From Acidiphilium sp. 37-60-79 (GTDB lineage Bacteria; Pseudomonadota; Alphaproteobacteria; Acetobacterales; Acetobacteraceae), in NCBI GenBank assembly GCA_002279355.1, contig NCBV01000030.1, forward strand, positions 1 through 52,997: a stretch of DNA of 52,997 nucleotides. The letters run 5' to 3'. Position numbers and translations under genes: made by a program. Below are positions 1 to 52,997 of this stretch, piece by piece; position 1 is the first letter of the stretch, and every line of letters starts with the position of its first letter. The notes beneath the pieces were generated by a model. That model made no database searches and had not been told where the DNA came from. It worked only from the letters and a program-made list of their open reading frames with translations.

Positions 1-5
1 ACATA

Positions 6-33
6 GATGCTGGCCTCCAACCCAGCCAGCATC
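6..33. terminator. Hairpin beyond the GNAT gene
   Basis: A perfect 9-bp inverted repeat (GATGCTGGC / GCCAGCATC) with a 10-base loop lies about 60 bases beyond the 3' end of the leftward acetyltransferase gene. There is no clear T-tract on either strand, so it may end the ettA-acetyltransferase transcript, but intrinsic termination is not shown. Confidence 0.3.
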
Positions 34-95
34 TTGAATCAGAAATCAGCCCGCGCCGGAATCCCGAAAATGAATCAATCAGAAAATATCAGACT

Positions 96-608
96 CTAGC
101 GATTCCGAACACTCTCATACACCAACATCGGCACGCCCACGCGCACAAAGTCGGATGCTTCCACCATACCAATCGCACCAAGCACCATGCGCGAGGCAAA
201 ATTATCGGCCCGCGCCACCGCCACAATCCGCTCTAATTTCGCCTGCTCATGGCCATAGCGCAGCGCCGCTCCCGCCGCCTCACGCGCCAAACCTGCACCA
301 CGCACTTCCGGCCACAACGCAAACCGCAGCGCCACCCCCAACCCATCCGGGCGCTCTTGCAAGCCGGTGATCCCCAAAAACGCACCCAAGCGCAACCCGC
401 GCACGCCCCAAATGCCGAAACCGTCGCGCCCCCAATCCCTCACCTCGGCGGCCAATTCCTCGCCCACCCGCTCACGTGTCCGCACCCCGCCCAACATCAG
501 CCCAAACGCCCGAGGATCGGTCTTCAACGCCACCAAATCCTCCAAATCCGCCCATCCCACCGGAATCATGCGCAACCGCGCCGTGCTGATGACCCAGGAC
601 GGATTCAT
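96..608 (-). CDS. GNAT family N-acetyltransferase (RimJ/RimL type)
   Basis: A 170-residue protein of the GNAT fold that transfers an acetyl group from acetyl-CoA to an amine; the substrate is not evident. The N-terminus (TARLRMIPVGWADLEDL) has the pattern of RimJ/RimL-type enzymes that act on protein N-termini or small amines. The acetyl-CoA pyrophosphate loop is RGAGLA near residues 101-106, followed by a typical helix. The ATG at 608 has an AGGA about 8 bases upstream. The gene starts 24 bases after the end of ettA on the same strand, so the two are probably co-transcribed. Family assignment is firm, substrate unknown. Confidence 0.85.
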   Translation of the reverse strand: MNPSWVISTARLRMIPVGWADLEDLVALKTDPRAFGLMLGGVRTRERVGEELAAEVRDWGRDGFGIWGVRGLRLGAFLGITGLQERPDGLGVALRFALWPEVRGAGLAREAAGAALRYGHEQAKLERIVAVARADNFASRMVLGAIGMVEASDFVRVGVPMLVYESVRNR

Positions 609-632
609 TGACCCATCCTACCGGCTCCCATC

Positions 633-2312
633 CTACCGACTAAGGGGCCGATATTTGATCCGGTGCGGCTCGGTTGCATCCGCCCCCAGCCGCCGCCGCT
701 TATCTTCTTCATAATCCTGGAAATTGCCCTCGAACCATTCCACATGCGAATCACCCTCGAACGCCAAAATATGGGTCGCCAGCCGGTCGAGGAACCACCG
801 ATCATGCGAGGTGATCACCGCACAACCCGGAAACTCCATCAACGCCTCTTCCAAGGCGCGCAGCGTATCGACATCCAAATCATTGGTGGGCTCATCGAGC
901 AAAATAACATTATGCTCGCCCTTCAACATCTTGGCCAAATGCACCCGGTTGCGCTCACCACCCGAGAGAATTCCAACTTTCTTTTGCTGGTCGGAGCCTT
1001 TGAAATTGAACGCGCCGACATACGCGCGCGACTGCACCGTTCGCTTTCCCAAATGAATAACATCGGTGCCGCCCGAAATTTCCTCCCACACGGTTTTTTC
1101 ACCATCCAGACTATCGCGCGACTGATCGACATACCCAAGCTTCACCGTATCGCCGACATCGAGCACCCCGCCATCCGGCTTTTCCTTGCCGGTAATCATC
1201 CGAAACAAGGTGGTTTTACCCGCACCGTTCGGCCCGATCACGCCGACAATCCCGCCCGGTGGCAATTTGAAACTCAGCGCATCGATCAGCAAATTATTGC
1301 CATAGCCTTTGCGCAATTCCTTGGCCTCAATGACAATACCGCCCAAACGCGGCCCCGGCGGAATCACGATCTCGGCAATGCCCGAAACCTGCTCCTGCGA
1401 TTTTGCCAGCATGTCCTCATAGCGGGTAATACGCGCCTGGCTCTTGGCCTGCCGCGCCTTCGGGCTCGCGCCGATCCATTCGCGCTCCTCGCGCAACGCA
1501 CGTTGGCGGGCCGACTCCTCTTTCTCCTCTTGCGCCAGCCGCTTTTGCTTTTGCTCCAGCCACGAGGTGTAATTGCCCTCGAACGGATAGCCCCGCCCGC
1601 GCTCCAGCTCGAGAATCCAGTTCGTGACATTTTCAAGAAAATACCGATCATGGGTTACCACGATCACGGTGCCGGCGAAGTTTTGCAGCGTCTTTTCGAG
1701 CCAGGCCACCGATTCCGCGTCCAGATGGTTGGTTGGCTCATCGAGGAGCAAAAGATCGGGCTTTTCCAGCAGCAACCGGCAGAGTGCCACCCGCCGCCGC
1801 TCGCCGCCGGACAGGTTGGTGACGGACGCTTCAGCAGGCGGGCAGCGCAATGCATCCAAGGCAATATCAATCCGCCGATCGAGGTCCCAGCCATCCTCGG
1901 CATCGATTTTTTCCTGCAAGCTGGCCTGCTCGGCCAGCAGATCATTCATTTTATCATCATCCATCGGCTCAGCGAATTCTTCGGAAATCGCGTTGAACCG
2001 CGCAATCGCGCTCCGCAGCTCGGCGAACGCCATCGCCACATTGTCGCCGACCGTCTTATCCGCATCGAGATGTGGTTCCTGCGATAAATAACCAACTCGC
2101 ACCCCCTCCGCCGCCCAAGCCTCGCCGCCAAATTCCTTTTCGATCCCCGCCATTATTTTTAGCAAGGTCGATTTACCGGCGCCATTCACCCCCAACACAC
2201 CGATTTTCACTCCCGGCAGGAACGATAGCGTGATCCCCTTGAACACCTCACGCCCGCCCGGAAAGGCTTTGGTGAGGTCTTTCATCACATAAACATACTG
2301 ATAAGCGGCCAT
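633..2312 (-). CDS. ettA: Energy-dependent translational throttle protein EttA (ABC-F ATPase)
   Basis: A 559-residue ABC-F protein with two ATPase domains and no membrane segment, close to the usual EttA length of about 555. Walker A motifs are GVNGAGKS (about residue 41) and GPNGAGKT (second domain). ABC signatures are LSGGERRRV and LSGGERNRV, and both Walker B regions read LLLDEPTNHLD or ILLDEPTNDLD. A charged linker rich in K, E and R joins the domains, as in ABC-F proteins that probe the ribosomal E site. EttA is known to gate the first elongation step according to the ATP/ADP ratio. The ATG at 2312 (MAAYQYVYVMKDLTKAF) matches family starts better than the longer frame. Followed by the acetyltransferase gene. 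Confidence 0.95.
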   Translation of the reverse strand: MAAYQYVYVMKDLTKAFPGGREVFKGITLSFLPGVKIGVLGVNGAGKSTLLKIMAGIEKEFGGEAWAAEGVRVGYLSQEPHLDADKTVGDNVAMAFAELRSAIARFNAISEEFAEPMDDDKMNDLLAEQASLQEKIDAEDGWDLDRRIDIALDALRCPPAEASVTNLSGGERRRVALCRLLLEKPDLLLLDEPTNHLDAESVAWLEKTLQNFAGTVIVVTHDRYFLENVTNWILELERGRGYPFEGNYTSWLEQKQKRLAQEEKEESARQRALREEREWIGASPKARQAKSQARITRYEDMLAKSQEQVSGIAEIVIPPGPRLGGIVIEAKELRKGYGNNLLIDALSFKLPPGGIVGVIGPNGAGKTTLFRMITGKEKPDGGVLDVGDTVKLGYVDQSRDSLDGEKTVWEEISGGTDVIHLGKRTVQSRAYVGAFNFKGSDQQKKVGILSGGERNRVHLAKMLKGEHNVILLDEPTNDLDVDTLRALEEALMEFPGCAVITSHDRWFLDRLATHILAFEGDSHVEWFEGNFQDYEEDKRRRLGADATEPHRIKYRPLSR

Positions 2313-2432
2313 GCTGCGGTGTCCCAATCGTTGAAAGCGTCAGTGCCGGTATAGAAACACCCCGCGCGCGGAGCAACCAACCAGTATTGCAATCGATCAA
2401 CACCCCTTGCGCTTCATCCCCGCGAGTTGATA

Positions 2433-2447
2433 TGTAATTATATTACA
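2433..2447. promoter_or_regulatory. Palindrome upstream of the Lrp-type gene (candidate operator)
   Basis: TGTAAT-TAT-ATTACA is a perfect 6-bp inverted repeat with a 3-base centre, in an AT-rich patch about 20 bases before the start of the AsnC/Lrp-type gene and in the ettA/lrp divergent gap. AsnC/Lrp regulators commonly bind AT-rich palindromes and control their own gene, so an autoregulatory site is plausible. This is inferred from position and symmetry only. Confidence 0.4.
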
Positions 2448-2465
2448 AGAACTCCAACGCCGGTG

Positions 2466-2984
2466 ATGTCCATGACCGATTCCTTCGCGCCGCCCGCCCA
2501 GCCGGGCAACACGATGCGAAATGCCGCCCCCCAACTTGACGATATCGACCGCCGCATCCTGACCGAGCTGCAAAATGACGGGCGCATGACCAATGTGGAA
2601 TTGGCTGGCCGCGCAGGCATTTCGCCGCCCCCTTGCCTGCGTCGGGTGCGCCGCCTCGAGGAATCCGGCCTCATTCGCGGCTATCATGCCGATACCGACC
2701 CGCAAAAACTCGGCTGGCAAATCCAGTTCTTCGCCATTATCGGCCTGGAAAGTCAGCGCCAAACCGTCCTCGATAGCTTCACCAGCATGATCGCAAGCTG
2801 GGAAGAAGTGCGCGAATGCCACATGATTCGCGGCGGTGGCGATTTCCTGATGCGCTTTCTCGCCCGCGACGCCGCCCATGAAAATGAGATCACCGAAAAA
2901 CTGATCGCCGCCCCCCAAGTGGCCAAAGTGCAAACATTGCAAACCATCCGAACTCTGATCATGCAGCCCGGCGTGCCGCTGTAA
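2466..2984 (+). CDS. AsnC/Lrp family transcriptional regulator
   Basis: About 172 residues. The N-terminal winged helix-turn-helix (LDDIDRRILTELQNDGR, then NVELAGRAGISPPPCLRRVRRLEESG) is the classic Lrp/AsnC signature. The C-terminal half is a RAM (ACT-like) ligand-binding domain. Members of the family usually sense amino acids; the ligand here is unknown. The start is ambiguous: ATG at 2466 or 2472, and an in-frame TTG lies at 2427; no strong ribosome site distinguishes them. The epoxide-hydrolase-like gene begins 3 bases after the stop, so the two form an operon. A palindrome just upstream may be its own operator. Confidence 0.9.
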   Translation: MSMTDSFAPPAQPGNTMRNAAPQLDDIDRRILTELQNDGRMTNVELAGRAGISPPPCLRRVRRLEESGLIRGYHADTDPQKLGWQIQFFAIIGLESQRQTVLDSFTSMIASWEEVRECHMIRGGGDFLMRFLARDAAHENEITEKLIAAPQVAKVQTLQTIRTLIMQPGVPL

Positions 2985-2987
2985 CCC

Positions 2988-3872
2988 ATGATCACCACCC
3001 GCCGCATCGCGGCGAACGGCCTCACTTTCGCCGTCGACTGCCTGGGCGACGGAAACGATCTAGCCATCTGCCTGCACGGCTTTCCTGAATCGCGCTTCTC
3101 GTGGCGCGAGCAACTCCCTGCCCTCGCGAGCCTTGGCTACACCGCCTGGGCGCCGGACCTGCGCGGCTATGGCCAAAGCTCCCGCCCCGAAGGCGTTGCC
3201 GCCTATCGCGCCTCCGAACTGCTCAAAGATATCGCCGCCCTGATTGATGTCGCCCGCGCTGAGGGCAAAACCGGCAAGCTCGTGCTGATCGGCCATGATT
3301 GGGGTGGCGCACTGGGTTGGTTCTTTGTGCTCAACCATATCCGCCCGGTCGATCGCTTCATCGTGATGAACTTGCCCCACCCGGACATTTTCGCGCGCGG
3401 CCTGAAAACGCTGCGCCAATTGCGCAAATCCTGGTATATTTTCTGGTTCCAAATTCCCTACTGGCCCGAACACACGCTCGCCGCCAAAAACGCCGCCTGG
3501 ATCGCCCGTGCCTTTCGCAGTTCGGCCATCAATAAATCCCAATTCTCGGACGCGGTGCTGGACGTTTACCGCTCCAACGCTCTGGCGCCTGGAGCCCTCA
3601 CCGCCATGATCAATTGGTATCGTGCCAATTTTCGCAATCCGTTCCGCAAACTCCCCCCAGCCAAAATCCTCGATACCCCCACCCTGATGATCTGGGGTGA
3701 ACACGATACCGCTCTCGGGCTCGAACTCACCCATGGAACCGATCAATTGGTGAAAAACTTCACGCTTCGCACTATCCCCAACGCATCGCATTGGGTGCAG
3801 CAAGACACGCCCGAAACCGTCAACCGCCTGATGGCGGCTTGGCTGACCGATCAGCCAGTGCCAATGGCGTGA
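2988..3872 (+). CDS. Alpha/beta hydrolase, epoxide hydrolase-like
   Basis: A 294-residue alpha/beta-hydrolase. The oxyanion segment HGFPESRFSWREQ and the nucleophile elbow GHDWGGALGW (Asp nucleophile) are typical of soluble epoxide hydrolases and haloalkane dehalogenases. The cap domain lies at about residues 135-225, a late acid is in IWGEHDTALG, and the catalytic His is in NASHWVQQDTPE. No signal peptide is seen, so it is cytoplasmic. It follows the Lrp-type regulator by 3 bases, which suggests the regulator controls it. The substrate cannot be told from sequence; an epoxide or related xenobiotic is the family expectation. Confidence 0.88.
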   Translation: MITTRRIAANGLTFAVDCLGDGNDLAICLHGFPESRFSWREQLPALASLGYTAWAPDLRGYGQSSRPEGVAAYRASELLKDIAALIDVARAEGKTGKLVLIGHDWGGALGWFFVLNHIRPVDRFIVMNLPHPDIFARGLKTLRQLRKSWYIFWFQIPYWPEHTLAAKNAAWIARAFRSSAINKSQFSDAVLDVYRSNALAPGALTAMINWYRANFRNPFRKLPPAKILDTPTLMIWGEHDTALGLELTHGTDQLVKNFTLRTIPNASHWVQQDTPETVNRLMAAWLTDQPVPMA

Positions 3873-3937
3873 AGAGGCAGCTCAAGGGCAGAGCCTTGGC
3901 CTTTCTCCTCCACGCCACCAACATCGGATGGGTGCCA

Positions 3938-4012
3938 TCAGATGATCCCGAGCAGCCACAGGATCAAAAGCACGATGATGACGGTTCCTAGTCCACCGCT
4001 CCAGTAAAACAT
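3938..4012 (-). CDS. Very small single-span membrane protein (24 residues)
   Basis: A 24-codon reading frame starting at the ATG at 4012. It has a strong ribosome site, GGAGG, 8 bases upstream, which is why this start is preferred over the longer 91-codon frame. The peptide begins MFYWSGGLGT and ends in one hydrophobic span, VIIVLLILWLLGII. The VLLILWLLG pattern resembles short bacterial membrane proteins of the DUF3309/DUF5670-like (lmo0937) type, often linked to stress. Function is unknown. It lies between two unrelated rightward genes and is transcribed alone. Confidence 0.6.
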   Translation of the reverse strand: MFYWSGGLGTVIIVLLILWLLGII

Positions 4013-4114
4013 TCTAATTTCCTCCGATTTATAGTGCTTCGAGGACATGGGGCTTGACGTTGCGCCATTCATCGTCTGTTGCATTGCAAATTGTTCAGAA
4101 GGATTTATGCGCCA

Positions 4115-4741
4115 ATGTCTCAACCGTCTCGCAGCGTCGATTATTTCTTCACGATGTCGTCGCCTTGGACGTTTTTTGGTCATGGACGGTTCATCGCGTT
4201 GGCGCAGCGCCATGGGCTTGGGGTGGCTATGCGGCCGATTCCGTTGCTGCGGTTATTTCCTGAAACCGGCGGCCTTCCGGCACCGCGTCGGCATCCGACG
4301 CGCCAGCGTTATCGGTTGGTGGAATTGCAGCGTTGGTCAGCAGCGTTAGGGATTCCGGTCAATCCCAGGCCCAAGTTTTTTCCATTCGATGTTGCTCTCC
4401 TCGATCATGTGGTGGTGGCGATGGGGCTGGCGGGGCATGATGCCAACCGGTTCATGGCGTTGGCTTGGGCGGGGATTTGGCAGGAGGAGCGTGACTTGGC
4501 AGACCCGGCGGTGATTGCGGAATTGCTGGCCTTGGCGGGAGCACCGGCAGGAATGCTCGAGGCAGCGGGCCGCGCGGCTACTCTTGCGCGCTATGAGGAA
4601 AATCTTGCGGCGGCATTGGCGGCAGGGGTGTTTGGCGCACCGACCTATGGGTTAGATGGCGAGTTGTTTTGGGGACAGGACCGGCTGACATTGCTGGATG
4701 CGACGCTGGTCAGCGGCCGCGCACCCTATCGCGCCGATTAG
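4115..4741 (+). CDS. DsbA-fold 2-hydroxychromene-2-carboxylate isomerase family protein
   Basis: About 208 residues with the kappa-class glutathione transferase/DsbA fold. The N-terminus (VDYFFTMSSPWTFFG) is the HCCA isomerase pattern in which a Ser, rather than a CxxC pair, contacts glutathione. The C-terminal signature GVFGAPTYGLDGELFWGQDRL has the cis-Pro segment (GAP) and the typical GQDRL ending. Family members isomerise 2-hydroxychromene-2-carboxylate in naphthalene breakdown, but no other aromatic-pathway gene is nearby, so the actual substrate is open. The ATG at 4115 is preferred. The next gene is trxB 49 bases on, so a thiol or glutathione-linked role is possible. Confidence 0.85.
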   Translation: MSQPSRSVDYFFTMSSPWTFFGHGRFIALAQRHGLGVAMRPIPLLRLFPETGGLPAPRRHPTRQRYRLVELQRWSAALGIPVNPRPKFFPFDVALLDHVVVAMGLAGHDANRFMALAWAGIWQEERDLADPAVIAELLALAGAPAGMLEAAGRAATLARYEENLAAALAAGVFGAPTYGLDGELFWGQDRLTLLDATLVSGRAPYRAD

Positions 4742-4790
4742 GTGATAAAAAGTTTTGCCGATTTATTGATATCGTTTACAGGGAAACACC

Positions 4791-5765
4791 ATGGCTGAGA
4801 CGATCGATACCAAATTGCTGATCATCGGCGCCGGCCCGGCCGGCTACACCGCTGCGATTTATGCTGCGCGGGCCGATCTGGCGCCGGTTCTGGTGGCGGG
4901 GCTGCAGCCGGGCGGTCAACTCACCATTACCACCGATGTCGAAAATTATCCGGGTTTTGCCCAAGCCGTCCAAGGCCCATGGCTGATGGACCAGATGCAG
5001 GCGCAGGCCGCCCATGTGGGCACTCGAATTATTCAGGATGTTATCGTCTCGGTCGATTTCTCGGCAGTCCCGCTGATTGCAATCGGCGATTCCGGTACGA
5101 TCTACCGGGCCGATGCGGTGGTGATTGCTACGGGCGCACAGGCACGCTGGCTGGGCTTGCCGTCCGAGCGGCAATTTCAGGGCGGCGGCGTGTCCGCTTG
5201 CGCGACCTGCGATGGGTTTTTCTTTCGTGGCAAGCGCGTCGCAGTCATTGGCGGCGGTAATACTGCCGTAGAGGAAGCATTGTTCCTCACCCATCATGCG
5301 GCGTCGGTCACGCTGATCCATCGGCGCGACCAATTACGCTCGGAAAAAATCCTCCAAGACCGGCTATTCGCCAATCCGAAAGTCTCGGTGATTTGGAATG
5401 CGCGGGTCGAGGAGATTCTCGGAGAACAAAGCCCAGCTCGGGTAACGGGCGTGCGGCTGGCGGACACCAGAACTGGCGCGCTCAGTGCGATTGAGGTTGA
5501 CGGCGTATTCGTCGCGATCGGTCATGATCCAGCGACGGCCCTGTTCCAGGGGCAGATTGATATTGACGCTGAAGGGTATATCAAAATTGTTCCGGGCTCG
5601 ACGCAAACCTCCCATAGGGCGGTGTTTGCAGCGGGCGACGTGGCGGACCGGGTGTTTCGCCAGGCGGTCACTGCAGCCGGAACGGGGTGCATGGCAGCGC
5701 TCGAAGCCGAGCGTTATCTGGCTCACGCGGCGGGTTTAGACAGGGGCGCGGCGGTAGCCGCTTAG
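4791..5765 (+). CDS. trxB: Thioredoxin-disulfide reductase
   Basis: A 324-residue FAD/NADPH flavoprotein that reduces thioredoxin. The FAD-binding GAGPAGYTAA is near the N-terminus. The redox-active pair is Cys137-Ala-Thr-Cys140 followed by Asp (CATCDG). The NADPH-binding loop is VIGGGNTAVEEAL, and the C-terminal FAD segment is VFAAGDVADRVFRQAVTAAG. All landmarks of the low-molecular-weight bacterial enzyme are present and the length is standard. A GGGAA ribosome-site-like stretch precedes the ATG. A LysR gene begins 3 bases after the stop, and the two are probably one operon. Confidence 0.96.
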   Translation: MAETIDTKLLIIGAGPAGYTAAIYAARADLAPVLVAGLQPGGQLTITTDVENYPGFAQAVQGPWLMDQMQAQAAHVGTRIIQDVIVSVDFSAVPLIAIGDSGTIYRADAVVIATGAQARWLGLPSERQFQGGGVSACATCDGFFFRGKRVAVIGGGNTAVEEALFLTHHAASVTLIHRRDQLRSEKILQDRLFANPKVSVIWNARVEEILGEQSPARVTGVRLADTRTGALSAIEVDGVFVAIGHDPATALFQGQIDIDAEGYIKIVPGSTQTSHRAVFAAGDVADRVFRQAVTAAGTGCMAALEAERYLAHAAGLDRGAAVAA

Positions 5766-5768
5766 GGG

Positions 5769-6683
5769 ATGGCACAGGGTATGACCAATAATCACATGGA
5801 TTGGGACAAGTTGCGGGTGTTTCACGCGGTGGCTGAAGCGGGCAGCTTCACCCATGCGGGCGATACGCTGAACCTCTCGCAATCGGCTGTCTCACGGCAG
5901 ATTTCTGCGCTCGAAGAGGCGCTGGCCGTGCCACTCTTTCACCGCCATGCGCGCGGGCTGATCTTGACTGAGCAAGGCGAACAGCTGAACCGCACCGTGC
6001 GCGATGTGTTTGCCAAGCTGGCCATGACCGAAGCCTTGCTGACCGAAAGCAAGGAGCGTGCGGCTGGTCGCCTCAAGGTTACCACCACCCATAGTTTCGG
6101 CGTCGCTTGGTTGACGCCACGGCTCAAGCGGTTTCTGGAAGCCTATCCGGATGTCAGCATCACGCTGCTGCTCGATGATGTCGATCTCGACCTTGCGATG
6201 CGTGAAGCCGATGTTGCCATTCGTATGCATCCGCCGCGCCAGCCTGATCTAGTGCAGCGCTCGCTCGGCGAAATTCGCTGGCAAATCTGGGCGTCGGATA
6301 CTTATTTGAAATCAGCCGGGCATTTGCCGGAAAAGCCAGAAGATTTGGATAAACATCGGCTGATCTTGTTCGGCGACCGCAAACCACCGGTCACCGATGT
6401 CAACTGGCTGGCCGACCTAGGGCGGGCTGACGGTTTGCCTCGACGCGTCGGCGCGCTGGAGGTCAATTCATTGCAAGCGATGCTGATTGCCATTCGCAGC
6501 GGCCTGGGCATTGGCGCGGTGCCGGAATATTTGGTGGATAATACCGAAGGCATGACCCGGATTTTGCCGCATGCGCGCACCCCGAAAATCGATATGTTTT
6601 TTGTCTATCCAGAAGAGCTGCGCAATTCGAAACGGGTTGGGGTGTTCCGTGACTTCTTGGTGAGCGAAATCGGCCGGAGTTAA
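5769..6683 (+). CDS. LysR family transcriptional regulator
   Basis: Up to 304 residues. The N-terminal helix-turn-helix is MDWDKLRVFHAVAEAGSF and LSQSAVSRQISALEE, followed by a linker helix and the periplasmic-binding-protein-like effector domain. The start is uncertain: in-frame ATGs at 5769, 5781 and 5796; the last, beginning MDWDKLR, is the likely functional N-terminus by family comparison. It is directly downstream of trxB, a link that suggests redox-related control, but the effector cannot be read from the sequence. Confidence 0.9.
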   Translation: MAQGMTNNHMDWDKLRVFHAVAEAGSFTHAGDTLNLSQSAVSRQISALEEALAVPLFHRHARGLILTEQGEQLNRTVRDVFAKLAMTEALLTESKERAAGRLKVTTTHSFGVAWLTPRLKRFLEAYPDVSITLLLDDVDLDLAMREADVAIRMHPPRQPDLVQRSLGEIRWQIWASDTYLKSAGHLPEKPEDLDKHRLILFGDRKPPVTDVNWLADLGRADGLPRRVGALEVNSLQAMLIAIRSGLGIGAVPEYLVDNTEGMTRILPHARTPKIDMFFVYPEELRNSKRVGVFRDFLVSEIGRS

Positions 6684-6799
6684 CGCGAAGCCGATTTTCG
6701 CAGGTTGGTTTGGGCGATTTGGCGGTGTTGCAAGCGCACCCCCCACTTACCCCAGATCAACCATGCGGCAATTTCATACGATGGTAACGCCGCGGACCC

Positions 6800-7010
6800 T
6801 TTAACTCGGCTATAGTCTACATACCTTATAGGTTGATTTAAGGCTGATTGCTGCTCGGTCGCCTGTTCTCAGGGTCCGTCGAGCGGTCAGTCCGCAGAGA
6901 TCCGGCCTTGCACGGCCGGATAGGGGCCGGTTATTCGGCTCCGACGTCTCCCAGACGTGAAGCCTCCCTGTTGACTTGCCCCGTCGGTTCGCCGGCGGGG
7001 CTTTTTCTTT
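6800..7010 (+). ncRNA. Possible small RNA or structured 3' UTR
   Basis: A non-coding stretch after the LysR gene that contains a run of hairpins: an 8-bp perfect stem at 6900-6921 (ATCCGGCC/GGCCGGAT), a 4-bp stem at 6926-6939, a 6-bp perfect stem at 6944-6958 (ACGTCT/AGACGT) and a strong intrinsic terminator at 6978-7010. No convincing reading frame fits. AT-rich promoter-like sequence (TATAGT, TTATAG) lies at about 6810-6835, so the RNA could be independent, with the 5' end only approximate. It could equally be the long 3' UTR of the trxB-lysR transcript. It does not show the conserved core of 6S RNA, SRP RNA, RNase P RNA or tmRNA. Confidence 0.45.
6978..7010 (+). terminator. Rho-independent terminator
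   Basis: GCCCCGTCGG and CCGGCGGGGC pair in a 10-bp stem (one G-U) capped by a TTCG tetraloop and followed by TTTTTCTTT. It ends whatever rightward transcript crosses this region, either the trxB-lysR messenger or a separate small RNA. Confidence 0.9.
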
Positions 7011-7137
7011 GGGAACTTTTTAAAGTCTCTGGATATCGGGGTACCCCAAGGCATGCCGAGGCGCAATGTCACGCTACGATTACTGAAGCGATTCTGATTG
7101 AGTGTTGTATGAGCAACACGCAGATTGATTAACAAAA

Positions 7138-7165
7138 ACGGCACAGAGATTTCTCTCCGTGCCGT
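7138..7165 (-). terminator. Intrinsic terminator of the HiPIP gene
   Basis: Read leftward, ACGGCAC pairs with GTGCCGT, with an inner AGAG/CTCT extension, and is followed by TTTTTGTT. It lies about 120 bases beyond the HiPIP stop codon. The 3' UTR before it carries an 8-bp inverted repeat (GAGCAATA/TATTGCTC). Confidence 0.8.
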
Positions 7166-7282
7166 CTGATCTAAAGGCAGATTAGAGCAATACCCACATG
7201 ATCTAGATCGACTGGTCTAACCTATGCATATGATATTGCTCAATAAACTAGGCAGGCACGCTTCCTATTCGTCGAAAGTAGC

Positions 7283-7567
7283 TTAGCCCTTGGGCGCCCA
7301 GAGGGTGCACCAGCCGGTCGGCGCGATCGGGCCGGAGACGGCCTTGCACTTGCCAACGGCTTTGGCGGTTGCACCCGGAACATAGAGCGCACAACCATCG
7401 CATTGATGGCCATCCTTCGGCTTGGTCTGATACTGCACCGAGGCTGGCGCCATGCCGGCCGCCTGGGCATTGCCAGCACCAGCCGCGACCAGACCCGCCG
7501 CAACGGCGGTCAAGCCAGCAGCTTTTTTCAGCAGACCACGACGTGATTCATTGAATTCGTTGGACAT
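7283..7567 (-). CDS. High-potential iron-sulfur protein (HiPIP)
   Basis: A 94-residue protein. The N-terminus carries a twin-arginine signal (ESRRGLLKKAAGLTAV) with cleavage likely after AQA near residue 36. The mature part has the four [4Fe-4S] ligands Cys56, Cys59, Cys74 and Cys87, in the HiPIP order CxxC...C...GWC. HiPIPs are small periplasmic electron carriers between the bc1 complex and terminal acceptors, and they are frequent in acidophilic iron- or sulfur-oxidising and phototrophic proteobacteria. The ATG at 7567 is chosen because TAGGAG lies 7 bases upstream; the ATG at 7573 would be too close. It is a single-gene unit with its own terminator. Confidence 0.93.
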   Translation of the reverse strand: MSNEFNESRRGLLKKAAGLTAVAAGLVAAGAGNAQAAGMAPASVQYQTKPKDGHQCDGCALYVPGATAKAVGKCKAVSGPIAPTGWCTLWAPKG

Positions 7568-7740
7568 TGGCATTCTCCTAAAAGTTATAACGGCGCAGCA
7601 CGAAAGCACGACTGCCGGACGAGAGATTGGTCACTGCGCCGGAATGACAAGTGACGAAACAGTCGCCCGATCGGCTTCATAATAAAAGAACCATTCAATC
7701 ATGGCGTCAACGTGGCGATAACAGCAACGTGATGACCTGC

Positions 7741-8988
7741 TCAGGATTTTTGCCGCGGTGTGCGCCGCGTGCGGGGAGTCGCAATCGCCGTACGGAGCAG
7801 CGGATAGATTTCCTGCGCCCAACGCGAGCCGCTGAACACGCCGTAATGGCCAACGCCTTTCTGTAAGTGATTGGCCTTACGGCTCGCAGGCAAGTTGGCG
7901 CATAAATCGATCACCGCCTCCGTCTGGCCAGGCGGGCAAATATCATCACGTTCGCCTTCCACTGCCAGAAGCTGGGTTTCGGTAATCGCGCCGAGATCAA
8001 CCACGTCGCCCCGGTGCGTCAGCCGGCCCTGCGGCAGATCGTGCCGCTGAAATACCCGCTCAACCGTTTCCAGATAGAACTCCGCAGGCAAATCCATAAC
8101 ACTTTGATATTCGGCATAAAAACTATTATGCGCCGCCTCCGCCTCCGCATCCTCGGTAACAATCGAGCGGAACTGGCGCACATGCGCACCAATATGCCGA
8201 TCTAAATTCATCGACATGAATGAGGCGAGTTGCACGAACCCTGGATAAACCCGCCGCCCAGCACCCCGATGCTGCCAAGGCACGGTATCAATCAGATTTT
8301 CCTCAAACCAGCGTATGTCGCGCGTTCCCGCGAGCTGATTCACTTTTGATGGGTTACGCCGCGTATCGATCGGCCCGCCCATCAGCACCGTCGCGTGCGG
8401 GCGCGCGGGATCACCATCAGCCTCCATCAGCGCGGTTGCCGCCAGCACCGCAACGGCCGGTTGGCAGACCGCAACCACACTCGCCCCAGGCCCCAACTCA
8501 CGCAGAAAGAGCATGATATGATCGACGTAATCGTCAAACCCGAACCGCCCCGCCGCCAAGGGAATATCGCGCGCATTAAACCAGTCCGTGATGAACACGT
8601 CATGATCAGCGAGCATCACCTGCACCGTATGGCGCAGCAAGGTGGCAAAATGCCCGGACAAGGGGGCTGTGATCAATACACGCGGACGCTCAACCCGGTC
8701 ATCGGGTGTGGCAAAATGCAGCAACGTGCCAAACGGCGTCGCACGGATAATTTGCTCTACCACCGGAATTTCGCGACCATCGCGCAAGATAACATCGATA
8801 GCAAAATCAGGCCGCTGATGCCGCATCCCGCCTCGGGCAAACAAATCCAATAAAGCCCGCGTTTCCCGCCCCACCGAACCAAAGGGCCGCATCGGCGTGA
8901 ATATGTCCACCAGCGGCGCCAGATTGCGCGCAACGCTGCGCCAAGGCGCGAGAAGATCATCCTGTGATTGATAGAGGCTATACATCAT
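7741..8988 (-). CDS. phaZ: Intracellular polyhydroxyalkanoate depolymerase
   Basis: A 415-residue protein of the intracellular PHB depolymerase family, which degrades stored polyhydroxybutyrate granules. The conserved start MYSLYQSQDDLLAPWR and the lipase-box-like VCQPAVAVLA are visible; the Cys in VCQP is the nucleophile in this family (as in PhaZ1 of Cupriavidus necator). The acid is probably in VEGERDDICPPGQ, and the His is in GVGHYGVFSGSRW. The start at 8988 (two consecutive ATGs) fits family N-termini, while a longer frame reaches 9081. No signal peptide is seen, in keeping with a cytoplasmic enzyme. No PHA synthase gene is in the window. Confidence 0.92.
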   Translation of the reverse strand: MMYSLYQSQDDLLAPWRSVARNLAPLVDIFTPMRPFGSVGRETRALLDLFARGGMRHQRPDFAIDVILRDGREIPVVEQIIRATPFGTLLHFATPDDRVERPRVLITAPLSGHFATLLRHTVQVMLADHDVFITDWFNARDIPLAAGRFGFDDYVDHIMLFLRELGPGASVVAVCQPAVAVLAATALMEADGDPARPHATVLMGGPIDTRRNPSKVNQLAGTRDIRWFEENLIDTVPWQHRGAGRRVYPGFVQLASFMSMNLDRHIGAHVRQFRSIVTEDAEAEAAHNSFYAEYQSVMDLPAEFYLETVERVFQRHDLPQGRLTHRGDVVDLGAITETQLLAVEGERDDICPPGQTEAVIDLCANLPASRKANHLQKGVGHYGVFSGSRWAQEIYPLLRTAIATPRTRRTPRQKS

Positions 8989-9606
8989 CGGGCGGGCCTC
9001 ACATTGAACATTCCGCGTTGATGCGCCGCCAATGGTAAATAATTTATGAACGCGCTCAAACCATGATCTATCAGCATCCACTCGTCCTGTCGTGCTTACG
9101 GCCCGTCCCTGTCAACGAAGCTAGACAGAACCCTGCAATAAAATGGGGCGCTGCGAAAGAGTGCTGCAGTGCCGCAGACATGATTTATGGGGTGCCGATC
9201 GTTGATTTACGATCTAAACTTATCCGATTTCGAATATATGCGACCGCCCCGTTGCGCGGAGAAAAAGATCGAGTTTGATTTTTTATTGGGCGGGCCGTGA
9301 AAACGCTGGATTAGCGCCGATTTGCGAGGCCATCAACTCCCGAAATTATATCATGTCAGCCATGCGAATTAAGATCGTCTTGCCGTGCGGCACCTAGTGG
9401 CCTGCTCTGGCATATATGCAAGGTTCATGATCATTTTCCGTCTTGTGATGATAACATACTAAAAGAGCGCGGAGTTACAAAATCCCGCATGCACGGTGTC
9501 TGCTGCAGCACCGCGCGTCGTTAACGACTTCGCGTTGGGCTTGGCTTCGGGAGAATTCTGCGCGATCAGTTATGCAACATCCAGGATCACAGTTTGAGGA
9601 GCGAAA
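8989..9606. other. Long intergenic region between divergent phaZ and the GGT-family gene
   Basis: About 618 bases with no convincing gene in any frame; a 71-codon frame at 9063-9278 lacks protein-like features. It must hold the promoters of phaZ (leftward) and of the hydrolase-amidase operon (rightward). A perfect 12-bp palindrome, GTCGTTAACGAC, at 9517-9528 lies about 80 bases before the right-hand start and could be a regulator site. CTGCAG-centred half-palindromes occur near 9165 and 9500. Nothing else is recognisable. Confidence 0.5.
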
Positions 9607-11214
9607 ATGCGCGATTTTCACCAGCCCGGTCGCAGCGCCGTCATGGCCACCAACGCCATGGCCGCCACCTCAATGCCCGCCGCGACACTCGCGGCGCTCG
9701 ATGCGATGCGCGCCGGCGGCAACGCACTTGATGCGGCAGTCACCGCCGCCGCCGTGCTTGCGGTGATTGAGCCGCAATCGACGGGGATCGGCGGCGATTG
9801 TTTCTGCCTGTATAAAAAAGCCGGTAGCGAAACCGTGATCGCGCTGAACGGCTCTGGACGTGCGCCCGCAGCTGCAACCCTCGATTATTATCAGACCCAC
9901 GGCATCACCTCGCTGGACTCTACCTCGCCGCACGGCGTGACCATTCCCGGCGCGGTCGGCGCGTGGGAAACCCTGCTCGCCACCCACGGCAAGCGCGATC
10001 TGGCCGCCGCCCTCGCCCCCGCCATCGCCTATGCCGAAAACGGCTTCCCCGTGCATCCGCGCGTCGCATTCGATTGGGCATTGGTCGGCGAAAAACTGCG
10101 CAAAACCGGCGCCAACCTGTTTCTCCCGCACGGCAAAACCCCGCAGCCAGGCCATATTTTGCAACAGCCTGACCTTGCACGAACCTTGCGCGCCATCGCA
10201 CAGCATGGCGCACGGGCATTTTATGAGGGCGAGATCGGCTCAAGCATGGTTGCTGAGCTGCGCAGCCGCGGCGGATTACATACCGAGGCGGATTTTGCCG
10301 AAGGCCGCACAGCCGCCAAGTTCGTTACCCCGATCAAGCGCGATTTCGATGGTTTGACCATCTGGGAATGCCCACCGAACGGTTCAGGCATCCTGGCACT
10401 CATGCTGCTCGGTATTCTCGAAGGCTTCGGCCCCGCGCCCGATGGGCCGCTCGGCCCGGTGCGCCTGCACCGCCATATCGAGGCGGCGCGATTGGTCTAC
10501 CGTGATCGCGATGCGCTGCTAGCCGACCCTGACCAATCCGATGTTCCCGTTGAGCATCTTCTGAGCGATGCCTATCTCGGCGGCTTGAGGCACTTGATCA
10601 ATGATGATCATACGCTGGCCAACCTGCCGCGCGCTGGCGAAAATCTGCTGCCCAAACATCGCGATACCGTTTACCTCGCCGTGGTCGATGCCGAGGGCAA
10701 TGCCTGCTCCTTCATCAACTCTACCTATGAAAGCTTCGGCTCGGGCATTCTCGCGCCTAATACCGGCGTGATTTTGCACAATCGCGGCCTTGGGTTTTCG
10801 CTGCAACCCGGACACCCGAATGCGATTGCGCCTCGTAAACGACCGATGCACACGATTATTCCGGGCATGGCCACGCAAAATGGCGCCGCGATTATGCCGT
10901 TCGGCGTGATGGGCGGTCATTACCAGCCGATGGGCCAATCCTGGTTGCTCACCAACTGGCGCCATTATGGCCTCGATATCCAGGAATCGCTCGATCTCGC
11001 GCGGGTCTTCCCCTATGCCGGTCAGGTCGAGGTTGAGCGCGGTGTGCCGCAGGCCAGTATCGAAGGGTTGATTGCCCGCGGTCACAAAATCCATCATATC
11101 CCTGCAAGCGACCGCCCGCATGGCGGCGGCCAAGCGATTGTGATTGACCCGAAAACCGGCCTCCTCACCGGCGGGTCCGATCCGCGCAAGGATGGCTGCG
11201 CGATGGGCTATTGA
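9607..11214 (+). CDS. Gamma-glutamyltransferase-family N-terminal nucleophile hydrolase
   Basis: A 535-residue protein of the GGT family, made as one chain and self-cleaved. The N-terminal half has the family segment MRAGGNALDAAV and the EPQSTGIGGDCF loop. The likely nucleophile and new N-terminus of the small subunit is Thr354 in RDTVYLAVVD, followed by the oxyanion region ESFGSGILAPNTGV. There is no signal peptide, unlike classical periplasmic GGT. The cytoplasmic branch includes enzymes such as oxamate amidohydrolase (HpxW), so the substrate need not be glutathione. The amidase gene begins 2 bases after the stop, and the pair may jointly degrade an amide or ureide. The ATG at 9607 has GAGGAG about 5 bases upstream. 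Confidence 0.88.
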   Translation: MRDFHQPGRSAVMATNAMAATSMPAATLAALDAMRAGGNALDAAVTAAAVLAVIEPQSTGIGGDCFCLYKKAGSETVIALNGSGRAPAAATLDYYQTHGITSLDSTSPHGVTIPGAVGAWETLLATHGKRDLAAALAPAIAYAENGFPVHPRVAFDWALVGEKLRKTGANLFLPHGKTPQPGHILQQPDLARTLRAIAQHGARAFYEGEIGSSMVAELRSRGGLHTEADFAEGRTAAKFVTPIKRDFDGLTIWECPPNGSGILALMLLGILEGFGPAPDGPLGPVRLHRHIEAARLVYRDRDALLADPDQSDVPVEHLLSDAYLGGLRHLINDDHTLANLPRAGENLLPKHRDTVYLAVVDAEGNACSFINSTYESFGSGILAPNTGVILHNRGLGFSLQPGHPNAIAPRKRPMHTIIPGMATQNGAAIMPFGVMGGHYQPMGQSWLLTNWRHYGLDIQESLDLARVFPYAGQVEVERGVPQASIEGLIARGHKIHHIPASDRPHGGGQAIVIDPKTGLLTGGSDPRKDGCAMGY

Positions 11215-11216
11215 TC

Positions 11217-12686
11217 ATGACGGAACCGTGTGATCTGAGCGCTACCGAGGCGCGCCGCCTGATTGGTGCCAAAAATCTTTCGCCGGTCGAGCTGGTCGAC
11301 AGCTGCATTGACCGCATTGAGACCATTGACCACGCGATCAACGCCATGGTGGCCCGCGACTTTGACCGCGCCCGCATCGCCGCCCGCGAGGCCGAAGCCG
11401 CCGTCATGCGCGGCGCGTCCCTCGGCGCTCTACACGGCTTGCCTATCGGCATCAAAGACCTGGAAGATACTGAAGGTTTGCGCACCACCTATGGCAGCAC
11501 GCGCTTCGCCAACCATGTGCCGCACGCGGATCAGCATCTGGTGAAAACCATTCGCGCCGCCGGCGGCATCGTGCTTGGTAAAACCAACACGCCGGAATTC
11601 GGCGCCGGAGCAAACACCATCAACGCGGTATACGGCGCCACTGGCAATCCGTTCGACCCGCTCAAGTCGGCTGCTGGATCATCCGGCGGGTCCGCCGCAG
11701 CCTTGGCGACCTCAATGGTGAGCCTTGCCTCCGGCTCAGATATGGGCGGCAGCCTGCGCAACCCCGCCGCGTTTTGCGGTATTGTTGGCATGCGGCCGTC
11801 CCCCGGCATTGTGCCGTCCGAAAAGCGCCTGCTTGGCGCCTCTGGCCTGTCGGTACTCGGCCCGATGGCACGCTCTGTCGATGATTTATCGCTGCTGTTT
11901 CGTGCCATCGAAGCCATTGATACGCGCGACATGTTAAATTCGCCTTACCAAAACCGAGAAATCGCGCCGAGAATCGATTTATCGAGCTTGCGCGTCGCCT
12001 ATAGCGCGGATCTCGGCTTTGCGCCGACCAGCCACGCGGTGCGGCATTGTTTCAACGACAAAATCGCTCAGCTGGCGCCATTATTTCACACCGCCGCCCC
12101 AACCAATCCCGATTGCACAGGCTCGGATGAAAGTTTCGCGGTGCTGCGCGCCGTTAACTTCCTCGCCTCATTTCTTGAACCTTATCAACGCGATCCGGCC
12201 AGTGTTGGCCCCAATATCCGTGCCAATCTCGAAGAAGGTCTCCGCTATAGTGCGACGGATGTTGCCCGCGCTCTGGCCACTCAAACCGCGCTCTATCAGC
12301 GCTGGCAGCACTTTTTCACCGAGTATGACCTGCTGATCACCCCCACCGTCACCATCACGCCGCGCCCCTGGACCGAGCTTTTTCCCACAAGCATCGATGA
12401 TGTGCCGACCCGCTCTTATTATCATTGGCTGGCGCTGGTCTATGCGGTCACGCTGGCAGGTCATCCAGCCATTTCGCTGCCATTGGGGCGGGACAACGAC
12501 GGCATGCCTTTCGGCATCCAGCTTATCGCCCCGCGCCACCACGACCATCGCTTAATCGCCGTTGCTGGCGCAATCGAGGCCGCCACCGCTGATCATCCAA
12601 CACTCAGTCGTCCGATACCGGACATACAAAAACTATCAAAAGCCGCACCGCTTCACGACATTCCAGGCTTCAAGACTCTCGGCTAG
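11217..12686 (+). CDS. Amidase signature family hydrolase
   Basis: About 489 residues. The amidase signature core is clear: catalytic Lys in GIKDLED, the Gly/Ser-rich AAGSSGGSAAALATSM with the cis-Ser, and the nucleophile Ser in GSDMGGSLRNPAAFCG, giving the Ser-cisSer-Lys triad. It is related to GatA, but the neighbours are not gatB or gatC, so it is a general amidase. The ATG at 11217 lies 2 bases beyond the upstream stop; a TTG at 11211 would overlap it. Its own TAG stop lies inside the CTAG end of a palindromic repeat. It is co-transcribed with the GGT-family gene, and the substrate is unknown. Confidence 0.9.
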   Translation: MTEPCDLSATEARRLIGAKNLSPVELVDSCIDRIETIDHAINAMVARDFDRARIAAREAEAAVMRGASLGALHGLPIGIKDLEDTEGLRTTYGSTRFANHVPHADQHLVKTIRAAGGIVLGKTNTPEFGAGANTINAVYGATGNPFDPLKSAAGSSGGSAAALATSMVSLASGSDMGGSLRNPAAFCGIVGMRPSPGIVPSEKRLLGASGLSVLGPMARSVDDLSLLFRAIEAIDTRDMLNSPYQNREIAPRIDLSSLRVAYSADLGFAPTSHAVRHCFNDKIAQLAPLFHTAAPTNPDCTGSDESFAVLRAVNFLASFLEPYQRDPASVGPNIRANLEEGLRYSATDVARALATQTALYQRWQHFFTEYDLLITPTVTITPRPWTELFPTSIDDVPTRSYYHWLALVYAVTLAGHPAISLPLGRDNDGMPFGIQLIAPRHHDHRLIAVAGAIEAATADHPTLSRPIPDIQKLSKAAPLHDIPGFKTLG

Positions 12687-12806
12687 TATCCTGCCCCTGA
12701 AATTCATTAGATGAATTTCAGGGATAAGTAGGCCACTAAATCATTGAATTTTCTAGTGTCCACTCTGATTCCGAAATCCAACCGATTTCAGAGTCGGGAC
12801 ACTAGG
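12683..12806. repeat. Composite palindromic repeat, copy 1 (modules A and B)
   Basis: Two adjacent palindromic modules. Module A (12683-12731) begins CTAGTATCC and has a 13-bp perfect stem, CCCTGAAATTCAT/ATGAATTTCAGGG. After a linker, module B (12753-12805, 53 bp) begins CTAGTGTCC and ends GGACACTAG. The last 73 bp (12734-12806) match 35636-35708 with only three differences. The TAG at the left end is the stop codon of the amidase gene. This looks like a REP- or MITE-like family moved by a transposase acting elsewhere. Confidence 0.85.
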
Positions 12807-12874
12807 CTGACGAACGGCTAGAGGTGATGAAACCAAGGCGAGCCAATTCGTTACAACCGATTATCGCGCAGCCG

Positions 12875-12901
12875 CCCCAAATTTCAATCGCCAATTTGGG
12901 G
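12875..12901. terminator. Hairpin downstream of the PilZ-like gene
   Basis: A perfect 9-bp inverted repeat (CCCCAAATT/AATTTGGGG) with a 9-base loop lies 9 bases beyond the stop of the leftward PilZ-like gene. On the leftward strand a run of T precedes rather than follows the stem, so it is not a textbook intrinsic terminator, but it may protect or end the messenger. Confidence 0.35.
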
Positions 12902-12910
12902 CGCAAAAAA

Positions 12911-13225
12911 TTAGGTGCCAATCACCTCAAGACCAACTTCACCCTGTTCAACCCAGCGCACCGCCATACGCTGCATGGACCCATCAGCTAATTCAACCGA
13001 TACTTCACCCGGTGCCACCACATCTGGCACCGGCGCGCCAGACAGCCGATAACCATGATCCGAGGCTTCGAGCAGCAAATATTCATAGCTCGGCGCCCCA
13101 GGCGTCTCCAGTATCAAGCGCACACGGCCCACAATTGAGCGCCTACGCTCACGCCGACGATCTGCACTCTTATGCCCGAATTGCCGATCTTCCAAGTCAA
13201 ATTCAGGCGTGGATTCATCTGTCAT
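12911..13225 (-). CDS. PilZ-like domain protein
   Basis: A 104-residue soluble protein whose layout resembles a PilZ domain: an Arg-rich entry (ADRRRERRRSIVGRVRLI), a central EASDHGYRLSG in the place of the D/NxSxxG loop, and a final strand QGEVGLEVIG. In PilZ proteins the RxxxR and D/NxSxxG motifs bind cyclic di-GMP; both are imperfect here, so binding is uncertain. It stands alone, facing the unknown helical protein gene across a shared promoter region. The large EAL phosphodiesterase at 36.5-39.9 kb is the only other cyclic-di-GMP-related gene in the window. Confidence 0.6.
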   Translation of the reverse strand: MTDESTPEFDLEDRQFGHKSADRRRERRRSIVGRVRLILETPGAPSYEYLLLEASDHGYRLSGAPVPDVVAPGEVSVELADGSMQRMAVRWVEQGEVGLEVIGT

Positions 13226-13380
13226 GGTAAATTTCCATATGAGTATCAGATAATTGCTTTAATCTAGGCCAAAAGCGCGCGAAAGTCCATCGTATTTTGT
13301 CACCGTCAGTACGACAGCATTATCATGGCGTTAGGCGCCAAAATATGATAAATCGTTAACGAAATCGATTGGAGCGTCCG

Positions 13381-13974
13381 ATGATCGACATTAATGATTG
13401 GACAAAGAAACTTGAAGTCGAGTTCAATTTAATACGACAAACCAATGATATTGCAAGAATTCTAACCCTCGCAGATGTCACGATTGCGCAAATCGATCAT
13501 GCCCGAACGACGCCAATCGTAACAGATGAGGAAAATGTTAATTGCCTCAAAATCATCAAACGTATCGCCTATAATGCTGCGGCCGATGCTTGGCCCGCTT
13601 GGGATAGCTGCACCGCGCCGCGCCGCGCCGCAGAGCTAACCCAAGCCGTTAAACTTGCCGAACGGTCATGGGCATGCGTTCAAGACCTCAAGCAATCACC
13701 AATGCAACAGGGTAACGCAGTATGGCTGATCGGCGCATTATACTTGGCGCAAAATAACCGCGCAGGCGCCCATGAGTGTTTCGTTCAAGCCGCCGAATAT
13801 TACGGGCAGGCCAGTGCGTCCGCCATGCGACTGATGGCTGAAGGCTATTGTGCAATCGCTCATAATCCGGCCGACCTTCCTGAGATCCTCGAAAAATTGG
13901 CGGGTTCGACGGAAGAGCACAGTGCTGAACTCAGTAAACAATTAAGCATCGCTCACAGCATTTTTAATGCCTGA
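13381..13974 (+). CDS. Hypothetical helical (TPR-like) protein
   Basis: About 197 residues and not recognised. The sequence looks all-helical and soluble, with no signal peptide or membrane span. Repeating helix pairs such as WLIGALYLAQNNRAGAHECFVQAAEYYGQ resemble tetratricopeptide units, which usually mediate protein contacts. The ATG at 13381 is supported by GGAG 7 bases upstream; the longer TTG start at 13369 is less likely. Codon use is somewhat more AT-rich than in the neighbours. It faces the PilZ-like gene divergently. Confidence 0.6.
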   Translation: MIDINDWTKKLEVEFNLIRQTNDIARILTLADVTIAQIDHARTTPIVTDEENVNCLKIIKRIAYNAAADAWPAWDSCTAPRRAAELTQAVKLAERSWACVQDLKQSPMQQGNAVWLIGALYLAQNNRAGAHECFVQAAEYYGQASASAMRLMAEGYCAIAHNPADLPEILEKLAGSTEEHSAELSKQLSIAHSIFNA

Positions 13975-14067
13975 AACTCAAGCAGATTACGAACCAGTTC
14001 GATCGGTGCGATCACGCTAACACCGCATACTCTACCACACGTTTTCGGGTGTTCCGGCAAAATGTGA

Positions 14068-14517
14068 TCAGGGCTGAACGACCACCATGATCACAATAAT
14101 CACCATCAAAATCGTCGGCACCTCGTTGGCAATCCGGTAAAAACGCTCGGGCTTCGTATTCTGGTCATTGAGAAAATTCTTTCGCCATTTGGATAATGCG
14201 CCATGGAATCCACTCATGAAAATGACCGAAACAAATTTCACCCACCACCAAGGGGCGGACCATGAAATTGCCCCGGGCGTGAGAATCAGCAAAATTCCGA
14301 AGAACCAGGAAGAAATCATCGCGGGGGTCGCAATTTGCTTGAGCAGCCGACGTTCCATAACCTTAAACCGAGCCGATTCCACCGAGCCCGGTGCCACCTG
14401 ACAATGATACACGTAAAGTCGGGGCAAGTAGAACAACGCTGCCATCCACGCGATGATCGACATCACATGAAACGCGAGTTCCCACCGATAAAACGGTACT
14501 AAAGCTGCAATGGTCAT
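14068..14517 (-). CDS. hemJ: Protoporphyrinogen IX oxidase, HemJ type
   Basis: About 149 residues with four predicted membrane spans. It matches the HemJ (formerly UPF0093) family, which oxidises protoporphyrinogen IX to protoporphyrin IX in bacteria lacking HemG and HemY. Key landmarks are the first-span His in ELAFHVMSIIAWMA, the segment LPRLYVYH, and a Lys/Arg-rich cytoplasmic loop (GALSKWRKNF). The ATG at 14517 overlaps the hemH stop (ATGA), so this start is chosen over a longer in-frame one at 14547 or 14598. It is the last gene of hemE-hemH-hemJ. Confidence 0.9.
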   Translation of the reverse strand: MTIAALVPFYRWELAFHVMSIIAWMAALFYLPRLYVYHCQVAPGSVESARFKVMERRLLKQIATPAMISSWFFGILLILTPGAISWSAPWWWVKFVSVIFMSGFHGALSKWRKNFLNDQNTKPERFYRIANEVPTILMVIIVIMVVVQP

Positions 14518-15653
14518 GCGGTCTGCAATGCCCGATAGCGAGCCCATGGGCAATCGCCATGCTGCACTGAGCAAGCCCGACCGCCCTGATGCGAACATAA
14601 CCCATCACCACCAGCAACGGCCCGCTGCACGATATCGGCCAAGGCTGCGATGAAAGCTGGGTCCGAATTGGGCGCTGGCACTCGGTAATAGCCCGGTAGG
14701 TGCAAATGCTCGGCCACTTCGCGATATTCGATATCCAGTTCAACTAGCGTCTCGATATGCTCGGACACAAACGCAATCGGCACCACCAACACCGCCACCT
14801 GATCCTTGGCCGCCCGTTCCAACGCCTGCTCGGTTGAAGGTTCCAGCCATTGTTGCGGCGTTGCTCGCGATTGATAACAAACTTGATAATCCTCAACCCG
14901 GCCCGTACTCGCCGTGAGCGCCGCCATTACCGCCTCCGTGCAACGCTCCACCTCCTCCTGATAGGGGTCACCTGCCTTCACAATACTCTCGGGCAAGCCA
15001 TGGGCGGAGAATAACAGCCTGATTTTTGCGCCCGGTGGCAATTCCGCCCGCGCTTTCAACAATGTGGTTTCAACCAGCCGGGCAATCGCCGCAGCAAAGG
15101 CCGGATCATCAAACCAGCAACATAAGGTGGTCGTCGGTGCCACAAGTCCAATTTTTGCCGCTTGCTCATGCCAATCACGCAACGATGACCCCGTCGTGGT
15201 GGTTGAGAATTGCGGATAAAGCGGCAGAAGTAGAATCCGGTCCGGCGCAAATTTTTTCACTGCCGCCGCCGCTTCAGCGGCAAAAGGATGCCAGTAACGC
15301 ATGGCGACGAAGCATTTTGCGCCCGGTACAGCTGCCTCGAGCGCATTGGCCTGACCCTGGGTCAGCTCAAGCAGGGGCGATTTACCGCCCATCAGCGCAT
15401 AACCCGCCTCTGCCTTTTTCTGCGCCGATGCCGCAATCAGTCGGGCCAACCAGAACCGAATAAAAATCGGCGCACGAATAATCGCCGGATCCGAAAACAA
15501 ATTCACCCGAAATGGCTTGATCGACTCAACGCCATCGGGCCCGCCCAGATTAAACAGCACGATCGCAACGCGCTCTGCACCAGCCTTCACCAAATCGCGA
15601 GGCCCCTCAATCAGCGCATCGCCGGACAATTCGGTCATCGGAATAATATTCAT
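14514..15653 (-). CDS. hemH: Ferrochelatase
   Basis: A 379-residue enzyme that inserts Fe2+ into protoporphyrin IX, the last step to protoheme. Visible family features are the start of the fold VAIVLFNLGGPDG, the catalytic-His segment LLFSAHGLPESIV, and the late PIAFVSEHIETLVELDIEY with its conserved Glu residues. The N-terminus is somewhat longer than usual; ATG at 15653 overlaps the hemE stop (ATGA), and an alternative ATG is at 15638. It is translationally coupled to hemE before it and hemJ after it. Confidence 0.96.
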   Translation of the reverse strand: MNIIPMTELSGDALIEGPRDLVKAGAERVAIVLFNLGGPDGVESIKPFRVNLFSDPAIIRAPIFIRFWLARLIAASAQKKAEAGYALMGGKSPLLELTQGQANALEAAVPGAKCFVAMRYWHPFAAEAAAAVKKFAPDRILLLPLYPQFSTTTTGSSLRDWHEQAAKIGLVAPTTTLCCWFDDPAFAAAIARLVETTLLKARAELPPGAKIRLLFSAHGLPESIVKAGDPYQEEVERCTEAVMAALTASTGRVEDYQVCYQSRATPQQWLEPSTEQALERAAKDQVAVLVVPIAFVSEHIETLVELDIEYREVAEHLHLPGYYRVPAPNSDPAFIAALADIVQRAVAGGDGLCSHQGGRACSVQHGDCPWARYRALQTA

Positions 15654-16720
15654 GGGGCAGAAATAAGGTCTGGCGGCGATTCCTCAAGCGCACGAAGCCA
15701 TTTAACCAGGTCTGCGACATGCTCTGGCGGCGTTTCTGGCACAATCCCATGGCCCAGATTGAAAATATGGGGCCGCCCCGCCATGCCTCGCGCAATTCGC
15801 TCCACCGCGTGACGGAGAGCCTCGCCACCTGAACGGAGCAATAAAGGATCCAAATTCCCCTGCAAAGCCATTGGTTTTTCCAACAATTGCGCCACCAGCG
15901 CCGGGTCCGCAGCGGTATCAAGCGCAAGCGCGGAAATCCCAGTCTCTGCGGCATAAGGCAGGGCCATGACACCCGCTAAACGCGGAAAACCGATAATGCG
16001 CACCTCAGGGTGCGCATTGGTTACCGTCTCAACAATCCGTGCAGTCGGATGCATCACGTAGGCACGGAATAAATCAGGCGGCAGCATTCCGGCCCAGGAA
16101 TCGAACAGCATCACGCAATCGGCACCGTGCTCGATTTGCTGGCTCAAATACGTGATAGTCGCGGAGGTCACCAATTCGATTACGGCCGTCAGCAAACTAG
16201 GATTTTCATACGCCATCGCCCGGGTGCGCGGAAAATCCCCGCCCCGCCCATCGATCATATAGCACGCCACTGTAAACGGACTGCCAGCGAAGCCAATCAA
16301 CGTCGTTTCATCAGGCAACTGGGCGCGCACCCGCGAAACCGTCTCCATCACCGGCTCCGTCGCCGGAACCAAGCGCTCGGCTGACAACGCTGCCAAATCG
16401 GCCTCAGTCTCGATCGGCGATAGACGCGGCCCCTCGCCTTCAGCAAAGCGCAGGCTTTGCCCCATGGCCCAGGGCAAAATCAAAATATCACTGAACAAAA
16501 TCGCCGCATCAAAGCCGTACCGTCGCACCGGCTGCAGGGTCACTTCAGTCGCGAGACCCGGCGTGGTGCAGAGCGAGATGAAATTACCGGCCTCAGCCCG
16601 TAATTTCCGATATTCCGGCAAATACCGCCCCGCCTGGCGCATCAACCACACTGGCGGCGGCCATACAGCCTCACCGGCCAAAACTCTTAAAACCTTGCGA
16701 TCCGCCATTTTCCCGTTCAT
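15650..16720 (-). CDS. hemE: Uroporphyrinogen III decarboxylase
   Basis: A 356-residue enzyme that removes four carboxyl groups from uroporphyrinogen III to give coproporphyrinogen III. The diagnostic N-terminal signature PPVWLMRQAGRYLPEYR and the glycine-rich GFAGSPFTVACYMI region are present, as is the C-terminal FNLGHGIVPETPPEHV. Two starts are possible, ATG at 16720 (behind a GAGGGG very close by) and ATG at 16708. It is the first gene of the leftward heme operon and flanks the putative chromosome origin, a placement conserved in many alphaproteobacteria. Confidence 0.97.
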   Translation of the reverse strand: MNGKMADRKVLRVLAGEAVWPPPVWLMRQAGRYLPEYRKLRAEAGNFISLCTTPGLATEVTLQPVRRYGFDAAILFSDILILPWAMGQSLRFAEGEGPRLSPIETEADLAALSAERLVPATEPVMETVSRVRAQLPDETTLIGFAGSPFTVACYMIDGRGGDFPRTRAMAYENPSLLTAVIELVTSATITYLSQQIEHGADCVMLFDSWAGMLPPDLFRAYVMHPTARIVETVTNAHPEVRIIGFPRLAGVMALPYAAETGISALALDTAADPALVAQLLEKPMALQGNLDPLLLRSGGEALRHAVERIARGMAGRPHIFNLGHGIVPETPPEHVADLVKWLRALEESPPDLISAP

Positions 16721-17039
16721 TACCCCTCACTATAGACTCATTGAATGACTTTAAAGGAGTAGTGAAGATTCTAGTGCTGTTAATCATGGGGATTATCCAT
16801 GATCCACCATAATCCACAGAGTTTTCCACATCAGAAACATCCATACAACTATCTGAAAATATTTCATAAAATTATGTTTTTCCCGATAATTATGATCAGG
16901 CTGTAAAAATTATCCACAGTCATTTTCTGATCTGACTTATCCCCGTTGTGCGGCTGCGACGGCCAATCAGTCGAACTTATCCCCGTTGTTCGACGTTCCT
17001 GGATTTCTCATCCACAGGGTTTTGCGTCATTCTATCCCC
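16721..17039. other. oriC: Putative chromosomal origin of replication (oriC)
   Basis: A 319-base region between hemE and the PPDK regulatory gene, the same gene pair that flanks oriC in Caulobacter and many other alphaproteobacteria. It has a perfect DnaA box, TTATCCACA, at 16910-16918, and one-mismatch boxes at 16810-16818, 16822-16830 and 17008-17016. Weaker ones are at 16793-16801, 16937-16945 and 16977-16985. An AT-rich stretch at about 16855-16908 could be the unwinding element. A 15-bp direct repeat, ACTTATCCCCGTTGT, occurs at 16935-16949 and 16975-16989, exactly 40 bp apart. A GANTC methylation site is at 16768-16772. The heme operon and the PPDK-regulator gene also read away from it in both directions. 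Confidence 0.85.
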
Positions 17040-17906
17040 ATGCCCGAAAAGCGCCTCAACCTGCATCTTGTCTCCGACGCGACCGGCGATACGCTCAGTG
17101 CCGTTTCGCGCGCCGCACTTGCCCAATTTGAGGGCGCCGATATCCATATTCATCGCTGGAGCTTAATCCGCTCCCGCCTGCAACTTGAGCAGGTGTTTGA
17201 AGGGATTCAAGCCGAACCTGGACCAGTGCTGACCACGCTGATTGATCCGGCTCTTCGTCATGCGCTCGAAGAAGCCTGCACACGGCTTGGTCTGCGCTTG
17301 CTGCATATGCTCGACCCGGTATTTTCACTTTTGCAGGATGAACTCGGCGCACCCGCAGCGCAGCGTCCTGGTCGACAATATGTCCTCGATGCCGATTATT
17401 TCCGACGCATTGATGCCATGCATTACGTGCTTTCGCATGACGATGGTCAAGCCAGCCGCGGCCTTGCGAATGCAGATGTCATTTTGGTCGGCGTGTCGCG
17501 CTCATCGAAAACCCCCACCGCTTTCTACCTCGCTAATCGCGGGGTCAAAGCTGCGAATATCCCCCTCGTGCCCGATACCGTGCTGCCCGATGCACTGGCG
17601 GCCGAGACATGCCCGGTGGTTGGGCTGTTTGTTGACCTCGCACCTTTGATCGAAATTCGTCGGCACCGGTTGCGCCTGCTCGGCAGCGGCGAAGTTGGTG
17701 TGATCGCTGGTCAGTTGCATGATCGCTATATCGATGAGGATAATGTGAAAGCCGAATTACTCTGGGCCCGCCGCTTATGCACCCAGCGTGGCTGGCCGAT
17801 TATCAATGTAACCAGCCGCTCTATTGAGGAAACCGCCGCTGCGGTATTGCGCTATATGGAAATCTGGCAGCAACGCCACCACCCAACCCCCAGCCCATCC
17901 GCGTGA
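17040..17906 (+). CDS. Pyruvate, phosphate dikinase regulatory protein (bifunctional kinase/phosphorylase)
   Basis: About 288 residues of the DUF299/PPDK- or PEP-synthase-regulator family. These proteins use ADP to phosphorylate and inactivate pyruvate, phosphate dikinase (or PEP synthase) and Pi to reactivate it. The start [14 protein letters not shown] and the P-loop-like [18 protein letters not shown] are diagnostic. The ATG at 17040 ([13 protein letters not shown]) is chosen; the longer frame from 16986 would run into DnaA-box sequence. Its place next to oriC, opposite hemE, is an alphaproteobacterial hallmark. The maf, aroE, coaE and dnaQ genes that often follow it are absent here. Confidence 0.94.
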
Positions 17907-18055
17907 TTTTGGTTTCGGCATATGGTCATGCGCAGCAAAACATGAGCAGGCATGGCAGCGTTCATCGTTGATCGATAACCTCGCGCTGTTGCGATCATAA
18001 CCTGATTGTAGCAATGCTGGCTGGCAGTCCAGACGCTTTCACACGGAGACCCATC

Positions 18056-19033
18056 ATGAGCAGCAAGGCCATACGGATTCACACTCAAGGCGGACCCGAA
18101 GTTCTTCAATGGGAAAATGTTCCGACACCTGAACCCGGTCCAGGTGAAGTTCTCCTCCATCACGAAGCTGTCGGGCTCAACTATATCGATGTATATTTCC
18201 GGACCGGCCTCTATAAAATTCCACAACTCCCCGCGACCATTGGCCTCGAAGGGGCTGGTGTCGTTCGTGCGGTAGGCACCAATGTGACCGATCTTGCCGT
18301 CGGCGATCGGGTTGCCTATGCGGGCGGCCCGCTGGGTGCCTATGCGACTGAGCGAGTGATTGCCGCTGACCGCGTGGTCAAACTGCCGGACGCGATTGAT
18401 TTTCAAACCGGTGCAGCGATGATGCTGCAAGGCATGACCGCGCAATATCTGCTGCGCCGCACCTACCGGGTGCGTGCAGGCGAAACCATCCTGGTTCATG
18501 CCGCCGCCGGCGGTGTTGGTCTCATTTTATGCCAATGGGCGAGCCATCTCGGCGCGCGCGTGATTGGTGTGGTGTCGACCCCAGAAAAAGCCGAGCTTGC
18601 CCGCGCGCACGGCGCCGCACACGTGATTGTTGGCCATGACAACCTCGCCATCGAAATTCGCCGGTTCACCGAAGGGGCGATGGTGCCAGTCGTGTATGAT
18701 AGTGTCGGGCGCGACACCTTCACTGCCAGCCTCGATAGTCTCGCGCCACTCGGCCTGATGGTGAGTTATGGCAATGCGTCCGGTGCGGTTCCGCCCGTTG
18801 ATGTTGGCATGCTCGCCGCCAAGGGCAGTCTGTTTCTCACCCGCCCCACTTTGGCCACCTACACCGCGACCCGCGCTGATTTATTGGCGGTGACCAACGA
18901 TTTGTTCGAGGTGGTTGCCAAAGGAGCGGTGAAAATTCGCGTCAATCAAACCTTCCCGCTGAGCGAAGCCGCCGCCGCCCATCGCGCACTCGAAGCGCGG
19001 CAAACGACGGGCAGCACCGTTTTGCTTCCGTGA
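18056..19033 (+). CDS. Quinone oxidoreductase (NADPH, zeta-crystallin type)
   Basis: A 325-residue zinc-independent medium-chain dehydrogenase/reductase. It has the GroES-like N-terminal domain (AIRIHTQGGPEVLQWE; GLNYIDVYFRTGLY) and a Rossmann domain with HAAAGGVGLILCQWA. These enzymes reduce quinones by one electron from NADPH. The start is ATG 18056 with GGAG about 8 bases upstream; a longer frame from 18014 is less likely. The next gene begins within its stop codon (GTGA overlap), so the two are coupled. Confidence 0.92.
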   Translation: MSSKAIRIHTQGGPEVLQWENVPTPEPGPGEVLLHHEAVGLNYIDVYFRTGLYKIPQLPATIGLEGAGVVRAVGTNVTDLAVGDRVAYAGGPLGAYATERVIAADRVVKLPDAIDFQTGAAMMLQGMTAQYLLRRTYRVRAGETILVHAAAGGVGLILCQWASHLGARVIGVVSTPEKAELARAHGAAHVIVGHDNLAIEIRRFTEGAMVPVVYDSVGRDTFTASLDSLAPLGLMVSYGNASGAVPPVDVGMLAAKGSLFLTRPTLATYTATRADLLAVTNDLFEVVAKGAVKIRVNQTFPLSEAAAAHRALEARQTTGSTVLLP

Positions 19034-19860
19034 CCGAGCGGCGCGGCACGCCCCCCGGCCATCATCTTTTGATCGCCGGCACGGGGCGTTCGGGCACCTC
19101 GTTCCTGGTCAAATATTTGGATGCGCTCGGCTTCGCCACGCATTTTTCCCGGTTTGGCACGTATTCAAGCTGGGACGAAGCGGCGAATGCCGGTGCCGAG
19201 AATTTGCCGCTGCCAGCACTCGATCCGGATATGCCCTATGTGGTGAAATCACCTTGGGCCACCGAACTAACCGCATTTATTCATGAGGGCGTTTCCTTCA
19301 ATTTTTCTACAATAAGCTACGCAACCGGACGTCGTGACGGCGTGATGCTTCGCCGGCCAATGTGGCGTGGTTCGGCGCCGGGCGGCGTGGTTTTTTCGCT
19401 CCATCCGCTCGATCAGGCACGGATTCTCGCGCTGGGTCTTCATCATCTGCTCGAACGGCTGGTGGCGGCGGATATCCCGATCGTATTTTTGTCATTTCCG
19501 CGTCTGGCGCAGGATGCGGCCTATATGCATCAAAAACTAGCCCCGATTTTACCCCATGCGATTTCGCTGGACGAGGCCGAAGCGGCCCATGTGCGCATAG
19601 CGGATCCCGCGAAAATCCGCGTTGATCGCTCCCTTGCCGATCCGGCCATCGACGTGCTGGATCGTGAAGCACTCCGCCGCGAAATCGAGCGTCTGCACGG
19701 CGAAATCAACAGCCTCACCGAAGAGAAAATCACGCTTGCCGCGGAGCGTAAGACCCTGGCCGATCACGCCCGCGCCATTGAGACGAGCCGCATGTGGCGC
19801 GCCCTCGCGCCGCTCCGCCGCGCCCTGCACAGCCTGCGAGGGGGCGGCAATCGAGGCTGA
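19030..19860 (+). CDS. Sulfotransferase-like P-loop protein with C-terminal coiled coil
   Basis: A 276-residue protein that starts with GTG overlapping the upstream TGA. The segment LLIAGTGRSGTSFLVKYLDALG matches the 5'-phosphosulfate loop of sulfotransferases, which bind PAPS. The predicted acceptor is unknown. About residues 223-255 form a charged coiled coil (LRREIERLHGEINSLTEEKI), followed by a basic segment ending in RALHSLRGGG, which may attach it to a partner or membrane. There are no sulfate-activation genes in the window. Family is moderately sure; function is open. Confidence 0.7.
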   Translation: MTERRGTPPGHHLLIAGTGRSGTSFLVKYLDALGFATHFSRFGTYSSWDEAANAGAENLPLPALDPDMPYVVKSPWATELTAFIHEGVSFNFSTISYATGRRDGVMLRRPMWRGSAPGGVVFSLHPLDQARILALGLHHLLERLVAADIPIVFLSFPRLAQDAAYMHQKLAPILPHAISLDEAEAAHVRIADPAKIRVDRSLADPAIDVLDREALRREIERLHGEINSLTEEKITLAAERKTLADHARAIETSRMWRALAPLRRALHSLRGGGNRG

Positions 19861-19880
19861 TTCGATCGGATCAGGCCACC

Positions 19881-21374
19881 TCATCCAAATTTGTGCAACC
19901 CGATGGACTCGCCGACTCCCGAAAACGAAGCGCTGGCCTCAAACGATCTTATTCTTGGAATTCCGTTCAATTTATAGGGCTGTTTTTCGATCAATTTCTG
20001 GCAGCGAGTCAAAATTGGCTTGATATGATCCTTCATTGCGGACTCTACCTCATCCATCCATCCGGGCTTGCCGAAACTGGTCGCGAGCATGGAGAAAATC
20101 GTCGAATGATCGGACGTCAGAAGAAAATAAGCGCCTAAGACTGGTGCCTTATCGAAGACCGCGATCGTAATATTTTTGGCATCGCTCAGAATTTTTTTGA
20201 TCGATAAAAATACTTTTACCTGCAGGCCGAGCTTGATAATTGCGATAATTGTTTGAATCACAAATTTTACAATTTTAATGATTGGGGCAGCTGCAGCACC
20301 AGCGACGGTTCCATGCAGGGCTGCATTAACCGACAATGTTACAGTTTCGATAATTGTATCAATACTTGAATATTTAAGCTCTTCATCGAGTGAATCAATA
20401 ACGCCTCGCAGCGCTTCAGCCGGTTCACCGTCTTCAAACTGATGCTTGGAAAGCCGCGTCTGTATGGAATCATAGCTTGCTTTAGCAGTCGCCGCTGCCG
20501 CTTTAAGAGTTTTAAACCCTCCAACCACCAAGGAAACTACCGGGAGCGCCTCCCCTAAATGATCCAGATACGTGAACAAGGCCGTTGCTGGCGCCTCTTT
20601 GATGGTATCCGCACATGTTTGCAAGATATAGTTCTTGATTGCGGCAGCAATTTGGGCCGCTGTGGCCACCTTGCCGATATCAATGCCAGTGAGATCACTC
20701 ATTGCTTTAGCGGCTTCTGAAATTTCTTCCGTGTTGAGTTGTGTGGGGACTTTTTGCGCTGTCAAAATTTGCGCTGTTTTTCCTACATAGGCTGGATTTT
20801 GTACCCAATTTGGTTGCGGCTTGGGTTTGTCGAAAGGTAGCTTTGCTCCTGTCATTCTGGTTTTGGCACCATGAGCAAGATCGACCATACCACCGCCGAT
20901 TACGTCGCCAAAGATCGATTTCGTTTGATCTTCAATAAGTTTGCGCCCGTTTTTCAGCTCCGCGAATTCTTTAGTAATCGAGAATTTGTGCCCAAATTCA
21001 ACGGTGGCTTTAGAAAAGGCCGCCCTGAGAGTCTCACGGCGCATCTCCATCATATTTTTGAATGCCTGTTGCTCTTCAGGCGACATGGTAACGCTTTTGC
21101 TTAAAAAATTTGAAATGGTCGTCACGGGGTAATGAGGCGGTCGATTACGGTCACTATTTTCTGAACCCTGCCCCGGTTTCTCACGTCGCCAAGCGCGGTA
21201 TGCCGCCCCAACCTTATCAAGAGCGGATTTACTTCCGTTCGATTTTTCGTATTCGTGTATCGCATCATCGAGTTTACGAAGCGAACCGCTGCGCATTTTA
21301 CCCATGATACCGGTTTGATCCATCCAATCTTTATACTTTGGAACGAAAGCTGCATGAGTTTTCAACCCAACCAT
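19881..21374 (-). CDS. Orphan 497-residue protein of unknown function
   Basis: Not recognised. The N-terminal 90 residues contain helical segments such as RKLDDAIHEYEKS and AAYRAWRREKPGQG...DRNR. A similar pattern of short helices before an SxRN-like motif is used as a spacer in some bacterial secreted effectors, but that comparison is from memory and unproven. Ala-rich helices and long hydrophobic stretches lie at about residues 268-292 and 345-400 (AALHGTVAGAAAAPI; VIQTIIAIIKLGLQV), suggesting membrane interaction. No signal peptide is seen. Codons are visibly more AT-rich than its neighbours, hinting at transfer. It converges on the sulfotransferase-like gene and stands alone with no apparent immunity gene. 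Confidence 0.6.
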   Translation of the reverse strand: MVGLKTHAAFVPKYKDWMDQTGIMGKMRSGSLRKLDDAIHEYEKSNGSKSALDKVGAAYRAWRREKPGQGSENSDRNRPPHYPVTTISNFLSKSVTMSPEEQQAFKNMMEMRRETLRAAFSKATVEFGHKFSITKEFAELKNGRKLIEDQTKSIFGDVIGGGMVDLAHGAKTRMTGAKLPFDKPKPQPNWVQNPAYVGKTAQILTAQKVPTQLNTEEISEAAKAMSDLTGIDIGKVATAAQIAAAIKNYILQTCADTIKEAPATALFTYLDHLGEALPVVSLVVGGFKTLKAAAATAKASYDSIQTRLSKHQFEDGEPAEALRGVIDSLDEELKYSSIDTIIETVTLSVNAALHGTVAGAAAAPIIKIVKFVIQTIIAIIKLGLQVKVFLSIKKILSDAKNITIAVFDKAPVLGAYFLLTSDHSTIFSMLATSFGKPGWMDEVESAMKDHIKPILTRCQKLIEKQPYKLNGIPRIRSFEASASFSGVGESIGLHKFG

Positions 21375-21572
21375 ATCGATTTCCTCCTAAAATTCAGGTA
21401 TTCGGGGCAAAGTAAATATCATTACCCGTTATGATGTGCAATCAATTAAAGTTCGCGTTGCGGAGTTAAGGTGATTCAACCGATTTCGCGTCGAACAAGG
21501 TTCTGATAGAAGACTGTGACTGCAGAATCACACAACAATCTCGCCGCGTGAAATTCGTGCGGTTTCATCTAA

Positions 21573-21601
21573 CTGCCACCAAAACGTCATTCCTCTGTCA
21601 T
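21573..21601. promoter_or_regulatory. Pho-box-like triple repeat upstream of the TonB-receptor cluster
   Basis: Three 7-bp units on an 11-bp period: CTGCCAC (21573), ACGTCAT (21584) and a perfect CTGTCAT (21595), each separated by 4 bases. PhoB recognises CTGTCAT repeats at exactly this period. It lies about 50 bases before the start of the receptor gene. PhoB control is an inference supported by the downstream phosphoesterase. Confidence 0.6.
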
Positions 21602-21649
21602 CCAATCTCATTAGACGGTGCCCAATAGATACTTAAAAAGGGGACATCA

Positions 21650-23962
21650 ATGTCAAAATTTCATCTCCTGCTTGGCACCGCGCTGAGTGGGATCATCGTC
21701 GGCCTCGCGCCGCTGGCGCACGCTCAAACCGTGGTCACGGATAATAGCGCCACCCCCGTCAAAATCGGCACGATTTCAAAGTCCGCTGCCCGCACCGCGC
21801 AATCGCGCATCCCCAAAAAAGCGCCCTATACCGTCAGCATCATCGGCAAACAGCAAATCAAACTCGCCTCCCCCGCAGCCAACGCGCAAACACTGCTCAA
21901 CCAACTGCCTTCGGTGGTTGCGGTATCTTCCGGGCCGAATGGCATGCGCACCAACATTCAGTTCCGAGCCTTTAATGACGGACAATTTTCGGAAACTTAT
22001 GGCGGCGTCGCGCTGAATGATATTTTCAATGCAGGCGTCACGGGGTCAGCTTCCGCCCGCAATAATCAACTCGTGACATTGGATGATTTTTCCCAGGTCG
22101 AAGCGTTCCGTGGCGTGAACAACCCAGCGGTCAATTCATACAATTCTCTCGGCGGCACTATCAATTATGTCCCGCGTGAAGCCCCCGCCCTCGCGGGCGG
22201 TCAGGCTGGGCTGAGCTACGGCAGCTTTGACTCATTTGGTGCTCATGTCCGCGTTGCTACCGGCGATATCGATGGCTTACGCCAGCTCCTCTCGATCCGC
22301 CGTAACGTCGATGGTTCATGGCTGAAAAATGCCAAGGACCAAAACAACCATCTATTCTATACGTTCAATGCACCCATTTTCGGCGGTACGGGCAAAGTCT
22401 ATGGCTATTTTCTCTATAACAAAAATCGTGGCCTCACCCCGCACTCAGTGCCGCTCGCGCTGGTCCAACAATACGGCCCCAGCTATCAATTTCCGACCAA
22501 CGACACTTATTCCGAAAATATTGATACCAACTATCTCGCGGTGCTTGGCGCCAGCCAACAATTCACCCCGATTTTTGCAGGCGACCTGAAGTTCTTCTTT
22601 GGCGCCGACAACTATACCCGCACGTCGTTCAGCAATCCCTACATGCTGCAAAGTGCGACGATGCCTTATCAGCTCCCGAATGCGCCAGCGACCTTCCCCT
22701 ACTCGCCCTATCCCGGCCAAACGAGCTATGACCCGATTGCCCAGTTCGGTTCCTATCCGGTCGGCGCACAATATCATTTCTATGGGTATTACGGCACTGA
22801 AATTGGCGTGCAGCCGAAATTCACCCTAGATCTACCCCACAACACGATCGTATTTGGCGGAAACCTGACCTCGGGCCATCTACACTCGCGCGAATACTGG
22901 TACGGCACTTCGCCGGTGCCGCAGATCCCCGGCTATAATAATGCCTGGAACGAACATGATCTGCGCACCCTCGCCTCGGCGTATATTCAAGACAAAATTT
23001 CGCTGTTGAATGACCGCCTCAAAATCACCCCTGGCGTGAAATATCTCTACGCCATCACCAAAGATCATGATGGTCTCGGGTTTTTCTATCCGATCTCCGG
23101 GAGTGTTTCGAACACGGCTCATTATCTGTCGCCCACCGTGGGGGCCAGTCTCGCCATCACACCGCAACTCACCGCCTACGCCGCCTATGGCCAAAACATC
23201 AAGTTTCCAGACATTAGCGCTTATTATGGCAACGTCGCTTTGCAAAACGCCGCCGGGCAATATGTGGTTACGCCGCTCCATGTGAGCCCGGAATATGTGA
23301 AGGATTACGAGGTTGGCCTGCGTTATACGCTGCACGGGGTAACCGCAGCGGTCGATTATTACCGCGAGGATTTCTCCAACACCTTCATCACCTCGACCAG
23401 CCCGATCACGGGCACCTCAACCACCAGCAATGGCGGCAATTCTCGGTATGATGGTGAAGAGTTGCAGGTTGTAGGACAGATCGGTCGAATTGGCTCAATC
23501 CCCGGTCAATGGTCGAGCTATTTCAACTACGCGCATAATAATGCGGTGTTTCTCTCTGGCTTCAGCTCGGTCTATGCGGGCACCGTTACCGCCGGTCAGC
23601 CCTTGGCGAATGTGCCCAATAACCTGCTGAGCGCGGGCGTGACGTGGGCGCATCAAGGCTGGCTTGCTGATGTCAATGCGCGCTATGTCGGCTCGGAATA
23701 TCTGCAGCAAGGCTTTGCTGGCACACCCACCAGCCTGCAATCGCCGCCCTATTTCTTGCTCAACGCCACGGTGCAAAAAACCATCCCGGTGCATCTAGGC
23801 CAAGTCAGCGGTCTGCGGCTGTCACTCAATCTCGATAATATTCTCAACCGTCGCTACTACACAGTGGACAATATCTATCAAGACTATAACGGCAACAATT
23901 ATCAATCAGTGCTGCTCGGTGCGCCGCGCGCGGTTTATTTCAGCGTGACGGCGCTGTTTTAG
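21650..23962 (+). CDS. TonB-dependent outer membrane receptor
   Basis: A 770-residue protein. The signal peptide is about residues 1-26 (LAPLAHAQ). A plug domain follows (LLNQLPSVVAVSSGPNGMRT...IQFRAFND), then a long aromatic-rich barrel ending in the outer-membrane signature SVTALF with a terminal Phe. The last-repeat signature LRLSLNLDNILNRRYY is typical of siderophore- or other ligand-type receptors. Just downstream are a dedicated TonB and a phosphoesterase, so the ligand may be a phosphorylated compound rather than iron. Length is normal. The start is ATG 21650 after a purine-rich AAAAAGGGG. Inference on substrate only. Confidence 0.92.
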   Translation: MSKFHLLLGTALSGIIVGLAPLAHAQTVVTDNSATPVKIGTISKSAARTAQSRIPKKAPYTVSIIGKQQIKLASPAANAQTLLNQLPSVVAVSSGPNGMRTNIQFRAFNDGQFSETYGGVALNDIFNAGVTGSASARNNQLVTLDDFSQVEAFRGVNNPAVNSYNSLGGTINYVPREAPALAGGQAGLSYGSFDSFGAHVRVATGDIDGLRQLLSIRRNVDGSWLKNAKDQNNHLFYTFNAPIFGGTGKVYGYFLYNKNRGLTPHSVPLALVQQYGPSYQFPTNDTYSENIDTNYLAVLGASQQFTPIFAGDLKFFFGADNYTRTSFSNPYMLQSATMPYQLPNAPATFPYSPYPGQTSYDPIAQFGSYPVGAQYHFYGYYGTEIGVQPKFTLDLPHNTIVFGGNLTSGHLHSREYWYGTSPVPQIPGYNNAWNEHDLRTLASAYIQDKISLLNDRLKITPGVKYLYAITKDHDGLGFFYPISGSVSNTAHYLSPTVGASLAITPQLTAYAAYGQNIKFPDISAYYGNVALQNAAGQYVVTPLHVSPEYVKDYEVGLRYTLHGVTAAVDYYREDFSNTFITSTSPITGTSTTSNGGNSRYDGEELQVVGQIGRIGSIPGQWSSYFNYAHNNAVFLSGFSSVYAGTVTAGQPLANVPNNLLSAGVTWAHQGWLADVNARYVGSEYLQQGFAGTPTSLQSPPYFLLNATVQKTIPVHLGQVSGLRLSLNLDNILNRRYYTVDNIYQDYNGNNYQSVLLGAPRAVYFSVTALF

Positions 23963-24027
23963 ACCATGATAAGCAATCCGTTATTTGTGATGTTTTCATC
24001 AATCACCATCAATGTCATATTGATGCG

Positions 24028-24738
24028 ATGAACCAAGACATCCTGGCCGGACCGGGCGAATCCCGGTTCGGTCGCTTTTTGCTCGCGGCCTTCGTGCTCG
24101 AAATTCTGGCTCTGGTGGCATTGGTCTATGCACCGGAACCGCCACCCGCGCGCGTGGTGAAACCCGCCATGGTCGCTGTGCATATGGTTCACCCTACCCC
24201 GCCCAAGCCCAAACCCACACCGCTCCCACCGCCACCGCCACCGCCCGTGCCCGCCTTGCCGAAGCCGCCGCCGCCCCTGCCGCATCATCCGCATGTGGCG
24301 CCGAAGCCGCCGCCAAAGCGCGTGATTCATCCCCCGATCATCCGCAGGCCGCCGCCTCCAACGCCAGCGCCGCCGAATACGCCAACCGCGCCAGCCCCAC
24401 CGGCGCCGGTAGTCAGCGCCCCACCGCCAAGCCCAGCGGTCGTTCAATCAGTCGAGGCGCGCTATGTCGGCACCATCAAGGGCATCATTTTGGGTAATCT
24501 GGTGGTCCCGACCGCGATGCGAAACCTCGGCGCGAGCGGTGTGGCGACGGTCGCATTCAAAGTTGCGCCCAACGGCCAAATTCTCTCCGCCAGGGTTCTG
24601 CGCGCAAGCGATTACGCCGCCGCCAACCGCGCCGCGCTGGCGGCTGTGCGGGATTCGCGTTTTCCGCCATTCTTCGCCAGAATGCCGAATCACCCTATCA
24701 TTTTTGAACTCAATATTAACGTTTCAGGGGCACAGTGA
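24028..24738 (+). CDS. tonB: TonB energy transducer
   Basis: A 236-residue protein. A single N-terminal membrane span (FLLAAFVLEILALVALVYA, about residues 13-32) anchors it in the inner membrane. The middle is a Pro-rich periplasmic arm with many KPxP and PPPP runs. The C-terminal about 90 residues form the TonB domain (ASGVATVAFKVAPNGQILSARVLRAS, then AALAAVRDSRFPPF). It relays proton-motive force to the receptor encoded 65 bases upstream, to which it is probably dedicated. The next gene begins 4 bases after its stop. A shadow frame reading through it should be ignored. Confidence 0.92.
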   Translation: MNQDILAGPGESRFGRFLLAAFVLEILALVALVYAPEPPPARVVKPAMVAVHMVHPTPPKPKPTPLPPPPPPPVPALPKPPPPLPHHPHVAPKPPPKRVIHPPIIRRPPPPTPAPPNTPTAPAPPAPVVSAPPPSPAVVQSVEARYVGTIKGIILGNLVVPTAMRNLGASGVATVAFKVAPNGQILSARVLRASDYAAANRAALAAVRDSRFPPFFARMPNHPIIFELNINVSGAQ

Positions 24739-24742
24739 CGTC

Positions 24743-27502
24743 ATGCCGATAACCCATCGCCGCACCGCTCTGATCATTGCTACCCTCGGTTTCTCCGGCA
24801 TTGCGTTGACCGGCATGGCCCAAGCCGGTCCTGTGCAAAAACCAGCCTCGAAGCCGCATTTTTTCTCCCGCACCCCATCAGCGCCGGTGCTTATTACCCC
24901 GCAAAATCAAGCCGACTATAGCCACACGCTCCCGACAGCGCGCCGGGTCGCGCCGGTCGGGCTAATCACCGGCACGCCGAATTTCCCCACCGGCATCGCG
25001 GTGACGAACGGCATCGTCGCGGTTCTCGCCAACGGCGCCACCCGCGCCCAGACCATCAGTTTTTATCATGAGAAAACCCTCGTCCGCACCGGTCGCGTTT
25101 CCGGCCTGTTCCCCGGCGTGAAAAAGGCACCCGCCAATGCCGGCACGCTGATCAAAAGTCAAAATTTCTTCCAAGGCATGATCGCATCCCACGGCACTTT
25201 TTATGCCGCCGGCGGCGCGACCAACGACGTGCTGGCGATTTCGCTCGCGAACGGCAAGCCGACCATCACTCATCGCTACGGCCTCACCGCTCAACCCTTC
25301 CCGCACAGCCAATATCCCTATGTCTATCAGGGCATGCGGAGCAAAAAGCCGCGCCATTTCTATCCCGCGGCCCTCGCGGCACACGGCAATTATCTCTACG
25401 CGGCGGGCCTGCTCGCCAACAGCGTGGCGCGCATCAACATCGCCACCGGCACAACTCGATACCTGAATGTCGGCCCTTACCCGAACGCGATGGCGGTCGC
25501 GGATCATGGTCGCGTGCTCGCTGTCTCGCTCTGGGGGGCTAACGCCGTCGCGCTGATCGACACCGCGCATTTTTCCCTCCTTGGCCGCGTGCAAATCGGC
25601 CCCACCCTCACCGCGCAATCAATCGCCGCCGGCCTGCACCCGATCGCTCTCGCCGCACGGCAGAGCGCGCCGCATCTCTATGTGGCCCTGGCGAACGGTG
25701 ACGCCGTGGTCGAAATCAACACTGCCACACGCAGCATCATGCGCCGTATTGATCTGCGCCCTTATCCGGGAGCGGCAGCGGGCACTCAGCCGAATGGCCT
25801 CGCCCTCACCGGCACCCGCTTGTTCGTTGCCAATGCGGGGAATGATGATGTCGCGACCATCGATACCAAAACCGGCATTGTGCTCGGCCTGACGCCAACC
25901 GGCTGGTACCCCACCGCCCTCGCCGCCACGCCGCATGCGGTGTTCGTTCTCTCCGCCAAAGGCCTTGGCGCGGGTCCGAATCTGCATGGGCAATGGGTGG
26001 GCAACATGATCCACGGCCTGCTCCAGCGCATTCCGCGCAATAACCGCTCCGCATCCTCCCGAAGCGCCGAAACCATCGCCGCCCTCATCAATAATGGTTT
26101 TGCTCCCGCTCAACGCGCGCGCCTGATTGCGCGTAACGCGACACTCACCACCGCTCTGCGGGGCAAAATCCATACCGTCGTGCTCATTCTGCGCGAAAAC
26201 AAAACCTTCGATGAGGAGTTCGGCAAATATCCCGGCCTGGGTCACTGGGCCGACCCCAAGCTTGATTTATACAATGCGGCACAATTGCCGAACCTCTACG
26301 CGATGGCCCATCGCGGCGCACTGTTCACTGATTTTGACGCGGATGGCGAAGTGACCGCCCAAGGCCATCAATGGACCACGGCTGCCGCTGACTCCGATTT
26401 TGTGCAGCGGAGCTGGGGTCAATATTATTCCAATCGCGGTCTGCAAGGTAATCCGGGCTGGACCCAACCGCTCGCAGCCCCCGCGACCAATCACGATAAC
26501 GATAACCCCTATTCGGACGTGACCGACCTTGCCAAACTGAAACGCCCCGCTACCAATCCCTGGATTTCCTATCCGAATGGCCGGTTCCTGTTCGATGATC
26601 TGGCCCGTCATCACATCGCATTCGAGAATTTTGGCGAGTTTATCGCCCGCAACCGCGCAGGCGCTGTGCGACCTGACCTCCAAGCCGCCTCCGAGCTCGG
26701 TTATCCCGAATGGGATCGGATGATCCTGGATACCACCCGTGCGGGCATTGCCGCGCGCTGGATTGAGGTGCATCAAAATAACCTGCCGCGCTTCATCTAT
26801 GTCTATCTGCCGGATGATCACACGGCTGGGCGCAACCCGTGCTATTACACGCCCGATTATTTCGTCGCGAATAATGATCACGCGACCGGCGAAATCGTTG
26901 CCGCCCTGTCGCATACCAAAGCCTGGGCACATATGGCGGTGTTCGTGACCGAGGATGATGCCCAATCCGGCGCCGATCATATCGATGCGCATCGCAGTTT
27001 CCTCGCCGCCTATGGGCCCTGGATCAAGCAAGGCGTGCTCGCAACCAAGCCCTATTCGCAGGTCGATGTGATGCGCACCATCGAGGCCATCACCGGTGTG
27101 CCGCCGATGTCGCAATGGGATCAGAACGCGAAGATCATCAGCGGGATCTGGTCCGCCCGCCCTGACCTCGCGCCTTTCGTCACCCGTCCATACCGAACCG
27201 CGATGGCGATTAATCCGGGCAAATGCTCGCTGACCCGCACGCTCCGCCGCAAGGCCGGTGCCGCCGGCAAGCTGCTCACTCCGGGCTTCGCCGCCGCAAT
27301 GGCCAAACACGCGGCATTGAACCCGCCCGCACAGCTCTACACCCCCACCACCTTGCTGAAAGTCTCCGGCCCCGAACAAATGCGCCAGGAATGGATTGCC
27401 AGCAAAGGCGCCGCCAGCTATCGCCGGGTCATGGCTTATCTTGCCCACCGCGCCGCCGCTCAACACGCCCCGCTCAGCGCCTTTGAAGGGCAGGATGATT
27501 GA
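24743..27502 (+). CDS. Beta-propeller and phosphoesterase fusion (YncE-like/alkaline-phosphatase-superfamily)
   Basis: A 919-residue secreted protein. The signal peptide is about residues 1-28 (ALIIATLGFSGIALTGMAQA). About residues 55-430 are YVTN/YncE-type beta-propeller repeats (for example LALTGTRLFVANAGNDDVAT). The C-terminal half begins with HTVVLILRENKTFDEEFG, the signature of the phosphoesterase family (alkaline-phosphatase superfamily; phospholipase C and acid phosphatases). Further metal-binding candidates are DADGEVTAQGHQW, YLPDDHTAGRN and TEDDAQSGADHIDAHR. It likely removes phosphate from organic compounds in the periplasm or outside the cell. The preferred start is ATG 24743, since the longer frame overlaps TonB. 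It is in the same unit as the receptor, TonB and a HAD hydrolase. Confidence 0.9.
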   Translation: MPITHRRTALIIATLGFSGIALTGMAQAGPVQKPASKPHFFSRTPSAPVLITPQNQADYSHTLPTARRVAPVGLITGTPNFPTGIAVTNGIVAVLANGATRAQTISFYHEKTLVRTGRVSGLFPGVKKAPANAGTLIKSQNFFQGMIASHGTFYAAGGATNDVLAISLANGKPTITHRYGLTAQPFPHSQYPYVYQGMRSKKPRHFYPAALAAHGNYLYAAGLLANSVARINIATGTTRYLNVGPYPNAMAVADHGRVLAVSLWGANAVALIDTAHFSLLGRVQIGPTLTAQSIAAGLHPIALAARQSAPHLYVALANGDAVVEINTATRSIMRRIDLRPYPGAAAGTQPNGLALTGTRLFVANAGNDDVATIDTKTGIVLGLTPTGWYPTALAATPHAVFVLSAKGLGAGPNLHGQWVGNMIHGLLQRIPRNNRSASSRSAETIAALINNGFAPAQRARLIARNATLTTALRGKIHTVVLILRENKTFDEEFGKYPGLGHWADPKLDLYNAAQLPNLYAMAHRGALFTDFDADGEVTAQGHQWTTAAADSDFVQRSWGQYYSNRGLQGNPGWTQPLAAPATNHDNDNPYSDVTDLAKLKRPATNPWISYPNGRFLFDDLARHHIAFENFGEFIARNRAGAVRPDLQAASELGYPEWDRMILDTTRAGIAARWIEVHQNNLPRFIYVYLPDDHTAGRNPCYYTPDYFVANNDHATGEIVAALSHTKAWAHMAVFVTEDDAQSGADHIDAHRSFLAAYGPWIKQGVLATKPYSQVDVMRTIEAITGVPPMSQWDQNAKIISGIWSARPDLAPFVTRPYRTAMAINPGKCSLTRTLRRKAGAAGKLLTPGFAAAMAKHAALNPPAQLYTPTTLLKVSGPEQMRQEWIASKGAASYRRVMAYLAHRAAAQHAPLSAFEGQDD

Positions 27503-28218
27503 CCGCCAAACCGCGCCTGCTCTCCTTTGATGTTTTTCGCACCCTGCTTGATATCGAGGAGCATAAAGATCGTCCTGAAGCGTTTGTGCTCCTTGCCCGT
27601 TTTCTCGCCTATCACGGCATCATTATCGAGGCTGAAGCCCTGCACAGCCAGGTTACCGCGCTGACCCAGAGCCAGCTTACGGCGAACCCCTCGCCAACGC
27701 CGGATGTTGATATTCTCGATATTCTCGCCACCGCGCTGGCTGCCAAAATCGAACCCACCCTGCTCGCCGAAGCGGCCTTAGTGCTGCGCGCCGCGACCAC
27801 CCGCCTCACCCCGGTTCCCGGCGCCGGCGAAGCGGTTCAGCACCTGGCGGCGTCCTGGTCCCTCGCCATTTGCTCGAACACCCAGCGCGCTTACACGATC
27901 GCTGAGCTGCGCGCGTTCGGCTTTTTGGCCCATTTCGGCACAATTGTTTTTTCCTCCGACGTGCGCGCCTGCAAACCCGATACAGCAATTTTCCAGCGCC
28001 TGTTCGCCGAAACGGGTATCGCACCCGCCAACATCATTCATATTGGCGATAATTTTGCCGATGATATCATCGCAGCAAAAAGCCTCGGCTGCACCACCAT
28101 CTGGGTCGATCGCCATAATGAGGCCGCGCAACCCGGCTCTGATCGCAGCGCGGCTGATGCCATCATTGGTCCTGACCTGACCGATCTACCCCGCATCATC
28201 GCTGAACGCGGCGTATGA
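27499..28218 (+). CDS. HAD superfamily hydrolase (haloacid dehalogenase type II-like)
   Basis: A 239-residue cytoplasmic HAD phosphatase-like enzyme. Motif I is SFDVFRTLLD (Asp nucleophile), motif II is the Ser/Thr in AICSNTQ, motif III is the Lys of CKPDTAIF, and motif IV is HIGDNFADDI. The DVFxTL form and cap resemble L-2-haloacid dehalogenase relatives, although phosphatase activity is also common. It starts with TTG overlapping the upstream stop, with no in-frame ATG close by. Its operon place after the secreted phosphoesterase suggests intracellular handling of the released product. The next gene overlaps its stop (ATGA). Confidence 0.85.
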   Translation: MTAKPRLLSFDVFRTLLDIEEHKDRPEAFVLLARFLAYHGIIIEAEALHSQVTALTQSQLTANPSPTPDVDILDILATALAAKIEPTLLAEAALVLRAATTRLTPVPGAGEAVQHLAASWSLAICSNTQRAYTIAELRAFGFLAHFGTIVFSSDVRACKPDTAIFQRLFAETGIAPANIIHIGDNFADDIIAAKSLGCTTIWVDRHNEAAQPGSDRSAADAIIGPDLTDLPRIIAERGV

Positions 28219-29312
28219 GCAACCCAACCAAACTTGACCGCGCTGGCCTGCTCGCACGCCTCGCCAACCGCGATCCAGCCATCATGCTTGATCTCACCGC
28301 GTATGATTTGAGTGACGGCGATTTTTCCAATCTCGACCTCATCAATCTCCGCATCGCGGGCGTCGCCGCCCACGGTAAGCCGATCAAAAACGCTGATTTT
28401 CACGCTGCCCGCTTTCACAAAGTCGCGTTTCGTGATGCAATCCTTGATCAATGTGATTTTCGCTACGCCGAATTCAACGAAACCAGCTTCGCCGGCGCGA
28501 CCCTTACCGGATGCGATTTGTATCGCGCCGTGTTTCGTCGTAACGTCGTGTTAGAGCGCACCCGTCTGCGCTTCTGCTCGCTGCACCGTGCCGATCTCTC
28601 CGGGTGCGACGTTGAATGGGAAAGCTTAGGCGATGCCGCGATCGTCCAAGCCGATCCAACGGCTTATGCCCAATTTCTCAGCCGCGCCGCCGGCCGCATC
28701 GCCGATCCGGCAGAGCGCGGTGGCTTTTCCGACCGGATTGCCCAGTATGTCGCCATCGCGCCGCTCGAAGCTGCTGGCATCTACCGCAAAATTTCCGCCT
28801 TGCTCGCCGCGAATGGGCTGTATCGGGGTTCTGCCGAAGCCTATGTCGCCGCCAAACGGATGGAGCGCCGCAGCCTGCGCCCGGATAATGTGCGCCGCAT
28901 CGCCTACGCCGAAGCGGTGATCAACAAACAGCCACCCCCCAGCACTGCCGTGCTGCGCCTCAAAGCGATCCAAGCCCTGCCGACCTATCTCGAACTTCTC
29001 GTCGCCGACGCGCTCTGCCGCTTTGGCACCAGCGTTCGTCAGGTTTTACTCAGCATGCTCGTCACCATCCTCGGATTTGCCCTCCTCTACCGGGCCACCG
29101 ATGCAGTTACCGTGCTGACCGGTGGCACCGCTCACCCGGCGACGATAAGCCAGTGTTTTGCCTTCAGCCTCGGCAAAATGCTGGCCTCCGTTCCCGATGG
29201 TTTCACCATTAACAACGAGGCAGCCATTTTCGGTCAGCTCGAAACTTTCATCAGCATCGGGCTGATCGGCCTGTTTGGCTTTGTGCTCGGCAATTATTTC
29301 CGCCAAAGCTGA
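28215..29312 (+). CDS. Pentapeptide-repeat protein with C-terminal channel-like membrane region
   Basis: A 365-residue protein. About residues 25-140 contain pentapeptide-like repeats (DLSDGDFSNLDL, GATLTGCDLYRAVF) that fold as a right-handed quadrilateral helix. A middle helical segment (AGIYRKISALLAANGLYRGSAEAYVAAKRMERR) is the linker seen in pentapeptide proteins fused to ion channels. The C-terminus has two membrane spans (LLSMLVTILGFALLY and FISIGLIGLFGFVLG) with an intervening ISQCFAFSLGK loop, but lacks a TxGYG selectivity filter, so potassium conductance is doubtful. The ATG overlaps the HAD gene stop. It is the last gene of the phosphate-type cluster. Confidence 0.75.
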   Translation: MSNPTKLDRAGLLARLANRDPAIMLDLTAYDLSDGDFSNLDLINLRIAGVAAHGKPIKNADFHAARFHKVAFRDAILDQCDFRYAEFNETSFAGATLTGCDLYRAVFRRNVVLERTRLRFCSLHRADLSGCDVEWESLGDAAIVQADPTAYAQFLSRAAGRIADPAERGGFSDRIAQYVAIAPLEAAGIYRKISALLAANGLYRGSAEAYVAAKRMERRSLRPDNVRRIAYAEAVINKQPPPSTAVLRLKAIQALPTYLELLVADALCRFGTSVRQVLLSMLVTILGFALLYRATDAVTVLTGGTAHPATISQCFAFSLGKMLASVPDGFTINNEAAIFGQLETFISIGLIGLFGFVLGNYFRQS

Positions 29313-29371
29313 TCACCCCGAACATTGACAAGGGCGCGCCACCGGCCAATGCCTTGATCAGGGAGAATATC

Positions 29372-29704
29372 ATGATCACCATGGACGATTTCGACCGTAT
29401 CGACATCCGCGTCGGCACCATCACCGACGCACAGCCCTTCGCCGAAGCGCGCAAACCCGCCATCAAGCTCTGGATCGATTTCGGCGGGGATATCGGCGTC
29501 AAACGCTCCTCCGCCCAAATCACCGTGCATTACCCGCCCGACCGGTTGATTGGTCGGCAAGTCTGCGCCGTGGTCAATTTTCCGCCCCGCCAAATCGGCC
29601 CATTTCTCTCCGAAGTGCTCACGCTCGGCATGCCCGACGAAAACGGCGCCGTGGTGTTGATCCGCCCCGATTTCGCCGTCCCCGATGGTGGTCGGCTGTT
29701 CTAA
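29372..29704 (+). CDS. csaA: CsaA-like tRNA-binding domain protein
   Basis: A 110-residue protein with the EMAP/tRNA-binding (OB) fold. The start IDIRVGTITDAQPF, the middle LWIDFGGDIGVKRSSAQIT and the segment RQVCAVVNFPPRQIG are typical of CsaA, a chaperone-like protein linked to export in Bacillus and found as a dimer. The start ATG 29372 has GGGAG six bases upstream, so it is preferred over 29354. The next gene begins within its stop codon (TAATG), so translation of the two is probably coupled. Confidence 0.9.
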   Translation: MITMDDFDRIDIRVGTITDAQPFAEARKPAIKLWIDFGGDIGVKRSSAQITVHYPPDRLIGRQVCAVVNFPPRQIGPFLSEVLTLGMPDENGAVVLIRPDFAVPDGGRLF

Positions 29705-30180
29705 TGGCGACCCATTATTACACAGTGTCCTGGGAGCAGTTGCACCGCGACGCCAAAGCCCTCGCCTGGCGCCTGCTGGCACAGCCCCCCTTCACCGGTA
29801 TCGTCGCCATCACAAGGGGCGGTCTGATTCCCGCCGCGATCGTTGCCCGCGAACTCGAATGTCGGCTGATCGAAACCGTCTCAATCGTCACTTATGACGA
29901 AGAAGCGCGTGGCACCCCGTCAATCACCAAACCGCCCACCGCCGCAGGCGATGGCACCGGATTTTTGATCATTGATGACCTGGTTGATACCGGCACCACG
30001 GCCCGCATGGTGCGCACTCTCCTTCCGCACGCCCATTTCGCGACCCTCTATGCCAAACCGGCGGGCAAGCCGATGGTCGATAGTTTCATCACTGAAGTTT
30101 CACAAGATACCTGGATCTTGTTCCCTTGGGACACCGAGCCACAATTCATCGCGCCTCTGGCCCGCAAAAGTGAGGGATGA
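29704..30180 (+). CDS. gpt: Xanthine-guanine phosphoribosyltransferase
   Basis: A 158-residue purine-salvage enzyme that joins xanthine, guanine or hypoxanthine to PRPP. The PRPP-binding signature FLIIDDLVDTGTTARMV is clear, and the base-recognition segment near the C-terminus (DTWILFPWDTEPQF) matches XGPRT. The substrate loop AITRGGLIPAAIVARELE is also present. Length equals E. coli Gpt (152). It is overlapped with csaA, and a long hairpin with a T-rich tail follows its stop. Confidence 0.92.
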   Translation: MATHYYTVSWEQLHRDAKALAWRLLAQPPFTGIVAITRGGLIPAAIVARELECRLIETVSIVTYDEEARGTPSITKPPTAAGDGTGFLIIDDLVDTGTTARMVRTLLPHAHFATLYAKPAGKPMVDSFITEVSQDTWILFPWDTEPQFIAPLARKSEG

Positions 30181-30185
30181 AGCCC

Positions 30186-30232
30186 GGTTAGAGCGTGATT
30201 GCTTATCATCAATCACGCTCTAACCTTTGTTT
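30186..30232 (+). terminator. Perfect 16-bp hairpin, likely terminator of gpt
   Basis: GGTTAGAGCGTGATTG pairs perfectly with its reverse complement across an 8-base loop and is followed by TTTGTTT. It sits 6 bases beyond the gpt stop, between convergent gpt and the phosphomutase gene, and could act from both sides. Confidence 0.7.
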
Positions 30233-30243
30233 GCCGATCAATT

Positions 30244-31641
30244 TTATTGGTTTAGGTTGAGTCTTTCGGCCAACCCTGAAGCCGCAAGCTGGGTCGCCAG
30301 CACGCTTTTCAGCCGCTGCAACCCTTCGGGCGAATGTGCTTCGGCCCGCGCCACCAGCACGGCCTGGGTGTTTGAAGCGCGCAATAACCACCAGCCATCC
30401 TCGGTATTCACCCGCACCCCATCGGTTTCGGTCACGACCGCACCATCGGCCCGCAGCCGGGACGCGACTTCCTCGACCACCGCAAACTTACGGTCCTCCA
30501 CACAATCGAACCGCAATTCCGGCGTGTTCAACACTTTCGGCAATCCGCGCCGGAACGCCGACAGGCTAGCGCCGGAGGCGATCAGCGCGTTCAACACCCG
30601 CACCGCCGCATACAGCGCGTCATCAAACCCATACCAATGATCGGCGAAGAAAATATGGCCTGACATTTCGCCCGCCAGCGGTGCGCCGGTTTCCGCCATT
30701 TTCGCCTTGATCAGCGAATGTCCGGTTTTCCACATCAGCGGCACACCACCCGCCGCCTTGACCTCATCGAACAAGGTCTGGCTCGCCTTCACATCGGCAA
30801 TAATCGTGGCACCCGGATGCCGCGCCAGCACATCGCGGGCGAGCAAAATCAAAAACTGATCGCCAAACAAAATCTCGCCGGTATCATCGACCAGCCCAAT
30901 ACGATCCGCATCGCCATCAAACGCAATGCCAATATCCGCCTCGCGCTTGCGCACGGTTGCAATCAATTGTTCCAAATTGCGCGGCACTGTCGGGTCTGGA
31001 TGATGAGCGGGAAACCGCCCATCGATCGTGCCGTTGATAATTAAATGCTCACCCGGCAACCGCTTGACCAGATCGGCCAGCACATCGCCCGCCGAGCCAT
31101 TGCCCGGATCCCACACGATTTTCAGCCGCGCCGCGCCGCCCTGCCAATCCTGCGCCACCCGCGCGACATAGGCTTCGCTCACATCGCGCCGCACACAGCT
31201 CCCGGTGGTGTGCGCGACCACATCGCCAGCGGCGGCCATCTGCCCCAGCGTTTGAATATCCGCGCCAAAAAAAGGCTTTTTGCCGCGCATCATCTTGAAA
31301 CCGTTGTAATTCGCCGGATTATGGCTGCCGGTCACCATCACCGCGCCATCCATATTTTCCGTCGTCGCGGCGAAATACAGCATTGGCGTCGGCCCGCAAC
31401 CAATATCCAACACCTGCATCCCGCTCGCCATCAATCCTTCGATCAACGCAGCCGAAAGGTCCGGCGAGGAGAGCCGCCCATCGCGCCCCACCGCCACGCG
31501 GTGGCCGCCACCGCGCGCGATCAACGAGCCGAAACAACGTCCGATCGCAAACGCGTCGGCGCGGTGCAGCGTCTCGCCCACAATGCCGCGAATATCATAT
31601 TCGCGCAGCACACTCGCCGGAAACTGATGAACGAATGTCAT
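30244..31641 (-). CDS. Phosphomannomutase/phosphoglucomutase
   Basis: About 465 residues of the alpha-D-phosphohexomutase family, interconverting the 1- and 6-phosphates of mannose or glucose. The phosphoserine loop is TGSHNPANYNG, the metal loop is DGDADRIG, the sugar-binding loop is GEMSGHIFF, and a phosphate-binding RASNTQ is at the C-terminus. The ATG at 31641 is chosen; it lies 2 bases after the galU stop, so galU and this gene are one operon. The AlgC/PgmG type supplies sugar nucleotides for lipopolysaccharide or exopolysaccharide. Confidence 0.93.
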   Translation of the reverse strand: MTFVHQFPASVLREYDIRGIVGETLHRADAFAIGRCFGSLIARGGGHRVAVGRDGRLSSPDLSAALIEGLMASGMQVLDIGCGPTPMLYFAATTENMDGAVMVTGSHNPANYNGFKMMRGKKPFFGADIQTLGQMAAAGDVVAHTTGSCVRRDVSEAYVARVAQDWQGGAARLKIVWDPGNGSAGDVLADLVKRLPGEHLIINGTIDGRFPAHHPDPTVPRNLEQLIATVRKREADIGIAFDGDADRIGLVDDTGEILFGDQFLILLARDVLARHPGATIIADVKASQTLFDEVKAAGGVPLMWKTGHSLIKAKMAETGAPLAGEMSGHIFFADHWYGFDDALYAAVRVLNALIASGASLSAFRRGLPKVLNTPELRFDCVEDRKFAVVEEVASRLRADGAVVTETDGVRVNTEDGWWLLRASNTQAVLVARAEAHSPEGLQRLKSVLATQLAASGLAERLNLNQ

Positions 31642-31643
31642 CG

Positions 31644-32528
31644 TCAATTCACCTGATATTGTTTCAAGAATTCCCGCACCGCCGCCGCCAAATCCGGCCG
31701 TTGCAGCGCAAACGCAATCTGCGCCTCCAAAAACCCAACCTTGTCGCCGCAGTCAAATCGCCGCCCATCGAACTTCAAGCCATGGAACGGCGCGCCGCCA
31801 ATCATCTTTGCCATCGCATCAGTGAGTTGCACTTCGCCGCCCGCGCCGCGCTCCATCCGCGCCAAATGCTCGATCACTTCAGGGCGCAACACATAACGCC
31901 CGATGATCGACAGGTTCGATGGCGCAACTTCCGGCTGGGGCTTTTCAACCAACCCCAGAACCTCGACTAAATTCCCCTCAATGGCGCCGGTTTTCAGCAC
32001 GCCATAGCGATTGACATGCGCCATCGGCACTTCTTCAATCGCCACCACATTGCCGCCGGTTTCGCGGTAAATTTCCGCCAACTGCTGCAAGCATGGCGTA
32101 TCGCTCAACACCAAATCATCGGGCAGCAAAATCGCGAACGGATCATCCCCGATAAAGGCCCGTGCGCACCAAATCGCATGGCCCAGACCCAAGGGCACCT
32201 GCTGGCGCACCGTGACAATCGAGCCCGGCTCCATCGCCGCCGAGCGCAGCATCGCCAACGCTTCCTCTTTGCCGCGCGCGGCCAAATTCTGCTCAACCTC
32301 GAAGGCGATATCGAAATGGTCGATCAGCGCGGTTTTCCCGCGCCCGGTAACCATACAAAACTGTTCGATCCCCGCCGCCCGCGCCTCATCGATCGCGTAT
32401 TGGATCAACGGGCGATCCACCACCGGCAACATCTCTTTCGGGATCGCCTTGGTCGCCGGCAAAAACCGCGTCCCCAGCCCCGCGACCGGAAGAACTGCCT
32501 TGCGCAATCGTTTGAACGCCACAATCAT
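31644..32528 (-). CDS. galU: UTP-glucose-1-phosphate uridylyltransferase
   Basis: A 294-residue enzyme making UDP-glucose from UTP and glucose 1-phosphate. The nucleotide-binding start AVLPVAGLGTRFLPATKAIPKEMLPVVD is the hallmark of bacterial GalU. Further features are VEKPQPEVAPSNLSIIGRYVL and the substrate-binding region DCGDKVGFL. Start ATG 32528 has its purine-rich site, AAGGGGA, almost touching it; a GTG at 32522 would have better spacing, so the N-terminus is uncertain by two residues. Precedes the phosphomutase gene by 2 bases. Confidence 0.95.
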   Translation of the reverse strand: MIVAFKRLRKAVLPVAGLGTRFLPATKAIPKEMLPVVDRPLIQYAIDEARAAGIEQFCMVTGRGKTALIDHFDIAFEVEQNLAARGKEEALAMLRSAAMEPGSIVTVRQQVPLGLGHAIWCARAFIGDDPFAILLPDDLVLSDTPCLQQLAEIYRETGGNVVAIEEVPMAHVNRYGVLKTGAIEGNLVEVLGLVEKPQPEVAPSNLSIIGRYVLRPEVIEHLARMERGAGGEVQLTDAMAKMIGGAPFHGLKFDGRRFDCGDKVGFLEAQIAFALQRPDLAAAVREFLKQYQVN

Positions 32529-32568
32529 TCCCCTTACTGGATTAAAATTTTGCTCCAGCCCGATCGGC

Positions 32569-32697
32569 TCAATGAGCGGCCCGCTTAGGCGAGAGCGAAA
32601 TCACGCCGCGTGACTGCCACTTATCGCGGTGGCGGGCAAGATCACCACGGCCGGACAAATCCCCGAGCAGAATCTCGTAAAAATAGACCAACGCCAT
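32569..32697 (-). CDS. Possible 42-residue small protein upstream of galU
   Basis: A 43-codon frame starting ATG 32697 and ending TGA, 40 bases before galU on the same strand. The peptide starts MALVYFYEILLGDLSGRG and is basic and polar afterwards (LARHRDKWQSRGVISLSPKR). It looks protein-like, but the ribosome site is weak and there is no comparison available. It may be the first gene of the galU operon or a chance frame. Confidence 0.4.
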   Translation of the reverse strand: MALVYFYEILLGDLSGRGDLARHRDKWQSRGVISLSPKRAAH

Positions 32698-32770
32698 GAA
32701 ATTGCTCACAAATCCGATCTAGCGCATGATACCATCTGAAACCATCCCGCGTCAGGAGTCTCGACCCCCC

Positions 32771-33190
32771 ATGCATGTCAAAATCGGCGATCAATTCAGC
32801 ATCAAACATTATTTCGACACGGCCTCCTCGCAAGCCTTTGCCCGCGCTGCGGGCGACCTAAACCCGCTGCATCACGACCCTGAAGCCGCCCAAAACTCCC
32901 GTTTCGGCATGCTCATCGCCTCAGGCACTCAAACCACCGCGCTGATGATGGGGCTGACCGCCAGCCATTTCGCCCAATTCGGTCCTACCGTCGGCATGGG
33001 GTTCACCTTCCGGTTCCGTCGCCCGGTGCCGATGAACGCGCACGCCACCATTACCTGGACGGTCACCGCTCTCACCTCCAAGCCCGGCACCGGCACCATC
33101 GTCACCTGCACCGGCGCCCTGACGCTGGATGCGACCGGCGAGGCCGCCGTCACTGGCACCAGTGAAGGCGTGCTGCTCGACGTGCCATAA
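32771..33190 (+). CDS. MaoC-like (R)-specific enoyl-CoA hydratase/dehydratase
   Basis: About 139 residues of the hot-dog fold. The hydratase motif is visible: the Asp-His pair ARAAGDLNPLHHDPEAA and the RFGMLIASG stretch. MaoC or PhaJ-type enzymes hydrate enoyl-CoA to (R)-3-hydroxyacyl-CoA, which can feed polyhydroxyalkanoate synthesis; a PHA depolymerase gene is in the same window, but at a distance. The start ATG 32771 (MHVKIGDQFS) has an AGGAG about 12 bases upstream, slightly far. The neighbours, galU and a methyltransferase, give no direct pathway clue. Confidence 0.85.
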   Translation: MHVKIGDQFSIKHYFDTASSQAFARAAGDLNPLHHDPEAAQNSRFGMLIASGTQTTALMMGLTASHFAQFGPTVGMGFTFRFRRPVPMNAHATITWTVTALTSKPGTGTIVTCTGALTLDATGEAAVTGTSEGVLLDVP

Positions 33191-33272
33191 GCGCGCGTGT
33201 TGCCCGGATATACAGCGCCGCGTGATCAGCATAATGATTAAATCCAGCAACGTGACAGGAGCCCGCGACCTC

Positions 33273-34508
33273 ATGGGAAAATATACCGCTCTGCAAAAAT
33301 GCCGGGTATCGGCCAGCAAAACACTGATACCGATCCTGGATTTGGGCGAACAAGCGCTCACCGGCGTGTTCCCGCGCGATCCCGCAGCGCCGATCACCAC
33401 CGGGCCGCTACGCTTGGTCTGGTGCCCCGATAGCGGCTTGGTCCAACTCGACCATTCCTATGATCTCGGTGAAATGTATGGCGAGAATTACGGCTACCGG
33501 TCTGGCCTGAACCAAAGCATGGTGCGGCATCTGACCCAGAAAATCCGCAATCTTGAACGCCTTGCTGGTCTCGCCCCGCACGACACGGTGCTCGATATCG
33601 GCAGCAATGACGCGACGTCCCTGAAAGCCTATCAAACGCCCAGCCTCAACCGCATTGGCATCGACCCGACCGGCGCCAAATTCCGCGCCTATTATGACGA
33701 TGACATCACGCTGGTGCCGGATTTTTTCTCGGCCGCCGCCTTTCGCGCGACCGGTGCGAAGCCAGCCAAAATCGTGACCTCGATTGCGATGTTTTACGAT
33801 CTGGAAGATCCGATCAGCTTCGCCCGCGAGATCGAAGCCGTGCTCGCCCCTGGCGGCGTTTGGCATTTCGAGCAGAGCTACATGCCCGCAATGCTGCGCA
33901 CGACCTCCTATGACACGATTTGCCACGAGCATTTGGAATATTATTCGCTCGGCGTGGTGGTGCATATTCTCGCGGCTGTCGGCATGCGGGTTTTTGATGT
34001 GAAAATGAACGCGGTGAATGGCGGCAGCTTCGCTGTGACCGCCGTGCGGCACGATGATCCGCGCGAGGGGTCCCGCGCGGTGATCGATTGGCTGCTCGGC
34101 CAGGAAGAGCGCATGGGTCTGAACACGCCCCGGCCTTATCGCGAGTTTGAAGACCGGGTGTTTCGCCACCGGGCGGATTTGCAGCGCTTGCTCAGAACCC
34201 TGGCAGCGGACGGCAAAACGGTACTGGGTTACGGCGCATCAACCAAAGGCAATGTGCTGCTGCAATTCTGCGGCATCACCACCGCCGAAATGGCCGCCAT
34301 CGCGGAAGTCAACCCTGATAAATTCGGTGCCTTCACGCCCGGCACGGCCATTCCGATCATCTCGGAAGCCGAGGCGCGCGCGATGCAGCCCGATTATTTC
34401 CTGGTGCTACCTTGGCACTTCAAGGAAGGCATCATCCAGCGCGAAGCGGAATTCCTGGCCGGCGGGGGCCATATGATTTTTCCGTTCCCGGACATCGAAA
34501 TCATCTGA
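33273..34508 (+). CDS. SAM-dependent C-methyltransferase of the NDP-sugar type
   Basis: About 411 residues with the three-part layout of C-methyltransferases that modify NDP-hexoses: an N-terminal zinc-like segment (KCRVSASKTLIPILDLGEQ), a central SAM domain (DTVLDIGSNDATSLKAY) and a C-terminal domain (KTVLGYGASTKGNVLLQF). Typical members have two CxxC pairs in the N-terminal segment; here each second Cys is Ser (CRVS, CPDS). The ATG at 33273 is taken, because the domain begins here and AGGAG lies 10 bases before it; an alternative is 33234. Substrate unknown, sugar modification likely. Confidence 0.85.
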   Translation: MGKYTALQKCRVSASKTLIPILDLGEQALTGVFPRDPAAPITTGPLRLVWCPDSGLVQLDHSYDLGEMYGENYGYRSGLNQSMVRHLTQKIRNLERLAGLAPHDTVLDIGSNDATSLKAYQTPSLNRIGIDPTGAKFRAYYDDDITLVPDFFSAAAFRATGAKPAKIVTSIAMFYDLEDPISFAREIEAVLAPGGVWHFEQSYMPAMLRTTSYDTICHEHLEYYSLGVVVHILAAVGMRVFDVKMNAVNGGSFAVTAVRHDDPREGSRAVIDWLLGQEERMGLNTPRPYREFEDRVFRHRADLQRLLRTLAADGKTVLGYGASTKGNVLLQFCGITTAEMAAIAEVNPDKFGAFTPGTAIPIISEAEARAMQPDYFLVLPWHFKEGIIQREAEFLAGGGHMIFPFPDIEII

Positions 34509-34527
34509 CCGCAACGCCGCGCCCAGT

Positions 34528-34986
34528 TTAGCCCATTCCTTGTTTGAGTCTTTGGCGCGATGACGCATAGCCGCCTGTGCGGGCGCGCAGCGGAGCGAAC
34601 GCGCCAAAACCGATCGGCTTGGGCAGGCCGAGATAAATCCCCTCCATCCCGCCGCCGCGCTGATAGGCCTCATGCCAAAACGCCGTGCCGGCGGGATCAC
34701 GGCTGAAACTGCGCCACCAGCTTTTATGCGGCTCACTCCGGGTGAATTGCTCGAGCGCCTCGAAATCGCGCCAATATTGCCGGATGCCGACATGATTGAG
34801 CCGCCACAAAAATGTTTCATGATGCAACAGCCCGTCTGGGCGCGAACGCGCCATCGTCCCGAGCGAGTTACCAAACCCCAATAAGGTGCGCACCCCAACC
34901 AGCCGGGTCACCTTCATTCCCAACAACACCATCGTCAAGTTGGGATAGGCCGACAAATCCACCGCTTGCGCTTGTTGCATGCTCAT
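34528..34986 (-). CDS. DUF4188 family protein
   Basis: A 152-residue soluble protein. The segment SWWRSFSRDPAGTAFWHEAY and the closing GGMEGIYLGLPKPIGFGAFAP match the DUF4188 group, small heme-free monooxygenase-like proteins of unknown role that resemble phenylacetaldoxime dehydratase-like or ABM folds. The start is ATG 34986 with GAGG about 5 bases upstream. It diverges from the TetR gene across a 37-base gap containing two operator-like palindromes, so the TetR protein most probably represses it. Function not established. Confidence 0.75.
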   Translation of the reverse strand: MSMQQAQAVDLSAYPNLTMVLLGMKVTRLVGVRTLLGFGNSLGTMARSRPDGLLHHETFLWRLNHVGIRQYWRDFEALEQFTRSEPHKSWWRSFSRDPAGTAFWHEAYQRGGGMEGIYLGLPKPIGFGAFAPLRARTGGYASSRQRLKQGMG

Positions 34987-34997
34987 GGCACCTCTTA

Positions 34998-35041
34998 TGT
35001 TTACGTCGTTAACATGAGAGCAAATGTTTACAGTGTCAACA
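34998..35041. promoter_or_regulatory. Twin TetR-type operators
   Basis: Two 17-bp palindromes of the form TGTTnAC-nnn-GTnAACA: 34998-35014 (TGTTTACGTCGTTAACA) and 35025-35041 (TGTTTACAGTGTCAACA). They lie 27 bp centre to centre, in the divergent gap between the DUF4188 gene and the TetR gene. The second one covers the TetR gene start. They are the likely binding sites of the neighbouring regulator. Confidence 0.75.
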
Positions 35042-35590
35042 TCAAAATATCATCATGGTGATTTGCGTCATGGCCTGATCAAAGCAGGTCGTGCGCTGCT
35101 GTGTGACCATGGCGTCGCGGGACTCACTTTGCGCGCGACCGCCCGCGAAGCCGGCGTATCAGCCACCGCCGCCTATCGTCATTTCGCCGATAAGGAGGCG
35201 TTGCTCACAGCCATCGCCGCCGATGGCTTCGTCGCCCTCGAAACCGCCTTGCGTGCCGCCGATGATCACCCCGATGATCGCACAGCGATGCGCCAACAAG
35301 GTGTGGCTTATGTGCAATTCGCCATCGCGAACCCGAATCTGGTTCGGCTGATGTTCGGTGGCGTCATTCACCAGGATGGCATTGGTCAAGCCGCCTTTGC
35401 CGTACTGGCGCATCGCGTGGCGCAATGTGTTGGCCCCGAAAACGCCGAAACCGTCACCCTCGGCGCATGGTCGATTGTGCACGGCCTCACTGCGCTGATC
35501 CTCGATCAGCGGATCAAAACAAACGACCCAGCCGCGCTTGCGGCAAAAATCCTTGCCTTGCTTGATCTTACGCGGCCATCGACTTGTTAA
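35024..35590 (+). CDS. TetR/AcrR family transcriptional regulator
   Basis: A 188-residue regulator. The N-terminal HTH is HGDLRHGLIKAGRALLCDHGVAGLTLRATAREAGVSATAAYRHFADKEALL, the classic TetR pattern with the recognition helix VSATAAYRHF. The C-terminal ligand domain is of the TetR_C_13-like type and does not reveal the ligand. The start ATG 35024 overlaps the second operator, so it probably represses itself and the divergent DUF4188 gene. Its TAA stop lies within the TTAA left end of a palindromic repeat. Confidence 0.92.
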   Translation: MFTVSTSKYHHGDLRHGLIKAGRALLCDHGVAGLTLRATAREAGVSATAAYRHFADKEALLTAIAADGFVALETALRAADDHPDDRTAMRQQGVAYVQFAIANPNLVRLMFGGVIHQDGIGQAAFAVLAHRVAQCVGPENAETVTLGAWSIVHGLTALILDQRIKTNDPAALAAKILALLDLTRPSTC

Positions 35591-35708
35591 AATGTCATCC
35601 CAACAGATCAGACCATCCAACCTGTTGGGACAGGACACTAAATCATTGAATTTTCTGGTGTCCACTCTGATTCCGAAATCCAACGGATTTCAGAATCGGG
35701 ACACTAGG
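35587..35708. repeat. Composite palindromic repeat, copy 2 (variant A module plus B module)
   Basis: A variant A module (35587-35640) has the 8-bp stem CCCAACAG/CTGTTGGG and ends GGACACTA. After a linker, module B (35655-35707, 53 bp) begins CTGGTGTCC and ends GGACACTAG. The segment 35636-35708 matches 12734-12806 with three differences. The left TTAA contains the TAA stop of the TetR gene, and the right CTAG supplies the TAG stop of the leftward aldolase gene. Confidence 0.85.
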
Positions 35709-36498
35709 TCCAGTACTCGCCAATCGCCCGGCTCGCCCCCTCATCAACCAACCGCAAGGCCGATTGCCACGCCATCTCGGCATGGCCGACGCGGTTCGGG
35801 GCGTCCATCCGATATTGCCCCGCCGTGTGCTCACACACCTCGTGGGGTGGCACCACCAATTTTGCCCCGCCCGACATGGCCGCCACCTGCGCTTGGCAGG
35901 CCCGCTCCAGGAAGTAGATCTCCAAAAACGCTTCAGCAATGCTGCTGCCGCCCACCAACAAACCATGATTGCGCAAAATCATCGCCTTGTTCTGACCCAA
36001 ATCCGCCACGATCCGTTCGCGCTCATCCAAATCCAACGCAATGCCTTCATAGCCGTGATAGGAAAGGCAGCCATAGAATTTCAGCGCGTGCTGGCTGATC
36101 GGCAGCAAACCATGCTCTTGCGCCGCAACCGCAATCCCCGCTGCGGTGTGGGTATGCACCACGCACATCAAATCCGGGCGGGCCATATGGATCGCGGAAT
36201 GGATGGTGAACCCGGCCTGATTAACTCGCTTGCCGGTTTGCCCCGGTGTATCCACGCGGTTGCCGTCCAGATCGATCTTGACCAAATCGCTGGCGCGCAT
36301 CTCGTGGAACATCACCCCATAATCATTGATCAGGAAATGATGCTCCGGCCCCGGCAGCCGCGCGCTGATATGAGTATAGATAAAGTCGGTCATACGAAAA
36401 TGCGCGACCAGCCGATACAAGGCCGCCAAATCGCAGCGAACTTTCCACTCAGCCGCATCAATCCCCGCAGGTGGAGCTGCTTTCATTGTGACATTCAT
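35704..36498 (-). CDS. Class II aldolase/adducin family protein
   Basis: A 264-residue protein. It has the zinc-binding pattern of the family: HIS in the early TDFIYTHISARLPG, the His pair in VVHTHTAAGIAV, and a late NHGLLVGGSSIAEAF. Class II aldolases cleave phosphorylated sugars to dihydroxyacetone phosphate and an aldehyde; adducin-like members include fuculose-phosphate aldolase relatives. The substrate is not evident. ATG 36498 is preferred. Its stop codon is contributed by the CTAG end of the neighbouring palindromic repeat. It shares a promoter gap with no divergent partner; the next gene upstream, the EAL gene, is also leftward. Confidence 0.87.
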   Translation of the reverse strand: MNVTMKAAPPAGIDAAEWKVRCDLAALYRLVAHFRMTDFIYTHISARLPGPEHHFLINDYGVMFHEMRASDLVKIDLDGNRVDTPGQTGKRVNQAGFTIHSAIHMARPDLMCVVHTHTAAGIAVAAQEHGLLPISQHALKFYGCLSYHGYEGIALDLDERERIVADLGQNKAMILRNHGLLVGGSSIAEAFLEIYFLERACQAQVAAMSGGAKLVVPPHEVCEHTAGQYRMDAPNRVGHAEMAWQSALRLVDEGASRAIGEYWT

Positions 36499-36547
36499 GG
36501 TTTCTCTCCTAATTGTCGCAATAATCTCCGCCCGGATCGCGGTTTCG

Positions 36548-39500
36548 TCAAGGCGTTTCGGCTAGAATCGATGGCTTAACCCGGCCCACCCGCGCCAGCC
36601 ATGCCGCAGCCGGCGCGGGCCGGTCAAACAAATATCCCTGCAAGGTCGGGCACCCGGCCATACGCAAAAATTGCGCCTGCGCCTCGGTTTCCACCCCTTC
36701 GGCGACAATGCCAAAGCCAAGCCGCCGTGCCATCGTTAGCATCGCTTCGACCAGCCCAACGCCACGTCGCTGATCCGGCAAATCACCAATGAAACGCTGA
36801 TCCAATTTCACCTCCTGGATCGGCAGCCGATGCAAATAAGCGAGGCTCGAATAGCCCGTGCCAAAATCATCAATCGATAAATTCAGCCCAAAAGCCCGCA
36901 GCGCCGCCATTTTCACGACGATTTCCTCTGGCCGCTCGATCAGGGAGTCTTCAGTAATTTCCAGCACCAGCCGCCCTGGCGCCACGCCTGAGTTACGGAT
37001 CTGCTGGCAGAGGCTACGCACAAAATCCGGTCGATGCAGCTCGCGCGGGCTGACATTCACCGATAATCGCGGCAGCACGGCCTCCGGCGTTGTGGCCAAA
37101 ATCGCGCAGGCTTGCTCGCGCACCACCGCGCCAATGCGCCCAATCAGCCCGGTCGCTTCCGCCACGGGAATAAACACCGTCGGTGAGATCAACTGACCAT
37201 CCGCACCGCGCAACCGCAACAACCCCTCCGCCCCGACCACGCGCCCGTCATGATCCACCTGCGATTGCAACCAAAGCTCAAACCGCTGCTCCGCCAATCC
37301 GCGCCGCAATTCAGATTCCACCGCATGGCGCGCAGTAACCGCTTGGTGCATCGGCGGGCTGAACTGCGCGATCAATCCGCCCGCCCGCACCACCTCGCCT
37401 TGGCTTCGAGCCGCATTCAGCGCAATATCCGCTGACTGTATCAAGGTTTCGACGGTGGCCGTGTCCTTCGGCGTCGCCGCAATTCCAATTGTCGCGGTCA
37501 CGTGGCAAATCCGCTCACCCACATGGATGGGGGCGGCAATCCGCGTGGCGAGTTGCCGAGCAACCTCGCGCAGCCGCGCACGAGCCGCTGCCCGCGCGCC
37601 GGGTCGATCTGATAAGCCAAACAAAATCACCCCGAACCGGCCGGATGTCAGCCGCCCCAGGGCATCACTCGCACGCAACCCGGTTTTCAACCGCCGCGCA
37701 CATTCCACCACCACCGCATCGACAACCACTTGCCCCCACACTTCGCCAATCCGCGCCAGCCCCTCAAGCTCCAGCACAATCACCCCCCAAGCAGCCCCAT
37801 TCGGCGCCGTTCCATCCAAGACCGCCTGATCGCTACCGCCCGGATGATCGCGGCCGGACAAGGCATTATCCAGCATTTGCCGCCAGCGATGCTCATTGGC
37901 CAAACCGGTCAGCGTGTCGAAATACGCCAGACGATCAATTTCAGCATTCGCCGACTGCTTCTCGGTAATATCAACCCACGCGCCAACGATGCGCTGAGGT
38001 CGCCCATTCCGATCGCGGAGCAACGTCATTTCATCGCGCACCCAGCGATAGGTCCCATCCGGCAGGGCGAACCGATAGCGATGCACCACCGAATGGGTGT
38101 TCTCTAACCGCCTGATGCAGGCAATTGCCGCTGCCCGGTCCGCCGGGTGAACATGCGGCCTCCACCAGCCCGGCATCAGCGCATCCTGCGGAGGATAGCC
38201 AAATAGCCGTTCGAGATTCGAACTAATTTCGACCGCACGGAACGACGCCAGATCGGTCTCACCCGCCCCGGGCTCCAAGGCGTAAATCACCGTCGGGCTG
38301 GCATCGAGCAATTGGGTTAATCGTTGTTCGCTCAGCCGCCGCGCCGCCTCCGCCCGATCACGCTCGACCTGCTGGCGCATGACTGCAAGCGCTGCCCGGG
38401 CACGCTCACGGCGCATTTCAACCCCCGCGGCCAAGTTCGCCGCGAGCTCAACCAATAAACCCAGCTCCTCGTCCTCAATCGGCCCATGCGCAGCAGTGCC
38501 ACAAATCGTCAGTGCGCCAAAGACCGCCCCCGGTTGATCAGTCCCATCGTGACTGTTCTTCACCTGATAGGCCAGCGGCAGCGCGACGCAAACATCATAC
38601 CCATAATCCATCGCTAAGCGTCGCCAAGGCGCGTAGCTCGGCGCGTGCGCAACATCCGCCAACATCACGGGCCGATTTTCCCGCACCGCAACCCCGGTCG
38701 GCCCCTGACCATAGGGATCGTCTCCCCAGGTCATAACGACCTGATGGAAATCATCAGCCCCAATCCCCGCCTCAGCGACCATCCGCAATCGTCGCGCGGG
38801 TCCGCCTTCGGCAACACTCACCCAGGCCGAGCGGTATTGGCCGGACTCCACCACGATGCGGCAAATCCTCGTGATCAGCGCCGCCTCGCTCGCCGCCCGG
38901 GTAACCGCTTGGCTGCAAGCACTCAGCGCCCGCAGCGCCCGATTGGCGCGGCTAAGCTGATATTGCGACCGCTCCCGGGCAAATTCTCGCATTCGCCCCT
39001 GCAATAGCGGTCCGATCGACAGCACGATCTCGCGCAGCATCCGCACCACACAGGCTGGATCGGGCAGGCGCGAAAATCCCACCACCACGGCAAAATGCCT
39101 TCCCTCCAGCTTGATGGGCGCCGCCAATTGACGGCGCACGCCCGCCGCCACCAGACCACCGAGTGCATTGCATCCCGCGAGTCCAACAGGATCGATCGAT
39201 CCGGTATCAGCAATCTCCACCCCATCGCTTGGACAGGCGCGGCTGAGCACCGTCCCGCACCCAACCTGATCAATCGCAAACGGCCCGCCCGCCAACAGTG
39301 CTGCAACGGGCGCATCCAAGGCTTCGCCTGCGGTAGGAGAAGCCACGCCCACCACGAACCGGCATGTCGCGCCATCCCGGCGCAATCGCGGCACCAGAAA
39401 ATAATCCGCCCCGAGCGCCTGACACCAGCGCCGCAGCGTTGCCGTCAACGCGTCCCGAAAATCACCCTCGCGGGCAATGGTCGCGTTCAAATCCTGGCAG

Positions 39501-39904
39501 AATGCGAATTCGGCCAATTGCCGATCCTGTTCGGCCAACCGCTCGCGCAGGCTAATGTCCGCCATCAACGCCTCGGCCAAACTTTCCAGCATCGCGATTT
39601 GCTCGGCGCCAAAATCATCACGCGGCCGATCATCGAGCACGCAAATCGTGCCGACACAAACCCCATCGTCGGTGCGCAGCGGCGCGCCCGCGCAAAATGG
39701 CGGGGGCATGGCGCCCCAATCGGACCCCGCCTGACCGCGAGGCCACACGGTTTCATGACCAATAAATGTCACCCGTCCGGTAGGCGCCCCAAACAAAGCC
39801 GCGACAATCCGGGCATACCGATCAAACAATTCGGCAAGCACCGGCAGCAACGCCGTATAGCGCTGTAGCACTTCCGTCCCGGTCACTTCTTGATCAAAAT
39901 CCAT
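36548..39904 (-). CDS. GAF/PAS/degenerate GGDEF/EAL cyclic-di-GMP phosphodiesterase
   Basis: A 1118-residue sensor protein. Domains in order are an N-terminal GAF-like domain, a second and third GAF-like region, a PAS domain (about residues 555-680, YRWVRDEMTLLRDRNGRP), a GGDEF domain, and an EAL domain. The GGDEF signature reads TSGRF, so cyclase activity is unlikely. The EAL active site is intact: EGL (Glu), NVS, EITE, DDFGTGYSS, VKLDQRF, AEGVE and QGY. It therefore probably degrades cyclic di-GMP in response to a GAF/PAS signal. No membrane span is seen. Its ATG is preceded by an out-of-frame ATG with a better ribosome site, described separately. A possible PilZ partner is elsewhere in the window. 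Confidence 0.92.
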   Translation of the reverse strand: MDFDQEVTGTEVLQRYTALLPVLAELFDRYARIVAALFGAPTGRVTFIGHETVWPRGQAGSDWGAMPPPFCAGAPLRTDDGVCVGTICVLDDRPRDDFGAEQIAMLESLAEALMADISLRERLAEQDRQLAEFAFCQDLNATIAREGDFRDALTATLRRWCQALGADYFLVPRLRRDGATCRFVVGVASPTAGEALDAPVAALLAGGPFAIDQVGCGTVLSRACPSDGVEIADTGSIDPVGLAGCNALGGLVAAGVRRQLAAPIKLEGRHFAVVVGFSRLPDPACVVRMLREIVLSIGPLLQGRMREFARERSQYQLSRANRALRALSACSQAVTRAASEAALITRICRIVVESGQYRSAWVSVAEGGPARRLRMVAEAGIGADDFHQVVMTWGDDPYGQGPTGVAVRENRPVMLADVAHAPSYAPWRRLAMDYGYDVCVALPLAYQVKNSHDGTDQPGAVFGALTICGTAAHGPIEDEELGLLVELAANLAAGVEMRRERARAALAVMRQQVERDRAEAARRLSEQRLTQLLDASPTVIYALEPGAGETDLASFRAVEISSNLERLFGYPPQDALMPGWWRPHVHPADRAAAIACIRRLENTHSVVHRYRFALPDGTYRWVRDEMTLLRDRNGRPQRIVGAWVDITEKQSANAEIDRLAYFDTLTGLANEHRWRQMLDNALSGRDHPGGSDQAVLDGTAPNGAAWGVIVLELEGLARIGEVWGQVVVDAVVVECARRLKTGLRASDALGRLTSGRFGVILFGLSDRPGARAAARARLREVARQLATRIAAPIHVGERICHVTATIGIAATPKDTATVETLIQSADIALNAARSQGEVVRAGGLIAQFSPPMHQAVTARHAVESELRRGLAEQRFELWLQSQVDHDGRVVGAEGLLRLRGADGQLISPTVFIPVAEATGLIGRIGAVVREQACAILATTPEAVLPRLSVNVSPRELHRPDFVRSLCQQIRNSGVAPGRLVLEITEDSLIERPEEIVVKMAALRAFGLNLSIDDFGTGYSSLAYLHRLPIQEVKLDQRFIGDLPDQRRGVGLVEAMLTMARRLGFGIVAEGVETEAQAQFLRMAGCPTLQGYLFDRPAPAAAWLARVGRVKPSILAETP

Positions 39905-39917
39905 GATGACGGGTCAT
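39894..39917 (-). CDS. Possible 7-residue leader frame overlapping the EAL gene start
   Basis: An ATG at 39917 with AGGAG 6 bases upstream opens a 7-codon frame (MTRHHGF, then TGA) that overlaps the first codons of the EAL gene, whose own ATG at 39904 is 13 bases further and 19 bases from that AGGAG. It may couple or restrain translation of the large gene. It is too short for any domain. Confidence 0.3.
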   Translation of the reverse strand: MTRHHGF

Positions 39918-40117
39918 GATATTCTCCTGTCCGATGCAGCCTGATATCAGCAAATGCTTATGATCTTCTTAACGGCCTCGATCGATTTGATGCAACCGTT
40001 ACGTGCATCGTCGAAACCAGGGACCGCTTGACCTGCGGATCACTCTCAGGCAAACACCCGCAATCCGCCGCGCTGCGAGTGTCGCACCGCGGCGCGTTTT
40101 GCGTTGCGGAGAGAAAA

Positions 40118-41500
40118 ATGTTTGACGCCCTCTCGGGCAAACTCGGTGATGTGTTCGACCGGCTCCGCCGTCGCGGCGCATTGTCCGAAAGTGATGTCAT
40201 GGAAGCCATGCGCGAGATCCGTCTCGCGCTGCTGGACGCTGACGTTGCCTTGCCTGTCGTGCGTGATTTTATCGCCAAGGTTCGCTTGCAGGCGGTTGGC
40301 GCGGAAGTGCTCAAATCGGTTTCGCCCGGCCAGCAAGTCGTTAAAATCGTGCATGACGCGTTGGTTGAAGCGCTCGGCGGCGAAGGCGCTGCGGCGCTCA
40401 ATCTCAACGCCGTCTCGCCTATCCCGTTCCTGATGGTCGGCCTGCAAGGCTCTGGCAAAACCACCACCTCTGGCAAAATCGCGCTATTCCTCAAGGATAA
40501 ACAGCGCCGCAAAGTGCTGCTCGCCAGCCTCGATACCCAGCGTCCCGCCGCCCAACTCCAGTTGGCCCAACTCGCTGAGCGCGCAGGCGTTGCCTCGCTG
40601 TCGATCGTTCCCGGCGAAACCCCCGTGCAAATCGCCCACCGCGCCATGGATACGGGCCGCCGCGAAGTGTTCGACGTCGTCATTCTCGACACCGCCGGCC
40701 GCTTGAGCATCGATGAAGCCTTGATGGCCGAAGTCAAAGCGATCAGCGCTGCCGTTACCCCAGCTGAAACCTTGCTGGTGGTCGATGCCATGACCGGCCA
40801 AGACGCGCTCACCACCGCTACCGCCTTCAATGAAGCCCTGGGTATTACCGGCATCGTGATGACCCGCCTCGATGGCGATTCCCGCGGCGGCGCGGCGCTT
40901 TCCATGCGGGCCGTGACCGGCGCGCCGATCAAGCTGATGGGGCTTGGCGAAAAGCTGGATGCGCTGGAAACCTTCCACCCCGAGCGCATCGCTGGGCGCA
41001 TTCTCGGCATGGGTGACATTGTCTCCCTGGTCGAACGCGCCGCCGAAACGGTCGATCAGGAAAAAGCCGAAAAACTCGCAGCCCGGATGGCCAAGGGCAA
41101 GTTTGACCTGGAAGATTACGCTGAACAGCTCAAACAAATCACCAAAATGGGCTCACTCACCGGCATTCTCGGCATGTTGCCCGGCGTTGGTAAAATCAAA
41201 CAGCAACTGAACGAGGCCGATCTCGATACCGCGATCCTGAAGCGCCAAGTCGCGATCATCCATTCCATGACCCGCGCCGAACGCAAAAACCCCGATTTGC
41301 TCAAAGCCAGCCGGAAAAAGCGCGTCGCCGCCGGTTCAGGCACCTCGGTGCAGGAAGTCAACCGCTTGCTTAAGCAGTTTGAGCAAATCGCGGATATGAT
41401 GAAACGCGCCCAAAAACTTGGCCAGAAGGGTCTCGCCCGTGGTGGCCTCGCGGCCCTGATGCCCCAAGCCGGCGCCCCGCGTGGCGGCCGCCGCTTTTAA
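40118..41500 (+). CDS. ffh: Signal recognition particle protein Ffh
   Basis: A 460-residue SRP54 GTPase that, with the 4.5S RNA, targets nascent membrane proteins to FtsY and SecYEG. The N domain is followed by the G domain with [20 protein letters not shown] and [10 protein letters not shown], then the methionine-rich M domain that binds signal peptides and SRP RNA. ATG 40118 with GGAG about 7 bases upstream is the right start; a longer frame is unlikely. It heads ffh-rpsP-rimM-trmD-rplS, a common order. SRP RNA itself is not visible in the window. Confidence 0.97.
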
Positions 41501-41535
41501 CCCTTACCCCCTCAACACCAGGAGAACGCTCGACC

Positions 41536-41880
41536 ATGTCCGTCAAAATTCGCCTCGCCCGTGCCGGCGCCAAGCGCCGCCCCTATTACCATATCGTGGT
41601 TGCCGATAGCCGCAGCCCGCGCGATGGCAAATTCATCGAGAAAATCGGCAGCTATAACCCGATGCTCCCCGCCGACCATGCGGAGCGCGTGCGGCTGCAG
41701 GAAGACCGGGTGAAACATTGGCTCTCCGTGGGCGCCGAAGCCACCGATCGCGTCGCCCGCTTCTTGGGCCGCGCCGGTCTTGCGCCAATGCCCGCTTTCC
41801 GCGAGCAGCCGATCCAGGCCGCGCCGAAAAAGAAAGCGCAAGAACGCGCCGCCGAGCGCGCCAAAGCCGCCGCCGCCTAA
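41536..41880 (+). CDS. rpsP: 30S ribosomal protein S16
   Basis: A 114-residue ribosomal protein of the 30S body that binds helices of 16S rRNA. The invariant start [24 protein letters not shown] is clear. The C-terminal tail is Lys/Ala-rich ([17 protein letters not shown]), as in other alphaproteobacteria. It lies 35 bases behind ffh and 12 before rimM. Confidence 0.98.
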
Positions 41881-41892
41881 TTTGGTTGGTCG

Positions 41893-42456
41893 ATGAGCGA
41901 TTCCCTGATCCTGATGGGCGTGATCGGCAAGCCTCATGGCGTGCGCGGGGCCGTGCATGTGCATGGCTATGGCGAGGATCTCCACGCCCTCGCCAGCCTG
42001 AAACTGCGCGACGAACACGGCCAGCCGGTCACCCTCACCTGGATCAGCGAGGGCATCGCCCGCATCACCCTGCACAAAAACGGCGTGCCCCACGCGGTGA
42101 CTGATCGCGATGGTGCGGCGCGCCTAACCAACACCAAGCTTTTGCTCCCCCGCCCCGATCTGCCGCCGCCAGCGGAGGATGAATTCTACCTCGCCGACCT
42201 GATCGGCATCACTGCTTATCTGACTGATGGCCGCAAGGCCGGTCTGGTCGCCGCCGTGCATGATTACGGTGCCGGCGCCAGCCTCGAACTCGATAATGGC
42301 ACATTGATCCCCTTCACCCGCGACGCCGTGCCCGAGATCGATCTCGCGACCAGCCGGATCACCATCGTCCCGCCCACCGAGATCATCGGCGAAGCGCAGA
42401 AAGCGGACGCCAACCCGACCAAAACCGGGTCCGCCGAAACCGAGTTGCGCGCATGA
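41893..42456 (+). CDS. rimM: Ribosome maturation factor RimM
   Basis: A 187-residue factor for 30S assembly near S19 and S13. The N-terminal RimM domain ([18 protein letters not shown]) is followed by a PRC barrel ([22 protein letters not shown]). trmD overlaps its stop (ATGA), so translation of the two is coupled. The C-terminus is slightly extended. Confidence 0.95.
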
Positions 42457-43163
42457 TCGGGTTTCACGCCACCATCATCACCTTGTTTCCGGCCATGTTC
42501 CCCGGCCCGCTCGGCGAATCCCTCGCCGGTCGCGCCCTCAATACCGGCATCTGGTCGCTCGATACCATTGATATCCGGCAGTTCGGCCTTGGTGTGCATC
42601 GCAGTGTCGATGACACCCCGTTTGGCGGCGGCGCGGGCATGGTGCTGCGACCGGACGTGCTGGACGCGGCAATCGCCGCCGCGCAATCCAATGCGCCCCG
42701 CCCGCTGATTGCCCTCACCCCGCGCGGCACGCCGCTCACCCAAGCCCGTATCCGCAGCCTCGCCACTGGGCCGGGCGTGGTGTTGCTCTGCGGTCGCTAT
42801 GAAGGCATCGATCAACGCGTGCTGGATCGTCATGCCGCCGAAGAAATCAGCGTTGGTGATTATATTCTCTCAGGTGGTGAAATCGCGGCCCTCGCTATGC
42901 TCGATGCCACGATCCGCTTGCTGCCCGGCGTGATGGGCGCCGCCGAGAGCGCGGTGGAAGAATCCTTCTCGCTGCCGCTGCTCGAATATCCGCATTATAC
43001 CCGCCCCGCTATCTGGCAGGACCGCGCCGTGCCGCCCACCCTGCTCTCGGGCGATCATCAAGCCATCGCCGCTTGGCGCCGACAAGCAGCTGAAACCATC
43101 ACCCAACAACGCAGACCCGACCTCTGGGCCCGCCATGTTGCCACAACCCATCCCACACCCTAA
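42453..43163 (+). CDS. trmD: tRNA (guanine-N1)-methyltransferase TrmD
   Basis: A 236-residue SPOUT enzyme that methylates G37 next to the anticodon to prevent frameshifting. The deep-knot region [14 protein letters not shown] and [12 protein letters not shown] is diagnostic. The substrate segment [15 protein letters not shown] is present. It overlaps rimM by the ATGA and is followed by rplS 26 bases later. Confidence 0.97.
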
Positions 43164-43189
43164 AACGCACCCGCGAAAGGATTTTTCCG

Positions 43190-43564
43190 ATGAACCTGAT
43201 CCAAACGATCGATGCTGAACAGATCGCCAAACTCACCGCCGTCCGCGCCACCCCGAGCTTCAAGCCGGGCGATAATCTGCGCGTCTCGGTTCGGGTGACT
43301 GAGGGTGAACGCACCCGTATCCAAGCCTTCGAAGGCGTGTGCATCGCCCGCTCGAACAAAGGGATCGATTCCAACTTCACCGTCCGGAAAATCTCCTACG
43401 GCGAAGGCGTCGAACGCGTATTCCCGCTCCACTCGCCCAACGTGACCGATATCACCGTCACCCGCCGGGGCGATGTTCGCCGTGCGAAACTCTATTATCT
43501 GCGCACCCGCCGTGGCAAATCCGCCCGTATCGCTGAAGCAGCCCGCGAAACACCGGCGGCTTGA
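43190..43564 (+). CDS. rplS: 50S ribosomal protein L19
   Basis: A 124-residue 50S protein at the 30S-50S interface. Hallmarks are the segment [26 protein letters not shown] and [12 protein letters not shown], with the basic tail [18 protein letters not shown]. It ends the ffh-rpsP-rimM-trmD-rplS group. Confidence 0.98.
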
Positions 43565-43576
43565 AGGGTTAGGGAA

Positions 43577-43623
43577 GTTCGGGGGGCGTTGCCCCCTGAA
43601 GCCCCCTCCCGGAACTGAGTTCC
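43577..43623 (+). promoter_or_regulatory. Alternative-hairpin region between rplS and leuC
   Basis: GGGGGC and GCCCCC form a tight hairpin (43582-43596), and GGAAC/GTTCC forms another (43611-43623). The first arm (AGTTC-GGGGGG) can instead pair with CCCCCTCCC-GGAACT, which would disrupt both. This resembles an attenuator or the GC-rich dispersed motif common in Acetobacteraceae. No Leu-rich leader peptide is seen. Confidence 0.35.
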
Positions 43624-43672
43624 AGGGCCAGCATTCTTGGCCTGCCTAAATCCTCAATTGTCGGAGGTTCTC

Positions 43673-45073
43673 ATGGCAGCAACATTGTTTGATAAAATCT
43701 GGGCGGCCCATGTGGTTGATCGCCTGCCCGATGGCACGTGCATTTTATACATCGATCGGCATTTGGTGCACGAAGTCACGTCGCCACAGGCGTTTGAGGG
43801 GCTGCGCCTCGCGGGCCGGCCAGTGCGCCGGGTCGATGCAACGATTGCGGTCGCCGATCATAATGTTCCCACGGAAAATCGCGCAGCTTCGATTGCCGAG
43901 CCGGAATCGGCTTTGCAGGTGGCAACGCTGGAGCAGAATGTCGCGGCTTTTGGTGTGCCCTATATTCCAGTGACGGATGTGCGTCAGGGCATCGTCCATG
44001 TCATCGGCCCGGAACAGGGATTTTCGCTACCGGGCATGACCTTGGTGTGCGGCGACTCCCATACATCGACGCATGGGGCGCTCGGCGCGCTGGCGTTCGG
44101 GATTGGCACGTCCGAGGTTGAGCATGTGCTGGCCACGCAAACCTTGTTGCAGGCGCCCGCAAAGAACATGCTGATCGAGGTGACCGGCACACTACCGCCG
44201 GGCTGCACCGCCAAGGATATTATTCTCGCGATTATTGGCAAAATCGGCACGGCGGGCGGCAACGGCCATGTGATCGAATATGCCGGCCCGGCAATCCGCG
44301 CGCTCGACATGGCGGGCCGGATGACCGTGTGCAACATGTCGATCGAGGCAGGTGCGCGGGCCGGGCTGATTGCGCCCGATGACGTGACGTTCGATTATGT
44401 CCGCACCCGCCCGCACGCCCCAAAAGGCGAGGCGTTAGAGCACGCGATCCGCTATTGGCGCAGCCTCGTTTCGGATGCCGATGCGGTGTATGACCGGGTG
44501 GTCACGCTTGATGTCAGTGATCTAGCGCCGCAAGTGACCTGGGGCACCAGCCCCGAGGCCGTCGTGCCGATCACCGGCGCGGTGCCAAACCCTGCCGATG
44601 AAGCCGACCCAGCCAAGCGCGCTCAGCTTGAGCGGATGTTATCTTATATGGATTTAACACCCGGACAGAAGCTGGACGGGCTGAAAATCGACACCGTTTT
44701 TATCGGCTCCTGCACCAATTCGCGGATCGAAGATTTGCGCGCCGCCGCTGCGATCATCCAGGGCCGCCGGGTGGCCGCGCATGTGCGCGCGATGGTGGTT
44801 CCCGGTTCCGGGCTGATCAAAGCGGAGGCCGAGGCCGAAGGGCTCGCCGCTTTGTTCAAAGAGGCGGGGTTTGAATGGCGCGAGGCTGGCTGCTCGATGT
44901 GCCTGGGCATGAATCCGGACAAGCTCAAGCCCGGTGATCGTTGCGCCAGCACCAGCAATCGTAATTTCGAGGGCCGCCAAGGTCCGGGCGGTCGCACCCA
45001 TCTGCTCTCGCCCAGCATGGCCGCCGCCGCCGCCATCGCCGGCGCGCTCACCGATGTGCGGAGCCTCGCCTGA
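43673..45073 (+). CDS. leuC: 3-isopropylmalate dehydratase large subunit
   Basis: A 466-residue aconitase-fold enzyme for leucine synthesis. It isomerises 2- to 3-isopropylmalate together with LeuD. The [4Fe-4S] ligands are the Cys in [15 protein letters not shown] and the pair in [14 protein letters not shown]. The substrate segment [21 protein letters not shown] is present. The start is ATG 43673, with GGAGG about 6 bases upstream; the longer frame is not needed. leuD overlaps its stop (TGATG). Confidence 0.96.
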
Positions 45074-45693
45074 TGGACAAATTCACCCGCCTCGAAGCCA
45101 TCGCCGCCCCCTTGCCGATGGCCAATGTCGATACCGACAAAATCATCCCCGCCCGCTTTTTAAAAACCATCAAGCGCAGCGGCCTTGGCGTGCATCTGTT
45201 CGCGGGCCTACGTTATGATGAAAACGGCGCGGAACATCCCGATTTTGTGCTGAACTGCACACCTTATCGCGACGCGCAAATCCTGATCGCCGGGGAAAAT
45301 TTCGGCTGCGGTTCCTCGCGCGAACATGCCCCCTGGGCGCTGCTGGATTTCGGGCTGCGCTGCATCATCGCCCCCGGCTTTGCCGATATTTTCTATAATA
45401 ACTGCTTCAAAAACGGCATTCTGCCCATCGTGCTGCCCGCCGATCAATGCGCGGCGCTGATGGCGGATGCGCAAACCGGCGCCAATGCCCGCATCATCGT
45501 CGATCTCGCCGCGCAAACCGTCTCGCGCCCGGATGGCGAAGCCTTCGCTTTCGAGATCAATCCATTTCGTAAACATTGCCTGCTCAACGGGCTCGATGAT
45601 ATCGGCCTGACCCTCGAACACGCCGCCGCCATCACCGATTACGAAGCCCGCCTGGACGCCGCGCCCTGGCGCCCCGCGATCCCGGCCCTCTGA
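45073..45693 (+). CDS. leuD: 3-isopropylmalate dehydratase small subunit
   Basis: A 206-residue swivel domain that completes the LeuCD enzyme. Signatures are [15 protein letters not shown] at the N-terminus and [17 protein letters not shown], the active-site loop. Its ATG overlaps the leuC stop, showing tight coupling. leuB starts 18 bases after its stop. Confidence 0.96.
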
Positions 45694-45711
45694 CCAGCAA
45701 AGAGGCCCCGC

Positions 45712-46827
45712 ATGACGATTCCGCACAAAAAACTTTTGCTCCTGCCCGGCGATGGCATTGGACCCGAAGTGATGGCCCAAGCGCGCCGAGTGATCGATTT
45801 TCTCAGCCAATCCGGCGTGGCCACCTTCGAGATCACCACCGATTTGGTCGGCGGTGCCTCAATCGAGGCCTTTGGCGCGCCGATTACCGATGCTGTGATC
45901 GCCAAAGCCCGCGCTGCCGATGCCGTGCTGTTTGGCGCCGTCGGCGGGCCGCAATGGGATCGCGAGCCGTTCGATAACCGCCCGGAAATCGCGATTCTCG
46001 AGCTGCGCAAACAGCTCGGCCTGTTCGCCAATCTGCGCCCCGCCCCGGTTTTTGAGGCGCTGATCGAGGCCAGCCCCCTGAAAGCGGACCTCGTGCGCGG
46101 GCTTGATTTGATGATCGTGCGCGAAGCGACCGGCGGCATTTATTTCGGCGAGCCGCGCGGCATCGAAACCCTGCCCGATGGCTCCAAGCGCGGCATCAAT
46201 ACCGAAATCTACACCACCGCCGAAATCATCCGGGTCGGCCGTGTGGCGTTCGATCTCGCCCGCCAGCGCGATAAGCGTCTCACCAGCGTCGAAAAAGCCA
46301 ATGTGATGGAATCCGGCCTGCTCTGGCGGGAAACCATCACCGCCCTCGCCGCTGAGTATCCGGACGTCGCGCTGAACCATATGTATGCCGATAATTGCGC
46401 CATGCAGCTGGCGCGCAACCCGCGCCAGTTCGATGTGATCGTAACCTCCAACCTGTTTGGCGATTTATTGTCGGATTTGGCCTCGATGCTCACCGGCTCG
46501 CTCGGTATGCTCGGCTCCGCCACCCTCGGCGCCACCCTGCCGAACGGCAAACGCCACGCCCTGTATGAGCCTATCCATGGCTCCGCACCCGATATTGCCG
46601 GGAAAGACAAGGCCAACCCGCTCGCCCAAATCCTCAGCCTCGCCATGCTGCTGCGCACCTCACTACACCTGCCCGACGCCGCCACCCAGGTCGAAACCGC
46701 CGTCGCGGCGGCGCTGAATGCGGGCTATCGCACTGCCGATATCGCCGAGGTCGGAGCAAAATCAGTGAGCACGACCGCGATGGGTGATGCGGTGATTGCA
46801 GCCTTGGTGGTTGGAGCGACGAAGTAA
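45712..46827 (+). CDS. leuB: 3-isopropylmalate dehydrogenase
   Basis: A 371-residue NAD-dependent decarboxylating dehydrogenase. The start LLLPGDGIGPEVMAQARRVI is typical. Substrate and metal residues are in DLMIVREATGGIYFG, VEKANVMESGLLWRE and NLFGDLLSDLASML. Nucleotide recognition is in EPIHGSAPDIAGKDKANP. It completes leuCDB; leuA is not in the window. An inverted repeat follows its stop. Confidence 0.97.
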   Translation: MTIPHKKLLLLPGDGIGPEVMAQARRVIDFLSQSGVATFEITTDLVGGASIEAFGAPITDAVIAKARAADAVLFGAVGGPQWDREPFDNRPEIAILELRKQLGLFANLRPAPVFEALIEASPLKADLVRGLDLMIVREATGGIYFGEPRGIETLPDGSKRGINTEIYTTAEIIRVGRVAFDLARQRDKRLTSVEKANVMESGLLWRETITALAAEYPDVALNHMYADNCAMQLARNPRQFDVIVTSNLFGDLLSDLASMLTGSLGMLGSATLGATLPNGKRHALYEPIHGSAPDIAGKDKANPLAQILSLAMLLRTSLHLPDAATQVETAVAAALNAGYRTADIAEVGAKSVSTTAMGDAVIAALVVGATK

Positions 46828-46831
46828 GACG

Positions 46832-46853
46832 GGTTCTTTTTGGAAAAAGAACC
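46832..46853. terminator. Hairpin between convergent leuB and tlyA
   Basis: GGTTCTTTTT and AAAAAGAACC form a perfect 10-bp stem with a 2-base loop, between the ends of leuB (46827) and tlyA (46865). T-runs lie within the stem rather than after it, so it is not a classical intrinsic terminator. Its place between convergent genes suggests a bidirectional end. Confidence 0.6.
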
Positions 46854-46864
46854 AAAAACTTCCC

Positions 46865-47602
46865 TCAGGTTTTTTCGGCGCCGATCAGAAATTCGATATT
46901 GCCCTCTGGGCCGGTGATCGGGCTTTCGGTGATGCCGCGCACGGTCCAGCCGGGGAGTGAGCGCCACCAATCCTCGATCATGGCGCACACCGCCTGATGC
47001 ACCGCCGGGTCACGAACCACCCCGCCTTTACCAACGGCATCGCGCCCGGCTTCGAATTGCGGCTTGATCAGCGCGATGGCGCGCGCACCCGGACGGCATA
47101 AGTCGAGCCCCGCCGGCAGCAACGTGCGCAGACCTATGAAGCTCGCATCGCACACCAGAATATCAATCGGGTCGGTAATCAAAGCGGGCGTCAAATGCCG
47201 CGCATTGGTCTTTTCATACACCACCACACGCGGATCATCGCGCAATTTCCAAGCAAGTTGCCCATGACCCACATCGACGGCATGCACGCGGGCCGCACCG
47301 CGGCTGAGCAAAACATCGGTGAAGCCGCCGGTCGAGGCACCCAGATCGAGGGCGATCGCGCCGCTCGGATCAACGCCAAAATAATCCAGCCCGCGCACCA
47401 GTTTTAGCCCGCCGCGCGACACCCAGGGATGCGCCTTGCCGCGCACCAGCAGCGGCGCCGACTCAGCGATCATATCCCCTGGCTTATCAATGCGCCGCTC
47501 GCCGGAAAACACCAGGCCAGCCATGACCGAGGCGGCAGCTTGGCTGCGCGTGTCACAAAGTCCGCGCTCGACCAGCAAAATATCAGCGCGCCGCTTTGTC
47601 AT
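46865..47602 (-). CDS. tlyA: TlyA family rRNA (cytidine-2'-O)-methyltransferase
   Basis: A 245-residue protein. The N-terminal S4 RNA-binding domain (RADILLVERGLCDTRSQAAASVMAG) is followed by a SAM-binding FtsJ/RrmJ-type fold (ALDLGASTGGFTDVLLSRGAA). TlyA methylates 16S and 23S rRNA at cytidine 2'-O positions; older names include hemolysin A. ATG 47602 is preferred over the TTG at 47608. It lies downstream of the XRE gene, leftward, with a strong GC hairpin between them. Confidence 0.94.
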   Translation of the reverse strand: MTKRRADILLVERGLCDTRSQAAASVMAGLVFSGERRIDKPGDMIAESAPLLVRGKAHPWVSRGGLKLVRGLDYFGVDPSGAIALDLGASTGGFTDVLLSRGAARVHAVDVGHGQLAWKLRDDPRVVVYEKTNARHLTPALITDPIDILVCDASFIGLRTLLPAGLDLCRPGARAIALIKPQFEAGRDAVGKGGVVRDPAVHQAVCAMIEDWWRSLPGWTVRGITESPITGPEGNIEFLIGAEKT

Positions 47603-47637
47603 AACCAAATCCTGTCACAACAAACGCACACGATAAG

Positions 47638-47664
47638 GGCGGCGCCGCTTGAACCGGCGCCGCC
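47638..47664 (-). terminator. GC-rich hairpin between the XRE gene and tlyA
   Basis: GGCGGCGCCG pairs with CGGCGCCGCC around a 7-base loop. It lies 18 bases beyond the XRE stop, on the leftward side, and 36 bases before the tlyA start. There is no T-run after it, so it may stop RNA polymerase only with help, or divide the two transcripts. Confidence 0.45.
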
Positions 47665-47681
47665 AACGGGAGCGGAGCTAA

Positions 47682-48014
47682 CTAACCGCGCGCTAAACGC
47701 TTGGCGGTTCGCAACAAAATTTGGCGATCTTCCGTGGCGCAGGATCGATAAAGCCGCATCAATGCGAGCTCGTCGCCCTGCAAGGTGCCGGTCTCGCCGG
47801 ACACCAGATAGGCCAGCGATGTTCCAAGAACCTTTGCAATTCGCTCAAGATTCTCGCGCACCTGACCTGCACGGTCAGTTTCCCATTGTGCAATCGCCGA
47901 ACGTGACACCCCTAACTGACCGGCAAACTCGTCTTGGGTCAGATTATTGGCGAGCCGGAGCGCACGAATGCGCTGACCGACCGATTCAAGGCTGGGATTT
48001 TTTTTCGTAACCAT
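47682..48014 (-). CDS. XRE family transcriptional regulator
   Basis: A 110-residue regulator with one Cro/C1-type helix-turn-helix (IRALRLANNLTQDEFAGQLGVSRSAIAQWET). The tail (DRQILLRTAKRLARG) is helical, without a known sensor domain. The gene starts at ATG 48014 and has an unusually AT-rich upstream region. It may regulate itself or neighbours; the target is unknown. Its 3' side faces tlyA on the same strand. Confidence 0.9.
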   Translation of the reverse strand: MVTKKNPSLESVGQRIRALRLANNLTQDEFAGQLGVSRSAIAQWETDRAGQVRENLERIAKVLGTSLAYLVSGETGTLQGDELALMRLYRSCATEDRQILLRTAKRLARG

Positions 48015-48311
48015 AAAGATGGTATAGATGCCTCAAATCCGATAATCTAGATCTATTTTCGATATTTTGCCGTCTAACGAGAATATAATTTTTGGTAATT
48101 TACTCTACCTAAACGGCCGGACGCAATAGATTAAATCAACCATTGGTAGCCAAACATTCAATAAATTGCCGGTATTTAGCTGGTTTGTCATGTTTATTTA
48201 ATTGTCAATAATGTTTTTTGTCCGATTCTCGAATATCATTCTAAATCCCAAATTCTACCAAATTAAATAATACCGATTACAAACGTTTGTAGTTAACGTT
48301 TCGGTCTATTG
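48015..48311. other. AT-rich intergenic region upstream of the XRE gene
   Basis: About 297 bases with no gene, noticeably AT-richer than the surrounding DNA. It carries the XRE promoter and a perfect 14-bp palindrome, TACAAACGTTTGTA, at 48278-48291, close to the 3' end of rsmB. The palindrome could be a regulator site. The composition suggests either a promoter-dense region or foreign DNA. Confidence 0.4.
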
Positions 48312-49562
48312 TTAGCTCCGGCGCAGCCGCACCGTAAAGAATCCGTCCATGCTCCCTTGGTCAAGCCAAAGCCCCGGGTCGGTGCGCAAAGCCCCTTCAG
48401 GAGTCACCGCGTCAGCCAGATCCGGCATGTCATCGGCTCGTATCGGGTCAATAACCAAATTATGCCGCCCCATCGCCGCCTTGACGCGGGCAAACCCTTC
48501 TTCTTCCTGCAACGAACATACCGCATAAACCAGCGTGCCGCTCGGGGCTAACCGCGCCACCGCCGCATCGATCAGCCGATCCTGTAGCGCGGCACAGGCC
48601 GCCACATCGGCCGGTCGGCGCAAATGCAAAATCTCCGGATGCCTGCGGATCGTGCCGGTCGCCGAGCAGGGCGCATCGAGCAAAATCATCGGATATGGTT
48701 CAAGCGCCACGGCAAGCGCATCGGCGACCCTTAAATCAGCCGCGAGGCCCAGCCGTTGCATATTCTCAGCAAGCCGCTTCATCCGCTGCGCATCGCGGTC
48801 CAACGCCGTCACCTGCGCGCCCAGCGCGGCAAGCTGCATGGTTTTGCCACCGGGAGCCGCGCACATATCCAGCACCCGTTGCCCCGCCACCGCGCCAAAC
48901 AGCCGCACCGGCAGGGCCGCCGCGGCATCCTGCACCCAGAGCGTCCCCGCACGGAAACCCTCCAGCGCCGTCACATCGCTCCCGGCAGGCAGCCGCGCCG
49001 TGCCGGTGCTCAAGAGCCGCGCGCCCTCCGGCGCTGGCGTGCCGGGTTTGAGCGACACATCAAGCGGCGCCTCAGTGCGATGGCCCAGCGCAATGTCGCG
49101 CGCCCGTGCGCCCCAACTTGCCCATAGCCAAGCGGGCGTATCCAAGCGCGGCGCATCCAGCGCCTCCAGCCCAGCCGGCCCAGCCTCGCTCACCCGGCGC
49201 AGCACCGCATTGACCAACCCGGCAAATTTCGTGAGCCCCCGCGCCCGTGCCAAATCCACCGCCGTTGCCACCGCCGCATGCGCCCCCGTGCCCAAATACA
49301 GCGATTGCGCCGCGCCAATCCGTAACACATGCTGCACCGGGACCGGCGGTGCGCGCTGCACATGCGTCTCAATCATCGCATCCAAACTGCCCAAATGCCG
49401 CAGCACCGTCGCCGCAATCCGGTGCGCCGCCGCCCGATCACGCGGCTCAGCCGCCAGACGCACCCGGTCCAACGCTGCATCCAGTGTCACATGCCGATCC
49501 AGCACCGCCGCCACCAGATCAAACGCAATCGCGCGGGTCGGATCCATCGGGACTTGCTTCAT
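48312..49562 (-). CDS. rsmB: 16S rRNA (cytosine-967-C5)-methyltransferase RsmB-type
   Basis: About 416 residues. The N-terminal NusB-like helical domain is followed by a NOL1/NOP2/Sun SAM-methyltransferase domain. Motif IV DAPCSATGTIRRHPEI and motif VI YAVCSLQEEEG hold the two Cys of the m5C mechanism; motif I is VLDMCAAPGGKTMQLA. The start is uncertain, with ATG at 49562 and 49547. The tRNA-Ala gene ends 24 bases upstream on the same strand, with no terminator visible between them, so they may be co-transcribed. Confidence 0.93.
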   Translation of the reverse strand: MKQVPMDPTRAIAFDLVAAVLDRHVTLDAALDRVRLAAEPRDRAAAHRIAATVLRHLGSLDAMIETHVQRAPPVPVQHVLRIGAAQSLYLGTGAHAAVATAVDLARARGLTKFAGLVNAVLRRVSEAGPAGLEALDAPRLDTPAWLWASWGARARDIALGHRTEAPLDVSLKPGTPAPEGARLLSTGTARLPAGSDVTALEGFRAGTLWVQDAAAALPVRLFGAVAGQRVLDMCAAPGGKTMQLAALGAQVTALDRDAQRMKRLAENMQRLGLAADLRVADALAVALEPYPMILLDAPCSATGTIRRHPEILHLRRPADVAACAALQDRLIDAAVARLAPSGTLVYAVCSLQEEEGFARVKAAMGRHNLVIDPIRADDMPDLADAVTPEGALRTDPGLWLDQGSMDGFFTVRLRRS

Positions 49563-49586
49563 TCCATCGTGATCGGAGAAAAGGGA

Positions 49587-49662
49587 TGGTGGAGCTGAGG
49601 GGAATCGAACCCCTGACCTCCTCATTGCGAACGAGGCGCTCTCCCAACTGAGCTACAGCCCC
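49587..49662 (-). tRNA. tRNA-Ala (anticodon CGC)
   Basis: A 76-base cloverleaf. The acceptor stem starts GGGGCTG and ends CAGCTCC with the 3' CCA encoded, including the G3-U70 pair that marks alanine tRNA. The D arm GCTCAGTTGGGAGAGC and T arm AGGGGTTCGATTCCCCT are canonical. The anticodon loop is TTCGCAA, giving anticodon CGC for codon GCG. It lies just upstream of rsmB. Confidence 0.97.
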
Positions 49663-49765
49663 ATCCCTGCGCACCGCATCGCCCAACCGCGCCGCCTAGT
49701 CAAGCACCCGTGCATTGCGCCGAACGCGCCAGTTGAGTAACCCCGTCCCAAACAGGAGCGAAAAT

Positions 49766-50071
49766 ATGCTATATTCGGTGTTCTGGTTCCTCAACGAGAT
49801 CCTCGAACTCTTTATCTATGTGTTGATCGCGACCGCCATTTTCAGTTGGCTCGAAGCCTTTGGCGTGCTCGATTCCCGCAACCGCACGGTCTATAAAATC
49901 GGTGACGTGCTGGACCGATTGACCAACCCGGTGCTCGCCCCGGTGCGTCGGCTCGTGCCCTCGATCGGCGGGATCGATATCTCGTTTATCATTGTTTTCC
50001 TGCTCTGCCGGGCGCTGCAAATTTTTCTGGGCGGGCTTTATGGCCACCTGCTCGCAGCCGGGCTGAATTGA
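49766..50071 (+). CDS. yggT: YggT family membrane protein
   Basis: A 101-residue protein with two membrane spans and the YggT pattern ([14 protein letters not shown], then [24 protein letters not shown]). YggT proteins are integral inner-membrane proteins linked to osmotic or cell-division functions of unclear mechanism. The ATG at 49766 has GGAG upstream. folD starts 2 bases beyond its stop. Confidence 0.9.
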
Positions 50072-50073
50072 GC

Positions 50074-50916
50074 ATGACGGCGCAAATCATCGATGGCCGC
50101 GCCGTCGCCGCCGCCCTGCGCGAAAATGTCGCGGCGCGTGCCAGCGCCCTGCCGTATCGCCCCGGCCTTGCGGTGGTTTTGGTCGGCGATGATCCGGCCA
50201 GCCGCGTTTACGTCCGCAATAAAGACAAGGCAGCCTTGCAAGTCGGGCTGCACGCCCGCACCATCGCGTTGCCAGCCGATACCACCGAAGCCGCGCTCCT
50301 GGCGCTGATCAAAAACCTCAATGATGACCCGCAGACCGACGGTATTTTGGTCCAACTCCCCTTACCCGCGCACATCCGGAGCGACATCGTGCTCCGCGCG
50401 ATCGACCCCGCGAAGGATGTCGATGGGTTCCACCCCGATAATGTCGCGGCCCTCGCGCTCGGCGAACCCGGCCTCGTGCCCTGCACCCCGCGCGGCATTT
50501 TGCGCCTGCTCGAACACGCGCAGATCCCGCTCCGGGGAGCTAAGGCGCTGGTGATTGGCCGCTCGAACATCGTGGGCAAGCCCGTAGCCGCTTTGCTGGT
50601 CGCCCAAAACGCCACCGTCACCATCGCCCATTCCGCCACCCGTGACCTTGCGGGCGAATGCCGCCGTGCCGAGATCGTCATCGCCGCGGTTGGCCGCGCC
50701 GAAATGGTTCGCGGTGATTGGATCGCACCCGGCGCCACGCTCATCGATGTCGGCATCAACCGCACCGACGCCGGCACCCTGGTCGGCGATATCGCCTATG
50801 CCGAAGCCTTGCCGATTGCCGGGGCCATCACCCCGGTCCCCGGCGGCGTCGGCCCGATGACCATTGCCTGCCTGCTCGAAAACACACTCACCGCCGCCAT
50901 CGCCCGCCGCCACTAG
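50074..50916 (+). CDS. folD: Bifunctional methylene-tetrahydrofolate dehydrogenase/cyclohydrolase
   Basis: A 280-residue enzyme of one-carbon metabolism, converting 5,10-methylene-THF to 10-formyl-THF with NADP. The catalytic region [13 protein letters not shown] contains the key Lys, and [11 protein letters not shown] and DVDGFHP are conserved substrate loops. Nucleotide binding is in [16 protein letters not shown], and the C-terminus has [22 protein letters not shown] 50074 is chosen over the overlapping TTG at 50068. Its TAG stop is supplied by the CTAG end of a palindromic repeat. Confidence 0.97.
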
Positions 50917-50965
50917 TGTCCTGCCTCTGAAATTCATCTAATGAATTTCAGAGGCAGGACACTAG
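50913..50965. repeat. Palindromic repeat, copy 3 (perfect A module)
   Basis: A 53-bp perfect palindrome with 25-bp arms around CTA. It begins CTAGTGTCCTGCC and ends with the mirrored GGCAGGACACTAG. The core CTGAAATTCAT is shared with copy 1. The left CTAG contains the folD stop codon. It may also work as a hairpin after folD. Confidence 0.9.
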
Positions 50966-51076
50966 AGTAGCGGGTCGCCGAAAGCCCTGCACCGGCGCCC
51001 GCGCCCGCAAAATTGCTGGCCAAATCCGACCGATGCTGTATTTTGCCGGGCGCGAACCGGCTGGAGGGAGCAAAAA

Positions 51077-51772
51077 ATGAGATCTCGGACCCTGAACCTA
51101 TTGGCCCTCGGCGGTGGAATCATTGTCGCGGCACTCGGCACGCATTTTCTGACCCATCACGGCAAATCCAAAGCCGCGGCCAATGACAACCCGCCCGTTG
51201 TGCAAACCGCCTTCACCGCCGCCAGCCTGATCCAGCCCGGCGATCCGGTCTATGGCAATCCGCAAGCGCAGGTCACCATCGTTGATTTCTATGATATTCG
51301 CTGCCCGCCCTGTCGGCGGATGAATCTGCGCTTCAACCGGCTGATGCTGACCAACCATAATTTTCGCTATGTCGCGGTCGATTACCCTATTCTCGGCAAG
51401 CCCAGCACGCTCGGCACCAAGGCGCTGTTCGCCGCCGCCTTGCAGCATAAATATCGCCCACTGCGCCATATTTTGATGCGCCAAAAACGCAAACCCACGC
51501 TTTTGCTCCTGGAAGCCGACGCCAAAAAAGTCGGCCTCGATTGGGCCACGCTGAAAACCGACATGAACAGCCCCGCCGTCACCGCCCGGCTCAAGGCCAA
51601 TCTCGCACGCGGCCATGGTCTCGGCCTGAAATACGTGCCGAGCTGGTATATCGGCCATCAGCGCATCATCGGTTCAATCAGCTACGCCCATTTGGTCAAA
51701 ACCATCGATCAGGCGGAGGCGGCGCAACGCCAAGCGGCGGCACCAAAAGCGGCGGCGCCGAGCAAATCCTGA
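51077..51772 (+). CDS. DsbA-like thioredoxin-fold protein
   Basis: A 231-residue protein. The N-terminal membrane anchor or signal (NLLALGGGIIVAALGTHFL) is followed by a DsbA/thioredoxin domain whose active site is Cys76-Pro-Pro-Cys79 (IRCPPC). The cis-Pro loop is in KYVPSWYIGHQRI. The CPPC form suggests a disulfide oxidoreductase or DsbG/DsbC-like partner in the periplasm; a tail of Ala/Lys repeats follows. RBS GGAGGGAGC precedes the ATG. The cytochrome gene converges on it, with no overlap in function evident. Confidence 0.85.
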   Translation: MRSRTLNLLALGGGIIVAALGTHFLTHHGKSKAAANDNPPVVQTAFTAASLIQPGDPVYGNPQAQVTIVDFYDIRCPPCRRMNLRFNRLMLTNHNFRYVAVDYPILGKPSTLGTKALFAAALQHKYRPLRHILMRQKRKPTLLLLEADAKKVGLDWATLKTDMNSPAVTARLKANLARGHGLGLKYVPSWYIGHQRIIGSISYAHLVKTIDQAEAAQRQAAAPKAAAPSKS

Positions 51773-52387
51773 TCAGCCTGTCGGCCCAGCCGGGAGCGCC
51801 GCATAATAGGCGCTGATCGCCTTGATTTGTGCGCGGCTCAGCCGCTTGGCGATGGCGGGCATCACCGGCGGATTGCCTGCCGGACGCTGGCCGGTGGCCC
51901 AATGGCGCAGCTGCGCGGCGAGATAATCCGCCGACTGCCCCGCCAGTCGTGGAAACGACCCTGATCCCAACCCCGCAGCACCGTGGCACGACGCACAAGC
52001 GGGGATTCCAGCCGCCCCGCGCACGGCCAGCGCCGCCCCCACCGGATTGAGCGGCGCTGACTTCGCGGCATCGGCCGTCACCACGACCGGCAGCGCCGCC
52101 AGATAGCGGGCCAAATCCCGCCGCTGCGCCGCATCAACCCCGCTCGCCACCGCCGCCATCATCACATTATCGCGCGCTCCGTGCCGAAACGCTTTCAATT
52201 GCGCCCGAATATAGGAAGCAGGCAGCCCGGCAATGCCCGGATATCCGGAATCCTGGCTACCCATTTCGCGCTCGCCATGGCAAGACGCACAAACCTCAAT
52301 CTGCTTTGGTGCGCCCGCTTGTGCCTGTACCGCAAGCGCCGCCGCCACCGCCAGCAGACCCAACAACCCGCGCCACGCTTGTTTCAT
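51773..52387 (-). CDS. Diheme c-type cytochrome (cytochrome c4-like)
   Basis: A 204-residue exported protein. The signal peptide covers residues 1-25 (LLGLLAVAAALAVQAQA). Two CxxCH heme sites are present: Cys33-xx-Cys36-His37 in VCASCHGERE, and a second in PACASCHGAAG about 95 residues later. Each has a downstream Met for axial binding. Such two-domain proteins carry electrons in the periplasm. ATG 52387 with GGAG 8 bases upstream is chosen; a longer frame reaches 52423. Confidence 0.92.
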   Translation of the reverse strand: MKQAWRGLLGLLAVAAALAVQAQAGAPKQIEVCASCHGEREMGSQDSGYPGIAGLPASYIRAQLKAFRHGARDNVMMAAVASGVDAAQRRDLARYLAALPVVVTADAAKSAPLNPVGAALAVRGAAGIPACASCHGAAGLGSGSFPRLAGQSADYLAAQLRHWATGQRPAGNPPVMPAIAKRLSRAQIKAISAYYAALPAGPTG

Positions 52388-52440
52388 GCTTGCTCTCCGC
52401 GTATTATATTCCATTGAACGCAACCATAATGAGGTTAGCC

Positions 52441-52890
52441 ATGACCGCCCTCACTGACCAGATCCATGTCTCCGGCTGGATCGACCCGTCTGAAATCCCC
52501 GCCCTCTCCCAATCGGGTGTGCGCACCATCATCAATAACCGCCCGGATCATGAGCAGCCCGGCCAGCCTCTCGCCGCCGAAGCCGCAGCAATCGCGGCTG
52601 AGCATGGCATTACCTATCATCATATCCCCGTCACCGGCGCCAGCATCACGCCCGCCGATATCGAAGCGTTTCACCAAGCTTTGACCGGCCACGACGCCAA
52701 GCACGGCCAGACGACCGATGCGAAAATCCTGTGCCATTGCCGCTCAGGGGCGCGCTCGGCCAATCTTTGGGCACTCGCCCAGATCCGCCATGCGAACGCT
52801 GACCCTTCCAACATCGCCGCCATCGCCCGTGCCCGCAATATCGATCTCGGCACGGCGGCGGCCTGGCTCGCGCAACACCCTCAACCCTGA
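52441..52890 (+). CDS. TIGR01244-type sulfur transferase/phosphatase-like protein
   Basis: A 149-residue protein of the beta-lactamase-hydrolase-like (DUF442) group. The start VSGWIDPSEIPALSQSGVRTIINNRPD and the PTP-like loop ILCHCRSGARSA are diagnostic; the Cys and Arg of HCRSGAR resemble rhodanese and tyrosine-phosphatase loops. Relatives accompany ETHE1-type sulfur dioxygenases, which suggests sulfide or persulfide metabolism. The ATG 52441 follows GAGG at a normal distance. The function is an inference from the family. Confidence 0.88.
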   Translation: MTALTDQIHVSGWIDPSEIPALSQSGVRTIINNRPDHEQPGQPLAAEAAAIAAEHGITYHHIPVTGASITPADIEAFHQALTGHDAKHGQTTDAKILCHCRSGARSANLWALAQIRHANADPSNIAAIARARNIDLGTAAAWLAQHPQP

Positions 52891-52964
52891 TCGACTCTCT
52901 CCAGCGCGATCCTTGCCTCCGATTGTTGCCGAGAAGCTGCTCGCGCCCTATAGAAAGCCAGCGT

Positions 52965-52997
52965 GCGGGCGTAGCTCAACGGTAGAGTCCCAGCCTT
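52965..52997 (+). tRNA. tRNA-Gly, 5' part, cut by the window end
   Basis: The sequence GCGGGCGTAGCTCAACGG and the following TAGAGTCCCAGCCTT are the acceptor stem, D arm and start of the anticodon stem of a tRNA-Gly. The next bases would most likely give anticodon TCC. Only 33 bases are in the window, so the assignment rests on the 5' half. Confidence 0.85.

Follow-up and report, generated by a model that had tools for sequence, protein, structure and literature searches.

The intergenic gap of 319 bp between hemE and the DUF299 gene is probably the chromosomal replication origin (oriC) of an uncultured Acetobacteraceae bacterium, of the hemE-linked alphaproteobacterial kind. We regard this as the best reading because the gap carries the only conserved DnaA-box array that was found, occupies the position of known origins, has parS near it, and is accompanied in one complete relative (G089) by a two-arm skew. 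The window, that is, the whole stretch of 52,997 nucleotides that was analysed, is an entire contig (C6) of a 3.07-Mb assembly in 98 contigs. As an oriC, the gap would probably be an ordinary member of an already known origin kind, because relatives would likewise start replication there.

The hemE–DUF299 gap and its elements

The candidate oriC (16721–17039, unstranded; GC 0.40), recognized by its DnaA-box cluster and its conservation, lies between two diverging genes. One is hemE, encoding uroporphyrinogen decarboxylase (15650–16720, minus strand; TIGR01464, 378 bits), which is followed by hemH (14514–15653) and then by hemJ (14068–14598). The other is the DUF299/COG1806 gene for the PPDK–PEP synthase regulator (PpsR; 17040–17906, plus strand, ATG at 17040; PF03618, 276 bits; NF003742). 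The sequence-only reading had described a 319-base gap with outward-reading hemE and PPDK-regulator genes, and the coordinates, the strands, and the TIGR01464 and PF03618 matches agree with it. The hemE and DUF299 promoters probably both lie within the gap; a promoter scan gave 2 sites against 1.1 expected and was uninformative. By HemE, two metagenome assemblies, ZJ5.bin18 (95%) and SKS3.bin60 (74%), are the closest named relatives, followed by Acetobacteraceae. Elsewhere in the window, the GC content dips to 0.48–0.53 at 19000–22000, a patch that is perhaps foreign DNA; a 497-aa gene in it (19881–21374), which precedes a TonB-dependent receptor gene, matched nothing in Pfam or NCBIfam at E 0.001. 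An Rfam scan gave one tRNA (49590–49662), which is unrelated to the question of the gap.

DnaA boxes were scored by their mismatches to TTATCCACA, and 1000 dinucleotide shuffles of the gap served as the background. The gap contains one perfect box, four boxes at ≤ 1 mismatch, and nine at ≤ 2 mismatches, while the shuffle means are 0.014, 0.148, and 1.64, respectively. A perfect box arose in 14 of the 1000 shuffles, and none of them had four boxes at ≤ 1 mismatch or nine at ≤ 2. The gap is the densest DnaA-box stretch within the window, and eight of its nine boxes share the same orientation. The perfect box TTATCCACA is located at 16910–16918, and the boxes with one mismatch are located at 16810–16818 (TAATCCACA), 16822–16830 (TTTTCCACA), and 17008–17016 (TCATCCACA), all on the plus strand; the earlier claim of one perfect and three one-mismatch boxes is thereby borne out. 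The claim of three weaker boxes was right as to their presence but not as to their number, which is five at two mismatches: three are at 16787 (minus strand), 16793 (plus), and 16800 (plus), and two are box-like TTATCCCCG on the plus strand, at 16937–16945 in the first copy of the repeat TTATCCCCGTTGT and at 16977–16985 in the second.

In an alignment of 10 gaps, the box columns are preserved from the window to Acidocella. The column of the box at 16822 is TTWTCCACA in all but one of the 10 gaps, that of the second TTATCCCCG copy is TWATCCMCG in all 10, and the perfect box was also placed in this alignment; the box at 17008 is present only in the window and its near relative ZJ5.bin18. The leftmost conserved element (16776–16791, minus strand) is an inverted DnaA box, CTGTGGATAACGGGG, in Acidocella, G063, and G140, and is decayed in the window, where its position and its three mismatches were determined by reading. 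The AT-richest part of the gap (16841–16900, unstranded; 75–80% AT in 40-bp windows), which agrees with the AT-rich stretch described before and is a candidate unwinding element by its composition, is flanked by the box at 16822 and the perfect box. One GANTC site had also been claimed; such a site exists, but there are two (16735 and 16767), and their 4 strand-hits against 2.2 in the shuffles are barely above chance. If the gap acts as an origin, DnaA-ATP would fill the box array, with the perfect box as its anchor, and would open the AT-rich stretch around 16841–16900, where the helicase would be loaded and two forks launched.

The oriCs of Caulobacter crescentus (Cori) and Rickettsia prowazekii are flanked by hemE and COG1806, according to the available text of PMC1914354. 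As far as that text describes them, the gap resembles these origins in its flanking genes, its intergenic site, its several DnaA boxes, and its AT-rich stretch. It differs from them in three respects. One is that the CtrA site TTAA-N7-TTAA does not occur in the gap in strict form (one loose site, 0.58 in the shuffles), another is that the IHF site WATCAN5WTR does not occur there (0.15 in the shuffles), and the last is that the skew of the genus shows no switch at the gap. Because the CtrA and IHF sites were not found, we class the gap among the hemE-linked oriCs rather than the Caulobacter-regulated ones.

Conservation of the array and linkage to parS

Three duplicates (L034, L035, and L088) were removed before counting. 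The family Acetobacteraceae yielded 39 distinct hemE–DUF299 loci, the window included. In all 39, the genes diverge from a gap of 258–456 bp, and every gap exceeds its own shuffles at ≤ 2 mismatches (173 boxes in total against 25.6 expected); at ≤ 1 mismatch, the 39 gaps hold 66 boxes against 2.0 expected. A second set consisted of 68 loci (among L037–L111), mostly from Gluconobacter, Acetobacter, Bombella, and relatives, that have no DUF299 gene in the flank examined. The window is unlike these loci in retaining the hemE–DUF299 pair and like them in box enrichment directly upstream of hemE: in the 300 bp upstream of hemE, the 68 loci have 69 boxes at ≤ 1 mismatch against 5.1 expected, and two-mismatch boxes are above the shuffles in 59 of the 68. 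The control region 700–1000 bp upstream of hemE showed no enrichment in the same loci (25 two-mismatch boxes against 31.5). The G089 genome has the order hemE, gap, DUF299, with two perfect boxes, and, unlike the window, it retains maf, leuS, lptE, holA, parBA, gidBA, and trmE within 15 kb, as judged by reading the translations.

The gap also holds the best box cluster among 1.41 Mb of the 4.2 Mb of G131, a member of the same genus, and among 20 stretches of 20 kb of G089. In the window's own genome, 100 of the 110 exact TTWTNCACA sites were listed, and two or more of them lie within 320 bp only at the gap and at C25:27.7 kb. The latter falls within a predicted gene and was ruled out as a rival cluster, so that no rival intergenic cluster was found among these 100 of 110 sites. 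The DnaA protein of this genome looks normal, with the GNRDHTTVMHA stretch intact, and a GcrA gene is present.

The site search used the parS consensus. Among the matches listed, parS lies ≤ 100 kb from hemE/DUF299 in 17 of the 18 genomes that have both on one contig (G119, G131, G085, G113, G013, G140, G098, G031, G039, G084, G144, G011, G027, G089, G134, G117, and G020); in the exception, G001, the nearest listed site is 235 kb away. Short contigs partly force such nearness, and contigs longer than 1 Mb give the real distance test: parS is nearby in all eight that were listed (G131, G144, G011, G027, G089, G134, G117, and G020). The count leaves out the many genomes, the window's own included, in which parS and hemE/DUF299 lie on different contigs, those with no match (G041 and G057 among others), and unlisted ones (e.g., G023 and G042); an exact parS site is absent in 55 of the 150 genomes. 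Where DUF299 is distant from hemE (G144, G117, and G020), TGTTTCACGTGRAACA sites are found near hemE among the matches listed, and in G144 one variant site, TGTTGCACGTGCAACA, lies at a distance of 7 kb from the DUF299 gene. In the window's own genome, dnaA (contig C59), gid-par (contig C23), and parS with a ParA-like gene sit on contigs other than that of the window. A second exact parS occurs at C90:29607 in G000 and at C34:177501 in G085, and within 17–20 kb around it, ParA and ParB were not recognized by eye among the predicted genes.

Strand polarity and rearrangement around the gap

By GC skew, the complete chromosome of G089 (2.74 Mb) divides cleanly into two arms, in contrast to the window. 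All 11 stretches sampled in the first half (0 to 1.37 Mb) have a positive GC skew and all 9 sampled in the second half (1.485–2.585 Mb) a negative one, which places the switch between 2.585 Mb and the initial 20 kb. The gap of G089, at 2.6–3.0 kb, is within this interval of < 0.18 Mb from 2.585 Mb to the record start. In the first 20 kb, the KOPS octamers are 4/4 plus from 4.2 kb on, and this includes the stretch ahead of gid-par.

For the genus of the window, octamers derived de novo from G131 were replaced by the published AIMS polar octamers, as given in the available text of PMC3751514. The window has a negative GC skew both left and right of the gap, and its polar octamers show no switch (left, 1 plus/8 minus; right, 3 plus/23 minus). 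In G131 (contig C18, 3.64 Mb), GC skew and polar octamers reach their minimum at 0.26–0.27 Mb, some 0.5 Mb away from the gap if the contig ends join. The KOPS arms of G131 are 35/9 and 11/56 (plus/minus), the mirrored motif giving 36/19 and 26/31, and the mean skew of the arms is nearly alike. The KOPS/octamer terminus switch, at 1.57–1.64 Mb, lies nearly opposite the gap if the contig is the whole circle. In the 150 kb on the hemE side, KOPS are directed at the gap (8 plus/24 minus; mirrored motif, 12/12). A switch at the gap of G131, seen in 40 sparse stretches, was dropped after finer sampling. In G085, where the gap is at 100.6 kb, the octamer switch is displaced by about 40–60 kb toward the hemE side, and the octamers right of the gap are 25/10, as expected; the four-fold skew changes sign near 30 kb and again near 123 kb. 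A clear switch at the gap was found in none of nine other loci with profiles of 20–40 kb, among which G063 and G089 lean weakly in the expected direction and G021 and G099 have one polarity throughout. G057 has almost no GC skew, and its KOPS arms are compatible with an origin near the record start without resolving its position. Thus a GC-skew shift at the locus is absent in the window, G085, and G131, and in G089 the shift falls inside the interval of < 0.18 Mb. A dif search of eight genomes with an E. coli-like consensus gave one weak match in one of them and was uninformative.

Two further observations concern these genomes. From about 3.55 Mb to 0.18 Mb, G131 C18 has a long stretch of near-zero mean skew, in part with lower GC, which may be acquired DNA; a weak PF00308 match at position 2547 is, by reading, maybe a transposon helper ATPase. 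In G085 C49 (L246–L252), GGGNAGGG occurs on both strands 45 bp apart in an element present 10 times in 136 kb, including one copy close to the DUF299 stop (101.7 kb) and another close to a skew change (122.9 kb); this element is a REP-like repeat that inflates KOPS counts.

The four-fold skew of the genus reaches 0.4–0.7 with either sign across tens of kb. The patches alternate in sign in the window, in G131 C18 (L112–L191), and in G085 C49 (L246–L252), nearly independently of the KOPS arm. The four-fold skew agrees between the gene strands (r = 0.57, 146 bins), and the T/A skew barely tracks it (r = 0.16, 263 bins). A regular sawtooth of about 90 kb was ruled out by the irregular 5-kb profile. 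A special mutational process was likewise rejected as the source of the G/C exchanges that separate the window from ZJ5.bin18, because the four-fold sites are near saturation (382 of 802 agree).

Across the 39 loci, of which L030, L068, and L044 are examples, the four-fold coding skews of hemE and DUF299 are anticorrelated (r = − 0.77; as low in 0 of 5000 permutations), and therefore the polarity passes through the gap. The signs are opposite in 11 of the 15 strongly skewed loci, with an extreme of 0.77/− 0.82 in L030. Since a lasting bidirectional origin should leave both outward flanking genes G-rich, this anticorrelation counts against one. In the 24 weakly skewed loci, the two genes show a slight mean excess of G (hemE, 0.066; DUF299, 0.080; both positive in 14 of the 24), which fits an origin between the two genes. 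A block of G099 spanning some 30 kb, in which the old gene order is kept (maf beside DUF299 and rho past hemE, named by reading), has one strong polarity across the gap, and the switch is about 5.5 kb off on the DUF299 side. If the asymmetry reports fork direction, a fork passed through the gap in such lineages; should the gap be the origin, this asymmetry is otherwise caused or is a relic of older positions.

Rearrangement is visible around the gap. Comparison of the window with G131 shows an inversion of the hemJ-hemE–DUF299-qor core with respect to three neighbour genes. The ffh-trmD-rplS-leuCDB group (ffh and trmD named by NCBIfam, rplS and leuCDB by reading) is 23–30 kb from the gap in the window and about 480 kb away in G131, and the sign of the coding skew is opposite in 4 of the 5 genes compared. 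We tentatively suggest that frequent rearrangement near the origin, together with an asymmetry decoupled from the present fork direction, might account for the missing switch in the genus. A clear skew shift is also lacking in Wolbachia (PMC1914354) and in Methylocystis SC2 (PMC3794950), and the former source counts the shift among seven origin elements that are helpful and not all necessary, in the available text of each.

The origin proposed in the sequence-only reading thus has in its favour the position, the anatomy, the conserved boxes, parS, and the G089 skew, and against it the genus without a switch and the minimum elsewhere in G131. That reading had named a skew minimum elsewhere in the chromosome as evidence against an origin here; G131 has one at about 0.27 Mb, whereas the switch interval of G089 holds the locus. 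The proposal is neither refuted nor fully confirmed, because the polarity of G131 is a patchwork and rearrangements surround the gap.

Alternative start sites

A different reading, which we consider unlikely, sees in the gap a conserved region where DnaA binds to control hemE and DUF299, or else a former origin, with the forks of the genus starting elsewhere, for example in the vicinity of trmE-gidA-gidB-parAB or at about 0.27 Mb in G131. In its favour, the polarity does not switch at the gap of G000, G085, or G131. Also possibly in its favour are the minus-to-plus changes of the four-fold skew a few kb from all five exact parS loci in these three genus members (G000 C23:63.0 kb and C90:29.6 kb; G085 C49:126.5 kb and C34:177.5 kb; G131 C18:3491.5 kb, where the change is weak). 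However, G131 and G085 have additional skew changes at places without an exact parS. The gid-par loci carry single boxes or loose pairs at most (G000 C23:67960/68154; G131 3479417/3479457 and 3481734/3481791), and in G085 C49 no box was found within 5 kb of gid-par. Moreover, the boxes upstream of hemE are conserved family-wide, also without an adjoining DUF299, and both the skew and the KOPS of G089 point to hemE.

Rather less probable still, in our estimate, is that the forks of the clade also start away from the conserved array, or do not use it as a start. This reading arises because the composition runs unbroken through the array and because minus-to-plus changes occur near parS and elsewhere, up to hundreds of kb off. 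If true, the origin could be displaced or each chromosome could have several start regions, and the old oriC could be retained as a DnaA-binding element.

As far as the available texts go, predictions for Acetobacter pasteurianus 386B (PMC3751514) and Acetobacter cerevisiae KSO5 (PMC13209655) put the origin near or adjacent to dnaA, and that of KSO5 has at least seven DnaA boxes. An Acetobacteraceae origin at hemE is not stated in the available text of PMC1914354, PMC4686929, PMC3751514, PMC2765452, PMC13209655, or PMC3794950, in a search outside which most subscription literature lay. For the present genome, we nevertheless judge a dnaA origin on C59 very improbable: just two one-mismatch boxes (C59:22001 and 27249, the latter inside the dnaA frame) lie within 5 kb of dnaA. 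In G089, 185 kb separate dnaA from the gap and dnaA falls beyond the skew-switch interval, and the distance from dnaA to hemE is at least 180 kb in 11 of the 12 genomes with both on one contig, the exception being G057 (about 34 kb, across the record start). Finally, the gap is AT-richer than its flanking DNA (60% AT against 35 to 52% across 2-kb windows of the contig, which stands in for the genome), yet chance matches in an AT-rich promoter gap can practically be dismissed, since no shuffle attained the numbers of boxes seen at ≤ 1 or ≤ 2 mismatches and since all 39 gaps carry such boxes.

The mismatch between the array and the strand polarity is a caution for skew-based origin calls. Within Acetobacteraceae, the hemE-side DnaA array persists even where DUF299 no longer adjoins. 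If the gap is the oriC, as we think probable, the start of replication would be fixed for an uncultured lineage of this family.
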